Shown here piece by piece: positions 1 through 56,369 of a stretch of DNA of 56,369 nucleotides. Within the stretch, counting starts at the first letter, position 1, and the number at the start of each line of letters is the position of its first letter. The position numbers and the translations under genes are program-made. Under the pieces are notes generated by a model. The model made no database searches. It was given only the letters and a program-made list of their open reading frames with translations, and was not told where the DNA came from. This stretch comes from Nitrospinaceae bacterium (GTDB taxonomy: Bacteria > Nitrospinota_A > UBA7883 > JAJDBK01): the NCBI GenBank assembly GCA_029261405.1, contig JAJDBK010000005.1, forward strand, positions 32,001 to 88,369, read 5' to 3'.

Positions 1-114
1 CATTTTGAGGTTATCGGCAATATGAACACACATTACGGTCTCTTCGATTGCAGCGACAATAGTAACGGCGGAAACGGGGCGGAAAACAGCTCTTCTATGG
101 GAGTATGCTGTTAA
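1..114 (+). CDS. 3' end of an unidentified ORF (partial)
   Basis: Reading frame 1 is open from the left edge to a TAA at 112-114, giving 37 residues with no start inside the window unless ATG 22 is used. The tail is rich in Ser, Asn and Gly and ends in Val-Cys-Cys. I do not recognise it. A 37-codon open frame could occur by chance, so this may be the C-terminus of a gene lying to the left or not coding at all. Confidence 0.3.
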   Translation, partial: HFEVIGNMNTHYGLFDCSDNSNGGNGAENSSSMGVCC

Positions 115-134
115 CTAAAATCAACCAAAAAGAA

Positions 135-165
135 GCTGTTTTGGTCCTTTTTTCGGCAAAACAGC
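135..165 (-). terminator. Rho-independent terminator for the cytochrome gene
   Basis: GCTGTTTTG (135-143) and CAAAACAGC (157-165) form a 9-bp perfect stem with a 13-nt loop. Read on the minus strand the stem is followed by TTCTTTTTGG, a reasonable T-tract, so it suits transcription leaving the cytochrome c gene. A weaker inverted repeat (ACTACC/GGTAGT, 217-236) lies between it and the stop codon. Confidence 0.55.
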
Positions 166-241
166 CATAAAAGGAGCCAAAACAACGCTTTTTTACCAAT
201 AACCGGCCAAAGCGAAACTACCCTTTAAAAGGTAGTACGGG

Positions 242-628
242 TCAGTTTGCGTCGTTCTTTTTAAGGAACGCGATCAGATCGGCGATCTCCGTGTCGTTCA
301 GTTTCCTGATTTTCATCTTGGTTTTTTTTGAGCCTTCCCGACCATCGGTCCATTTTCTCAAGGCTTGTGTCTCTTCGTCATTCTCCTCCCATGTCCCTTG
401 CGGGTCCTTGAGCCATTTTGTCAGCCATGCGTCGGTATGACGTGTTGTGTCCCCTTTGAGACCGGGTCCGACTTTTCTTTTGGATGAGAGTTTATGGCAC
501 CTGTCACACCCCACCTCTTTAAAGACTTTTTCACCGTTGGTAGCGTCCCCCTCGGCGAAAGAGATACCTGTGACCATAAAAAAAGTTGCGAGGGTGAGAA
601 TGGAGAGCTGTTGCAGTCGAATCATCAT
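242..628 (-). CDS. Periplasmic class I cytochrome c, 128 aa
   Basis: A small monohaem c-type cytochrome, probably a soluble periplasmic electron carrier. Residues 1-25 form a Sec signal peptide (hydrophobic core, then SFAEG). The haem-binding motif is C41-D-R-C44-H45, followed by the VGPGLKG loop seen in many class I cytochromes. Met105, in a Lys-rich stretch near the C-terminus, is the likely sixth haem ligand, and a final helix (TEIADLIAFLKKN) closes the fold. The size is normal for c551/c552-like cytochromes. The start is an ATG-ATG pair preceded by AGGGGAAGG. It is a single gene with its own promoter and terminator; the redox partner cannot be told from the context. Confidence 0.85.
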   Translation of the reverse strand: MMIRLQQLSILTLATFFMVTGISFAEGDATNGEKVFKEVGCDRCHKLSSKRKVGPGLKGDTTRHTDAWLTKWLKDPQGTWEENDEETQALRKWTDGREGSKKTKMKIRKLNDTEIADLIAFLKKNDAN

Positions 629-678
629 TGGCCTTCCCCTGTTGAAGATAAATAGATAGAGGCTCTATTGATGTTTCA

Positions 679-707
679 AGGATACATGACGGCAGTCGGC
701 GGGTCAA
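679..707 (-). promoter_or_regulatory. Sigma-70-like promoter of the cytochrome c gene
   Basis: On the minus strand TTGACC (702-707) and TATCCT (679-684) are separated by 17 nt. The predicted transcript starts about 43 nt upstream of the cytochrome ATG. The rest of the 629-843 gap shows no gene; an imperfect hairpin at 748-765 lies downstream of the porin stop and may terminate porin transcription. Confidence 0.45.
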
Positions 708-843
708 CGAAATTACACTTAGTCTAAGCCATGCCAAAACATGGGAACCGGGCGGAACCGCTCGGCTCTTAAACTCATGATGGGGCGCAAGGAATGTATG
801 ATACCTTGCAACCCACATCACAAACCTTAAGGCATAATCGGGG

Positions 844-1995
844 CTAGAATACGTACTGGGCCTGCACGAACATCTCATTCAGGTTGTTACCGTTATTACC
901 ATCCTTGTTTTCGTTGGTGCGGTAGGTGGCCTGAAATTTTATGTCGTGTTTATGGATAAACCAGTTCAGGCCCAACGCGGTTCTGGTCCATGGGTCGGCG
1001 TAACCATCCGCGTCCTGACTGGAGAACGCCGCTACAATTTCAAACGTGTTGTTGAACATGTATCCCCCTTCAACAGCGTAGTTGGTCAACTGGGTTTCAC
1101 CGTTCTTGTAGATTCCTTGGCTGACGTTACCGTCTACTGTGGAAGCCGAGAAGCTGTTAAATTGGGCGTCTACCGAGATTCCGGAGCTACGAAACGCGCC
1201 GCTTAACTCAAGACCTGTCACACTATCGATGTCCGGTTTGCTCCCATCACTGGTATCAACACCGCCATCGGTACGGGTGTTGTTGTCGCCGTCATTACTG
1301 AAGGAGAAGGCGGCGGCGCTTATGGTTGCCTTTGTTTCTCCGCTAAAGTCGCCCTGACTCATCTTGAGGTGTCCAAAAGGATGAAAGTTTACCCTTGCCC
1401 CTATCATGGCTCCTTCGTTCCAGTCAGAAGCGTCGTTTACAGCCGTGTCGAAGTCGAGTTTTTTTGCGTCTGGATCGATACGTCCGTCCGCTATACCGAC
1501 CGCCCATTCGAAGTTTTTATCATCAGAATGTCCCTCAAGCGAAACACCAAGCTGGCGATCAGGTGTTCCGTAGTTGTGGTCACCCACGAAAGTGCGTTCG
1601 ACGAGCTGTTGGTACTTCGACGATGTCATCATTTCACGGGAGAAGGGGATGATGAAGGCGTTTCCTATGGTGACCTTCATGTTTTCAAAACCGCTATACT
1701 GCATATAGGCGTCCTTGATAGAGACTTCGTTATCATCGTTTGATTTACCGAGATCAAACTGGAACTTTCCTTTCCAGTCCTCGTGAACGCTCCCCTCGAT
1801 AAAAGGACGCAGGCGACGGAAGAAGAGGTCATCGCTCGAATCGCCGCTGTCGGGATCCTTCTGGTGGTATTGCATCTGGATTCGCCCACCAAGTTTCACA
1901 TATTTCTCGCCATCCTTGTAGGTGACCCCGCCTGCGAATGACGGGACAGAGGTAATACAAAGAATAGTGATAGCCACAATCAACTTGTGATACAT
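844..1995 (-). CDS. OprO/OprP-like outer-membrane porin, 383 aa
   Basis: A predicted beta-barrel porin of the phosphate-selective porin O/P type. A signal peptide (TSVPSFAGG cleavage region) is followed by KLGGRIQMQYH and FFRRLRPFIEG, features of the first strands in this family. The body alternates short amphipathic strands with Asp/Asn/Gly-rich loops and ends in an aromatic residue (QAQYVF), the usual barrel-assembly signal. I start at ATG 1995, which has GGAG about 9 nt upstream; an in-frame TTG five codons earlier is less likely. Upstream is a Pho-box-like promoter (2039-2083), which supports induction by phosphate starvation. The sequence alone cannot separate phosphate from other anion selectivity. 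The two-component genes lie just upstream on the same strand. Confidence 0.82.
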   Translation of the reverse strand: MYHKLIVAITILCITSVPSFAGGVTYKDGEKYVKLGGRIQMQYHQKDPDSGDSSDDLFFRRLRPFIEGSVHEDWKGKFQFDLGKSNDDNEVSIKDAYMQYSGFENMKVTIGNAFIIPFSREMMTSSKYQQLVERTFVGDHNYGTPDRQLGVSLEGHSDDKNFEWAVGIADGRIDPDAKKLDFDTAVNDASDWNEGAMIGARVNFHPFGHLKMSQGDFSGETKATISAAAFSFSNDGDNNTRTDGGVDTSDGSKPDIDSVTGLELSGAFRSSGISVDAQFNSFSASTVDGNVSQGIYKNGETQLTNYAVEGGYMFNNTFEIVAAFSSQDADGYADPWTRTALGLNWFIHKHDIKFQATYRTNENKDGNNGNNLNEMFVQAQYVF

Positions 1996-2038
1996 TTTAG
2001 TATGCTCCAAAGGTTTAATTTGTAATCCATGTGGAGAG

Positions 2039-2083
2039 AGTATAACTGCGTACCTGTTAAGGGGGCGTTAAGTTTCCGTTAAA
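2039..2083 (-). promoter_or_regulatory. Pho-box-like promoter of the porin gene
   Basis: The minus strand carries three 8-bp direct repeats, TTTAACGG, CTTAACGC and CTTAACAG, separated by exactly 3 nt. The TTAAC cores on the plus strand (GTTAA at 2056, 2067 and 2078) have a strict 11-nt period. Ten nt further is TATACT (2039-2044), a good -10 element, with no separate -35. PhoB-family boxes have this layout of 11-nt direct repeats replacing the -35, and the CTTAAC-type repeat with 3-nt spacers resembles the cyanobacterial Pho box. The predicted start site is about 37 nt upstream of the porin ATG. Confidence 0.65.
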
Positions 2084-2089
2084 TTAGTA

Positions 2090-3487
2090 TCAGGATTCCG
2101 GATCAACCTGGTTCTGCTCCCGCACAGGCTTGCGGAGTTTTTCCCGCAGGGTGACACGCGATATACCGAGCCGTCTGGCGGCTTCTGATTTGTTGCCGTC
2201 ACAATTACTCAAAGCCTCCTCGATATACATCCGCTCCACACTCTCAAGGGGTACCCAGTTGTTGTAGACAGAGAATAACGCTCTCCTCTCCTGCTCAAAA
2301 CCTTGCGCGGTAACAGATTGGTTGAGGGAGATCTCCTTTTCGGTGATGACCTTCGACTGGGCGATGATGCAAGCTCTTTCGATTACGTTGCGAAGTTCCC
2401 GTATGTTGCCCGGCCATGCGTATTTTTTCATTTGAGTAATTGCGCTCTCTTCGATACCTTCGATATTTGTCTTCAACGCCCGGTTGAGACCTTTGATGAA
2501 GTGGGCGGCCAGGGCAGGAATGTCTTTGGTTCGATCCCGCAGAGGGGGCATGTTTATGGTGAATACGTTGAGGCGGTAGAGCAGGTCGGTCCGAAACCGG
2601 CCCTCTTCTGCGAGTTGATGGATGTTCTGGTTGGTGGCGGAAATAAGCCGAACGTCTACCGGCATATCCCTGGTGCCTCCGGCCCGTCTCAGGGATTTGG
2701 CTTCCAGTACCCTCAAAAGTTTCGGTTGCAACTCATAGTTAAGATCACCTATCTCGTCGAGGAATATGCCTCCTGAGTTCGCCATCTCAAAGATACCTTT
2801 TTTTGGATAGTTAGTCTCCTTGAAGGATACTTTTTCATTGCCGAACAGCGCCTGTTCCAGGAGGGACTCCGGGATGGAGGAGCAGTTAAGTTTAAGAAAA
2901 GGATTATGGCTTCTGGCTGAGAGGTGGTGTATCGCATTTGCGACAAGCTCTTTGCCAACACCGCTCTCGCCAAGGATGAGTACTGGCGTACTGGCCACGG
3001 AGGCCACTTGCGATATCTGCTCGCGCACACTTTCGATAGCGTCGCTCTTTCCCAGGATGTCACCCATGGCCCGCGATTCGTGATCCTTTTCATATCGAAG
3101 CCTCTGAACCTCGAATTTCAGGTTCAGGTGGGAGAAGGCCTTGTCCACAATTATCCGCAGTTCGTCAAGCTCGAACGGTTTGTTTATATAATCAAACGCC
3201 CCCTCACGCATGGCGGTAACGGCGGTCTTCACCTCCGGGTATGCGGTCATGAAAATGGCGAGAAAATCCTCTTCCATCGACGCGGCTTTTTTCCAGAATT
3301 CCAGGCCCGACATATCGGGTAGTTTCATGTCGATCAGCATCACGTCGATCGACTCCACCTCAAGTATGGCCAGAGCGTCGGCTCCGTTTTCGGCCTGATA
3401 AACCGCAAAATCCCTCTTCCTGAATACAGATGTGAGGGTCTGCCTCATGGTGAAATCGTCTTCGAGTATGAGCAGTCGCTTAGACAT
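2090..3487 (-). CDS. NtrC-family response regulator lacking GAFTGA, 465 aa
   Basis: Domains in order: a receiver (1-120; acidic D10/D11, phospho-acceptor D53, K103), an AAA+ ATPase (about 145-380; Walker A GESGVGKE at 173-180, Walker B GGIFLDEIGD at 239-248, arginine-rich sensor region), and a Fis-type helix-turn-helix near the C-terminus (NKSEAARRLGISRVTLRE). The sigma-54 contact loop is degenerate: where family members have GAFTGA this protein has VSFKET (220-225). Most activators with a lost GAFTGA either cannot open sigma-54 promoters or act with sigma-70, as in Rhodobacter NtrC or TyrR. It overlaps the kinase gene by 8 nt, so the pair is co-translated. The porin gene follows on the same strand. 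Confidence 0.9.
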   Translation of the reverse strand: MSKRLLILEDDFTMRQTLTSVFRKRDFAVYQAENGADALAILEVESIDVMLIDMKLPDMSGLEFWKKAASMEEDFLAIFMTAYPEVKTAVTAMREGAFDYINKPFELDELRIIVDKAFSHLNLKFEVQRLRYEKDHESRAMGDILGKSDAIESVREQISQVASVASTPVLILGESGVGKELVANAIHHLSARSHNPFLKLNCSSIPESLLEQALFGNEKVSFKETNYPKKGIFEMANSGGIFLDEIGDLNYELQPKLLRVLEAKSLRRAGGTRDMPVDVRLISATNQNIHQLAEEGRFRTDLLYRLNVFTINMPPLRDRTKDIPALAAHFIKGLNRALKTNIEGIEESAITQMKKYAWPGNIRELRNVIERACIIAQSKVITEKEISLNQSVTAQGFEQERRALFSVYNNWVPLESVERMYIEEALSNCDGNKSEAARRLGISRVTLREKLRKPVREQNQVDPES

Positions 3488-5495
3488 GACTTAAGGCCTG
3501 TACCGATTGTTTGGGGAAATATATCTTGAACGTGGTCCCTTCATCAATCTCACTATAGACCCGGATTTTGCCGTTATGTTTTTCGATAATGCGATGCACT
3601 ATCGATAAACCTAGCCCGGTTCCATCCGATTTGGTGGAGTAGTACGGGTCGAAAATCTTGATAAGATCCTTGTCTGGAATTCCTTTGCCGTTGTCACATA
3701 CGCTCATTTCTATAAAAGACTCCGCCTTGATCCGCTTCCCCTCCTCCATGCAGAAACAGTTTTTTCTCATCGGTCGTTTGCATGAGGAGAAGACATTTTT
3801 CAGCGAAACCTTGACTCTTCCTCTCCGCTCGCAGGCGTGTATGGCGTTTAACATCAGGTTGATAAGTATCTGTTTCACCTGTTGCGGGTCAATCATGATC
3901 TCCTCTAGCTCCGGATCGTAATACTCTTCCAACGTCACACCGCTTTCATGCGCCTGGACTTTGAGCAGGAGGCAGACTTCCGAGATTATAGTGGTCAGGT
4001 CGCACAGGACCGGTTCCGCCTCTTTTATCACGGCGAACTTGTTGAAGTTTTTAAGGAAAGCGTTCAGGCGGTCAACTTCGGAGACGATTCTTTGTAGATA
4101 CTCGCTCTGGTTGGCGCTATTTCCGCATTCAAGATGATCCTGGACCTCCTCATCCATCACCTGGGCCACGGTTTTAATGCTGGCAAGCGGATTCCCGATT
4201 TCGTGGGCCAGCTTCATGGAAAGCTCACCCAACGACGCGAGTTTATCAGCCCTGTGCAACTGTTTTTCCAGGTCGCGAATCTCGACGACTCTCGACTCTA
4301 GTTGCCTGTTCAGATCGAGGTTCCAATCCGAAAGCCGGGCCTGTTTCTCCTTAACCTGCACCCTCATGCTGTCGAACTTCTCTGCAAGCTCACCGATTTC
4401 ATCGCCGGTGTTCAAAAGGAGCGGGTTGTCGAGATATCCGTTCGCTATAAGGTCGGCTTCCATATGAAGTTTTTTTATTGGACCGATCAGCCTCCTGGCC
4501 AGGTAAAGGCCGATAAATATCCCGATAAACGCAACAAACGTAAGAAAGTAGAGCAGATTCAGGATCATGCCGGCCATGTAGGGGGTCATACTGGTCTTTG
4601 GATAGAGAGTAATCAGATACCACGAAGGTGTTTTCATCTTCCCCTCTCCCCGAATAGGGCTGAACGCCACGATATCCATACCGAAAGTCTCAATGCCGGC
4701 TGGTTTTGTCTGAATCCTTTCTGAAGTGAACGAGGGGAAAATGTCAGATATATGGACGCCGACCTCACCGACCCGACCGTCCGGTTTTCCATTCTTTGCG
4801 ATGTACATAACTTCCCCTTTTTCATTTACAAAAAGGGTGCTGAATGGCGTGTTGGGCGCCCTTACCCAATCGAATATGGCGTCCACGGAGAGGTTGACAA
4901 TGATGAGTCCCTCTATAACGCCATTGAGATAGACAGGCGTAGATATTCTTGCGACGAGTTGAAGAGGCTCTTCGATGATGGAATGTTCGATATTCAGATC
5001 GATATGGGAGAAATAGACCTCCCCCTTATTCGATTTTATCCCTTCTTTGAAATAATATCTGCCACCCTTATATTGAAGGCTACTTAAAGGAGTAAGGTAG
5101 AAAGCGCCCTCCTTGTGGTTTGAACGGATCAGTTCGGCGCCATTGCTTCCGAGGAACCTGATTTGATAATATTCCGGATGCAAACGGTTGAACTGAAGCA
5201 GATGTTTCTCCATTTCGTCACGACCACCCGGTTCACCGAGCAAAAATCGTTTGATGGATGGAGCTGACGAGAGGAAAATCACATCCTGGGTTACCCGGTC
5301 TATTTTATCCTCCACCTGGCGCACCTGCATTTTTGCGTTACTCTTCAGGTTCTGGGTAATGTTCTCCTGTAGCGAACTGACTGAAATGGACATTCCGAAA
5401 ATACCGGCGACAACGAGAGGAATCAGCCCCATGACCAGACAGACCAGTATCAGCCTGGATGTTATGTTAAGCCGAAAAAGAGAAGGATCAAACAT
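3480..5495 (-). CDS. Membrane sensor histidine kinase, 671 aa
   Basis: Partner kinase of the overlapping regulator. An N-terminal membrane helix (about residues 15-38) leads to a 270-residue extracytoplasmic region that looks like a Cache-type sensor (hydrophobic/aromatic strands, FLGSNGAELIR, YLNGVIEGLIIVNLS). A second membrane helix (about 310-338), a HAMP linker and a coiled coil follow. The H-box is LAHEIGNPLASIK (His near 430); the ATPase domain has an N-box (LINLMLNAIHA), G1 (CDNGKGI) and G2 (DGTGLGLSIV). I prefer ATG 5495 to an in-frame TTG at 5504; neither has a clear ribosome-binding site. The ligand is unknown. The gene is divergent from the DUF420 gene. Confidence 0.88.
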   Translation of the reverse strand: MFDPSLFRLNITSRLILVCLVMGLIPLVVAGIFGMSISVSSLQENITQNLKSNAKMQVRQVEDKIDRVTQDVIFLSSAPSIKRFLLGEPGGRDEMEKHLLQFNRLHPEYYQIRFLGSNGAELIRSNHKEGAFYLTPLSSLQYKGGRYYFKEGIKSNKGEVYFSHIDLNIEHSIIEEPLQLVARISTPVYLNGVIEGLIIVNLSVDAIFDWVRAPNTPFSTLFVNEKGEVMYIAKNGKPDGRVGEVGVHISDIFPSFTSERIQTKPAGIETFGMDIVAFSPIRGEGKMKTPSWYLITLYPKTSMTPYMAGMILNLLYFLTFVAFIGIFIGLYLARRLIGPIKKLHMEADLIANGYLDNPLLLNTGDEIGELAEKFDSMRVQVKEKQARLSDWNLDLNRQLESRVVEIRDLEKQLHRADKLASLGELSMKLAHEIGNPLASIKTVAQVMDEEVQDHLECGNSANQSEYLQRIVSEVDRLNAFLKNFNKFAVIKEAEPVLCDLTTIISEVCLLLKVQAHESGVTLEEYYDPELEEIMIDPQQVKQILINLMLNAIHACERRGRVKVSLKNVFSSCKRPMRKNCFCMEEGKRIKAESFIEMSVCDNGKGIPDKDLIKIFDPYYSTKSDGTGLGLSIVHRIIEKHNGKIRVYSEIDEGTTFKIYFPKQSVQALSHV

Positions 5496-5542
5496 GCCGT
5501 GCAAACCATTGTCGGATATGTGATGTATAAATATAACAGACT

Positions 5543-6238
5543 ATGAACGAAATAAAAGAGTTACTGGCTTCGCCCGGTTTCATGTCGCAAGGATCGACCA
5601 TGGGATCTGACATCAGCTATTTTTTCGCCGTGACATTCATCCTGATGTTTATCTACGCAGGATCCCTCGCCACGAAAGGTATGGGGTTAAGACATCACAG
5701 GATGATTCTGCTTTCGCTGGTCGTGATGACGGCTTATTTTATCTTCTATTACCTTGTCAGGCGGCTGGGTCTCGAAAGTCTGGCCGACCGGGTAAACTTT
5801 CAGGGCTACGAATGGGTATACAGGGATATTTTCAAGCCGGTTCTCTACACCCACATGGTTTTCGTGACGATAACATTTTTCCTCTCTATTTACATGATAA
5901 TCAACGGCTTTGCAACAGCCGTTACCATTGCCGGTGAGATGAAACTTAAAAGCGAACCGGCGCCACGCTCAAAAGTATTATGGCTTACGGGTCTGCTCTG
6001 GCTGGGCTTTCTGATCTGGTGGATATTCTCCTCCTCCCGGTTCGGGGTCAGCCATCAGGTGATGTTCCTGGCGCTCGGTTATCTCCTTCCCGCCATGTTG
6101 GCTTTTGCCATCGGATACTGGCTCTCCGATTCCGCCAGAAGACACCGGATCATGGGGAGGCTCTGCATTCTGGCTTTTATTATTCTTTTTATAACAAGCG
6201 CGCTGGTATATTACCTGCTCTATATTTTCAATAGCTGA
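5543..6238 (+). CDS. DUF420-family membrane protein, 231 aa
   Basis: A polytopic membrane protein with about six hydrophobic segments. The arrangement fits the DUF420 (YozB-like) family: His-containing helix starts (LRHHRMILLSLV, LYTHMVFVTI, SHQVMFLALGYL) and a C-terminal HRIMGRLCIL followed by VYYLLY. DUF420 proteins are often found near cytochrome oxidase or cytochrome biogenesis genes, but their biochemical role is not established. It is divergent from the kinase gene and 9 nt upstream of uvrA, so the two may be co-transcribed. Family assignment is from memory of the motif pattern; function unknown. Confidence 0.7.
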   Translation: MNEIKELLASPGFMSQGSTMGSDISYFFAVTFILMFIYAGSLATKGMGLRHHRMILLSLVVMTAYFIFYYLVRRLGLESLADRVNFQGYEWVYRDIFKPVLYTHMVFVTITFFLSIYMIINGFATAVTIAGEMKLKSEPAPRSKVLWLTGLLWLGFLIWWIFSSSRFGVSHQVMFLALGYLLPAMLAFAIGYWLSDSARRHRIMGRLCILAFIILFITSALVYYLLYIFNS

Positions 6239-6247
6239 TCAGGACAA

Positions 6248-9094
6248 ATGATAGATTCGATCAATATACGGGGCGCGAGGGAGCACAACTTAAAAAACCT
6301 CAACCTGACCATTCCGAGGGACAAACTCGTTGTGATCACCGGCCTGTCCGGGTCGGGTAAATCATCGCTCGCTTTCGACACGATCTACGCCGAAGGTCAG
6401 CGAAGGTATGTGGAGTCGCTCTCGGCTTATGCGAGGCAGTTTCTTGAACAGATGGACAAACCGGATGTGGACCATATCGACGGTCTTTCGCCCGCCATAT
6501 CGATAGAGCAGAAGAGTGTCAGTAAAAATCCCCGTTCCACCGTCGGCACGGTAACAGAGATATACGACTATCTGCGGCTCCTCTTCGCCCGGGCCGGAAC
6601 GGTGCATTGCCACCAGTGCGGCATGGAAATATCGAGCCAGACCGTATCGCAGATCGTCGATGCGGTGATGGACCTGCCGGAGCGGACGAAGATTCAGGTT
6701 TTGGCGCCGGTGGTCAAGGATCGGAAAGGGGCTTACAAAAAGGAGCTTGTTGAGTTCCGGGCGAAAGGTTTTGTGCGAGTCCGGGTGGATGGTGAGATGA
6801 GAGAGCTTGCCGACGAGATCGAGCTTGATAAAAAGAAGAAACATACCATTGAGATCGTGGTGGACAGGCTTGTCATAAAGGAGGGGCTGGAAAAGAGGCT
6901 GGCCGACTCGGTGGAGCTTGCCCTTAAAATGGCCGATGGCCTGACCCTTGTGGACATGGTGGATTCTGACGAGGAACTGGTCTTCTCCGCCCGGTTTGCC
7001 TGTGTAAACTGCAATTTGAGCTATCCTGAAATCACGCCAAGGATGTTCTCTTTTAATAATCCGCACGGCGCGTGTCAATCCTGCTCCGGGCTGGGACGCA
7101 ACCGCCTTATCGCAGAAGATTTAATCGTTCCCGACCCGAATAAAACCCTGGAGGAGGGCGCCATCAAGCCGTGGAGCAGGAAGACGGCTATCTTCTACAA
7201 GGAGATGATCCACGCGGTATCGAGCCACTACGGTTTCTCCACGAAAAAACCTTTCGACAAACTCCCGAAAAAGTATCAGAAGATTGTTCTCTACGGCTCT
7301 GGCGATGAAGAGATAAAATTTCATTTCAAAAAAGAGAACCGGACTAGCCACTACACCGGGGTTTACGAAGGGGTGATCCCGAATCTCTCCCGCCGTTACA
7401 GGGAGACCGACTCGGAGACGATCCGCGATGAGATCGAGGAGTATATGCGTCTTCAGCCGTGCGAGGAGTGCGGTGGCAAACGTCTTCGCAAAGAGGCGCT
7501 CGGTGTCCTGATTGATGGAAGGACCATCATCGACCTGACAACTATGTCGGTGAGGGAGGCGTACGATTTCATCCGTTCTGTCAGTTTTGACAAACGAAGA
7601 ACCGTCATCGCAAGGAGAGTGGTAAAGGAGATCGCAGAGAGACTCAGCTTTTTGAATGATGTCGGGTTATCATACCTGACGCTCGACCGCCCATCAGGCT
7701 CCTTATCAGGTGGTGAGGGGCAACGGATCAGGCTGGCCACCCAGATCGGCAGTTCCCTGATGGGAGTGTTATACATCCTCGACGAACCCTCTATCGGCCT
7801 TCACCACCGGGACAACCGTCGCCTCATAGATACCTTGCTAAAATTGCGCGACCTCGGCAACACCGTCATAGTTGTGGAGCATGACAAGGACACTATTCTA
7901 TGCTCCGACTACGTTATTGACCTCGGACCCGGCGCCGGTGTACATGGCGGAGAGATCGTAGCCGCCGGGTCGCCCGACGAAGTGAAAAAAGTGGCGGAAT
8001 CGTTGACCGGGGCGTATTTGTCTGGCGCAAGAATCATCGACATCCCCGAAGAGAGGCGACCGATAGATGGCGAAAGCCTGAAAATAATCGGCGCCAGCGA
8101 ACACAATCTTACAAATATCGATGTAACCATTCCGTTAAGCGCTTTCACATGTGTCACCGGGGTTTCAGGCTCCGGTAAAAGCACCCTGATGATTGATATT
8201 CTTTATAAGGCGCTCTCCCGCTATTTTTTCAACAGTAGCGATCATCCGGGCAAACATAAAAGCATCAAGGGACTCGAAAAAATCGACAAGGTGATCGATA
8301 TCGACCAGAACCCGATAGGCAGAACTCCCCGCTCCAACCCTGCGACCTACACCGGAGTTTTCACCCATATCCGCGACCTCTATTCTCAGCTTCCCGAATC
8401 ACGAAAACGGGGCTACAAACCGGGCCGGTTTTCGTTCAACGTCAAAGGGGGCCGGTGCGAAGCGTGTCAGGGGGAAGGCTCCATCAAGATTGAGATGCAC
8501 TTTCTGCCAGACGTATACGTCACATGCGATGTTTGCAACGGCAAGCGGTTCAACCGAGAAACCCTCGATATCGAATATAAAGGCGCATCGATAGCCGACG
8601 CCCTCAACATGACCATAGAGGAGGCGGCCCTCTTTTTTCAGAATCACCCACCGATAGAAAAAATATTGCGCACGTTAGTCGATGTGGGACTCGATTACAT
8701 CAAGCTCGGTCAACCGGCGACAACCTTGTCGGGCGGAGAGGCTCAACGGGTAAAGCTCTCAAAGGAGCTATCAAAGAGGGCGACTGACAAGACCTTGTAC
8801 CTGCTTGACGAACCGACCACCGGTCTTCATTTCGAAGATATCAAAAAGCTGATAGAGGTACTAAACCGTCTGACCGACTCCGGCGCCACCCTTATGGTTA
8901 TCGAACACAACATCGATATCATCAAAAACGCCGACTATATCATCGACCTCGGACCGGAAGGGGGAGATGGTGGCGGGCGGATCATGGCGGAAGGAAGGCC
9001 CGAAGATGTGGCGAAAGTTAAAGAATCACACACAGGCGTATGTCTGAAAGCGGAGCTTGCCGACCTTGCCAAACACAAGAAGAAAGGTGGCTGA
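6248..9094 (+). CDS. uvrA: UvrABC system protein A, 948 aa
   Basis: DNA-damage recognition ATPase of nucleotide excision repair, acting as a dimer with UvrB in the cytoplasm. Two ABC modules are visible: Walker [15 protein letters not shown] near residue 32 with signature [15 protein letters not shown], and Walker [15 protein letters not shown] near 640 with [17 protein letters not shown]. Both have Walker B ([20 protein letters not shown]). Zinc-binding Cys pairs occur as CHQCG, CVNC, CQSC, CEECGG and CEACQGEG...CDVCNGKR. Length is typical. The full-length, motif-complete sequence leaves little doubt. It overlaps truA by 8 nt. Confidence 0.98.
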
Positions 9095-9854
9095 GCAAAG
9101 AAGGGTCAGGATCGACCTTCAGTATCTGGGAACCCGATACGCAGGATGGCAGGTCCAGAATAACGACGTTACGATACAAGAGGTTGTGGAAGAGGCGTTA
9201 TCAAAAATCGTAAAGAAGAAGGTAAGGATACACGCCTCAGGCAGAACCGACGCTGGTGTACACGCAATACTGCAACCGACCCATGCGGACGTAACCACCA
9301 ACGCTCCTGATGAGGGTCTGCTCGCCGGGCTAAACGCCATCTTGCCAAAAGACATTGCGGTCATATCCGTGATGACAGTGGCCCCTGACTGGAACGCCCG
9401 GTTTTCCGCGATTTCAAAGACGTATGAATATACGGTTCTGCACAGCCGCATCCGGTCGGTATTCGATGAAGGGCGCGTCTGGCGTATACACGCTCCGATT
9501 GATATGGAGGCCATGAGAGAGGGGGCTATATTCCTTACCGGGGAGCGTGATTTCACATCCTTCGAATCGTCTGGAGCGAATCCTGGAGGCAAAATTCGTA
9601 CAATAACCGATTTAGTTATCGAGAGGCGGTGTGAAAAAATTGTGTTCCGTGTGACCGGGAACGGTTTTTTAAAACAGATGGTACGCAACATCGTCGGTAC
9701 CCTCATCCAGGTTGGACTACATAAACGCGAACCTTCATGGATAAAGGATGCGCTTGACGCAAAAGACCGGAAAGAAGCCGGGCCATGCGCCCCACCCGGT
9801 GGTCTTTGCCTGATGGAAGTTGTTTACAGTCAGAATAGTGGCATTGTACGATAG
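9087..9854 (+). CDS. truA: tRNA pseudouridine(38-40) synthase, 255 aa
   Basis: Converts uridines 38-40 of the tRNA anticodon arm to pseudouridine. The N-terminal [15 protein letters not shown] and the active-site segment [11 protein letters not shown] (catalytic Asp) are diagnostic, as are [20 protein letters not shown] and [18 protein letters not shown] chose GTG 9087, which overlaps the uvrA stop and gives a family-typical N-terminus; a TTG at 9057 would add ten residues and overlap uvrA by 38 nt. Neither start has an ideal ribosome-binding site, though AGAAAGG sits against the GTG. Probably translated by coupling from uvrA. Confidence 0.95.
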
Positions 9855-9879
9855 ACACCTTAACTTTAACGAATAGACC

Positions 9880-11364
9880 ATGTATTCACTGACAGAAGAA
9901 GATTTCATAAAACACGCTGGCGAAGGTAACCTTGTGCCGGTCTACCGGGAGATTCTCGCCGATCTCATGACTCCCGTATCCGCCTTCATGCAGTTGGGCG
10001 GAAATGGCAAATCGTTTCTGCTCGAATCGGTGGAGGGGGGCGACAAGTGGGGCCGTTATACTTTTCTCGGAACCGATCCTTCCATAATCTACCGCTATCA
10101 GCATGGGGAGGTCACCATAACCGAGGATGGAGCCGAAAGACGTTTTACCGCCGCCGGCGATCCGCTGGCAGAACTCAAAAAGATCATGGAAAGGTATAAA
10201 CCGGTGATCCTTCCCGGACTGCCCCGGTTTTTCGGAGGCGCCGTAGGGTTCCTCACTTACGATACGATCCGTTTTTTCGAGAAGATGCCCGAATCGACAA
10301 AAGACGAACTTGACACTCCGGACGCGCTCTTTTTCATCACCGATACGATTCTTATCTTCGACAACGTGGCGAACACTGTGAAGGTTGTCTGTAACGCCCA
10401 TGTCGGAAATGAAGGTCCGGGAAAAGCCTACAGTAGCGCCATAAAACGGATCGACTCGATCATCGAAAAGCTGAAAAAACCGGCGCCGATGCGCGAAGTT
10501 GTAAAGGGTGACCCCGACGCTGTGTCGTTCACCGGCAATATTGACCAGACGACCTACGAGAAAAATGTCGAACTGTGCAAGGAGTATATCTTTGCAGGGG
10601 ATATTTTTCAGGTGGTGCTGGCTCAAAGGCTGACGGCAAAACTTAACGTGCCGCCGTTCCAGGTCTACCGGGCGTTGCGCACAGTGAACCCCTCCCCCTA
10701 CATGTATTACATCGATTTTAACGATTTTCAGATCGTAGGCGCGTCGCCGGAGTCCCTGGTCCGGGTGGAGGAAGGGATAGTCGAAACGCGCCCCATCGCC
10801 GGAACAAGACCGAGGGGAAAAACAGACGAAGAGGATGAAGAGCTTAAAAAAGAACTACTGGCCGACGAGAAGGAGCTTGCCGAACATATCATGCTCGTTG
10901 ATCTCGGCAGAAACGATATCGGCAGGGTTTCGGACGGCGGCACGGTTCACGTCAATGAACTCAAGAGCGTCGAAAAATATTCCCACGTTATGCACATAGT
11001 CTCTAACGTAAAAGGGAGACTGCGGGACGACTACGACGCATACGACGCCTTGCGGGCCTGCTTCCCGGCTGGAACACTCTCCGGAGCTCCGAAGATAAGG
11101 GCCATGGAGATCATCGAAGAGATGGAGAAGGTGAAACGTGGTGTCTATGGCGGCGCGGTCGGTTATTTCTCTTTTTCAGGAAACATGGACGTGGCCATCG
11201 CCATCCGCACTCTTCAGATCAAGGGAAATACAGCCTATCTTGGTGTCGGCGCCGGGATAGTGGCCGATTCGGTTCCCGCCACCGAATACCAGGAGACGAT
11301 CAATAAGGGGAAAGCCCTCATGAAAGCCGTGGCGATAGCGGAGAACGGATTGGAGCCGGTCTGA
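9880..11364 (+). CDS. trpE: Anthranilate synthase component I, 494 aa
   Basis: Chorismate to anthranilate, first step of tryptophan synthesis; it needs a TrpG amidotransferase subunit, which is not encoded here. Chorismate-binding motifs are all present: IVGASPESLVRV, TRPIAGTRPRG, VDLGRNDIGRV, FPAGTLSGAPKIRAMEIIEE and GAGIVADSVPATEY. The N-terminal domain contains LLESVEGGDKWGRYTFLG, close to the LLES element that binds feedback tryptophan in TrpE. That and the length favour TrpE over PabB. No leader peptide or attenuator is possible in the 25 nt after truA, so regulation by attenuation is not visible. Confidence 0.95.
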   Translation: MYSLTEEDFIKHAGEGNLVPVYREILADLMTPVSAFMQLGGNGKSFLLESVEGGDKWGRYTFLGTDPSIIYRYQHGEVTITEDGAERRFTAAGDPLAELKKIMERYKPVILPGLPRFFGGAVGFLTYDTIRFFEKMPESTKDELDTPDALFFITDTILIFDNVANTVKVVCNAHVGNEGPGKAYSSAIKRIDSIIEKLKKPAPMREVVKGDPDAVSFTGNIDQTTYEKNVELCKEYIFAGDIFQVVLAQRLTAKLNVPPFQVYRALRTVNPSPYMYYIDFNDFQIVGASPESLVRVEEGIVETRPIAGTRPRGKTDEEDEELKKELLADEKELAEHIMLVDLGRNDIGRVSDGGTVHVNELKSVEKYSHVMHIVSNVKGRLRDDYDAYDALRACFPAGTLSGAPKIRAMEIIEEMEKVKRGVYGGAVGYFSFSGNMDVAIAIRTLQIKGNTAYLGVGAGIVADSVPATEYQETINKGKALMKAVAIAENGLEPV

Positions 11365-11368
11365 TCTT

Positions 11369-12181
11369 ATGGCCGTATACGCCATCGGCGACGTCCAGGG
11401 CATGTACGATGAACTGATGGCTCTTCTCGCCAAAATCGGTTTCGATCCGGCGATCGATACACTCTGGTTCACAGGCGACCTTGTCAACCGCGGACCGGAT
11501 TCGGTCGGTGCGTTGCGATATATCAAGGGTCTCGGAAGCTCGGCGATCACGGTTCTCGGCAACCACGACCTTCATCTGCTTGCGGTAGCCGAAGGAGCGG
11601 CAAAACCGGGTGAAGGTCATACTCTGGATCAGGTACTCGACGCTCCAGATAAGGGCGAACTGCTCGAATGGCTCCGTCACAGGCCGCTTCTCCATGTAGA
11701 GGGGGAGCATGTTCTTGTTCACGCAGGCCTGCTGGCGCCGTGGAGCATAACAAACGCGTTGGAACTTGCTGGCGAGGTGGAGTCTATCTTGAGGGGCGAA
11801 GGGTACAGGGAGCTTTTAATGAAAATGTATGGTGACACCCCGGATAGCTGGAGCGACGAACTGTCCGGTCATGAAAGGCGCCGAGTTGTGATAAACGCCA
11901 TGACAAGAATTAGAGTGGTCTCACCTGACGGGAAAATGCTGATCAGCTTTACAGGTCGCCCGGAGGAGATACCTGAAGGTTATATGCATTGGGCCGATGC
12001 GCCTATGCGTAAAAGCGCCGATCATACTATTGTGTATGGTCATTGGGCGGCTCAAGGTCTGAACCTTGATCGCCCCGATGCGTTGGCTCTCGATTCCGGG
12101 TGTCTATGGGGGGGGAGTCTGAGCGCGTTGCGTCTTGATGACAGAGCCATCTTTCAGGTTCCTTGCGGGAGGCGCATATAG
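11369..12181 (+). CDS. apaH: Symmetrical bis(5'-nucleosyl)-tetraphosphatase, 270 aa
   Basis: Hydrolyses Ap4A to two ADP, limiting alarmone and Np4-capped RNA levels. It has the metallophosphatase signature set: AIGDVQGMYDEL, WFTGDLVNRGPDSV, VLGNHDLHLLAVAE, VHAGLLAPW and YGHWAAQGL, plus the family-specific LDSGCLWGGSLSALRLD. Length matches ApaH (about 270-280). It begins 4 nt after trpE and ends directly against the next gene, so it sits inside the trpE operon. The trpE-apaH link is probably operon convenience rather than pathway. Confidence 0.93.
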   Translation: MAVYAIGDVQGMYDELMALLAKIGFDPAIDTLWFTGDLVNRGPDSVGALRYIKGLGSSAITVLGNHDLHLLAVAEGAAKPGEGHTLDQVLDAPDKGELLEWLRHRPLLHVEGEHVLVHAGLLAPWSITNALELAGEVESILRGEGYRELLMKMYGDTPDSWSDELSGHERRRVVINAMTRIRVVSPDGKMLISFTGRPEEIPEGYMHWADAPMRKSADHTIVYGHWAAQGLNLDRPDALALDSGCLWGGSLSALRLDDRAIFQVPCGRRI

Positions 12182-13528
12182 ATGCCCGAAACTTCGGAGT
12201 ATATCCGGTTCCTTAATCTTGTGGAAAAAAGCGCCGGGACCGCTATAGATGAAACCCTTTTCTGGAAACTTCAATCCGCCGCCAGGGACGCCATCATGAG
12301 TGTGGAAGTGACCCCCAGGATTCCATACGTAAAAGCCCTGGCTCAGATGGTGAAGATTGCACAGCTACTGCTTGGTGGAGAGTCCGCATCAATAATCCTG
12401 AATAACGAGAACTACTGGTCAATCATGGCGGCCACCGGAAAGGACGCCGAAAATATCGTCGGTTCGAAAATCGATATAGAGAAAGAGTCGGTCTCCGCCA
12501 CAGTGATAAAGAGCGGGGAGCCATACTATTTTTCTGAAATCGACACTGTATCGGGGGTAAAGAAAAATATATCGACCGGTCGGCACGCCACGGGTCGGTT
12601 CTGCTCCTTTCCGATATTCGATATGGAAAAAGATGTAGCTGGCGCCCTGAACGTTTCAGGAATGCCGAAAGCGCATCCCCTTTTCGTGTCGGAGCGGTTC
12701 TGCATCGACGGAGTCCTTATCGCCATCGGAACAAAAATAACAAAACTTAAAAAGATCGCGGAAGTGCAAAAGCTGAAGTCTGGCGCCGAGAAATCGGAGA
12801 AGCGAATAGGTGTCATGCGTCAGCGGATCGAGAAATTCGAGGAGACAGAAACCTTTCGGGAACGAATGCTCTACATGACGATCCACGACTTCAAGAATCC
12901 GCTTTCCCTTGTTATCTCCAACCTTTCGTTTCTTGAACATCCCGATCTCAATGTGGAGACGAAAGAGACGCTTGAACTCTCCCGCTTCGGGCTGGACAGG
13001 CTTCTTGATTCGATCAACTCGACTCTTGACACATACCATATACAAAGCGACAAGATGGTTCTTCGTCAGGCCGAATTCGATCTGGTCACCCTTGTAAAAA
13101 GGATGATCGTGGAATTCACCATCGCCGCCGACCTTGATGATGTGACCATGAAATTCCACGGACCCGACAGCCTCCTGATAACCTGCGACGAAGAGATGAT
13201 ACGAAGAGTCGTGGTGAACCTGCTCGATAACGCCTTGAGATTCAGCCCCATGGGGGGTGTCATCAACGTTTCGGTGAAACCGGATGAATGGGGAGTATTC
13301 CTTTCCGTAGAGGACAGCGGGGAGGGCATATCCTATGAGGATCAGGAGGCGATTTTCGACCCGTTCACCCAGGCGCAAATGTCGAAAGAGAGAGGAACAA
13401 ACGGACACGGCATAGGTCTTTCCTTCTGCCGGATGGCTGTGAACGCCCACGGGGGAGATATCAGAGTAGAAAGCGAACCTGGCAAAGGCGCCAGGTTTAC
13501 GGTTGCCCTGCCAAAAAACGGATGGTAA
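12182..13528 (+). CDS. Soluble GAF-domain histidine kinase, 448 aa
   Basis: No membrane helix. Residues about 40-190 form a GAF-like sensor (LLLGGESASIILNN, SATVIKSGEPYYFSE, FCSFPIFDMEKDVAGALNVS). A coiled coil precedes the H-box TIHDFKNPLSLVISNL. The ATPase domain contains VVVNLLDNALRFSPMGG, VEDSGEGISYED and GHGIGLSFCRMA. ATG immediately follows the apaH stop codon, so it is co-transcribed. No response regulator is adjacent, so the partner is unknown. Its stop codon abuts the stop of the convergent CDF gene with no base between. Confidence 0.9.
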   Translation: MPETSEYIRFLNLVEKSAGTAIDETLFWKLQSAARDAIMSVEVTPRIPYVKALAQMVKIAQLLLGGESASIILNNENYWSIMAATGKDAENIVGSKIDIEKESVSATVIKSGEPYYFSEIDTVSGVKKNISTGRHATGRFCSFPIFDMEKDVAGALNVSGMPKAHPLFVSERFCIDGVLIAIGTKITKLKKIAEVQKLKSGAEKSEKRIGVMRQRIEKFEETETFRERMLYMTIHDFKNPLSLVISNLSFLEHPDLNVETKETLELSRFGLDRLLDSINSTLDTYHIQSDKMVLRQAEFDLVTLVKRMIVEFTIAADLDDVTMKFHGPDSLLITCDEEMIRRVVVNLLDNALRFSPMGGVINVSVKPDEWGVFLSVEDSGEGISYEDQEAIFDPFTQAQMSKERGTNGHGIGLSFCRMAVNAHGGDIRVESEPGKGARFTVALPKNGW

Positions 13529-14437
13529 CTACGCTTCTGTGTCAGGCTCCACGAACTGCCACCGAATTTCGGGAAACCGCTTACGCACTTTTCTCTCGCT
13601 TCTGTTTATAGCGTCAATGAGGGTTTTGACTTCGGTTATCTCCCCGGCGCTTATCTTGTAACTGACCATCACCTCCGATGAGCCGGTCTGCAAAGCGATA
13701 AAGGCAAGCACCTTCCCACCCGGAATGTTTTCCTCGATTATATTTTCCACATCAGGGAGAAAATCGGTAGCCGGGGCTTCGCCTACAATCAGCGATTTTA
13801 TCTCGTTTCCAAGAAAAGCGGCCACAAACACCAGAAGGACTCCAACGAGTATCGACCCCATTGCGTCCCACATCGGATTACCGGTGATCCATGCCAGTGA
13901 GACGCAGACAGCGGCGAAAGCAAGGCCGAGCAGAGCGGCCAGATCCTCGGTAAAAATTACCAGAAGGTCGGCGTTGGTAGTTTTTCTGAACCACGCCCAA
14001 TAGCTCCCGAACCGGTTAATACGATCAACCTCCTGAATACACGCTCTGAACGAAAAACCCTCAAGAACAATACCAAATACCAGAATGATAAGCGCCACTG
14101 CCGGTGACTCCAGCGATTCGTCGCCTGAGAGTTTGTGGATTCCTTCGTATACGGAATAGACTCCCCCCATGGTAAATAACATGACAGCGACTATGAACGA
14201 CCAGAAAAACGCCTCACGCCCGTAGCCTAATTGATGGGTCTTTGAAGGAGGTTTTTGAGAGGCCTTGTTTCCCCATAACAGGAGAACCTGGTTTGCGCAA
14301 TCGACAAAGCTGTGGATAGCCTCCGCCGCCAGTGAGGAACTGCCGGTAATGACCGTACCAACCGTCTTGGCGATGGCTATTCCAAGGTTCGCAAACAGCG
14401 CGAACAGTATTACCCTGACTGAACCTCCAGCGCTCAT
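13529..14437 (-). CDS. Cation diffusion facilitator transporter, 302 aa
   Basis: A CDF-family metal/proton antiporter of the inner membrane. About six membrane segments are followed by a cytoplasmic C-terminal domain. The first metal-site motif HSFVDCANQ is intact. In TM5 the usual HxxxD is replaced by EDLAALLG, as in the SLC30A9-like subgroup, so substrate prediction (Zn, Co or Mn) is unsafe. LGYGREAFFWSFIVAVMLF and GSILVGVLLV are also typical of that subgroup. The start ATG follows AAGGGG. It lies 28 nt downstream of a small lipoprotein gene and is probably co-transcribed with it. Confidence 0.9.
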   Translation of the reverse strand: MSAGGSVRVILFALFANLGIAIAKTVGTVITGSSSLAAEAIHSFVDCANQVLLLWGNKASQKPPSKTHQLGYGREAFFWSFIVAVMLFTMGGVYSVYEGIHKLSGDESLESPAVALIILVFGIVLEGFSFRACIQEVDRINRFGSYWAWFRKTTNADLLVIFTEDLAALLGLAFAAVCVSLAWITGNPMWDAMGSILVGVLLVFVAAFLGNEIKSLIVGEAPATDFLPDVENIIEENIPGGKVLAFIALQTGSSEVMVSYKISAGEITEVKTLIDAINRSERKVRKRFPEIRWQFVEPDTEA

Positions 14438-14465
14438 CTCATATCACCCCTTCTGTTTACCCTCT

Positions 14466-14702
14466 TCAAATAATCGTCTCTTCCGTTGTTGTGGTATCAC
14501 CTGTCGTGTCGGTGGTGGTATCGCCTGTCGTGTCGGTGGTGGTATCGCCGTCCTGCTCGAGACACCCTTTTTCGAGATCCCAATATTTACCCTGAGCTTC
14601 ACACTGGAATTTATTTAAAGCCACAGCCGTGGCAAGAGTTTCGAGACCGCAACCTGTGAGCGTCAGGGAAACTGATATCAACAGGAGAATAAACCGCATC
14701 AT
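14466..14702 (-). CDS. Small lipoprotein with Thr/Asp repeat tail, 78 aa
   Basis: A type II signal peptide ends in the lipobox LTGC (Cys18), so the mature protein is about 60 residues and lipid-anchored. Two further cysteines (FQCEAQG, KGCLEQ) could form a disulfide. The C-terminal third is a low-complexity repeat, DTTTDTTG twice plus part of a third, encoded by 24-nt tandem DNA repeats. Such tails often act as flexible spacers and can vary in copy number. Function unknown. It precedes the CDF transporter gene. Confidence 0.7.
   Translation of the reverse strand: MMRFILLLISVSLTLTGCGLETLATAVALNKFQCEAQGKYWDLEKGCLEQDGDTTTDTTGDTTTDTTGDTTTTEETII
14493..14549. repeat. 24-bp tandem repeat, about 2.4 copies
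   Basis: The 24-nt units at 14493-14516 and 14517-14540 differ at one base and are followed by a 9-nt partial unit to 14549. They encode the 8-residue repeat DTTTDTTG in the lipoprotein on the minus strand. The multiple-of-three unit keeps the frame, so copy number can change by slippage without breaking the gene. Confidence 0.85.
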
Positions 14703-14736
14703 TGATCGGCCTTAATAAGTTGGGAAGGAGTATTAA

Positions 14737-14844
14737 ATGAGTCTTCAGCCATTGCCGGAATCGAGTATTATAATATTTCAGTTAAGCCAACGCATGATAT
14801 CACGGCGTTTGCAAGTTTCAAAATGTAGTATGCTTCTACAATGA
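14737..14844 (+). CDS. Small upstream ORF overlapping the kdsA start, 35 aa
   Basis: ATG 14737 has an excellent Shine-Dalgarno (GGAAGGAG, 6-nt spacing). The frame runs 35 codons to a TGA at 14842-14844 that overlaps the kdsA ATG as ATGA. kdsA itself has no visible ribosome-binding site, so coupled translation through this ORF would explain how it is initiated. The peptide has a hydrophobic N-terminal half (ESSIIIFQL) and a basic second half (RMISRRLQVSK). I do not recognise it. A TATAAT at 14769-14774 lies inside it but has no good -35, so an internal promoter is a weaker alternative. Confidence 0.5.
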   Translation: MSLQPLPESSIIIFQLSQRMISRRLQVSKCSMLLQ

Positions 14845-15662
14845 ATGAATCGATCAGAGTCGGCGATCTATCCGTCGGTAACTTACTGCCGTTTACCTTT
14901 ATCGGCGGCCCTTGTGTCATAGAGAGCGAGGATCACGCCCTCACCACCGCAGAAGCTATCAAAGCCGTTACCGACAGGCTCGGTATCGGATTTATATATA
15001 AAAGCTCTTTTGACAAGGCGAACAGAAGCTCTATCGACTCGTTCCGTGGAGTCGGAATACATGAAGGGCTTGCCATACTCAATAAGGTCAGGAGTGAAAC
15101 AGGGGTTCCGCTCCTCTCTGATGTGCACTCACCCGAAGAGGCTAAAGCGGCGGGGGAGGTTCTCGACGTGTTGCAGATACCCGCCTTTTTGTGTCGGCAG
15201 ACCGACCTGCTGGTGTCAGCGGGAAAAACCGGCAAGGTGGTAAACGTCAAGAAGGGTCAGTTCATGGCGCCGCTTGACATGAAAAACGCCGTGGTGAAGG
15301 TCAAGAGTAGCGGTTCTGACAAAGTAATGCTTACCGAAAGGGGCACCACTTTCGGATACAACAACCTGATAGTCGATATGAGATCGTTCGCCGCAATGGC
15401 CTCCCTCGGAGCGCCGGTGGTCTTCGACGCAGGGCATTCGGTCCAGAGCCCCGGCTCTTTGGGTATTTCTACAGGTGGTGACAGGAATTCGATACCGCTT
15501 CTCGCCCGTTCCGCCATCGCCGCCGGCGTTGCGGCCATTTTTCTCGAAACCCACCCCGACCCGGACAACGCTCCATGCGATGGCCCGAACATGTGGCCGC
15601 TGAACCGCCTGGAAGAACTTCTCGTGTCATTAATGAAGATCGACCGGACCGTAAAAACCTGA
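14841..15662 (+). CDS. kdsA: 3-deoxy-8-phosphooctulonate synthase, 273 aa
   Basis: Condenses phosphoenolpyruvate and arabinose-5-phosphate to KDO-8-phosphate for the LPS inner core. Family motifs: FIGGPCVIESEDHAL, YKSSFDKANRSSIDSFRG, PLLSDVHSPEEA, IPAFLCRQTDLLVSAG, VNVKKGQFMAP, MLTERGTTFGYNNLIVDMR, VFDAGHSVQ and FLETHPDPDNAPCDGPNMWPL. Length is normal. Together with kdsB, waaF and lpxL in this window it shows that the organism makes LPS. No Shine-Dalgarno is visible before its ATG; the upstream small ORF may supply ribosomes. Confidence 0.97.
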   Translation: MNESIRVGDLSVGNLLPFTFIGGPCVIESEDHALTTAEAIKAVTDRLGIGFIYKSSFDKANRSSIDSFRGVGIHEGLAILNKVRSETGVPLLSDVHSPEEAKAAGEVLDVLQIPAFLCRQTDLLVSAGKTGKVVNVKKGQFMAPLDMKNAVVKVKSSGSDKVMLTERGTTFGYNNLIVDMRSFAAMASLGAPVVFDAGHSVQSPGSLGISTGGDRNSIPLLARSAIAAGVAAIFLETHPDPDNAPCDGPNMWPLNRLEELLVSLMKIDRTVKT

Positions 15663-15688
15663 TTGTTGTATTTGTTCCGATTGCGTTG

Positions 15689-15718
15689 TTTACAGCCTCC
15701 CAGTCTATTTAATATAAT
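15689..15718 (+). promoter_or_regulatory. Strong sigma-70-like promoter upstream of rpiB
   Basis: TTTACA (15689-15694) and a perfect TATAAT (15713-15718) are 18 nt apart. The predicted start is near 15726, about 30 nt before the rpiB start codon. No other promoter of this quality is seen until after hemC, so it may drive the whole rpiB-glyA-nrdR-heme cluster. Confidence 0.6.
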
Positions 15719-15756
15719 ATCTGATTGCAAAAATAGAAAACTTGTCTGGAGAAGCT

Positions 15757-16215
15757 TTGGATAACAGCAATAAAATCGCCGTGGCATGCGACCATGGAGC
15801 GCTTGAGCTCAAAAGCAAGCTGGTACAACTTCTTGAAAAACTGGGATATGAGCCACTAGACTTGGGCGTACACAACTACGATTCGGTCGATTACCCCGAT
15901 TACGCCGAGAAAGTGGCCCAACTTGTAAGTAGCGGTGAAGCGCCTCGCGGACTGCTCCTTTGCGGAACCGGAGTGGGAATGTCGATTGTGGCTAACAAGT
16001 TTAAAGGTGTCCGGGCCACGTTGGCGCACGATCACTACACCGCCGTCATGTCCCGACAACACAATAACAGCAATATTCTTTGTATCGGCGCAAGGGTCAC
16101 AGGGGAAGAGGTGGCCTTCGACATCCTCCAGACCTGGCTTACCACTCCCTACGAAGGGGGCAGGCACGACAAGCGCCTCGATAAAATATCCGCCCTCGAA
16201 AAAAAACCTGAATAG
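15757..16215 (+). CDS. rpiB: Ribose-5-phosphate isomerase B, 152 aa
   Basis: Interconverts ribose-5-phosphate and ribulose-5-phosphate in the pentose phosphate pathway. Seen: KIAVACDHGALELK, the catalytic-Cys loop LLLCGTGVGMSIVANK, and RQHNNSNILCIGARV with its phosphate-binding and general-acid residues. I start at TTG 15757 because GGAGAA lies 5 nt upstream and the resulting N-terminus (MDNSNKIAVACDHGA) matches family proteins; TTG 15742 would add five residues. Located 30 nt before glyA, a common bacterial pairing. Confidence 0.95.
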   Translation: MDNSNKIAVACDHGALELKSKLVQLLEKLGYEPLDLGVHNYDSVDYPDYAEKVAQLVSSGEAPRGLLLCGTGVGMSIVANKFKGVRATLAHDHYTAVMSRQHNNSNILCIGARVTGEEVAFDILQTWLTTPYEGGRHDKRLDKISALEKKPE

Positions 16216-16245
16216 ATCCACCAATCCGGAGATATCGAGCAGAAA

Positions 16246-17511
16246 ATGTCAAACAACGAATCGGCCCTGAAAAAAAGCGACCCTGAAATATGGGAGGCCA
16301 TCCACGGTGAAGAAGAGCGGGAAGAGACCACACTGGAGCTTATAGCCTCGGAGAACTTCACTTCACCGGCGGTACTCGAGGCGCAAGGCTCTGTGATGAC
16401 CAACAAATACGCCGAAGGTTATCCGGGCAGACGTTATTACGGCGGTTGCGCCAATGTGGATGTGGCGGAAAATCTTGCCATCGAAAGGGCGAAGGAACTT
16501 TTCGGCGCCGAACACGCCAACGTGCAACCCCATTCCGGCTCCCAGGCGAACCAGTCGGTCTTTTTCACCGTTCTTGATCCGGGCGACACCATCATGGGTC
16601 TCGATCTTGCGCATGGCGGGCATCTGACTCATGGACACCCGCTCAACTTCTCCGGCAAATGGTTTAACGTTGTGGCGTACCAGGTCGATAAAACCACCGA
16701 GACCATCGATTTTGATTCACTGCGAAAAAAAGCTATCGAATCGAAACCTAAACTGATCATCGCCGGAGCCTCAGCTTATCCGCGTACCCTGCCGTGGGAG
16801 CCGTTTCGTGAGATAGCCGATGAGGTTGGCGCATACCTTATGGTCGATATGGCCCACATTGCAGGGCTTGTAGCCGCAGGTCTGCATCCGTCGCCTGTTC
16901 CTCTCGCCGATTTCGTGACCACAACCACCCACAAGACCTTGCGTGGACCCCGTTCCGGGCTTGTGATGTGCAAGGAAAAATATGCGAAAGATATAAACCG
17001 CTCAGTATTTCCGGGTCTGCAAGGCGGTCCCCTTATGCACGTCATAGCCGGAAAGGCTGTCGCATTTAAAGAAGCGATGACCGATGAGTTTAAGGAGTAC
17101 CAGTCTCAGGTTGTGGCGAACGCAAAAACCCTGGCGGAAAGACTCGTCGAGCGTGGACTTCGACTGGTAGCCGGAGGCACCGATACCCACCTGATGTTAG
17201 TCGATCTGCAAAGCAAAGGTATAACCGGCAAGGTGGCGGAAAAAAGGCTCGACATAGCCGGTATCACCGTTAACAAAAATACGATCCCCTTCGATCCCGC
17301 CAAACCGATGGTGACATCCGGGATCCGCATAGGCGCCCCGGCGGTTACGACCCGTGGAATGGGGGCGGAGGAGATGCGAACCATCGCCGACTGGATTGTG
17401 GATATCCTCGAAGATGTGGAGAACGAAGAAAAAGCTGTTGAGATGCGAAACAAGGTAGCCTCACTCTGCTCCCGGTTCCCGCTCTACCACGGCGTTCCCG
17501 CAGAAAAATAG
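16246..17511 (+). CDS. glyA: Serine hydroxymethyltransferase, 421 aa
   Basis: PLP enzyme that interconverts serine and glycine with tetrahydrofolate, the main entry of one-carbon units. Signature segments: [45 protein letters not shown], the PLP-lysine motif [14 protein letters not shown] and [16 protein letters not shown]. Length and motifs are complete. It supplies glycine for the glycine-cleavage cluster at 30650-35032 and 5,10-methylene-THF for biosynthesis. In the predicted operon it follows rpiB and precedes nrdR, a standard neighbourhood. Confidence 0.98.
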
Positions 17512-17523
17512 GGTAACAACGTG

Positions 17524-17982
17524 ATGAAATGCCCGTCGTGTGACAACCTGGAGAACAAGGTGATCGACTCGCGTCTCTCCAAAGAGGGGGACATGATAAG
17601 ACGTCGACGGGAGTGCATGAGTTGCAAACGCCGATTCACAACCTACGAGCGGATAGAAGAGAGTCTTCCGATGATCGTGAAAAAGGATGGCTCTCGCCAG
17701 TCTTTCGATCGGGAAAAGATCAGGGAAGGGGTGGAGAAAGCGTGTCACAAACGCCCCGTCCCGGCCGAGGAACGGGACGCCCTTGTGGAAATAGCCACTC
17801 GCTCGGCCATGTCCGCTGGTGAAAAAGAGGTCCCCAGCGCCGTCGTGGGGGAAGCTGTCATGCAAGGCCTCAAGAAACTCGACGACGTGGCATATGTGCG
17901 CTATGCGTCAGTATACCGGGAATTTCGTGACATAACCGAGTTTATCAGCGAACTTAACTCAATGGTCACCAACAAGAAATGA
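17524..17982 (+). CDS. nrdR: Transcriptional repressor NrdR, 152 aa
   Basis: Zinc-ribbon/ATP-cone repressor of ribonucleotide reductase genes that senses ATP and dATP. The zinc ribbon is MKCPSCDN...ECMSCKRRFTTYERIE with four cysteines. The ATP-cone contains VKKDGSRQSFDREKIREG, and YVRYASVYREF closes the domain. The ATG at 17524 gives the invariant N-terminus MKCPSC; a GTG lies one codon before. It ends with an ATGA overlap with the next gene. Ribonucleotide reductase genes are not in this window. Confidence 0.96.
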   Translation: MKCPSCDNLENKVIDSRLSKEGDMIRRRRECMSCKRRFTTYERIEESLPMIVKKDGSRQSFDREKIREGVEKACHKRPVPAEERDALVEIATRSAMSAGEKEVPSAVVGEAVMQGLKKLDDVAYVRYASVYREFRDITEFISELNSMVTNKK

Positions 17983-18650
17983 ACCGATACTACCCGCTAT
18001 TTCTCGACATCCAGGATAAAACCTGTGTCATCGTAGGGGGAGGCGCGGTCGCTTTACGCAAAGCAAAAACCTTGAAAGAGTATGGCGCAAAAGTTGTGGT
18101 GGTGTCACCTGAGGTATCAGAAGCTATCAACGATATGGTCAATGCGGGTGATGTGAAATGGATTAAAAAGAATTTCACACCCCCACATCTTGACGGGGCG
18201 GAGCTTGTCTTCGCCTGCACAAGTCACGAAACTGTCAACGAAGAGGTTTATACGGCGGCTACAGAGAGAAACATACAAGTCAACGTCGTGGACAACCTTG
18301 AGCTTTGCTCCTTTATGGTTCCGTCTGTGGTGAACCGTGGTGACCTTTCCATCGCCATCTCCACTTCAGGCAAAAGCCCGGCTGTGGCGAAACATGTCAG
18401 GAAACTTTTGCATAAAACGTTCGGGGATGAATGGGCCGCCTATCTCGATATCATGGGCCGCGCTCGCAAGGCGGTTCTGGAAAACATACCAGCGCAGAAA
18501 AAACGCTCGGAAATTTTCACCCGTCTCGCCGGGTCGGACCTGCTGAAACTGATAGCGGACGGTGACATGACAAACGCCCTTGATATGGCGGAGAAAATCG
18601 CCGGGGTGAAGATAAATATGGAAAACCAAACGGGAGGCGCAACGACGTGA
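17979..18650 (+). CDS. Precorrin-2 dehydrogenase/ferrochelatase, CysG-N (Met8) type, 223 aa
   Basis: Oxidises precorrin-2 to sirohydrochlorin and may insert iron, giving siroheme or the precursor of other tetrapyrroles. The NAD-binding fold starts MNRYYPLFLDIQDKTCVIVGGGAVALRKAKTL; the family core FACTSHETVNEEVY, NVVDNLELCSFMVPSVV and LSIAISTSGKSPAVAK follows. It corresponds to the N-terminal half of CysG; no methyltransferase domain is attached. It overlaps nrdR by 4 nt and hemX by 4 nt, placing siroheme and heme synthesis in one transcript. Confidence 0.93.
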   Translation: MNRYYPLFLDIQDKTCVIVGGGAVALRKAKTLKEYGAKVVVVSPEVSEAINDMVNAGDVKWIKKNFTPPHLDGAELVFACTSHETVNEEVYTAATERNIQVNVVDNLELCSFMVPSVVNRGDLSIAISTSGKSPAVAKHVRKLLHKTFGDEWAAYLDIMGRARKAVLENIPAQKKRSEIFTRLAGSDLLKLIADGDMTNALDMAEKIAGVKINMENQTGGATT

Positions 18651-19432
18651 ACTCCTCGCTTGCAGTCGCCACGTTTCTCTATTTCCTCGGAATGGTAAAG
18701 TACCTTCTCTATCTCGGTCTGCGCAAGAAGATACTCTTTATCATGGCCACGGTCATGATTTTTGCCGGGTTTGTTATGGAGACTGTGGGGCTTGTCCAGC
18801 GGTCGATGCTGACCGGCCACGGCCCTTATACCAACGTATTCGAATATTGCCTCTTCATGGCGTGGGCGGTCTTCGGAGTCTTTCTGGTCGCTGAAGGTTA
18901 TTCCAGGATAAAACCACTGGGCGCTTTCACGGCGCCTGTCGGATTCTTTTTTATGCTGGTAGCGGTAACGTTATCTTCTGAAAACGGTGGTTCCCCCAGC
19001 GCCGACGCATACTGGCTGACGTTGCACAGGACGTTGTCTTTTGTCTCTTTCGGCGCGTTCACCATCATCTTCGCCGCCGGAGTGATGTATCTGATTCAGG
19101 AGCGGGAGTTAAAATCGAAACACTTCGGAGGCTGGTACCACAGGCTACCGTCACTCGAAATTCTAGACGACGCCAACCGGGTTGGCATAATCGTCGGTTT
19201 CCCGATCATCACCATAGGCATGGTGGCCGCCATAATCTGGTCGATACAGCAATACGGCTCTCTTATGATCCTCGATTTTTCCACCTCCGCCCTTATAATC
19301 GCATGGGTGGTTTACGCCGTATTGACGGTTGGTCGCTTTATTCTGCGCTGGCGCGGACGACGGGCCGCCACCCTTGGTGTAACAGGATTCGTTATAGTGA
19401 CCATTTCTCTGGCGCTGCATATAATAAGGTAA
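18647..19432 (+). CDS. HemX/CcsA-family cytochrome assembly membrane protein, 261 aa
   Basis: A polytopic inner-membrane protein with about eight hydrophobic segments, of the family that includes HemX and CcsA/CcmC haem-handling proteins. Recognisable parts: LTGHGPYTNVFEYCLFMAWA, a region comparable to the WWD-like haem site; LHRTLSFVSFGAFTIIFAAGVMYLIQERELK; and conserved periplasmic-side His residues. The GTG start overlaps the preceding stop as GTGA. hemA begins 3 nt after its stop. In many bacteria this gene directly precedes hemA, where it affects glutamyl-tRNA reductase levels or cytochrome c assembly; which role applies here is not decidable from sequence. Confidence 0.85.
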   Translation: MNSSLAVATFLYFLGMVKYLLYLGLRKKILFIMATVMIFAGFVMETVGLVQRSMLTGHGPYTNVFEYCLFMAWAVFGVFLVAEGYSRIKPLGAFTAPVGFFFMLVAVTLSSENGGSPSADAYWLTLHRTLSFVSFGAFTIIFAAGVMYLIQERELKSKHFGGWYHRLPSLEILDDANRVGIIVGFPIITIGMVAAIIWSIQQYGSLMILDFSTSALIIAWVVYAVLTVGRFILRWRGRRAATLGVTGFVIVTISLALHIIR

Positions 19433-19435
19433 TCG

Positions 19436-20698
19436 ATGAACGTAATAGTTTTCGGAATCAACCACAAGACGGCGCCGGTCAACGTCCGCGAAAAGCTATC
19501 CATTCCAGACAAGGCCATACCGGAGCATATCAGGCTCCTGAAAGGAAAAGCGCCCCAGGTGATCGAAGAGGTTATCCTCTCCACCTGCAACAGGGTAGAG
19601 ATCTACGCGCGGGTCCAGGACGTGAAACAAGGGGTGGAGGAGATCAAGAAGTTCCTCTGCGACTACCACGAGATATCGCGGGACGAACTGGAGGTATCAA
19701 CCTACGTCTACGCCCTGGAAGAGGCGGTGGAGCATCTTTTTAAGGTAGCCTCATCCCTCGACTCTATGGTGGTTGGCGAACCGCAGATATTGGGACAGGT
19801 AAAAACAGCCTACAAAGCCGCCCGCGAACTCAACGCCACAGGATCGGTGTTAAACAACCTGTTCGAGCGAAGTTTTTCTGTCGCTAAACGGGTGAGGACC
19901 GAAACCGCCATTGCGGAGAACGCCGTATCGGTCTCTTACGCCGCTGTCGAACTTGCAAAAAAAATCTTCGGTGAACTCGACGGCAAAACCGTAATGCTTA
20001 TAGGCGCAGGCGAGATGATAGAACTTGCGGCCAGAAGCCTTGTCTCATGTGGTGTTAAAACTGTTCTTGTATCGAACCGGACCTACGAGAGGGCGGTGAG
20101 CCTTGCCACAGAGCTTAACGGAGAAGCGATAAAGTTTGACGATCTTTATGACGAGCTGAAAAGATGTGACATCATAATCAGCTCCACTGGCGCCCCCCAT
20201 TTCGTCGTTAAAAAAGAACTGGCTGAAAAAGTTATCGGAGAGAGGAACAACCGCCCCATGTTCTTCATCGATATAGCCGTGCCGCGCGATATCGAACCTA
20301 CAGTAAACGAAATTGACAACTGCTACGTCTACGACATAGACGACCTTAAAGAAGTTGTCGAAGCCAACATGGCCGAACGGGAGAAAGAGGCGAAAAAAGC
20401 CGAGGCGATTGTGCATCTTGAAGTATCGCAGTTCCTCGTCTGGCTCAACCATCTTGAGGTCGCCCCCGCCATCGCTACGTTAAGAAAGAAAGCGGAAGAG
20501 ATTCGCTTGAGCGAAGTGGCGAAAACATTACGCAAACTCGATTCCATTTCAGACGAAGAGAAGGAATCGATAGAAAAAATGACCTCGGCCATCGTGAACA
20601 AATTACTTCACTCGCCTATAGTGAGCCTGAAGAAAGAAGCTGAAAAAGAACACGGGCCAGAATACCTGAACACCATGCGGAAACTTTTTGATCTTTAA
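19436..20698 (+). CDS. hemA: Glutamyl-tRNA reductase, 420 aa
   Basis: First committed step of C5-pathway tetrapyrrole synthesis: reduces Glu-tRNA(Glu) to glutamate-1-semialdehyde with NADPH. Motifs: GINHKTAPVNVREKL, the catalytic Cys in ILSTCNRVEIYA, DSMVVGEPQILGQVK, the NADPH-binding MLIGAGEMIELAARSL and FFIDIAVPRDIEP. The C-terminal dimerisation helices are present. The C5 route, rather than ALA synthase, fits non-alphaproteobacterial lineages. It is followed at 30 nt by hemC. Confidence 0.97.
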   Translation: MNVIVFGINHKTAPVNVREKLSIPDKAIPEHIRLLKGKAPQVIEEVILSTCNRVEIYARVQDVKQGVEEIKKFLCDYHEISRDELEVSTYVYALEEAVEHLFKVASSLDSMVVGEPQILGQVKTAYKAARELNATGSVLNNLFERSFSVAKRVRTETAIAENAVSVSYAAVELAKKIFGELDGKTVMLIGAGEMIELAARSLVSCGVKTVLVSNRTYERAVSLATELNGEAIKFDDLYDELKRCDIIISSTGAPHFVVKKELAEKVIGERNNRPMFFIDIAVPRDIEPTVNEIDNCYVYDIDDLKEVVEANMAEREKEAKKAEAIVHLEVSQFLVWLNHLEVAPAIATLRKKAEEIRLSEVAKTLRKLDSISDEEKESIEKMTSAIVNKLLHSPIVSLKKEAEKEHGPEYLNTMRKLFDL

Positions 20699-20728
20699 TC
20701 CGCGTATCATATAAGGAACATTCCAATC

Positions 20729-21652
20729 ATGAAAAAAATCACCATAGCCACCCGTGGTAGCGGACTGGCGCTTTGGCAATCAAACTGGGTCAAGAGCCAG
20801 ATCGAACTTCATAACGAAGGGGTCGAGGTGGAGCTTATGATTATGAAAACCCAGGGCGATATAATTCTTGATGTGCCCCTTGCCAAGGTTGGCGGAAAGG
20901 GTTTGTTCGTAAAAGAACTTGAGACAGCCATGCTGGAAGGACGTGCGGACATCGCCGTGCACTCCATGAAAGACGTTCCGACAGAACTGCCGGATGGCCT
21001 TTTTCTCGCTTCTATTTGTGAACGGGAAGACCCTCGCGACGCGTTTGTATCAACCACGGTCGATTCGTTTGCCGCTTTGCCGCAAGGCGCAAGGATCGGC
21101 ACCTCTTCTTTAAGACGGCAGGCGCAACTGCTCAATCGTCGGCCCGACCTTGAGATTCTGCCTCTGCGAGGTAATGTCGGTACCCGTCTCCGAAAACTGA
21201 CCGATGAGAAACTTGACGCCATCATCCTCGCCACAGCCGGGCTTAAACGACTGGATCGAGCGGACGCTATTACAGAATATATGTCGGTAGAGGATTCCCT
21301 GCCCGCCGTTGCTCAAGGCGCGGTCGGTATTGAAGCGCGTGTGGACGATATAGAAACATTGTCGATTATAGACTTCCTCGACCATGACGAAACCCGCGTG
21401 GCCGTGGAAGCCGAACGGGCGTTTCTAGCGCGACTCGAAGGTGGATGCCAGGTTCCCATAGCCGCCCACGCCACACTCAACGAAGGGAAACTGACCCTCA
21501 CAGGTTTAGTCGGCGCCATTGACGGCACGAAAATCTTCAAAGAGATCAGAAGCGCATCCCAATGCGACCGCACATCGCTGGGTGTAGGTCTCGCCGAAAC
21601 CTTGCTGAACCAGGGCGCAGGTGAAATACTGAAAGAAGCCTACGGTTCCTAG
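20729..21652 (+). CDS. hemC: Porphobilinogen deaminase, 307 aa
   Basis: Polymerises four porphobilinogen molecules to hydroxymethylbilane. Seen: [73 protein letters not shown], and the dipyrromethane-attachment Cys in [13 protein letters not shown]. Length is normal. AGGA lies 11 nt before the ATG. It is the last gene of the rpiB-to-hemC run; hemD and hemB do not follow, and the region after it is decayed. Confidence 0.97.
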
Positions 21653-21659
21653 GAGTCTG

Positions 21660-21692
21660 TCGGACTTGGGGTGATTCTGCTGTAGAGTCCGA
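21660..21692. other. Inverted repeat just after hemC
   Basis: TCGGACT (21660-21666) and AGTCCGA (21686-21692) form a 7-bp stem with a 19-nt loop, 8 nt beyond the hemC stop. No T-tract follows, so it is a poor Rho-independent terminator. The surrounding GAGTCTGTCGGACTT has the look of an insertion-sequence terminal repeat, which would fit the decayed gene next to it, but no transposase is present. The 114-nt stretch to 21766 holds no gene. Confidence 0.25.
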
Positions 21693-21765
21693 AGTGGGGA
21701 TGTCGATTTAAGCATGACCTCACTTTCATGGCAAGTCACTATGATAAAACAGGTAAACCTGATGC

Positions 21766-22266
21766 TCAGGTATTACCCAGAACACCCGCTGTCGCAACAG
21801 GTAATAGCTCAACCATATCGCCCGGTTCTGTGAAAAGCCACCACATAAACGGTTTATCTTTTCTGAGGAATTTTCCAAGTCTCCCGATCTCCTCATTCCT
21901 ACCAGTAAATTTGATGATCGGACTACCGAAATAGAAATGGTTGAGTCCTTCACCCTTGGCGTCGGATGTACGTGGTTCAAGGGTAGGCTGAGGGTATTGG
22001 TTCTTTCCATTTAAAAAGATGCCTTTAAACTTTCCCTTGATAACGTCCCGAAAGATGTCGCAAACAAGGTACAAAAAACCATAGGATGAGCGCCGCGACC
22101 GCTATTAAGAAGAGAATGGCTAAGTTCTGTGACCATCCGGTGAGAACTATCAGCAAGTTGAGCAGATAAGAATACGGGTCGAAGTCTTTCACGTCGGCGA
22201 ACTTTCATTGAGAAACGCAGTGGTGATCCTGTCAAATGCGTCAGGTGTCTGTGGATCGGTCGCCAT
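21766..22266 (-). pseudogene. Remnant of a STAND/NACHT-like P-loop NTPase gene
   Basis: On the minus strand three overlapping frames read as successive pieces of one gene. Piece 1 (22266-22189) begins MATDPQTPDAFDRI and stops in a GTGA overlap. Piece 2 (22192-22025) encodes a hydrophobic helix (AILFLIAVAALILWFFVPCL). Piece 3 (about 22074-21766) contains IIKFTGRNEEIGRLGKFLRK followed by PFMWWLFTEPGDM, which matches the pre-P-loop region of STAND NTPases (F-x-GR-x-x-E then WW-x-x-TGPGGxGKS). The P-loop is ruined (TEPGDMVEL) and the rest of the ATPase is missing. I infer a membrane-anchored NTPase broken by frameshifts and a large 3' deletion. Each piece alone is too short to function. Pieces 1 and 2 could be genuine tiny coupled ORFs, but this is less likely. 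Confidence 0.55.
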
Positions 22267-22415
22267 GAATCATCCCCATGTCAGCAGTTGGTCAGTCTGA
22301 AGAATTATACTGTAGTCATCCTCTCCCCGCAATGGCGCAAGACGGGTCGGCTGTGGTGAAAAGGGGCTGGATGCGTTATTCTAATGCAAACTGAACTACA
22401 AACCGGGAATGATAA

Positions 22416-22793
22416 ATGCTCGTTGAAAAACCTGTCTGGTTACGGCGTTACGACTATTTCTGCTCCGCTCTTATCGGGGCTGTCACCGCATACCTTACGG
22501 CGTTGGTAGTTTCTGTGGGGTGGCCCATGATCGCAGGCATGATTACAGGAACGTTCATCGGAATTGTCGTGATCACCATCGCCATCATGACCTTGAGCCT
22601 TGCGGGTGGAACCTTCGAACTGATGCCGCCAGCCATGCTCACAGGCAAAATAACCGGTATGACCATCGGCATGTTCGCCTCCATGGCGCCGCTGGTCCTC
22701 ACCGGTGTCATCCTGCTCGGTATCTCCATAGGGCTTCTGGCGCAAGGTATTGTCCACTATTACGACAGCATCATGTATGGGGAGGTTAAATGA
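22416..22793 (+). CDS. Small Gly/Met-rich integral membrane protein, 125 aa
   Basis: I do not recognise the family. The protein is almost entirely hydrophobic with about three or four membrane helices. Small residues and methionines are abundant (MIAGMITGTFIGIVV, ITGMTIGMFASMAP), suggesting tight helix packing. The N-terminus (VEKPVWLRRYDYF) is basic and probably cytoplasmic. The ATG follows GGGAATGATAA. Its stop overlaps the start of the methyltransferase gene as ATGA, so the two are co-translated and may act together on a membrane substrate such as a lipid. Function is not known. Confidence 0.7.
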   Translation: MLVEKPVWLRRYDYFCSALIGAVTAYLTALVVSVGWPMIAGMITGTFIGIVVITIAIMTLSLAGGTFELMPPAMLTGKITGMTIGMFASMAPLVLTGVILLGISIGLLAQGIVHYYDSIMYGEVK

Positions 22794-23389
22794 ACGATCC
22801 TCACATAACAAAATGGGATAATAACGCCGCCACATTCGATCTTTTCAACGCAGGTATCGAACGAAGATATGGTGAAGTGAAACGACAGCATTTCGCCAAA
22901 GCTACCGGTAAAACTTTCCTGATCGCCGCCGGGACCGGTTCTGATTTCCAGTATCTACCGCCGGGGTTAAAAGTTACCGCCGCTGATTTCTCGCCAAAGA
23001 TGGTTGAACTTGCCAAAGAGAAAGCCAAAGATTACGATGGGACTATCGAAGTTGTGCAAGCCGACGTTACGAGTCTGCCTTACGAATACGCTTCTTTCGA
23101 CACCATCATAACCTCATGCGCCTTCTGCTCTGTCCCGAACCCCATTGCAGGATTAAAAGAACTGCACAGAATCCTGAAACCGGATGGGCGAATGTTTATG
23201 TTCGAGCATGTACGGGCCACCAATCCGCTACTCGGATTCATGATGGACATCCTCACACCGATAACCAGAAAGTTCGGCCCCGAACTAAACCGCAATACCG
23301 CCGCTAACGTCAGGAAAGCCGGGTTCACCATCGACCGGGAGTTCAACGTCTACCTCGATATGGTCAAGCTGTACACTGCGATTAAATAA
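22790..23389 (+). CDS. Class I SAM-dependent methyltransferase, 199 aa
   Basis: A Rossmann-type methyltransferase. Motif I is LIAAGTGSDFQYLP, with ADFSPKMVELAKEKA, the acidic VVQADVTSLPY and FDTIITSCAFCSVPNP following. The C-terminal EHVRATNPLLGFMMDIL and NRNTAANVRKAGF resemble the METTL7/UbiE-like and phosphatidylethanolamine N-methyltransferase-like subgroup. The hydrophobic segment LLGFMMDILTPI could touch membranes. Coupling by a 4-nt overlap to a membrane protein supports a lipid or quinone substrate, but this is inference. It ends before a perfect 14-bp hairpin. Confidence 0.85.
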   Translation: MNDPHITKWDNNAATFDLFNAGIERRYGEVKRQHFAKATGKTFLIAAGTGSDFQYLPPGLKVTAADFSPKMVELAKEKAKDYDGTIEVVQADVTSLPYEYASFDTIITSCAFCSVPNPIAGLKELHRILKPDGRMFMFEHVRATNPLLGFMMDILTPITRKFGPELNRNTAANVRKAGFTIDREFNVYLDMVKLYTAIK

Positions 23390-23433
23390 GAGATACCCCC
23401 AAAATCGGTGGGGCAGGGGAGTGTATATAGAAA

Positions 23434-23470
23434 CGCCACCCCCGATAAGTAGTAAATATCGGGGGTGGCG
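23434..23470. terminator. Bidirectional terminator hairpin
   Basis: CGCCACCCCCGATA (23434-23447) and TATCGGGGGTGGCG (23457-23470) form a perfect 14-bp GC-rich stem with a 9-nt loop. It lies between the convergent methyltransferase and chemoreceptor genes. There is no long T-tract on either side, so termination would rely on stem strength; a protein-binding palindrome is possible but less likely in this position. Confidence 0.7.
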
Positions 23471-23500
23471 ATAGCTTGTGGTAGTCTCTATCCGGTCCGC

Positions 23501-26284
23501 CTAAAATTCGTCGAAGTCGTCACCCATCGGAATCAGGTCTTCGTTGCTGGGTTTGTTCCCTGATTTTGGCTCAGGCGCAGGGCGTTGATACGATTCGGCT
23601 CTCCTGGGGGCCACCGTTATGGCGCTGGCTGATCGTTTCGGTATCCTCGCCTTGCTTTGAGCGGGTGAATAAGAGGTTTCTCTTTTTCTGCCGTCACCAC
23701 TCGATGTTCCTTCAATCAACCGGGTCAGATCGCCGACCACATCGTTGAGTTTCTCCGCCTGGGCGCTCAGTTCTTCTGACGCCGCCGCCGCCTCTTCCGC
23801 ATTGCTCGCGTTCTGCTGAGTGACCGAATCCATCTGCGTCACGGCGCTATTGATCTGGGTAATGCCTTCGGACTGCTGAGTTGAGGCGCCCGATATCTGC
23901 GACACCAGGTCGGTTACACTCTTGACACCATTTACTATCTCCGACAAGACTTTCCCGGCGTTATCGGCCAGTTCGTTACCCTGACGCGCTTTCCCGACAG
24001 CGTCCTCGATAAGGTCGGAGGTGTCGCGAGCCGCGGCCCCCGCTCGTTGTGCGAGGTTACGGACCTCTTCTGCGACCACGGCGAAACCTTTACCATGCTC
24101 ACCAGCCCTCGCCGCTTCCACAGCCGCGTTTAGCGCCAGCAGGTTCGTCTGGAAAGCGATCTCCTCGATCACCTTGATTATCTTGCTGATCTCCTCGGAA
24201 GACTTGTTGATCGCCTTCATAGCCTCGATCATCTTTTCCATGGCGTGACTCCCCTCCTCAGCGCGGTCCCGCGCCGTAATCGAGAGTGTATTCGCCTGAC
24301 CGGCGTTATCGGCGTTCTGCCGGGTCATGGAGGTCATCTCTTCTAACGAGGCGGATGTCTCCTCAATCGACGCCGCCTGCTCGGTGGCGCCTTCGGCAAG
24401 CGACTGGCTCGACCCCGATATCTGGCCCGAAGCGTCGGTTACCTGTCTTGATCCTTCATAAAGGTCGGCGATGATAAGATTGATCGGGAGAGATATGGAA
24501 CGCGCCACCAGAATGGCCACCCCCAGAATGAGAACAAGACCGATGATGGCGACGATTCCGATCACCCATTCGAGATCTGTGACCGATGCGAAAGCCTCCC
24601 ACTCATCCTTCTCCGCAATAAGCGCCCAGGTGGAGTCGAACACTTTTACCGGGGTGAAGGCGGAAAGAACCGGGTTGCCGTTGTAGTCTATTATTATCCG
24701 GCTACCTGAACTGCCAGAGAGCGACTCCCGGGCCGCTTCGGTATCCACTGACCCTTGTGACGGATTAGCAAATGAAGCCTTCACGGTATGATTGACAGGA
24801 TCGAGGAACGAATCAGAGCGCATAAGCTTGTCTGGACCTACTAGATACGTCTCACCGGTCTGCCCCATTCCTTCACGCTCCTGCATGATGGCGTTAATAG
24901 CTTCGAGGGATAGCTGTAACGCCACTATGAGTTCGGTTTCACCATTGTGAACCACCGGCTGGGCGATAAACGCCGCAGGTTCGTCGTTGCTGGGGGCGTA
25001 TGATGTGAAGTCTGCCATGCCGAACTGCCTTGTCTCCAGAACCTTCCGGGTAAGCTGTCCGAGTCCGGAGCTTGAGTATTTACCGTTTACAATGTTGGTC
25101 TGGTAATCGGCCTCTTTAGCGGCCGTATAGAATATATAGCCGTCCGGGTTGATCAGGAAGAGGTCGTAATAACCGTACATCTCCACATATTTGGCATAGT
25201 ACTCCTTTCCGCTATCGTCCACAGGTGAAAAGGCCTCAGCCACGTCGATCTCGGCAATCAATCCCCAGGTCAAATCACCGATCTTTAACGGTGTGAAAGC
25301 GGAGAGTACCGGATTGTTATTGTAATCAATAATCACATCGGCGCCGGTTTTGCCGGAGAGCGCTTCGGTAGCCGCCTCAGTATCGACACCGCCCTTCGCC
25401 GGGTTTTTGAAGGAGGCTTTGACAGTGTGATTTACAGGGTCAAGAAACGAGTCGGAACGCATCAGTTTATCCGAGCCAATAAGGTATGTTTCCCCCGTTT
25501 TTCCCAAGCCGGAGCGTTCCGTCATGATCTTGTTGATGCTCCCGAGCGATATCTGCAAAGCGACCACACCGATCACGGCGCCCCCTTTCGACCTGACCGG
25601 AGCGCCGACGAAAGAGGCCGGTTCTCCAGCGCTGGGGGCGTATGGCGCAAAATCCTGTATCGATACTCCTTTTACGGCTTTGGCGAAGAGTTTACCAAGA
25701 GGAGAGTCTTTCAGAGTCCCTGTAACCAGGTTTTCGCCAAGGTCGGACTCCCTTGCCGCGGTATAGACTACATCGCCACTTTTCGATATGAGAAAAAGGT
25801 CGTAATAACCGTACTTTTCATTATATTCATTCAGCCAGTCTCCGTAGGTTCCAACCTCGGTATTCCATTGGAACCCTCCGATTTTTTCACCTTCCGTTAT
25901 ATATGCGTTATTCAGAGCCAGCAACGCGTCCTTGACCGTGTTGTTGGAGGAGAGGATTGATACATCCACCAACCGCTCGCCGAAATAACCTTCGACCTGA
26001 TTCTTTTTAATTTCGCGGATGGCTGTGAGTTTGGCAAACGCCTCTTTCCGCAACGCCTCCACCGTCTCAACGAGGACTCCCAGGTCCCCTTTACGCTCGA
26101 AGAAGAAACGCTCAATCTGGGCTTTCTTTACCGCGCGCATTCCTTTAAGTTGAGAAAACGACTGCTCTGACAGAGCGTTGGAACTTTTATACAGGGCGGT
26201 GCCGCCTATGACGGCGAACGGTATAAGACCTACCGCAAGAAAGAAGATAATTAACCTGGTTCCAAGTTTCATATGGCTGAACAT
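23501..26284 (-). CDS. Methyl-accepting chemotaxis protein with duplicated sensor, 927 aa
   Basis: Transmembrane chemoreceptor. TM1 spans about residues 8-31 and TM2 about 566-590, enclosing an unusually long periplasmic region. It holds two copies of a Cache-like module, about 215 residues apart: YGYYDLFLI occurs near 160 and 380, and [20 protein letters not shown] near 271 and 485. HAMP and the cytoplasmic hairpin follow; the tip [20 protein letters not shown] is canonical for signalling to CheA/CheW. No C-terminal CheR-docking pentapeptide is present (the protein ends GDDFDEF). GGAGG lies 8 nt before the ATG. No che genes are nearby, so it is an orphan receptor; its ligand is unknown. Confidence 0.95.
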
Positions 26285-26357
26285 TACATACCCTCCAAAA
26301 CCGAATGCATTAATGCAAGGTCATTTATTACACGCTGTGTATATATGAGATCGAGAG

Positions 26358-26382
26358 CCTGGTCATGCGCCACCTGACCAGG
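26358..26382. promoter_or_regulatory. Perfect inverted repeat in the chemoreceptor leader
   Basis: CCTGGTCA (26358-26365) and TGACCAGG (26375-26382) are perfect 8-bp arms with a 9-nt spacer, about 75-100 nt upstream of the chemoreceptor ATG. A TATAAT on the minus strand at 26485-26490 would place it in the 5' leader. It could be an operator or an RNA hairpin. The remaining 26285-26575 gap holds no gene I can see. Confidence 0.35.
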
Positions 26383-26575
26383 GAATTCATAGCGGAGTCA
26401 AATTGTATCGACCGCTTCCCCGCCAGATAACGATTGCCCCAACACCCTTGAGCGTTGTACCGACAAAACGTCTCATGAGCGTACATTATAGGTAATTTGA
26501 AGCTGGTATTGTTCTTTAATAATAAATTTTCTGTTAATTTGTTAAGATTAAGCCCTGATTTGTTCAGGATTCAAA

Positions 26576-26983
26576 TTAAACGCTCTCTTTTTTTATTTCT
26601 TGCCCAATGAGCAGGTAATCTACCGCTCCTGTAAGCGTTCGGGTAACTTCGGATCGCCTGATCGTGACAATACCGGAATTTCTCTCCCACTGGGATAGAT
26701 TTCCCTGTCCCGAATTTTGACCATCATTAACTATTTTGATGATTCCAGGGTCGGGGATTTCAGAGCGAAACAGTTCAATATCGTGTTTTTCCAGAAAATC
26801 GCCGTCGAGGACAATGACTTCAAACCCGGCTCCCCGTATCAGGGAGAGAGAAACGTCCTTGTACCCGCCCATGCTTAAATGCACGGTCAGGTAGTCGCCC
26901 ATTTTCAGGCTTTCGCTCACCTCAAATTGAACATCCTTATCCCAACATATACCCAGCACCAGCGGTTTTGTCCGGTGAACCAT
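26576..26983 (-). CDS. Conserved-looking hypothetical protein, 135 aa
   Basis: Not recognised. It begins with ATG preceded by GGGAGG at good spacing, and its composition is that of a soluble cytosolic protein. The middle (GFEVIVLDGDFLEKHDIELF) alternates strand and helix like a flavodoxin or receiver fold, and VLDGD could stand where a receiver has its acceptor Asp, but other receiver residues are not visible. The first part (VQFEVSESLKMGDYLTVHL) could be a small beta domain. It lies between pyrG and the chemoreceptor gene on the same strand. Palindromes upstream (GCATACGGTATGC at 27018-27030) may be an operator. Confidence 0.6.
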   Translation of the reverse strand: MVHRTKPLVLGICWDKDVQFEVSESLKMGDYLTVHLSMGGYKDVSLSLIRGAGFEVIVLDGDFLEKHDIELFRSEIPDPGIIKIVNDGQNSGQGNLSQWERNSGIVTIRRSEVTRTLTGAVDYLLIGQEIKKESV

Positions 26984-27168
26984 GGAACCTCCCTTGTTTG
27001 ATATGCAGTAATACAGTGCATACGGTATGCCATGACCGGTCAGGTTTCTAGTTGCTTGATAAACAAGGAGTAATTGACAGCCTTAAAACCGCTTGACCAT
27101 GCGGACCGGTCCTTAAGGTTGAGAATGAACGGAATTGTAAAATATATACTTAACCTGAATTGCCCGGA

Positions 27169-29518
<2,350 letters not shown>

Positions 29519-29654
29519 CTCACACAACCTCAACCCGGCTGGATAAACTTACAGCGCAAATCGGAGCGCCAATGGGAAAAGTGAAAGTCATTATGGAACT
29601 AGAAAGTAACACGGAAGGAGAATTTGTCAATTGCAAAAAGGAAATCGGTCTCGT

Positions 29655-30656
29655 TTATTCCGATAATACCTCCTGGAAAAGAGTGAAGTCTGAGGTTCGG
29701 TTAAACGTTTCGAGTATGGTGATTAATTCTTCATCCCCCGGTCTTATAAACGATCCACCTTCGCACGCCAGCCCTTCGTCCGAGAGGCCGAGAAATATAG
29801 ATATGTTTTTGTCCCGACCGTAATAAGCGGCGCGGGACAGGTCAGTCAATCGGGGTGGTTTGTACTCTCCCCGTATAAAAGCCCGTTCAAGTTCAGTCCC
29901 TCTTGCGACATAGGTTGGATTCAGGTGCATGTTGATTCTGACATCGTGACGAACACTTATGTCGCTTAAATAATCGATGGCCCTGTGGATATCGAGAATC
30001 GCCTCCTCATCATTAATGCCCGGAACCGGTTTTAGCATAAAATAACATTTCAGCGTAAACCTGTATTTAGCCAGCCTGATTACCATCCGCTCGAACACTT
30101 TTACACCAAGGCCCTTGTTAAAAGTTTCGTTGCGTATCTTTTCGTCGAACGCTTCAAAACCGATGGCGATCTCAAGGGTTGTCGGGCGGGCGCCCTCTTT
30201 AAGCGCCCGGGCCAAAAACTCAAGCTCCTCGATATCGATAAATTCGGGACGGGTTTCGAAGGTCAGAACGGACATGTGCGGCAGATGCAGGTTAAGTTTC
30301 GCCACCAGGTAGATAAGCGCCGTGGATGAAAAAGTTCGTTCGTCCAGGACAGAGCCGTTGTTGCTGACGATAACTTTTGTCAATTCCTTGCGACGCTCAA
30401 GAACTTCCGCCAGGTCAAAAATGTGATCGACCTGCGCCATGATAGCGTCGAAAGGAACATGCCGCTTGGACATCCTCGACGGAAGGTTGCACCCGATACA
30501 GCGGGACCATCTGCACGCTTCGGTATAAAAGACGATAAAAAGAACGGTTCCGTCTACAGTATCCTGAAACCAGTATTGTGCGGGCTTTCGGGGGTCGTGA
30601 TCTTCGTTGAAGGAGTACGATTTTTCCGCGTCGGGGGCGGGTGAATCGTTCAGCAA
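29655..30656 (-). CDS. Radical-SAM protein with a CX4CX2C cluster motif, 333 aa
   Basis: A probable radical S-adenosylmethionine enzyme of unknown reaction. The cluster motif TEACRWSRCIGCNLP has spacing CX4CX2C instead of the usual CX3CX2C. Downstream are TFETRPEFID (the region after beta-4 that contacts SAM), LEIAIGFEAFDEKIR and MLKPVPGINDEEA, a layout like Elp3-type and archaeosine-related radical-SAM proteins. The start is a TTG overlapping the gcvPB stop, and there is no other start before the cysteines. It is the last gene of the glycine-cleavage cluster. Its link to glycine, lipoate or tRNA is open. Confidence 0.8.
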   Translation of the reverse strand: MLNDSPAPDAEKSYSFNEDHDPRKPAQYWFQDTVDGTVLFIVFYTEACRWSRCIGCNLPSRMSKRHVPFDAIMAQVDHIFDLAEVLERRKELTKVIVSNNGSVLDERTFSSTALIYLVAKLNLHLPHMSVLTFETRPEFIDIEELEFLARALKEGARPTTLEIAIGFEAFDEKIRNETFNKGLGVKVFERMVIRLAKYRFTLKCYFMLKPVPGINDEEAILDIHRAIDYLSDISVRHDVRINMHLNPTYVARGTELERAFIRGEYKPPRLTDLSRAAYYGRDKNISIFLGLSDEGLACEGGSFIRPGDEELITILETFNRTSDFTLFQEVLSE

Positions 30657-32128
30657 AGGGTACAGCGCAACTGCGGGTTGCGGGCGGCGGTGGCTTCGTC
30701 GAGCCTTCCTCTTGGCGATGTGACAGGCGCGTTCTTAAGCGAGGCCGGGTCTTTTTCCGCGGTCTTTGCGATATCGATCATCGCCTCACAAAATTCGTCA
30801 AGGGTCTCAAGGCTCTCCGTCTCCGTTGGTTCAATCAGCATGGCGCCTTTGACAATAAGGGGGAAGTAGATAGTCGGCGGATGGAATCCCCGGTCGATAA
30901 GCCCCTTGGCGATATCGAGGGTCGTCACGTCATACTTGTTCTGTAGTTTGTCGCTCAACACCACTTCGTGCAGACAAGGCTCCCTGTAAGGCAGGTGGTA
31001 CTCCTTTTCCAGGCGGGCTTTTATATAATTCGCATTGATAACCGCCGCTTCCGCCGCTTCTTTCAGACCATTGGCCCCCATCGACAATATGTAGGCCGCC
31101 GCCCGGAGCAGGACTCCGAAATTGCCGGTGAAACCGTGGATCCGACCGATGCTTTGTGGTCGGTCGGAATCGAGCGAATATTTGCCGTCATTGCAGGTGA
31201 CAACCGGAGTCGGAAGAAACGGCGCAAGCTCTTTCGTAACACATACAGGGCCAGCTCCCGGGCCACCCCCGCCGTGCGGTGTTGAGAAACTTTTGTGCAG
31301 GTTCAGGTGGCAAACGTCCACCCCCATGTCGCCGAACTTCGCTTTCCCCATCAAGGCGTTCAGGTTGGCGCCATCGCAATAAACAAAACCACCCTTCTCA
31401 TGCACGATCCGGGATATCTCTTCTATCTGTGACTCAAAAATTCCGAGTGTGTTCGGGTTGGTCAGCATAAGGGCGGCTACGGTCTCGTCCATCGCCCCTC
31501 CAAGCTCTTCAAGGTCGATCTTGCCATCCGGCCCGCTTTTAATCGTTTGTGTGGTGTATCCGCACAAGGTAGCGGATGCGGGGTTAGTGCCGTGCGAAGA
31601 GTCGGGCAGGAGAACCTTACCGCGCGCGTTCCCGCGTTGTTTCAGAGCGGCGCGTATCATCAGAAGCCCGGTAAACTCTCCGTGCGCCCCGGCGGCTGGT
31701 TGTAGAGTGGCGAAATCGAGGCCGGTGATTTCACATAACCATTTAGCCAGGTCACTCATCACCCTTAACGAACCTTGAGCTGACGAGTCGGGCGCAAACG
31801 GAGAGAGGTTGGCAAACCCGGGAAAGCGGGCGACAGCCTCGTTTACTCTCGGATTATGTTTCATGGTGCATGAACCGAGCGGATAGAGGTTCGTATCGAC
31901 ACCGTAATTCCACTGGGAGAGACGGGTGTAGTGACGTATCACCTCAGGCTCGGTCAACTCCGGGAACCCTTCAAGCGCTCCACGAACAGAGTCCTGGCCC
32001 AGAATTGAGAGCGGATCAACGGAAGGAATTCCACCTGTGGGGATATCGATCCCTGACCTTCCGGGCGACCCTTGCGAAAAGATATCCTTTTCTATAAATG
32101 AATGGCCTTGCTGTAGTTGACTTTTCAT
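30650..32128 (-). CDS. gcvPB: Glycine dehydrogenase (decarboxylating) subunit 2, 492 aa
   Basis: C-terminal half of the two-subunit P-protein, which decarboxylates glycine and passes the aminomethyl group to lipoyl-H-protein. The PLP-lysine is in HLNLHKSFSTPHGGGGPGAG; YPLGSCTMKHNP, DSSHGTNPASA and GFHPPTIYFPLIV are family landmarks. The Gly-rich loop after the PLP lysine is characteristic. It starts 2 nt after gcvPA and overlaps the radical-SAM gene by 7 nt. The split P-protein is the form found in many anaerobes and deep-branching bacteria. Confidence 0.97.
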   Translation of the reverse strand: MKSQLQQGHSFIEKDIFSQGSPGRSGIDIPTGGIPSVDPLSILGQDSVRGALEGFPELTEPEVIRHYTRLSQWNYGVDTNLYPLGSCTMKHNPRVNEAVARFPGFANLSPFAPDSSAQGSLRVMSDLAKWLCEITGLDFATLQPAAGAHGEFTGLLMIRAALKQRGNARGKVLLPDSSHGTNPASATLCGYTTQTIKSGPDGKIDLEELGGAMDETVAALMLTNPNTLGIFESQIEEISRIVHEKGGFVYCDGANLNALMGKAKFGDMGVDVCHLNLHKSFSTPHGGGGPGAGPVCVTKELAPFLPTPVVTCNDGKYSLDSDRPQSIGRIHGFTGNFGVLLRAAAYILSMGANGLKEAAEAAVINANYIKARLEKEYHLPYREPCLHEVVLSDKLQNKYDVTTLDIAKGLIDRGFHPPTIYFPLIVKGAMLIEPTETESLETLDEFCEAMIDIAKTAEKDPASLKNAPVTSPRGRLDEATAARNPQLRCTLC

Positions 32129-32130
32129 TC

Positions 32131-33480
32131 TTACCGTTCAAACTCCGACAGGATAGAGACCATGTTATCAATCGACTCTTTTGTGTGAACTTCTGTTCCG
32201 CAGAAAAGCGCTGTCTCCCGCATGTCAGGATAATAAGTGGAGAGATCAAGGCCACCCTGAATTCCATCTTGCGCCAGCCGTCTGTTCATAACGACCGGCG
32301 CCACAGGAGAGGTGATGGCGGTTTCGTTAAAGAAAGGGGTGTCGTATGCAAGTTCAAACCCGTCAAGGGAGGTGATGGAGGAGGCAAGGTAACTGGCGCT
32401 TGAGAAGTTGGATATGGCAAGTTCCCGCAGACCCTGTTTACCGAGCAGACTCAGATGTATCGCCGCCGCTGTGGCGCATAGAGCCTGATTGGAGCAGATG
32501 TTCGACGTTGCCCGCTCCCGTCTGATATGTTGCTCTCTCGTGGCAAGGGTCAGGACGTAACCATGCTCGCCGTTGACATCTTTCGTTTTTCCCACCAGTC
32601 TGCCCGGCATTTTTCTCGCCCACTTGTCTCTGGTTGCGAACATGCCAAGGCCGGGGCCGCCATAGTTGAGCGCTCCTCCGAACGACCTGCCTTCTCCCAC
32701 GACAATATCGGCGCCGAATTCACCCGGAGGTTTTAAAACGCCCAGAGCCACAGGCTCCGGTACAGCCACGATCATTAAAGCTCCCGTCTCATCGCAGATA
32801 TCCCTGACCGCCTGAAGGTCCTCCACGGCTCCGAAAAAATTCGGGTAAGAGGCAACTACAGCCGCCGTATCTTTAGTAACCCCCTCTTCAAGAGATTTAC
32901 TCGTGATCTTACCGTCGGGCCAGTTCCTGATTGTTCTGATATCGATGTCGAGATGGCTCGTATATGTGCCAAGAACTTCCCGCCAGTGCGGATGGGTCAG
33001 GTCGGAAACTGTTACCCCTTTTCGTCCCTTTATCCTTTGCGCCATAATGACAGCTTCGGCCAGCGCCGACGCGCCATCGTACATCGAAGCGTTGGCCATA
33101 TCCATGCCGAGCAGTGCGGATGTATAAGTCTGGAACTCGTATATGGCAAGGAGCGTCCCCTGGCTGATCTCCGGCTGGTACGGTGTGTAGGCGGTGAAAA
33201 GTTCGGAGCGAAGTAACAGTTGGTCCACCGCCGAAGGGGTGTAGTGAGGGTAAGCCCCGGCCCCGGTGTAGTTACTCTTCAGATCGACACTGCTGTTTTG
33301 CGAAGCTATGGAAGTTAGGTGGTCAAGCAGGCTGTATTCATCAAGAGGAGCTTCTAACCGTAGAGGCTCTTTTAAAAGGAATTTATCTGGCACACTCGCA
33401 AATAGTTCGTCTACGCTCTTCGCGCCGATAACTCCGAGAGCTTTCCGCTTCTCTTCTGTAGTCAGTGGGATGAATCGCAA
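32131..33480 (-). CDS. gcvPA: Glycine dehydrogenase (decarboxylating) subunit 1, 449 aa
   Basis: N-terminal half of the split P-protein. Landmarks: RFIPLTTEEKRKALG at the N-terminus, YTGAGAYPHYTPSAVDQLL, PYQPEISQGTLLAIYEFQT, DMANASMYDGASALAEA, GGPGLGMFATRD and RQMPGR-like KMPGRLVGKTKD. It begins with TTG 7 nt after gcvH. It works as an alpha2beta2 complex with the product of the next gene. Confidence 0.96.
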   Translation of the reverse strand: MRFIPLTTEEKRKALGVIGAKSVDELFASVPDKFLLKEPLRLEAPLDEYSLLDHLTSIASQNSSVDLKSNYTGAGAYPHYTPSAVDQLLLRSELFTAYTPYQPEISQGTLLAIYEFQTYTSALLGMDMANASMYDGASALAEAVIMAQRIKGRKGVTVSDLTHPHWREVLGTYTSHLDIDIRTIRNWPDGKITSKSLEEGVTKDTAAVVASYPNFFGAVEDLQAVRDICDETGALMIVAVPEPVALGVLKPPGEFGADIVVGEGRSFGGALNYGGPGLGMFATRDKWARKMPGRLVGKTKDVNGEHGYVLTLATREQHIRRERATSNICSNQALCATAAAIHLSLLGKQGLRELAISNFSSASYLASSITSLDGFELAYDTPFFNETAITSPVAPVVMNRRLAQDGIQGGLDLSTYYPDMRETALFCGTEVHTKESIDNMVSILSEFER

Positions 33481-33487
33481 CGGGGCC

Positions 33488-33871
33488 TTAACCCTTGCCG
33501 ATCAATTTTTTGTATTCACCGGCGGACATAAGGTTGCCGAGTTCCGATTGATCAGACATCTCCACCTGGATCATCCAACCATCGTCGTAAGGGCTTTTGT
33601 TAACCAGTTCCGGTGAGTCCATAAGTTCGTCGTTTATTCCCGTTACTTCTCCCGATACGGGAGAATAAAGGTCTGATACGGTCTTTACTGATTCAGCCAC
33701 GCCGAAGGTCTCGTCCGCTGTCAGGGTGGCGCCTACTTCAGGAAGCTCCACAAAAACTATGTCGCCAAGTTCACTCTGGGCGAAATCGGTTACACCTATC
33801 TCGCACACATCCCCATCCACGCGCACCCACTCGTGCTCTTTTGTGTATTTCAGGTCTTCAGGAAGCTCCAT
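33488..33871 (-). CDS. gcvH: Glycine cleavage system H protein, 127 aa
   Basis: Carries the aminomethyl intermediate on a lipoyl-lysine. The lipoylation site is in GVAESVKTVSDLYSPVSGEV, with the N-terminal KYTKEHEWVRVDGDVCEIGVT and the C-terminal DDGWMIQVEMSDQSEL matching the family throughout. Start ATG follows GGAGAATAAGGT. It sits between gcvT and gcvPA. A lipoate ligase or synthase is not encoded in the window. Confidence 0.97.
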   Translation of the reverse strand: MELPEDLKYTKEHEWVRVDGDVCEIGVTDFAQSELGDIVFVELPEVGATLTADETFGVAESVKTVSDLYSPVSGEVTGINDELMDSPELVNKSPYDDGWMIQVEMSDQSELGNLMSAGEYKKLIGKG

Positions 33872-33874
33872 ACC

Positions 33875-35032
33875 TTATTCTCCGCGAACAATTTGTTTTT
33901 CAACTTCGTTATTGATGATTTTCTTCTTTATTCTGGAAGAGACGAACGGCCCTTTCACAACTTTCACATCAGCCTCCGTGTCGCGTATCCTGACTTGAAG
34001 GCGTGTTCCCGGCTTCGTCAGGTCCGAATTCAGATAAGCCAGGGCGATTCCTGTGTTCATGGTCGGGCTGAGGGTGCCGGAAGTTATCGTTCCGACCTCT
34101 TCACCTTCATTAAGTATGGAGAACCCTGCGCGTGGTACACCCCGCGACTCCATCTTCAAGGCCACCAGTCGGCGGGTTACACCCTTTTCTTTTTGTTTTA
34201 CCAGCGCCTCTTTTCCGATGAAATCGACATTTTTATCGAGCTTTAACATCCATCCGAGCCCAGCCTCAAGAGGGGTGGTGGTCTCGTCGATATCGGAGCC
34301 GTGGAGCGGATAACACATCTCCAGTCTCAGAGTGTCCCGGGCCGCAAGCCCCACCGGACGCAATCCGAACGATTTTCCGCGGGTAACGATCTTGTCCCAT
34401 ATCTCGACGGTATTTCTGCTGTTGCAGAAGATCTCGAACCCATCCTCCCCCGTGTAACCGGTGCGGGAGAGAAGAACGTAATTATCGTTGATATAGACAG
34501 GAATAAAAGTGTAATACTCAAGCCGGGAAAGGGGCGCCGCAACCAGGCTTTTCAGTGCGTTTTCGCTGTTCGGGCCTTGCAGGGCGATCATTCCGTATTC
34601 GATCGACAGGTCGGAGATTACCACATCGGGAAAATCTCCCGAGTTCTCAGTAATCCACTTCAGGTCTTTAGTCGTATTGGCGGCGTTTACGCAGAGAAGA
34701 AACCTCGTACCACTGATAGCATAGATTAGCATATCGTCGATTATTCCACCATCATGATTGAGAAGGGTGGAGTAGCGCACATCCCCTTCGGTCAGGGTTT
34801 CCACATCTCCGGGTGTCAGTCTGTCGAGAAACGCGCGGGCGTTATCCCCCTTGATAGATATTTCCCCCATGTGGGAGACATCGAAGACTCCACAACTTTT
34901 CCGGACGGTTTTGTGTTCATCGATTATCGAGCCGTACCTGATCGGCATTTTCCACCCGGCGAAATCGACCATCTTGGCCCCCAACGTCTGGTGGGTTTTG
35001 AAAAGGGGTGTTTTTATGGAGCTTACGGGCAT
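33875..35032 (-). CDS. gcvT: Aminomethyltransferase (T protein), 385 aa
   Basis: Transfers the methylene group from H-protein to tetrahydrofolate with release of ammonia. Motifs: [65 protein letters not shown]-like [27 protein letters not shown] and [14 protein letters not shown]. Length is typical. Its start overlaps the end of the upstream YjbQ gene by 10 nt. There is no room for a glycine riboswitch upstream of this operon. Confidence 0.96.
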
Positions 35033-35469
35033 GTCACATCCGATCCTCTGGTTTTAACGCCCATAACCTTTACGACAACACGCTTTCGTCTCATGCCGTC
35101 AAACTCCGCGTAATAGACCTGTTGCCAAGGCCCGGTATCGAGGGCGTGATTGGTAATGGGAATTATCACCTGATGATGGACCAGCAGGTTCTTCAAGTGT
35201 GCGTCGCCGTTATCCTCACCTGTACGGTGATGATTGTAATCGGGGCCGGTGGGGGCAAGCTGTTCGAGCCATTCGTCGATATCTTTTAGTAGCCCGCTCT
35301 CGGCGTCGTTCACCCAGACTCCGGCTGTGATGTGCATGGCGGAGACCAGTACCATACCGTCCTGGATATTCGATTCAGACACTATCGACTCCACTCTCCC
35401 CGTTATATTGATATATTCGCGCTTTTTCGTGGTCTGGAACCATAAATAATCGGTGTAAGTCGTCATCAT
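35023..35469 (-). CDS. YjbQ/UPF0047 family protein, 148 aa
   Basis: A member of the UPF0047 family: [38 protein letters not shown], the His-rich [18 protein letters not shown] and [28 protein letters not shown] are its hallmark. E. coli YjbQ has weak thiamine-phosphate-synthase activity, but the physiological role is unsettled. It is the first gene of the glycine-cleavage transcript, overlapping gcvT by 10 nt. It starts with an ATG-ATG pair and a weak ribosome-binding site. Confidence 0.9.
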
Positions 35470-35510
35470 CGCTTGTATGGTACCTTAATGAGTGTACGTT
35501 AGAAGGCTAG

Positions 35511-35539
35511 AACATATACAAAATCAAAACCAAAAGCAA
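35511..35539 (-). promoter_or_regulatory. Predicted promoter of the YjbQ-gcv operon
   Basis: On the minus strand TTGCTT (35534-35539) and TATGTT (35511-35516) are spaced 17 nt apart. The predicted start lies about 35 nt upstream of the YjbQ gene. The 75-nt divergent gap is too short for an aptamer-type riboswitch. Confidence 0.35.
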
Positions 35540-35544
35540 GTTTA

Positions 35545-36024
35545 GTGACTAAGCAAAGCAAGGGGCTTTCCCCCATAGGCGGCGCCCTTGGATTGGCGCT
35601 CAATTCCATCGGTCAGGCCAATCTTGTGAACCTTGGTTCCATAGAAGCGAAGTGGCCTTCGATTGTTGGCCCACAACTTGCCGGTGTTTCACGTCCGGCG
35701 CAACTCAAGTATAGAGAGCTGACAGTCTGGGTGAAAGATCCTGTCTGGGTCGATTCGATGATGTACCACAAAGCGGAAATAATAAAAAAAGTCAACGGAT
35801 CGCTCGGAAAAGAGGTGATCGATACTGTCAGGATAGTACACCGAATGTGGGCCGCGAGTGTTGCGCCAGAAAAGGTGGATGCTCCTGGGGCCGCGCTATC
35901 GGAGGATGAGTTGAAACGAGTGGATGATGCGGTGGCGGGAGTGGAAGATTCTGAATTGCGCTCAACCTTTAAACGGGTTATGCTGAAGAGCGCTAGAACA
36001 GAGAAAAACCGGACAGCTCGTTAA
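35545..36024 (+). CDS. DUF721 (DciA-like) protein, 159 aa
   Basis: The central part (LGSIEAKWPSIVGPQLAGVSRPAQLKYRELTV, given here as its two motif blocks W-P-x-I-V-G and L-x-V-x-V) matches DUF721 proteins, which include DciA, the ancestral helicase loader acting on DnaB. KVNGSLGKEVIDTVRIVHR completes the KH-like fold. The long acidic C-terminal tail is not conserved in the family. The start is GTG 35545 after AAGCAAG. It is divergent from the glycine-cleavage operon. The helicase-loading role here is by family only. Confidence 0.8.
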   Translation: MTKQSKGLSPIGGALGLALNSIGQANLVNLGSIEAKWPSIVGPQLAGVSRPAQLKYRELTVWVKDPVWVDSMMYHKAEIIKKVNGSLGKEVIDTVRIVHRMWAASVAPEKVDAPGAALSEDELKRVDDAVAGVEDSELRSTFKRVMLKSARTEKNRTAR

Positions 36025-36093
36025 CATCCCGGGTCCGACAGGCTACTGTGACGTTTGAAAGATCGTTGTAGTTTTATCGGTAATTGAGAAGTA

Positions 36094-37953
36094 ATGAGTT
36101 TGTACCGTAATATTTACACGCTGTTGGAGATGGTTTTGCCACACTTTGCCGACCCGGGATTCCGCCGGGTGGATATATTCAAGTTTATCACACTTCTTCT
36201 AACACTATCTGTGTTGACCTCCTGCGCCACTACCGTCAAGGGACCCGACCGGTCCATGGCGCCTCCAAAGGCCGTAGCCCTGCAAAGTACCATCGAAGAG
36301 CTGGAGGCGGACAGTTCCCAAGGATATTACAACTATTTGAAGGCGTTGATCTTCGAGCGGAAGGGAGAGTACCTGGAGGCTGTGGATCAGTACCGGCTTG
36401 CAACCGTGAGGGATGAAAACCTGGTTCAGGCGTATGAGCGGACCGCAGGTCTCCTGCTTCGTATGGGGAAAGTCACCCAGGCAAAGGAGATGGCGTTAAA
36501 AGGTGTGGCGGTATCGCCGGATAACGTCTCTTTGCTTATGACCCTTGGCGGAATCCATTCCAGCCTTGAACAGCGGGATGAGGCGATCAGGAATTTTTCC
36601 AGAGTCACAGAGCTTAAGCCGGAGCGGCGAGAAGCGTGGATATACCTCGCTGTGGCCTATTTTCAGGCGGAACTATACGATGACGCTCTTTCGGTTCTCG
36701 ACAGTTATACAACGAAGTTCCCCGATGATCCACTCGGTTATTATTACGCTGGCAAAGCGATGGGGAAACTGAAGAAGTATGACGACGCCGAAAAGATTTT
36801 CATCCGCCTGATAGGCAGGTTCCCGATGTTCTCCAAGGGGCATGAAGGGCTGGCCGCTGTCTACCGGCTTGATAACAAGCTCGACAAGGCGGTGGAGACT
36901 TACAACAAATATCTCGAACTCAACCCGTCCGATCAGGCGATGCGCAAACGGCTTGCGGACACTTATATCCAGCTCGAATCTTACGAAAAGGCCATTGACG
37001 AATTCGAGGACCTTGTCGAACAACGGCGGGATGATGTTGAGCTCAACTTCAAACTTGGCCTGACCCACCTTCGTCAAGCGCAGGTTACGGGGCGCAAGGA
37101 GGAGTACGAGAAAGCGCTGACCCAGCTTCAGCTTGTACGGGCGAGCCAGCCTGAGAATAATCAGGTTGTCTATTACATAGCTTCGATCTTCGAGGCGATG
37201 AACATGCCTGGCGAAGCGATAAAGGTATGGGAATCGTTGCTTGCAGGGGAACATCCCGTTGACGAGAAGGAGATCTATCTGAAGATTTCTGACCTTTATG
37301 AGAGTAGCGGTTCGACCGAGAAGAGTCTGCACTACGTTTATAAGGCTCTTGAGGTCAACCCGTCCGATTCTGAAATCAGATATTTTGCGGGCAGACTGCT
37401 CACAAACATGCGCAGGTACGACGAGGCCGCCACGGAATTCTCCCGCTCGATCGAACTTACCCCGAGTAACGGAAAATACTATTTCCACCTCGGCGTTGTG
37501 TATGAAAAGCTGAAAAAATATGAGGAGTGTATCGCCGCAATGAAGAGGGTGATTGAACTCGATCCGAACCACGCCGACGCGCTGAACTATCTCGGTTACC
37601 TTTACGCGGAGCGGAACATCAAACTTGACGGCGCCGAAGAGTACCTGATGAAAGCGATCAGCCTGGAGCCGGACAACGGATACTTTAAGGACTCGCTCGG
37701 CTGGATATACTATCGTCAGGGCCGACTCGATGAAGCTCTTCAGCAGACTCAGGAAGCTATCAGGGCTATTCCTCCCGATCCGACCGTACTTGAACATCTG
37801 GGGGATATTTTTCTTGCCAGAGGTGAACGTGACATGGCGATAGACGCTTACCAACGCTCTCTCGACGCCGATCCATCGGACGGCTCCACCCTGCCGAGGG
37901 AGACCGTTATTAAAAAGCTGTCCGATACGAAAAAACAGCTCGACCGGGAGTAG
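36094..37953 (+). CDS. TPR-repeat lipoprotein, 619 aa
   Basis: A probable outer-membrane or periplasmic lipoprotein. A hydrophobic segment ends in the lipobox LTSC (near residue 44). From there the protein is almost entirely tetratricopeptide repeats, more than ten of the pattern W/Y-x-x-L-G...A-x-x-x-Y/F, for example EAIRNFSRVTELKPERREAW and RYDEAATEFSRSIELTP. Such arrays scaffold protein complexes. The ATG at 36094 gives a long N-terminal region; a GTG at 36169 would give a compact 20-residue lipoprotein signal and may be the true start. Its stop is 5 nt before the next lipoprotein gene, so both are co-transcribed. Confidence 0.85.
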   Translation: MSLYRNIYTLLEMVLPHFADPGFRRVDIFKFITLLLTLSVLTSCATTVKGPDRSMAPPKAVALQSTIEELEADSSQGYYNYLKALIFERKGEYLEAVDQYRLATVRDENLVQAYERTAGLLLRMGKVTQAKEMALKGVAVSPDNVSLLMTLGGIHSSLEQRDEAIRNFSRVTELKPERREAWIYLAVAYFQAELYDDALSVLDSYTTKFPDDPLGYYYAGKAMGKLKKYDDAEKIFIRLIGRFPMFSKGHEGLAAVYRLDNKLDKAVETYNKYLELNPSDQAMRKRLADTYIQLESYEKAIDEFEDLVEQRRDDVELNFKLGLTHLRQAQVTGRKEEYEKALTQLQLVRASQPENNQVVYYIASIFEAMNMPGEAIKVWESLLAGEHPVDEKEIYLKISDLYESSGSTEKSLHYVYKALEVNPSDSEIRYFAGRLLTNMRRYDEAATEFSRSIELTPSNGKYYFHLGVVYEKLKKYEECIAAMKRVIELDPNHADALNYLGYLYAERNIKLDGAEEYLMKAISLEPDNGYFKDSLGWIYYRQGRLDEALQQTQEAIRAIPPDPTVLEHLGDIFLARGERDMAIDAYQRSLDADPSDGSTLPRETVIKKLSDTKKQLDRE

Positions 37954-37958
37954 GCCCC

Positions 37959-38663
37959 ATAGCTGAACGGAAGTTTTTTCAACTCCTTTTTCTGGTTGTT
38001 TGTTTTATCTTTGCGTCGTGTCTTTCGATGCGGTACGACACCCGCAAAGCGCTCATGGAGATTGAGTCTCTCAAATCGGGCGAATCCACTTCATTCTCCG
38101 CTGTGGGTGACTTGAGATTCGAGGGTCGTGATGGTTCTGTCACTGCTACTCTGCTACTGGCTGTTTCTGGGGAGAGCTACAGGTTACAGATCGTGAAAGA
38201 TGGCGGCGGCTCACAGCTTGCAGTGGCTGGTGGAGCGGGCTATGTTGTTTATGTCGATCCGGCTACTGGCGTTCGTGAGGAGTTTTTCGGGGCGGAATCG
38301 GATACCGTTTCGATCTACGGTTTCACGATACATCGGGCGTTGCTGGCGACTCTGGTGACAGGTGTTCCTCCGCAGTTGCTCGGTATCGTTTCGGCGCGGA
38401 TATTGAAGAGTGGAGAGCGAACGATCACTTCCAGCTCCCCACCAGTTGAGCTTGTCTATTCAGACCGGCTGACAGAGATATCGTATAAGGGGGATTCCGG
38501 GCGCACGGATATTGTTTTCGACCCGATAGTGGCGGGTGGCGGAAACGTATCGTCGGTAACAGCGTCAGGCACAGGTGGCAGTGCAAAAATAACGTGGCTA
38601 ACTGTTAATGAAAATAACAGCTTCCCGAAAGGTTTTTTCCGGTTCGAAGAATCGGAGTTCTGA
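37959..38663 (+). CDS. LolB-like (DUF4292-type) outer-membrane lipoprotein, 234 aa, ATA start
   Basis: The obvious ATG at 38028 would remove a clear lipoprotein signal. The frame is open upstream and encodes AERKFFQLLFLVVCFIFASC, a textbook signal with lipobox FASC. No ATG, GTG or TTG exists in that upstream part before an in-frame stop; ATA 37959, with GGGAG about 11 nt before it, is the best start (CTG further in is the alternative). The mature part (FSAVGDLRFEGRDGSVTATL, YVVYVDPATG) has the LolA/LolB-like beta-sheet pattern. It probably helps deliver lipoproteins or lipids to the outer membrane with the TPR protein encoded just upstream; this role is inference. Confidence 0.65.
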   Translation: MAERKFFQLLFLVVCFIFASCLSMRYDTRKALMEIESLKSGESTSFSAVGDLRFEGRDGSVTATLLLAVSGESYRLQIVKDGGGSQLAVAGGAGYVVYVDPATGVREEFFGAESDTVSIYGFTIHRALLATLVTGVPPQLLGIVSARILKSGERTITSSSPPVELVYSDRLTEISYKGDSGRTDIVFDPIVAGGGNVSSVTASGTGGSAKITWLTVNENNSFPKGFFRFEESEF

Positions 38664-38751
38664 CACTGACTAAATCCAGCTATAGTGTTACTATTATACC
38701 CTATGGTATTTAATGGTTATTATTGACACTACTTGTTTTCGTGAGGGGACG

Positions 38752-39693
38752 ATGGGATCAAAAGAAACTTTCTTTGCCAAATTTTGGGGGACCATTGAAA
38801 AAAGCGGGATTGGTCTGCTCGAACCTATGCAAACAAAACGTGTCATGCTTGCTGAATCTAAAGCCAAGAGGGTAGATACCTTATTAATGGCCAAAACAGA
38901 GGATGATATTAATGCCGTTAAAGAGGGGAAAAAGGGTATTGATGAAAATGGACAGCTTTACAATATTGTCAGCACAAACGTAGAACCAGATGGCCATAGT
39001 GGCATTCAAGCAATAAGAAACTTCTCTTTTCTTCGTGACGCTGAACGATTTATGAATTTATTTCACATTTTTCATCGTGCGGAATCCGAAATAGACTCAG
39101 ACAGTTTTAAAGGAGACGCATCTGAGGAGCCTATTGATTCAGATTGGTTCCTGCGATGGCGGAATCATGCTGAATTAATCTCATCGGATAAAATGCAATC
39201 TCTATGGGGGAGAATTCTTGCTGGTGAGGTGCATACACCTGGTAGTTTCTCATTGAGAACACTTGACCTGCTGTCGAAGCTTACTACCAATGAAGCGGAG
39301 ATAATTGAGAAACTGGGGAGTATTATTATTGAAAACTATATATATGTCGATAAAGAGTTCTTAGAAAAAAAGGGATTGGATACCAGTGCTTTTCTTAAAC
39401 TTGATGAATATGGAATTATACAGTATAGGGATTTATTGCAGTTCTCTGTTGGAGCAAATGAGCCAGTTTCAGGGCCAGTTCTAATTAGATGTAATGGTCA
39501 TGGCTTGATTGTTTCATGCGATGCTCCAATGAGATTTGATATTCCTGCCTATTCTATTACGACCATTGGGATAGAGCTACTCTCACTAGGACAATATGAT
39601 GCTGATATTGAAAACCTTCGCAATCTTGGCAATGTAATAAAAAATAAAGGTTATGATGTCAAAATTGTTTCAGGTATTTCCATTGATGGATAA
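38752..39693 (+). CDS. DUF2806-like protein, 313 aa
   Basis: The region DSDWFLRWRNHAELISSDKM followed by LWGRILAGEVHTPGSFSLRTLDLL is the hallmark of the DUF2806/TIGR03899 group, proteins of unknown function usually found as accessory genes. An N-terminal amphipathic stretch (FWGTIEKSGIGLLEP) and a basic helix precede it. The gene is visibly richer in A/T than its neighbours, with many ATA and TTA codons, which suggests horizontal acquisition. I start at ATG 38752 (GAGGGG just upstream); ATG 38713 would add 13 residues. It is next to a toxin-antitoxin remnant, consistent with an accessory patch. Function unknown. Confidence 0.7.
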   Translation: MGSKETFFAKFWGTIEKSGIGLLEPMQTKRVMLAESKAKRVDTLLMAKTEDDINAVKEGKKGIDENGQLYNIVSTNVEPDGHSGIQAIRNFSFLRDAERFMNLFHIFHRAESEIDSDSFKGDASEEPIDSDWFLRWRNHAELISSDKMQSLWGRILAGEVHTPGSFSLRTLDLLSKLTTNEAEIIEKLGSIIIENYIYVDKEFLEKKGLDTSAFLKLDEYGIIQYRDLLQFSVGANEPVSGPVLIRCNGHGLIVSCDAPMRFDIPAYSITTIGIELLSLGQYDADIENLRNLGNVIKNKGYDVKIVSGISIDG

Positions 39694-39814
39694 AAAGTCT
39701 TATATAAAAAAGAAGTCAGTGTTCTTTAAGAAATAGTATATTCGCTCTATATTTCACTGAAATATGTGGGAAATTACTAATAGTAGTTGGCTGGCAAAAC
39801 CAGTACTGCACCTT

Positions 39815-39935
39815 AATCCCGGACAGTGAGATGGTCGATTCGGATCGCTGATAGGGTTAAAACGAAAAGAGGTGAATTATTTTTGTCTGGCAGGGAGACG
39901 ATGCTTTTGATGTCGAAATCATCGACTACCATTAG
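39815..39935 (+). pseudogene. higB: Broken higB toxin gene (C-terminal remnant)
   Basis: Two different frames carry consecutive parts of a HigB/RelE-type toxin. One frame reads WSIRIAD (from 39832), which matches the central WSIRINDQWR. After about 30 nt another frame reads IFVWQGDDAFDVEIIDYH and stops at 39933-39935, exactly the usual HigB C-terminus. In that second frame the codon where Trp is expected is a TGA. The N-terminal half is not recognisable. The stop lies 10 nt before the higA start, the normal higBA arrangement. The toxin is therefore almost certainly inactive. Confidence 0.7.
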
Positions 39936-39945
39936 GAGAAGATTA

Positions 39946-40236
39946 ATGATACCAACAAAAAGACCACCAACCCATCCCGGCGAGATGTTACTCAAAGAGT
40001 TTCTGGAGCCAATGAAGGTGACGCAGGTTGCTTTTGCGAAACATCTGAGCTGGCCGTATGCGCGTCTTAACGAGATCGTAAACGGGAAACGAGGTGTCAG
40101 TGCCGATTCCTCAATCGCCTTTGGTGAAGCGTTTCAGACCGGTCCCGAGTTCTGGTTAAATCTTCAGCGTGATTGGGATCTGTGGCATGCCAGACAACAA
40201 CACCGCTCCGTACTTCCTCTCACGAATACAGGTTGA
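39946..40236 (+). CDS. higA: HigA-type antitoxin, 96 aa
   Basis: XRE/HigA-family helix-turn-helix antitoxin. RPPTHPGEMLLKEFLEPM and VTQVAFAKHLSWPYARLNEI contain the DNA-binding helices; the C-terminal ALGEAFQTGPEFWLNLQ-like segment is the family signature (here FGEAFQTGPEFWLNLQ). ATG 39946 has AGGAGA 6 nt upstream; a longer in-frame reading from 39826 crosses the broken toxin and should not be used. With the toxin destroyed, the protein may persist as a solitary regulator or act against other HigB toxins. Confidence 0.9.
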   Translation: MIPTKRPPTHPGEMLLKEFLEPMKVTQVAFAKHLSWPYARLNEIVNGKRGVSADSSIAFGEAFQTGPEFWLNLQRDWDLWHARQQHRSVLPLTNTG

Positions 40237-40244
40237 TTTTCAAA

Positions 40245-40271
40245 AGAGCCGGAACAAACCCATCCGGCTCT
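40245..40271 (-). terminator. Terminator of the porin/binding-protein operon
   Basis: AGAGCCGGA (40245-40253) and TCCGGCTCT (40263-40271) form a 9-bp stem; on the minus strand it is followed by TTTTGAAAAT. This fits termination of the minus-strand porin transcript. A second hairpin adjoins it. Confidence 0.6.
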
Positions 40272-40299
40272 CCTGCAAGGTCGATGGCATCCTTGCAGG
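40272..40299. terminator. Second hairpin between higA and the porin gene
   Basis: CCTGCAAGG (40272-40280) and CCTTGCAGG (40291-40299) form a perfect 9-bp stem with a 10-nt loop, directly next to the first hairpin. It may help terminate transcription coming from higA on the plus strand, although no T-tract follows. Confidence 0.45.
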
Positions 40300-40314
40300 A
40301 AAGCTCGAATGAAA

Positions 40315-41427
40315 CTAAAACTTCACGTTAAGGTTCAGTTGCACCCGTGATCTGTTTCTCGGGCCCTGCATCGCTACATCGCTATTAAATACCGTGATCT
40401 CTTCGTTCTTCGTTGTCTGGTTGTAGTACCGAAGGTCCATTCCAATAGCGTCGAACAGTTTGTAGTCCATCTGCAAATGGTAGCCGGTAAAGTTCGATGA
40501 GAACGGAAAGTTATCCGGCGCCAGACTCCCCAGCGCCGAAGCTGACGCATAACCCAGATCCCAGTAATAAGCTCTCAGCCCGATCTTACCGAAAGTTCCT
40601 TTCAGATAGATCACCAGACCGTTTTTATCAGCTGAGTCTGAGCCTGCGCCGATAACGCTCTCATCAATGTTGGCGTTGGCATAGCCGATACCCAACGTCG
40701 GTTTATACTCAACGTCGGTCGCCGTGATTTCGCCCATCAGGTGCATGACACTGTACGATTTCCCCGGTATGCCCGCCTTGTCCGGGTTGTTTTCGTCAGA
40801 GTCGGTAAAGGTGATACCGCTTATCGCTCCGGTAAATTTCAGACCCTCTCCGGCCTTCATTCCGGCCTGATAGAAAAGAGCCGTATCGTCTTCACCCCAA
40901 CTCGCTTCGTTCAACAGATAATGAGCAAAACCGAGCCACACATTGATGTCACCCGCCGATCCATTGTATTTAGCCGAAATACCTTCCGGCTGAATGTCGC
41001 CATCCATGACAAGCTCAGCAGGGTCATAACCAACAAACCCGGTTTTACCAGCGGTAATTGCAAGACCATCTAGTTTCACCTTGATAAAAGCGCGATCCAG
41101 ACCGAAATCTCCATTGGTGTCGTAACCGTTATAAAGGTCGAGCGTCTGGTGGGGCGATTGCAAGGAATCGCTACCCGTGGACAACCGGAAACCGGCGGAG
41201 ACCATCTCGTTGGCCTTATACGTCGAGCCGAACCGGGCGCGAACACGTTCCCGTGTGCGATCCTTATCCTTCTGGTCGTCGCTGTCATTCTCCGCCCTGA
41301 AACGAAGATCACCAAAAATATCGAGGCTGGATTCACCATTCTCCCAAACGGTTTTACCCGCAAACGCCGGAACAGCGTCTATGCTTATTACCAGGACGGA
41401 AATCAATAAACTTACGATGAAATTCAT
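40315..41427 (-). CDS. Putative outer-membrane porin, 370 aa
   Basis: A beta-barrel porin of the 'putative porin' type. A signal peptide ends near VPAFAGK; then DIFGDLRFRAEND and the Arg-rich DRTRERVRARFG, typical of the constriction-zone start of these porins. Alternating strands continue to a C-terminal Phe (QLNLNVKF). ATG 41427 is preceded by AAGGGGGAT. It begins 9 nt after the stop of the binding-protein gene, so the pair forms one operon in which the porin could admit the ligand bound in the periplasm. The family does not resemble the OprP-like porin at 844. Confidence 0.8.
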   Translation of the reverse strand: MNFIVSLLISVLVISIDAVPAFAGKTVWENGESSLDIFGDLRFRAENDSDDQKDKDRTRERVRARFGSTYKANEMVSAGFRLSTGSDSLQSPHQTLDLYNGYDTNGDFGLDRAFIKVKLDGLAITAGKTGFVGYDPAELVMDGDIQPEGISAKYNGSAGDINVWLGFAHYLLNEASWGEDDTALFYQAGMKAGEGLKFTGAISGITFTDSDENNPDKAGIPGKSYSVMHLMGEITATDVEYKPTLGIGYANANIDESVIGAGSDSADKNGLVIYLKGTFGKIGLRAYYWDLGYASASALGSLAPDNFPFSSNFTGYHLQMDYKLFDAIGMDLRYYNQTTKNEEITVFNSDVAMQGPRNRSRVQLNLNVKF

Positions 41428-41436
41428 CAATCCCCC

Positions 41437-42294
41437 TTAATCCAGAAGGCCAATAGATTTACCGACATCAAGGATCGGCTGATAATCGCTGTTCTTTGCC
41501 GGTACAAAACTTTTCCTGGGAAAAGAAGCCAGCAGGTCCGCATCGTTCATGTCGAGCAGAGCCTTCTGAACTTTTTCCTTAAAACCGGCGCCCCAGGTTT
41601 TCTCCACATCACCACGAATGCTCCACTGGTAATCGGGGTACGTCGGCGTTTTCCAGATGATCGCCACTTTCGATTCGTCGATCTTGCCAGCTTTCTTCTC
41701 GTTCTCCCATACCTTGAAATTCAGAGCGCCGACATCGTAAGCGCCAGACTGGACAAGAGCCAATGTCCGGGAGTGATCGCCAGAAAAACCGACCCGTGAA
41801 AAGACCTCCTCCGGCGATTTGCCAAAACGGTTGCGGATATGAAATTCCGGCATCAACCGACCCGATGTGGAGCCTTTCGAGCCGAACGTAAAGGTTTTTC
41901 CGGCGATAGCCTCCGGAAGTTCATCCGACGCTGTAATACCTGTCTTTGCGTTGGCGATAAAATAAGTTACAAAAAACTGGTCTTCATATCCCTGGGCGAT
42001 AGCCTCTGAACCGGGCGACAGACTACGCGCTCTCACACCGGAAAGACCGCCAAACCATGCAAGCTGAACCTGATTGTTCCGAAACGCTGTGACTGCGGCG
42101 GCGTACGATTTTACCGGGACAAACTTGACTTCGATATTCAGTTTTTCGGCCAGATAGTGGGCGACCTTGTCGAACCTGCTTCGCAAACGGGTTTCATCTT
42201 CGTCCGGGATGGCGGTGAAAGTAAATGTTGCGCTTTGTGCGGATAACGTTGAGAGAATCATGAGCGACACTGCCATCGCCAATTTTTTTAACAT
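41437..42294 (-). CDS. PhnD-family periplasmic binding protein, selenate-type, 285 aa
   Basis: Substrate-binding protein with a signal peptide (LSTLSAQSA). FTAIPDEDETRLRSRFDKVA, VPVKSYAAAVTAFRNNQVQL, AWFGGLSG, FGSKGSTSGRLMPEFHI, VGFSGDHSRTLALVQSGAYD and TPTYPDYQWSIRGDV are the pattern of the PhnD-like group annotated as putative selenate transporter binding proteins. Phosphonate or phosphite binding remains possible. AGGA lies 7 nt before the ATG. No permease or ATPase gene is next to it, although PhnD-type proteins normally work with PhnC and PhnE. The next gene is a porin in the same operon. Confidence 0.85.
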   Translation of the reverse strand: MLKKLAMAVSLMILSTLSAQSATFTFTAIPDEDETRLRSRFDKVAHYLAEKLNIEVKFVPVKSYAAAVTAFRNNQVQLAWFGGLSGVRARSLSPGSEAIAQGYEDQFFVTYFIANAKTGITASDELPEAIAGKTFTFGSKGSTSGRLMPEFHIRNRFGKSPEEVFSRVGFSGDHSRTLALVQSGAYDVGALNFKVWENEKKAGKIDESKVAIIWKTPTYPDYQWSIRGDVEKTWGAGFKEKVQKALLDMNDADLLASFPRKSFVPAKNSDYQPILDVGKSIGLLD

Positions 42295-42526
42295 TCTGTA
42301 TTCCTGTGTAAATGGTTATTAAGATTCAGGTGGCGCAGAAGCAATTGTCATGCCTGTTTTTTTTACAGACCATTCCAGAGGAAATACGATTCTGTTGACA
42401 CGATTGAGGCTGTTAGTTCAATGATTTAACTTATTGAAATTATTAAGTAAACAGCTATATAGTTGATCTATTGAAGAATGGAATAATCACCCTTGCACGT
42501 TCTATGGTGCACGGAACAGCGTCGAG

Positions 42527-42821
42527 TTAGCCTCTTTTACCAAGACACCAGAGCGTAGCCAGATGGAGCGGGAATAGAAGCGGGACTGCAAATACAGGTA
42601 TCAATACCAACGGGAACTCTGATATCAGATGGTTGGGAGCGTCGAAAGCCAACGACTGCAACGGGCCTGGCGATGTGCGAAATCCCAGACTGACTGCCCA
42701 GACGAGACCCACTTTTCGCCCCGACAAGATTGCGAAGAGCGTCGTTACGTCTGGATAACAAAACCCTAAGAATAACAGGCGCCACTATCCCAGGTACAAT
42801 CAGAGGTATTAACTGGCGCAC
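42527..42821 (-). pseudogene. Frameshifted small membrane-protein gene
   Basis: GTG 42821 starts RQLIPLIVPGIVAPVILRVL; after about 21 codons the continuation is in another frame: YPDVTTLFAILSGRKVGLVW, then SLAFDAPNHLISEFPLVLIP and VFAVPLLFPLHLATLWCLGK, stopping at 42527. One extra T in TTTTGTTATCC (near 42757) would account for the shift. The joined product of about 98 residues has three membrane helices and resembles a small uncharacterised membrane-protein family. A sequencing error would also explain the break. The rest of the 42295-42941 interval holds only the promoter region of the binding-protein gene and a repeat. Confidence 0.6.
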
Positions 42822-42870
42822 CGCATGACTGTTTGCGTTTGTTCAGGCGGCCCCGACGGGGCGGCCTTCG

Positions 42871-42893
42871 AGTGGCAAGGCCAGTGGCGGGGC
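42871..42893. repeat. 23-bp GC-rich repeat, copy 1
   Basis: AGTGGCAAGGCCAGTGGCGG and three more bases match 21 of 23 positions with 47693-47715. It lies downstream of waaF in non-coding DNA, next to a short GCCCC/GGGGC hairpin (42850-42862). It contains AGTGGC twice, 12 nt apart. Confidence 0.5.
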
Positions 42894-42941
42894 ACACACT
42901 CCCTTCGCTGTAACCTTCATGAATTATCGGGGATACACCGA

Positions 42942-43964
42942 CTATTCGTTAGCTCTCTTTTTGTACCGCTCCTGTAGCTCCATAGCTTTGTTGTATACTT
43001 CATCGACTGTAATCGACTTCATGCATCTGTGATCGGTGGGGCAGGTTCTTTGCCAGCAAGGAGCGCAATCTGTGGCATGGGATATTACCGTGACGTTATC
43101 CCCGGAAGGAGCGGTTTCCCTTGCCGATGTCGGTCCAAATAGGGCGATGACCGGAGTGTTTACCATGGCGGCGATATGCATGGGGCCGGTATCATTGCTT
43201 ATGTAAAGGGTCAGTCGTGAAAGGGCGGCTGAAAGCTCTGGTATGGTTGTTTTTCCCACTAGCGAAAGGGGGGAGGAATGACACAATTTTACAGTTTCTC
43301 TTTCGATCCGCTTATCCGATTCCGCGCCGAACAGGGCTACAACCGCATTTTCGCTGAGACGGTCGATAAGTTTCGCGAACCTTTCTGGCGCCCACGTCTT
43401 CGCCGAGCCGTAATTGGCGCCGAACCCTATACCTATTACCGGGCCTTTGATTCCCCAGAAAAAACCTTCCGCTCTTCGGTGGGCATCTTTCGGGATATCA
43501 AACACCGGAGGAGCCGTAGTAAGGCCGGGGAAGGCGGTGACCGCAAGGTTGGCGAAATAGTTGGTCTGGTTCATAGCGTTTTTGGGAGGCCGTAAAACCG
43601 GATCGGTAAGGAACAGGGATCGGAAATCTCCCGTATATCCCACAGTCCGCCTGATATCTTTTTTCCAGAGGGAGAAAGCTGTCCTGAAGGAGTTGGGTAG
43701 AATAAGGGCCGTGTCGTATTGCCGGTAGTCTATTAACTCTCCGCTGTGGGTTGCTGGAGTGCGCCATCTTCTCAAAATGTATGTGTTGGAAACTTCCGGC
43801 AGGAGAAACCCCAGATCCGCCAGAGGTCTTCTTGCCAGAATATCGATCCTCGTTTCCGGGAACTGTTTGGCGAGGCCGCTTATCATCGGCAGGGCCATAA
43901 TACAGTCGCCGAGCCAGTTGGGCGTTCTTATGAGGATGCCCTTATTAAATTTCAACGTATTCAT
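42942..43964 (-). CDS. waaF: LPS heptosyltransferase (WaaF-type GT9), 340 aa
   Basis: Glycosyltransferase family 9 enzyme, probably adding the second heptose to the LPS inner core from ADP-heptose. N-terminal ILIRTPNWLGDCIMALPMI and DILARRPLADL are typical. The nucleotide-sugar site includes VIGIGFGANYGSAKTWAPERFAKL (shown as its first and last parts), LYISNDTGPMHIAAMVNTPVIALFG and ARETAPSGDN. Cysteines near the C-terminus (CAPCWQRTCPTDHRC) are usual for WaaF. It overlaps lpxL by 4 nt. Confidence 0.92.
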   Translation of the reverse strand: MNTLKFNKGILIRTPNWLGDCIMALPMISGLAKQFPETRIDILARRPLADLGFLLPEVSNTYILRRWRTPATHSGELIDYRQYDTALILPNSFRTAFSLWKKDIRRTVGYTGDFRSLFLTDPVLRPPKNAMNQTNYFANLAVTAFPGLTTAPPVFDIPKDAHRRAEGFFWGIKGPVIGIGFGANYGSAKTWAPERFAKLIDRLSENAVVALFGAESDKRIERETVKLCHSSPLSLVGKTTIPELSAALSRLTLYISNDTGPMHIAAMVNTPVIALFGPTSARETAPSGDNVTVISHATDCAPCWQRTCPTDHRCMKSITVDEVYNKAMELQERYKKRANE

Positions 43965-44944
43965 GATGTCACAAGATTCCGATGAAAATGGGTGTTTATA
44001 ATTTTCATGTCACGATCATGGGCTGTGAGATCTTCACGGTTCGGTCTGGTTTTCCATCGCCTGTGTATCCAGAGCCACTGCTCCGGCGCCTCCCTGATCG
44101 CGTTTTCCAGGATTTTGTTCAACTCCATGGTCATGAATCTTGCGTCCGCTTTTCTGTCTCCGGTCAAGGGTGGTTCTACCGGGGGATAGATGCGGACTTT
44201 ATAGCTGTCAGTAAGATCGTCCCTGAAAGAGAGCAGGGGTAGAACCGTGGCTCCGGTCCGTATACCCATGATGGCGGGCGTGGTGAACGTCGCCGCCAGC
44301 TTTCCAAAAAAAGGGACAAAGACATGATTGAACGCGGCGTTCTGGTCGATATTTACGGCAACTGCGCTCCCCTCGCGCAACCGCTTGATGATGTTCCTGG
44401 CGGCGTTCTCTTTTTTCATGTTTTTAACGCCTGTCGAACTGCGGAAAGAGTCGATGAGCCGGTCGAGAACCGGGCTGTCCACCGTCCGTATTACGAACCA
44501 TACCGGCGTTCCAAGTATGGCGAGGGCGGCCAAGGCAAGCTCAAAATGACCAAAATGGGCTGTCGCCAGCACTACGCCTTTTTTCTTTTCCAACGCTTTA
44601 TCCAGAAACTCCATGCCTTCGATTGTGACAAGCTTGTCGATCTTTTCCTTGTCAAGCAGGGGAAACCCGAAACCCTCCATGACAAACCTGCCAAAATGCC
44701 TGCATACCTTGTAGAGGGTTCGTTTTAATTCCTTGTCGTCTTCGGAGGGGGACATCAGCCTCATCGAGTCGAGGGTCTCGGCATACCTTTTTCTGTTTGC
44801 GATGGTGGCAAGGTAAAGAAGGGAACCGATAAACGTTCCGACGACCATGGAGACTCTTCTGCCGAAGAGACGGCGGAACCTGGCAAGCGAGACAAATGCC
44901 AGTTCCGCAATCTTGTTTACCACCGGTTTGAACTTCTTTTTCAT
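43961..44944 (-). CDS. lpxL: Lipid A acyltransferase (LpxL/HtrB family), 327 aa
   Basis: Adds a secondary acyl chain to KDO-lipid A at the inner membrane. The HX4E catalytic motif is AHFGHFELALAALAI, with VNIDQNAAFNHVFVPFFGK and PEQWLWIHRRWKTRP further on, the latter being the family's C-terminal hallmark. One N-terminal hydrophobic segment anchors it. It overlaps waaF by 4 nt and lies 8 nt after hisH. Whether it is LpxL- or LpxM-like cannot be told. Confidence 0.92.
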   Translation of the reverse strand: MKKKFKPVVNKIAELAFVSLARFRRLFGRRVSMVVGTFIGSLLYLATIANRKRYAETLDSMRLMSPSEDDKELKRTLYKVCRHFGRFVMEGFGFPLLDKEKIDKLVTIEGMEFLDKALEKKKGVVLATAHFGHFELALAALAILGTPVWFVIRTVDSPVLDRLIDSFRSSTGVKNMKKENAARNIIKRLREGSAVAVNIDQNAAFNHVFVPFFGKLAATFTTPAIMGIRTGATVLPLLSFRDDLTDSYKVRIYPPVEPPLTGDRKADARFMTMELNKILENAIREAPEQWLWIHRRWKTRPNREDLTAHDRDMKIINTHFHRNLVTS

Positions 44945-44952
44945 TGTTATCT

Positions 44953-45573
44953 TTAGAGCGAGGCTACCCTGGCGAAGTTTTCAAGAACCATCAGGCCAAC
45001 ACGCTGGCTCTTCTCCGGGTGAAACTGTGTGGCGAATACGGAACCATGTTCTATCGAAGCGGCAAAGACCTCCCCGCCATATTCAGTGGTGGCTGTAACG
45101 ATTCCTTCCTCTTCAGGAACCGGGTAGTAGGAGTGGACAAAATAAAAGTCGGTTTTATCCTCAATTCCATTGAAAAGTTTGCCGCTGTTTTTCATGCTGA
45201 TCTGGTTCCAGCCCATATGTGGTATCTTCAGGCCGTTACCCGGATTGAAACCGAAACGGGCGCATTTGCCCTTGATGACACCCAGCCCGGCTCTGTTTCC
45301 GAACTCCTCGCTCTCTTCAAAGAGCATCTGGTACCCGACGCATATTCCGAGAAAAGGTCTGCCCGAACCTATGAAATCTTTCACCACTTGCGTAAGACCA
45401 TACTTTTCGAGATTATCCATACATTCGGCAAAGGCTCCGACACCGGGTAGTGTTAACGCCCGCGCATTCGATATCACTTCCGGGTCTCCTGATACGATGG
45501 CGGGGACACCGACTTTCTCGAATCCTTTTTGCACAGATCGCAGGTTACCAATATCGTAATCGACAATTATCAA
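44953..45573 (-). CDS. hisH: Imidazole glycerol phosphate synthase glutaminase subunit, 206 aa
   Basis: Glutaminase that feeds ammonia to HisF in histidine synthesis. The catalytic Cys is in GRPFLGICVGYQMLFEESEE, and His-Glu in ATQFHPEKSQRVG. N-terminal IIVDYDIGNLRSVQKGFEKV is typical. It starts with TTG preceded by GGAG. It follows hisB by 11 nt; hisF and hisA are not adjacent here, so the his genes are scattered. Confidence 0.96.
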   Translation of the reverse strand: MIIVDYDIGNLRSVQKGFEKVGVPAIVSGDPEVISNARALTLPGVGAFAECMDNLEKYGLTQVVKDFIGSGRPFLGICVGYQMLFEESEEFGNRAGLGVIKGKCARFGFNPGNGLKIPHMGWNQISMKNSGKLFNGIEDKTDFYFVHSYYPVPEEEGIVTATTEYGGEVFAASIEHGSVFATQFHPEKSQRVGLMVLENFARVASL

Positions 45574-45584
45574 AAGGTTTTCTC

Positions 45585-46175
45585 CTACAATATTCCTTTG
45601 GTGGAGGGGACCGATCCCGCCAACCTCGGATCGAGGGAGACCGCCTGCCCCAACGCTCTTGCCAGCGCTTTGAATATCGCTTCAAGGCAGTGATGCAGGT
45701 TACCGCCTCGTTTCAGTGTGACATGGGCGGTAAGTCCGGCTGAGTTGCACAACGCCCGGATGAATTCCTCTGCGAGTTCCACGTCAAACTCTCCCACCTT
45801 GTCTCTCGGAAGGTCGGCGGTAAAGACGCAGAATGGGCGCGATGAGACATCGAGACTGACTTCCGCCAGCGCTTCGTTCATCGGTATGGATGAGAAGCCG
45901 TATCTGGTCATCCCTTTCTTGTCACCCCACGCCTTCGACAAGGCTTGTCCCAGCGCAAGCCCCACATCCTCAACGGTATGGTGCGCGTCTATCTCTGTGT
46001 CACCTTTGTATCGGATATCAAGATCAATCAGCGAGTGTTTGCCCAGTTGATCGAGCATATGATCGAAGAAGGGGACACCATTGCCCACAACGCTTTTACC
46101 TTCGCCGTCCAGATTGACTGTTACGCTGATATCTGTTTCGCCGGTTTTCCGGTCGATAGTGGCTCTTCTTGCCAT
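45585..46175 (-). CDS. hisB: Imidazoleglycerol-phosphate dehydratase, 196 aa
   Basis: Mn-dependent dehydratase in histidine synthesis, single-domain form. Motifs: RKTGETDISVTVNLDG, FFDHMLDQLGKHSLIDL, the metal-binding DAHHTVEDVGLALGQAL, SSRPFCVFTADLP and LKRGGNLHHCLEAIFKALA. I start at ATG 46175 (MARRATIDR), which has GGAGAG 8 nt upstream and gives the standard length; starts further upstream add non-conserved residues. Co-transcribed with hisH, lpxL and waaF. Confidence 0.96.
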   Translation of the reverse strand: MARRATIDRKTGETDISVTVNLDGEGKSVVGNGVPFFDHMLDQLGKHSLIDLDIRYKGDTEIDAHHTVEDVGLALGQALSKAWGDKKGMTRYGFSSIPMNEALAEVSLDVSSRPFCVFTADLPRDKVGEFDVELAEEFIRALCNSAGLTAHVTLKRGGNLHHCLEAIFKALARALGQAVSLDPRLAGSVPSTKGIL

Positions 46176-46317
46176 GCGACTCTCCATTTGTATAAAAACA
46201 TCGTTATCATACAACAAAGAGAGTTTTAACCATAATTCCCCTTACTTTGCGATAATCGTGTAAAAGTATGAGAATATATGGCGTTAAAGGTAATTATCGG
46301 ACGGTAAAGGACGGATA

Positions 46318-47694
46318 ATGGACTTTCATGTGTCGGATGGTGGTTATTCCGGGGCGCTGGATGTAGAGTTTTTCGGCGGTGTTCTGGATGGAATCAGGGA
46401 TTCGATCAAGATTATTGATCGGAGTTATACCCTGGTCTACGCCAACAAAGCCGGACTCGAAGCCATCGGCAAACCGCTCGACCAGGTGGTGGGTAAAGGC
46501 CAAAAATGTTTCGAGGAATTTTATAACTCCGAACGGCAATGCTCCTTTTGTATTATTGAACAGGTACTAAAATCGGGTCTGCCGGCTTTCCATACTTTCC
46601 GTGAAACCGATGACAGACAGCGGACAAAAGTAAAAGAGATATCCGCATTTCCCCTTACCGACAATAATGGACATGTGGAATTTATCGTCGAAATAGTTCG
46701 GGATGTCACCGGGCTCAAAAATGAAATCTCCGCCGCCGAGGAGTTCTCGGAGATCATCAGCCGTGACAAAGCCATGAAACCGGTCTTCGAGCTGATGGAA
46801 TCTGTGGCGCCAACCGATTCGACGGTGCTGATCTACGGCGAGACCGGGTCGGGTAAAGAGCTTGTGGCAAGAGCCATACATCGTGTCTCCCGCAGATCTA
46901 CGAAAAAATTCGTGGCGGTGAATTGTGGCGCCTTGTCCGACACCCTGTTAGAGACGGAACTGTTCGGTCATGAGAAGGGGGCGTTCACCGGGGCCGACAA
47001 GAGGCGGATCGGCAGGTTCGAACTTGCCCACGGAGGAGTTCTGTTTCTCGACGAAATCGGCGATATCTCCCCGGCCATGCAGGTGAAAATCCTGCGCGCC
47101 TTGCAGGAGGGAGAGGTCACAAGGGTTGGAGGTATGGAGACGATCAAGGTGGATGTCCGCATAATATGCGCCACCAACGTCGATCTGCTCGAAGCGGTGA
47201 GGGATGGCAGGTTCCGGGAAGACCTCTACTACCGGGTAAACGTCGTACCGATCACCATTCCTTCTCTCCACGAACGCAGAGAGGATATCGAACCGCTGGC
47301 CGTCCACTACCTCGAAAAATTCGCCAGGGATATCGGAAAAAATTTCACCGGGTTTTCCGCCCAGGTCATGGAGACCATGAAACATTATCGCTGGCCGGGT
47401 AACGTCCGTGAATTAAGAAACCTGGTGGAACGCGCCGTGATCCTGAATAAAGGGCCAATAGTCATGAGGATCGATATCCACGACCTCCATTCAGAAGGAT
47501 CGGCGCCGGGTCAGGTGGCCGAAGAGGGAACACTGAAAGAGGCCGCCGAACTGGCCGAAAAAAAATACCTGATCGAAGCGATCAGGGCCAACAAAGGCAA
47601 CATAGGTCAGACAGCCCAACAAGCGGGCGTTAACATGCGAACCATCAACAGAAAGATGATCCAGTTCGCCATTAAAAAAGAAGACTACAAATAG
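46318..47694 (+). CDS. PAS-domain sigma-54 activator, 458 aa
   Basis: Cytosolic one-component enhancer-binding protein. A PAS domain (about 20-130) carries three cysteines in the pattern C64-x10-C75-x2-C78, which could bind a metal, iron-sulfur cluster or haem. The AAA+ domain has Walker [10 protein letters not shown] (173-181), an intact GAFTGA (221-226), Walker [10 protein letters not shown] and the Arg-finger region. A C-terminal Fis-like helix-turn-helix ([20 protein letters not shown]) binds DNA. There is no receiver domain, so the PAS domain senses the signal directly. It contrasts with the GAFTGA-less regulator at 2090. Target genes are unknown. Confidence 0.93.
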
Positions 47695-47715
47695 TGGCAG
47701 GGCCAGTGGCGCGGC
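47693..47715. repeat. 23-bp GC-rich repeat, copy 2
   Basis: AGTGGCAGGGCCAGTGGCGC plus three bases; two mismatches to copy 1 at 42871-42893. It begins at the stop codon of the sigma-54 activator gene. The 150-nt convergent gap to the nuclease gene holds nothing else I can identify. Confidence 0.5.
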
Positions 47716-47846
47716 CCCGGCGATTAACGCTGCCGCTGGGATTCGTGGGTCTGATTGCCCTTGCTCCGGTAGCGGTGACTACGCCACCTGCCTCCGGTTC
47801 CATTGCTGGTGATTAAGAAGTGGCTGGGCTATAGAGACTAATGCGC

Positions 47847-48350
47847 CTATCTGTTTGCGCACGGTTTTTTTAGTCGCCACAATCCTTTGCATCTCTTTTG
47901 CGCTTCTTTGGCGATTTGCCGGTATCTCTTTTTTAGAGGGTGTTTCCCGTTTCTGTAGACCTCCGCTAACCCTTCGTTCAGCAAGATTTCGTTCAGTGAT
48001 TTTCCGTTGGGGAGTAGTACATACGCCAGCAGTCGCCCAAATCTGTCCTTTTTTCGTTTTTCCCCGAAGACAAGGGTTACTGTTTTTTCTTCGACCAGCC
48101 GTACCGCTCTTCGGGTCGCTTCTTTGCCGAAAGGCTCCTCTCGCGTATAAGGCCCATCCTTTTCCGGTGTGTCTATACCGAGTAGTCGCACTTTTCGTTT
48201 CTTCCCCTTTATGACCGCCAGGATGGTGTCGCCATCGAATACCTTCTTTACATACGCCGTTGCGGTTCCATGACGGGCAAGGTCTGTGGGGGAACCGGCC
48301 TGAAGGGCAAAGAGTATGGTCAAAAGGGCCGAAACGTTTGAAACTGTCAT
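47847..48350 (-). CDS. Secreted thermonuclease-family (SNase) nuclease, 167 aa
   Basis: Staphylococcal-nuclease-like Ca-dependent nuclease. A short hydrophobic N-terminus (NVSALLTILFALQAGS) suggests export. The OB-fold core has VKKVFDGDTILAVIKGKKRK, the active-site VRLLGIDTPEKDGPYT, EEPFGKEATRRAVRLV, and EKRKKDRFGRLLAYVLLPNG with the second catalytic Arg. NEILLNEGLAEVYR closes the domain. It is a single gene, divergent by 45 nt from the membrane protein at 48396. Likely role: extracellular or periplasmic nucleic-acid breakdown. Confidence 0.9.
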   Translation of the reverse strand: MTVSNVSALLTILFALQAGSPTDLARHGTATAYVKKVFDGDTILAVIKGKKRKVRLLGIDTPEKDGPYTREEPFGKEATRRAVRLVEEKTVTLVFGEKRKKDRFGRLLAYVLLPNGKSLNEILLNEGLAEVYRNGKHPLKKRYRQIAKEAQKRCKGLWRLKKPCANR

Positions 48351-48395
48351 TGGTTACTGTATACTTGTCGAAAATAAATATTTGGATTCTACACC

Positions 48396-49196
48396 TTGAG
48401 CGAAGCGGAACAACGACAAAAGTTGAGTCAACGTACATTGCGCCTGAACGAAGAGGATCTCGATATCCCGTATGACGCCCGCTCATACGACGAACATGAC
48501 CTTTCCGGGCCTCACAAGAAAGAGCGGTTTTCGTATATAAAACTGTTTCTGACTATAACGTTTTCCGCCCCGGTAGCCGCTTTACTGGTACTTGTAGTCA
48601 TCGATCTTTATGAACCTGTCGCCCTGATGGTAGGGTTGTCAACACCTGAGCCGGAAGAGGTTCAGCCGATAATCAAAGTGGTCTCGGCCCCCGCTCCGGC
48701 GCCCACGCCCGCCCCTGCAAAGGTTGTGACCACGGGTTCGGCCACTCTGGGCGCTCCCGGAATGGAGAAGAGGCTCGACTCTCTGGCGAATTCGATTGAA
48801 AGCTCCAACAGCAAGATTGTCACTGCCATAAACAAACAGACAGAAGCTCTTTCCAAACTGGCGTCGAGAAAACCTGATGTAGTAAAAGTGTCGCAATCGT
48901 CTGGTGAACAGAGCGCATCGAAAATTGTTGTCGTAAAAGTTCCAAGCCGGGAAAAGTTCGATCTTGATTATGAAATTCAGAAAATTATGGATCTTTCCGG
49001 GATTGACCTTGATGACCCGATAAATTCGTCGAGTTCGTTTGACAAGATAAAATCACGGGATGTTATGAAAGAGTTGATTCGATCCCTCGACGCAATCATT
49101 GGAGCCTCGGTCGATCATCCTGAAGTAGGCGAGTTTCTGAAGTCAAACGCCCTGACGGCGAAGAAATACGCGCGGGCCAGACTGGGAAAGATGTAG
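48396..49196 (+). CDS. Single-pass membrane protein with Pro/Ala linker, 266 aa
   Basis: Not recognised. A charged N-terminal cytoplasmic part (about 45 residues) is followed by one membrane helix (LFLTITFSAPVAALLVLVVI). Outside the membrane come an Ala-Pro linker (SAPAPAPTPAPAKV), a predicted coiled coil (RLDSLANSIESSNSKIVTAI) and a C-terminal helical domain. The layout resembles TonB- or FtsL-like bitopic spacers but no family motif is seen. The start is TTG 48396 without a clear ribosome-binding site, so the N-terminus is uncertain. It is convergent with thrC (8-nt gap). Confidence 0.65.
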   Translation: MSEAEQRQKLSQRTLRLNEEDLDIPYDARSYDEHDLSGPHKKERFSYIKLFLTITFSAPVAALLVLVVIDLYEPVALMVGLSTPEPEEVQPIIKVVSAPAPAPTPAPAKVVTTGSATLGAPGMEKRLDSLANSIESSNSKIVTAINKQTEALSKLASRKPDVVKVSQSSGEQSASKIVVVKVPSREKFDLDYEIQKIMDLSGIDLDDPINSSSSFDKIKSRDVMKELIRSLDAIIGASVDHPEVGEFLKSNALTAKKYARARLGKM

Positions 49197-49204
49197 CTTC
49201 GCTT

Positions 49205-50533
49205 CTACTTCAGCTTATCGTCCAGCGCCTTTTTCACAAGATCGATATTCGGCGGCAGGCTGATCGGTAGATTTGAATGTTTGCAGTCGATGTCGGGTAG
49301 TGTGCTCTCGTGATATTTTAGTTTGAAGTTTGAAAACTTGAGTCCGTGAGCTGTGGAGATTACCACTACTTTTTCATGCGACTCGATAACACCCTGCTTT
49401 ACCAGTTTAAAGAGAACCGCCAGCGCCACCCCGGTATGGGGGCATGTGTAAAGACCCGCCCTGTCGCCTAAAGCGCAAGCGTTAACGAGCTCCTGTTCGG
49501 TGGCCTGCTCGACAATGCCGTTGAATTCCCTCAGCATCGCCACCGCTTTTTCAAGGGAAACCGGGTCACCGATCTGAATGGCGGAGGCGTAAGTTGTTTT
49601 GGCTTTAACCGGTTCGTAGTTCGTAAAGCCCTGTTTATAATATCTGTAGAGGGGGTTGGCCATCTTCGTCTGGGCGCAGACGATTCTTGGTCTCTTGTTG
49701 ATTATCCCGGTCTTCTCCAGCAGTAGAAAACCTTTCCCGAGAGCCGCCAGGTTACCAAGGTTGCCGCCCGGAATAACAACAACGTCAGGCGCTTCCCAGT
49801 CGAACTGTTGTGTCATTTCGATGGCGACGGTTTTCTGGCCTTCGATTCTGAGAGAGTTTTTCGAGTTAGCCAGGTAGATGGAGCTATCCTTGGCCACTTC
49901 CTGCACAATCTTCATGCACCCGTCGAAATCGGTGTCGAGCGATATAACCACAGACCCGTTTGCGATAGGTTGAATAAGCTGTTCGTTGGAGACTTTTCCT
50001 TTCGGCAGGAAAACAATCGATTTGATTCCGGCGGAGGCGCAATAAGCCGCCAGGGAGGCTGACGTATCTCCGGTAGAGGCGCAGGCCACCGCGCGTATAT
50101 CCTTCCCTTGGGCGATCATCTGCTTTACCATCGAGACAAGCACCGTCATGCCCAGATCCTTGAACGACCCGGTATGGCTGTTCCCGCACAGTTTTATCCA
50201 AAGGTTCGGCGCGCCGATTTCCCGCCCTAACCGTTCGGCCCAGAAAAGGTTCGACTCCCCCTCGTACATGGAGACGATGTTGTCGTCGTCCATCAGCGGG
50301 TTGACCCACTCTTTCAAGCGCCATACACCCGACCCGAACGGCCAGCGATTCCGTTGTTTACGTTCGTCGAACTTTCGCATCCATTGACCTGCGGATGTTT
50401 TGGCCAGTTCGTCGTAATCGTGGGAGACCTGCAACAGGGAACCACAATCGTCGCAGTTGTAGACTATGTCTGAAAGGTTAAACTTCTTTTTGCAACTTGG
50501 GTTGAAACACTCTAGCCATGCGCTAAACGACAT
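49205..50533 (-). CDS. thrC: Threonine synthase, 442 aa
   Basis: PLP enzyme converting O-phosphohomoserine to threonine. An N-terminal zinc-ribbon-like part (CFNPSCKKKFNLSDIVYNCD plus CGSLL) precedes the fold-type II core. The PLP lysine is in CGNSHTGSFKDLGMTVLVS; ACASTGDTSASLAAYCASAG and VVIPGGNLGNLAALGKGF are the phosphate- and PLP-binding loops. ASAIQIGDPVSLEKA is also family-typical. It is divergent from priA, with back-to-back TATAAT elements at 50578-50583 (minus) and 50604-50609 (plus). Confidence 0.95.
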   Translation of the reverse strand: MSFSAWLECFNPSCKKKFNLSDIVYNCDDCGSLLQVSHDYDELAKTSAGQWMRKFDERKQRNRWPFGSGVWRLKEWVNPLMDDDNIVSMYEGESNLFWAERLGREIGAPNLWIKLCGNSHTGSFKDLGMTVLVSMVKQMIAQGKDIRAVACASTGDTSASLAAYCASAGIKSIVFLPKGKVSNEQLIQPIANGSVVISLDTDFDGCMKIVQEVAKDSSIYLANSKNSLRIEGQKTVAIEMTQQFDWEAPDVVVIPGGNLGNLAALGKGFLLLEKTGIINKRPRIVCAQTKMANPLYRYYKQGFTNYEPVKAKTTYASAIQIGDPVSLEKAVAMLREFNGIVEQATEQELVNACALGDRAGLYTCPHTGVALAVLFKLVKQGVIESHEKVVVISTAHGLKFSNFKLKYHESTLPDIDCKHSNLPISLPPNIDLVKKALDDKLK

Positions 50534-50603
50534 GCGTTACCCTTATAAAATATGAAAATCGATAATTCTTCGGGCTAATTATATAGCAGACTTCCTCAGT
50601 TTG

Positions 50604-50609
50604 TATAAT
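50604..50609 (+). promoter_or_regulatory. -10 element upstream of priA
   Basis: A perfect TATAAT lies 46 nt upstream of the GTG I prefer for priA; no good -35 is seen. It argues against a TTG at 50601 as the translation start, because that codon would sit in the promoter. Confidence 0.35.
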
Positions 50610-50654
50610 GGCATTCTTTTTAAATTTTCAAACGTTGCAGGTGATGGGTTAACT

Positions 50655-52889
50655 GTGGTTTATACGGGAAATAATTTTGCTGGATTACCTTTCGCCAAGG
50701 TGATGGCGCCGGGGCCTGTCCAGGGTTTGTTCACATACTCGGTTCCCGAAACCATGTTTGACACGGCAATACCGGGGATGCGGGTGGTCGTTCCGTTCGG
50801 ATCGAGGGTCATTATAGGGCTTGTGGCTCGCAGGGTGAGTAGCTCGGAGGTAAAGACCAAACCGATTATTGAAGTTGTGGATGATTCGATAGTCGCTTCG
50901 CCTGAATTGATAGATCTTACGTTGTGGACTGCGAATCACTACTTCGCCAGTCCGGGTGAGGTGCTCGCTACGATCCTCCCCAGAGACGACATAAAAATCG
51001 ACACTCTCCTGAGATTCAGACCAGGCGCCGTCCCCCCTTCGCCTGAGAGGGAGGGTGATGCGCTACTCTACTCTGTGTTGGCGGAGAAGGGGGGCCAAAG
51101 GCGATTCGACCAGTTGACAAAAGATCTTGGTTTGAACCGAACCGCTTTGACGAAACTTTTAAGAACCTCTTCTGTAAAGGAGTTTGTTGTTCAATCCCGG
51201 TCGGCAAGGAAGGTCACTATACGTCGGAAGAAGCGGGCTGTAGCCGAAGAGGCGCCTTTGTGCGACGGGCTGGTTCCTTTAACCGCTGAACAGGAGCGGG
51301 TATTTAGCCGTGTGGCCCATGATCTTGGGAAAGGTTTGTTTGCGCCACACCTGATTCACGGGATCACAGGCTCTGGAAAAACCGAGGTTTACGCTCACCT
51401 CGCCTCACGGGCGCTCGCCGCCGGTTTGCAGGTCTTGATCCTGGCGCCGGAGACGGCTCTGGCAGATGCGTTGGTTACTCGTATGACCCGAAGATTTGGT
51501 TTCAGGCCGGTGGCTATTCATTCAGACATGACACCCAGAGAAAGGTATTTTGCATGGGAGGCTTGTTTGAACGGGGTTGCACAACTGGTGGTTGGCGCCC
51601 GTTCGGCTGTCTACGCTCCCTTGGAAAAGCTCGGACTGATAATAGTGGATGAAGAGCACGACCCATCTTATAAACAAGACTCTCAGCCGAGATACAACGG
51701 GCGGGATGTGGCAATAAAACGGGCTTTTATGGAGAAAATTCCGGTAGTTCTGGGATCGGCGACCCCGTCGATGGAGAGCTATTACAACGCCTTGTCGGGC
51801 AAGTACAGGTTGAGTGAACTTAAAGAGAGGATCGACAAACGCCCTCTGCCGAAGGTGAGTCTGATCCGCCCCGAGGTTCCTGCGAGCGTCGGAGAGGAGT
51901 TACGGGCGGAGCTTGCAAAGAGGCTCGACGAGGGTGAACAATCCCTTCTGTTTATAAATCGCCGTGGAGCCGCCCGGTTTTTGCAATGTTCCCGTTGCGG
52001 TCATGTCTTCGAGTGTCCCAACTGCTCTTTGAACCTTGTCTTCCATAAATCGGAGAAGAGGCTTCGATGTCATACCTGCGGATTCGATACGCTATCCCCG
52101 GAATATTGCCCCGATTGCAAGTCGAGCGAAATTTTTATGGGCGGCGCCGGATCCGAGAAGATTGAGCTGGAGATAGCCACTCTCTTTCCGGGGGCCAGGC
52201 TGGCCAGGATGGATCGCGATTCGACTACAAAACGGGGGTCAGGATCGACGATCCTGCGGTCGATGGCGAATCTTGACGTAGATATCCTGATCGGCACACA
52301 GATGGTGGCAAAAGGTCACGATTTCCCCAACGTGACACTGGTGGGAGCTGTGAGCGCCGACGAAGGGTTAGGCGTACCCGATTTTCGCGCTGGAGAGAGA
52401 ACCTTTCAGGTGATAACTCAAGTGGCGGGTCGGGCGGGGCGAGGCGAGCGCCCCGGGACCGTTATTGTACAAGCGGTCAACTTTTTCCACCATTCCTTAC
52501 AGAGCGCCGCCGGTCACGATTTCGCCCGGTTTTATGAACAGGAGATACTCTTGAGAGAGATGGCCCTCTATCCACCTTTCGTACGTCTTGCCCTGATGAG
52601 GATTTCGGCGCCTACCAGGGCGCAAGGGGAGGCCTTCGCCGAAATAGCGCAACGAGCGCTCCTGAGGGCCGTAAGAGAGACGGAAGGTCTTGTGGGGCTT
52701 GGCCCTGCGGAGGCGAGCGTTTTCAAGGTTAGAAACAGATATAGATGGAACGCGCTTTTTAAAGCGTCGAATCACAGGGTCCTTGCGGCGGGGGTAAGAC
52801 GGTTTCTCGACCTCGCGGAGATTTTAAACGGACGGCGCCAGGGTGGGATAACCGTCACTGTGGACATGGACCCGGTAAACATGCTCTGA
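50655..52889 (+). CDS. priA: Primosomal protein N' (replication restart helicase), 744 aa
   Basis: Superfamily 2 DNA helicase that reloads the replisome at collapsed forks. FAKVMAPGPVQGLFTYSVPE is the usual N-terminal DNA-binding domain. Helicase motifs: Walker A LIHGITGSGKTEVYAHLA, DEEH box IIVDEEHDPSYKQ, LGSATPSMES, GTQMVAKGHDFPNVTLVG and QVAGRAGRGERPG. The zinc-binding insert has cysteine pairs CSRCGHVFECPNC and CHTCGF...CPDC. I start at GTG 50655; TTG 50601 and ATG 50703 are alternatives, and only the extreme N-terminus is affected. Confidence 0.96.
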   Translation: MVYTGNNFAGLPFAKVMAPGPVQGLFTYSVPETMFDTAIPGMRVVVPFGSRVIIGLVARRVSSSEVKTKPIIEVVDDSIVASPELIDLTLWTANHYFASPGEVLATILPRDDIKIDTLLRFRPGAVPPSPEREGDALLYSVLAEKGGQRRFDQLTKDLGLNRTALTKLLRTSSVKEFVVQSRSARKVTIRRKKRAVAEEAPLCDGLVPLTAEQERVFSRVAHDLGKGLFAPHLIHGITGSGKTEVYAHLASRALAAGLQVLILAPETALADALVTRMTRRFGFRPVAIHSDMTPRERYFAWEACLNGVAQLVVGARSAVYAPLEKLGLIIVDEEHDPSYKQDSQPRYNGRDVAIKRAFMEKIPVVLGSATPSMESYYNALSGKYRLSELKERIDKRPLPKVSLIRPEVPASVGEELRAELAKRLDEGEQSLLFINRRGAARFLQCSRCGHVFECPNCSLNLVFHKSEKRLRCHTCGFDTLSPEYCPDCKSSEIFMGGAGSEKIELEIATLFPGARLARMDRDSTTKRGSGSTILRSMANLDVDILIGTQMVAKGHDFPNVTLVGAVSADEGLGVPDFRAGERTFQVITQVAGRAGRGERPGTVIVQAVNFFHHSLQSAAGHDFARFYEQEILLREMALYPPFVRLALMRISAPTRAQGEAFAEIAQRALLRAVRETEGLVGLGPAEASVFKVRNRYRWNALFKASNHRVLAAGVRRFLDLAEILNGRRQGGITVTVDMDPVNML

Positions 52890-52954
52890 GTGGCGCCACC
52901 ACCCCGGGTTAAAGGTTCCTGCGCTGAATAATCGGGGTTAGTTAACAAAAACTG

Positions 52955-52984
52955 TTGACACTCATCTTGCCGATGATCTAAACT
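52955..52984 (+). promoter_or_regulatory. Promoter of the str operon
   Basis: A perfect -35 TTGACA (52955-52960) is followed after 18 nt by TAAACT (52979-52984). The leader to rpsL is about 100 nt. The 200-nt gap after priA holds no gene. Confidence 0.5.
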
Positions 52985-53088
52985 CCCTTTTTGTGAAAAT
53001 TGTGGTGGCTGAATACTTTTGACTATCGGTCACCTTTTATTCGAATATTGGCGTGTTTTATCGCGCAGGTTCACTGGGAGAAGGTTAG

Positions 53089-53466
53089 TTGCCAACTATT
53101 AATCAGCTGGTCAGAAAAGGGCGCAAGCGGATCATTAAAAAGACCAAGTGCCCCGCATTGACGAGTTGCCCGCAAAGACGTGGTGTATGCGTCAGGGTCT
53201 ACACATCAACGCCGAAAAAACCGAACTCGGCCTTACGCAAGGTTGCGAGGGTGCGTTTGACCAACGGATTCGAGGTGACCACCTACATTCCAGGCGAAGG
53301 ACACAATCTGCAGGAGCACTCTATAGTTCTCATCCGTGGCGGCAGGGTCAAGGATCTTCCCGGTGTCCGGTACCATGTAGTTCGAGGCACACTCGACACT
53401 CTGGGCGTCGATGGCAGAAAACAGGGCCGATCAAAATATGGCGCCAAACGGCCCAAGGCCAAATAG
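53089..53466 (+). CDS. rpsL: 30S ribosomal protein S12, 125 aa
   Basis: Small-subunit protein at the decoding centre. [48 protein letters not shown] and [17 protein letters not shown] are near-identical to the family. The Lys residues at the positions of E. coli K42 and K87, where changes give streptomycin resistance, are unchanged. It begins with TTG 53089 preceded by GGGAGAAGG, an uncommon start for such a highly expressed gene. First gene of the str operon. Confidence 0.98.
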
Positions 53467-53481
53467 GAGGCTGACCATAAA

Positions 53482-53952
53482 ATGCCAAGACGACGAGTAA
53501 TAGCTAAAAGAACGATCAACCCGGACCCCAAATTCAACAGTGTCCTGGTTAGCAGGTTCATAAATGTAGTGATGAAAGACGGAAAGAAAAGTCTTGCCGA
53601 AAGACTTGTTTATCAGGCTTTCGATATAATCACCAAGAAAACCGGTAACGACCCGATGGAGGTCTTCAATGCGGCCATCGATAACGTCAAACCGGCCCTG
53701 GAGGTTAAATCCCGCAGGGTTGGTGGTTCTACATATCAGATACCCATTGATGTAAAGCCCGCCAGAAAAATCGCTCTGGCAATCCGCTGGATTATCTTGA
53801 GTTCCAGAAAACGTGGAGAACGCGGTTTTCATAACCGGCTGGCCATGGAATTGATGGATGCGGCCAACAGGTCAGGTCAATCCGTCAAGAAGCGTGAAGA
53901 TACGCACAAAATGGCCGAAGCCAACAAAGCGTTTTCACACTACAGGTGGTAG
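53482..53952 (+). CDS. rpsG: 30S ribosomal protein S7, 156 aa
   Basis: Primary 16S rRNA-binding protein that nucleates assembly of the small-subunit head. [53 protein letters not shown] and [13 protein letters not shown] match the family over the full length. AGGAGG lies upstream of the ATG. In many bacteria S7 represses translation of the str operon by binding the intergenic region; no such structure was verified here. Confidence 0.98.
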
Positions 53953-54080
53953 ACACTTTCCTTTTTGGGGAAGTGTTCGGGTTTATACAGGGAATTTAAT
54001 ACCAAAAGTTGGGCCGAAAAGCCGTTGTGGCTTGAGGTCTTTATTTGTTTAAGCTGAAAGTATCAGGAGATAGCTCTAAA

Positions 54081-56183
54081 TTGGCTCGTACAGTAGCTCT
54101 CGATAAAGTGCGTAATATTGGCATCATGGCCCATATCGACGCCGGTAAAACCACGACCACGGAGCGTGTCCTCTTTTATACTGGAATAACGCACAAAATC
54201 GGCGAGGTCCATGAAGGGACCGCCGTTATGGATTATATGGAGCAGGAGCAGGAGCGCGGGATAACCATTACCTCGGCGGCGACAACCTGCGAATGGAAAA
54301 GACATACCATCAATATCATCGACACCCCCGGGCACGTCGATTTTACAGTGGAGGTGGAGCGCTCCTTGAGGGTTCTCGATTCAGCTGTTGGTGTTTTCTG
54401 CGCTGTCGGAGGTGTGGAGCCACAGTCCGAAACGGTCTGGAGGCAAGCTGACAAATATAAGGTTCCCCGAATAGCGTTTGTAAATAAAATGGATCGTGTC
54501 GGGGCCGACTTTTTTGATGTCGTAGGCCAGATACGGGATCGGCTTGGTCACAACGCTCATGCCATGCATGTGCCGATAGGATCCGAGGATCTCTTTACTG
54601 GGGTCGTTGATCTGGTTTCGATGAAAGCGAACATCTACAGTGATGATGACAAGCTCGGTTCCACTTTCAGCGTCGAAGATATTCCGGAGAACCTGAAAGA
54701 GCAGGCGGCGGAGTATCGAGAAAAACTGATCGAAGCTGTGGTGGAGCTTGACGACTCTCTGATGGAAAAATACCTGGAGGGGACACCGCTTGCCGAGGAC
54801 GAAATCAGGAAAGCGCTTCGTGAAGGTGTCATTTCCATGAAGATCATTCCGGTCTTCTGCGGTTCCGCATTCAAGAATAAAGGCGTTCAGGCCCTGCTTG
54901 ACGCGGTACTCGATTACATGCCGTCCCCTCTCGACGTTCCGGCCATAACCGGAATTAATCCCGATACCGATGGGGAGGATAAACGCGAGGCTTCAGATGA
55001 GGAGCCGTTCTCCGCGCTGGCGTTTAAAATCATTACCGATCCTTTCGTCGGGCAGTTGGCGTTTTTCCGGGTCTACTCTGGTGTCCTGCAGTCTGGAACA
55101 TACGTTATCAACTCCACAAAAAACAAAAAAGAGCGGGTCGGCAGAATCCTCCGGATGCACGCCAATAAACGTGAGGACATAAAAGAAGCCAGGGCGGGTG
55201 ATATCGCCGCCGCCGTGGGTCTTAAAGACACAACGACAGGCGATACTCTTTGCATGGATAAAAATCCGATCATACTTGAGTCGATGACCTTTCCGGAACC
55301 GGTGATATCGGTCGCCATTGAACCGAAAACAAAGGCGGAGCAGGACAAACTCTCCAACGGCCTGATTAAGCTGGTAAAGGAAGATCCCACATTCAGGGTT
55401 TCCACAGATCACGAGACCGGGCAGACCATCATTTCCGGGATGGGCGAGCTTCACCTCGATATTATCGTTGACAGGTTAAAACGCGAATTCAGTGTTGTCG
55501 CAGACGTATCAAAACCGATGGTAGCCTACAGGGAGACTATTCGTGAGCAGGTCAAGGCGGAGGGCAGGTTCGTAAGGCAGAGCGGAGGTCGCGGTCAATT
55601 TGGTCACGTCTGGATAATTCTGGAGCCGAATGAAGTAGGCGCCGGGTTTACATTCGTAAACAAGATTGTCGGCGGTGTAATCCCGAAGGAGTATCACAAC
55701 TCTGTAGAAAAAGGTATTGAAGAGTCGATGTCCTCCGGTGTTCTTGCCGGTTTCCCGGTAGTTGATATCAAGGTTACGATGTATGACGGTTCATACCATG
55801 AGGTCGATTCTTCCGAGATGGCATTCAAGGTGGCCGGGTCTATGGCCTTCAAGAACGGATGCAGAACCGCAAAGCCGGTATTGTTAGAGCCGGTAATGGA
55901 TGTGGAAGTGGTAACGCCGGAACAGTATATGGGTGATATCATGGGCGATTTGAACTCCAGACGCGGTAAAGTGCAAGAGATGAGCGAACGCGGTAACGCG
56001 AAGGTCATCAAGGCGCATGTTCCGCTGGCCGGAATGTTCGGGTACGCTACGGATGTTCGCTCCATGTCCCAGGGCAGGGCGACATATACCATGCAGTTTG
56101 GTTTTTACGACGAGACACCGAAAAGTGTTTCTGAAGAGATAATAGCAAAATACAGCGGCAAACAAGCCGAGACAGTGGCGTAA
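54081..56183 (+). CDS. fusA: Elongation factor G, 700 aa
   Basis: Translocation GTPase. G-domain motifs: [20 protein letters not shown] (G1), [13 protein letters not shown] (G2), [12 protein letters not shown] (G3) and [12 protein letters not shown] (G4). Domains II-V follow, with [18 protein letters not shown] and [14 protein letters not shown] in the expected order. I start at TTG 54081, 10 nt after AGGAGA, giving the standard N-terminus [14 protein letters not shown]; a TTG at 54045 would add twelve non-conserved residues. Third gene of the str operon. Confidence 0.97.
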
Positions 56184-56236
56184 CTGTGGGTCTATCCACA
56201 TGGCGCTAAACTTATACACGAAAGTGAGCTAGAAAG

Positions 56237-56369
56237 ATGGCAAAGGAGAAATTCGACAGGTCGAAACCTCATGTGAACATAGGAACCATCGGTCACGTGG
56301 ATCATGGTAAAACTACGTTGACGGCGGCGATCACGGAGGTACAGAGCAAGAAGGGAATGGCCGACTTTA
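56237..56369 (+). CDS. tuf: Elongation factor Tu, N-terminal part (runs off the window)
   Basis: ATG 56237 opens [20 protein letters not shown], followed by the G1 loop [15 protein letters not shown], which identifies EF-Tu. The frame stays open to the last base. AGAAAG precedes the ATG. It is the fourth gene of the rpsL-rpsG-fusA-tuf order. Confidence 0.95.

Follow-up and report, generated by a model that had tools for sequence, protein, structure and literature searches.

Our analysis indicates that the OprP-like porin gene of this Nitrospinaceae bacterium is very probably driven by a PhoB-dependent promoter of the textbook type, whose box is shared by the genome's Pst pump. The gene lies in the window, by which we mean the whole stretch of DNA analysed here (56,369 nucleotides). 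Because a PhoB-type site is also present ahead of the pst genes in this genome and ahead of the corresponding pore genes in distantly related bacteria, we predict that the porin is almost certainly switched on at low phosphate. This type of control is known, and is found here in a little-studied lineage. Where the annotation offered only the family name "phosphate-selective porin", sequence comparison thereby supports placing the gene in the phosphate-starvation regulon.

The first-pass annotation had described three TTAAC-core 8-mers with an 11-nt period and 3-nt spacers ahead of the porin gene. Reading the minus strand from 2083 to 2054 confirmed this arrangement, with the core exact in all three 8-mers and with aaa and ccc as the spacers (Table 1). 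The same annotation had placed the TATACT box 10 nt from the repeats; counted from the end of the last 8-mer, at 2054, the two are separated by 9 nt, GTACGCAGT. The whole minus-strand gap between the stop of the upstream regulator gene (2090) and the porin ATG (1995) reads CCTGATACtaaTTTAACGGaaaCTTAACGCcccCTTAACAGgtacgcagtTATACT. The possible fourth repeat overlaps the 3′ end of this regulator gene, which, together with a dCache kinase gene, forms a pair (2090-5504) directly upstream of the porin on the same strand.

Table 1. Features of the porin promoter region in the window, and gene orders around porin relatives in other genomes.
Feature	Position or locus	Strand	Basis or remark
Porin_O_P outer-membrane porin, 383 aa, signal peptide-like N-terminus, C-terminal F	844..1995	(-)	Pfam PF07396
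Shine-Dalgarno-like TTGGAG, 9 nt before porin ATG	2005..2010	(-)	sequence
-10 box TATACT	2039..2044	(-)	sequence; TANNNT spacing across promoters
Pho box (predicted), direct 8-mers TTTAACGG / CTTAACGC / CTTAACAG	2083-2076, 2072-2065, 2061-2054	(-)	sequence, genome pattern search, PWM
Possible degenerate fourth repeat CCTGATAC, in 11-nt phase with the array	2087..2094	(-)	shifted triple 14.6 bits; weak, inferred
Upstream neighbour, NtrC-type response regulator (receiver, sigma-54 AAA+, Fis HTH)	2090..3487	(-)	domain match; not beside porin relatives examined
Partner histidine kinase (dCache, HAMP, HisKA)	3480..5504	(-)	domain match
Phycisphaerae MAG, phoB-phoR-porin-pstSCAB-phoU	L079		
Kiritimatiellia MAG, phoB-phoR-porin-pstS-pstC-pstA	L080		
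Gammaproteobacterial MAG, phoB-phoR-pstC-pstA-pstB-porin	L076		
Same-order genome G004, phoB-phoR-kinase-porin-pstSCAB-phoU	L082		
Genome G002, porin beside second phoB-phoR-pstCAB cluster	L083		

A pattern search of the 3.27-Mb genome for three TTAAC cores at an 11-nt period returned one exact match, the porin promoter. When the core was shortened to TTAA, exact triple repeats were present in only two places, namely the porin promoter and the pstS promoter. At one or more mismatches, the triple-repeat pattern was no commoner genome-wide than reversed or inverse-pattern controls, so only exact matches were used. A tied 11-nt-period weight matrix (PWM) was also fitted by EM to pstS upstream regions from 20 loci in other genomes of the same phylum; this training set contained no sequence of the porin's own genome and no porin. 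The matrix converged on TCTTAACA and gave the porin-promoter site 20.4 bits, the best score in the window, where the next non-overlapping site reached 8.9 bits. In order-2 random sequence totalling 6.54 Mb, the highest score was 17.1 bits. Sites with 2-3 mismatches were rejected as further members of the Pho regulon, as they score 9-15 bits and are no commoner than reversed-pattern controls. They precede pilM, pilin-like genes or a GalT-like gene, or fall inside coding sequence. A weak four-repeat array (CCTAAT/CTAAAT/CTTAAT/GCTAAT) located about 300 nt before pilM (L092:2151-2191; C20:44151-44189 in this genome) is probably due to chance.

The genome encodes both PhoB and PhoR, on another contig than the porin. 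Its pst locus, on contig C52, runs phoB-phoR-pstS-pstC-pstA-pstB-phoU, with the box located between phoR and pstS. This pstS promoter carries four repeats in a row at an 11-nt period, followed after 8 nt by TAAAAT. The first-pass annotation would have been refuted by absence of the repeat from pst and pho genes; examined in part, it withstood this test for pst, as pstS is preceded by four copies. The PWM detected no strong Pho box before phoB, and a PhoD gene was not found in this genome. The strongest Pho boxes of the genome appear to serve just two steps of one route, with the porin serving for entry through the outer membrane and Pst for uptake across the inner membrane.

The same pstS-trained matrix was applied to 24 Porin_O_P upstream regions, the window's own included. 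At period 11, 18 of the 24 regions passed a nominal shuffle p<0.01 (a single-region threshold); several of the 24 come from closely related genomes and are not independent, so that 18 is not a number of independent events. At periods of 8-10 and 12-14 nt, 0-2 of the 24 regions passed the same nominal threshold. When 29 promoters of porin or pstS genes were compared, the last repeat was followed by a TANNNT element after 8 nt in 13 and after 9 nt in 4 (17/29). With an 11-nt period that is specific and a -10-like element at this distance, the earlier reading of the array as having the geometry of PhoB-type activation appears sound. The array is also kept before the porin of genome G002, which is 69% identical to the window porin, and is present before porin relatives in several phyla. 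Within eleven genomes of the same order, the exact triple TTAA pattern occurs in 3 places, and in two of these the gene that follows immediately is phoB, at the head of phoB-phoR-pst. In two genomes of this order, G002 and G010, TTAA arrays of three and four exact copies (L083:3920-3945 and L088:4136-4172) stand directly before a second phoB-phoR-pstCAB cluster.

Relatives of the porin gene are found in or beside phoB-phoR and pst genes in several phyla (Table 1). In the porin tree, the window porin (844-1995) and that of G002 group, with 99/99 support, with the porins of gammaproteobacterial, Phycisphaerae and Kiritimatiellia MAGs (loci L031 and L076-L081), and stand away from most porins of their own phylum. 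The grouping suggests that the porin has been transferred between phyla. The conserved box and the order phoBR-porin-pst, found across several phyla, provide a simple rule for separating likely phosphate porins from the many other Porin_O_P proteins. In another genome of the same class (G018), a Porin_5 gene (L086:7094-8353) lies between phoR and pstS, where other genomes have Porin_O_P. In addition, a frame ending before a pstS-like gene in G008 and G007 (L062 and L064) resembles a C-terminal outer-membrane barrel and ends in ...LNFVVKF; these frames are perhaps another porin-pst pairing.

In the textbook mode of PhoB action, tandem PhoB~P sits on repeats that stand in for a -35 element, and it contacts sigma-70-type polymerase at the -10 box. 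The fixed distance of 8-9 nt between repeats and -10 box fits this mode. Based on these observations, we infer that PhoB binds and activates the porin promoter. Under phosphate starvation, PhoR would phosphorylate PhoB, and PhoB~P would bind the three or four TTAAC repeats, spaced by 11 nt, in tandem. With the repeats replacing the -35 element, it would then recruit sigma-70-type RNA polymerase to the TATACT box. The resulting porin transcription would raise the permeability of the outer membrane to anions or phosphate at the same time as the high-affinity Pst system is induced. Several findings were counted against a Pho assignment. The nearest neighbours of the porin gene (NtrC-type regulator, kinase and cytochrome c) are non-phosphate genes, the -10 spacing differs between the porin (9 nt) and pstS (8 nt) promoters, phoB has no strong box and three of the eight OprP ligand residues are unmatched.

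In one rival reading, the adjacent NtrC-type regulator and its kinase would control the porin through a sigma-54 promoter, or by co-transcription, with the TTAAC repeats being incidental. Both genes are directly upstream on the same strand, and only 94 nt separate the regulator stop from the porin ATG. However, no TGGCAC-N5-TTGC-like sigma-54 site with up to 2 mismatches was detected in 1996-2089. Further, none of the porin relatives beside pho-pst genes adjoins an NtrC-type regulator (in G002, a response regulator of the GGDEF type lies there instead), and the repeats are conserved before porins that lack such a neighbour. Since the gap holds no sigma-54-like site and the neighbour is not kept in the relatives examined, we consider control by the NtrC-type pair unlikely, with a probability of roughly one in twenty. 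Marginally less probable still is that the array is read by another regulator of the OmpR/PhoB family, KdpE-like or PhoP-like, that uses AT-rich repeats spaced by 11 nt. Tandem half-sites of this geometry are common to OmpR-family regulators, and E. coli KdpE reads TTTA(T/C)A (PMC3264566). Such a regulator would, however, leave the boxes before the genome's own pstS and before pstS and phoB of its relatives unexplained, and the motif also precedes porins inside phoBR-pst clusters. A chance coincidence of AT-rich repeats in a short intergenic region can practically be dismissed: inverse-pattern controls do match about as often once a mismatch is allowed, the weak genome-wide matches thus being noise, but at 0 mismatches only the porin and pstS sites remain, the porin site scores above the random maximum and the motif is conserved before the G002 porin and others. 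PhoB is the strongly favoured candidate for the regulator that reads the array.

With regard to the porin itself, the first-pass annotation had assigned it to the phosphate-selective family. The family part of this assignment is well supported, as the protein matches PF07396 with E=2.3e-17 and 63.8 bits (cut-off 20.9) and is the only Porin_O_P match detected in its genome. The nearest solved structures by sequence are OprP, the best PDB profile match (E=4.4e-13), followed by OprO. OprP-type porins are trimers of 16-stranded beta-barrels. A structure predicted from a seven-sequence alignment is barrel-like with a mean pLDDT of 70.5, and in a Foldseek search it retrieved OprP and OprO first, at about 16-20% identity, with other and general porins close behind. 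The phosphate sites of OprP are listed as comprising R34, Y62, D94, K121, S124, S125, K126 and R133 (PMC5877670). Five of these eight residues (R34, S124, S125, K126 and R133) have aligned counterparts in the window porin and in six relatives, without variation among these proteins. The other three positions are unmatched in the window porin, with Y62 replaced by R, D94 by K and K121 by M; across the same seven proteins, Y62 and D94 are again R and K, and the K121 position is M, L, F or G. The window porin is likely an anion pore, and because three of the eight ligand residues are unmatched, it may pass other anions. "Phosphate-selective" is accordingly a family name here, and phosphate would be the presumed substrate.

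E. coli PhoB makes base contacts through T194, V197, R201 and R219 (PMC3264566). With R201 equivalents aligned by eye, taking the conserved DVH/DVQ motif as the anchor (loci L076, L079, L080, L082, L085-L088, L099, L100 and L103), the position is A in the genome's own PhoB (L019:4269-5069), A in G004 and G012, T in G018, and G in G002 and in the Phycisphaerae and Kiritimatiellia loci, giving A, G, T or F across the kin compared. It is R in the gammaproteobacterial locus L076 and in the neighbouring-family genomes G013, G014 and G016. TGTCA-like repeats were seen only in genomes with R at this position or in which PhoB was not seen; among the loci compared, none occurred in a genome whose PhoB lacks R201. 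The porin promoters carry TTAAC here and GTCA/GTAA in Gammaproteobacteria, and those of the Phycisphaerae and Kiritimatiellia MAGs carry CTAAC/CTCAT. One could speculate that this lineage reads a TTAAC code owing to the loss of R201 from its PhoB (to A, G, T or F) and that shared porin promoters are written in the letters of their host, an idea that we hold only tentatively and think somewhat doubtful. In neighbouring-family genomes whose PhoB has R201, however, the porin boxes are TGTCA-like and the pstS boxes CTTAAC-like. The proposal that residue 201 alone sets TTAAC versus TGTCA is weakened by this co-occurrence, and the link between residue and box is one-way at best. If the idea is correct, loss of R201 and host-lettered porin arrays would offer a natural series for the study of co-change between a regulator and its sites.

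The E. coli Pho box consists of 8-bp TGTCA(T/C) repeats with 3-bp linkers, located about 10 bp before a TAN3T -10 element (PMC1906773). The window promoter shares the 8-bp repeats, the 3-bp linkers and a fixed distance to TAN3T. In contrast, its core is TTAAC rather than TGTCA, the repeats number 3-4, and 8-9 nt lie between the 8-mer end and the -10 box. The resemblance to a cyanobacterial consensus pointed out in the first-pass annotation agrees with the published box of SphR, made up of three or more direct 8-bp repeats, CTTAACCT, with 3-bp linkers and a CTTAAC core (PMC1906773). It is the nearest described sequence to the window array, with which it has in common at least three repeats, 3-bp linkers and the CTTAAC core. 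The two differ in lineage and in the ends of the 8-mers (GG, GC and AG in the window, CT for SphR), and the type found here appears to control an OprP-type porin in addition to pst.

PhoB is known to target both oprP and oprO in P. aeruginosa (PMC8025907); expression of oprO is reduced when phoB is mutated and increased at low phosphate (PMC4513871). These phosphate and polyphosphate porins share with the window porin the Porin_O_P family, their rank as nearest structures, a PhoB-type box and a presumed role in phosphate uptake. However, identity to the best PDB matches is no more than about 16-20% over the model, OprP residues Y62, D94 and K121 are not conserved, and the window gene adjoins an NtrC-type pair whereas the genes of its relatives lie inside pst clusters. 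ExtI of Geobacter sulfurreducens, annotated as a phosphate-selective porin of the same family, has a role in selenite and tellurite; of the OprP ligand residues, D94 and K121 are the only two that it retains (PMC5877670). In contrast, the window porin keeps R34, S124, S125, K126 and R133, and its gene is preceded by a predicted Pho box.
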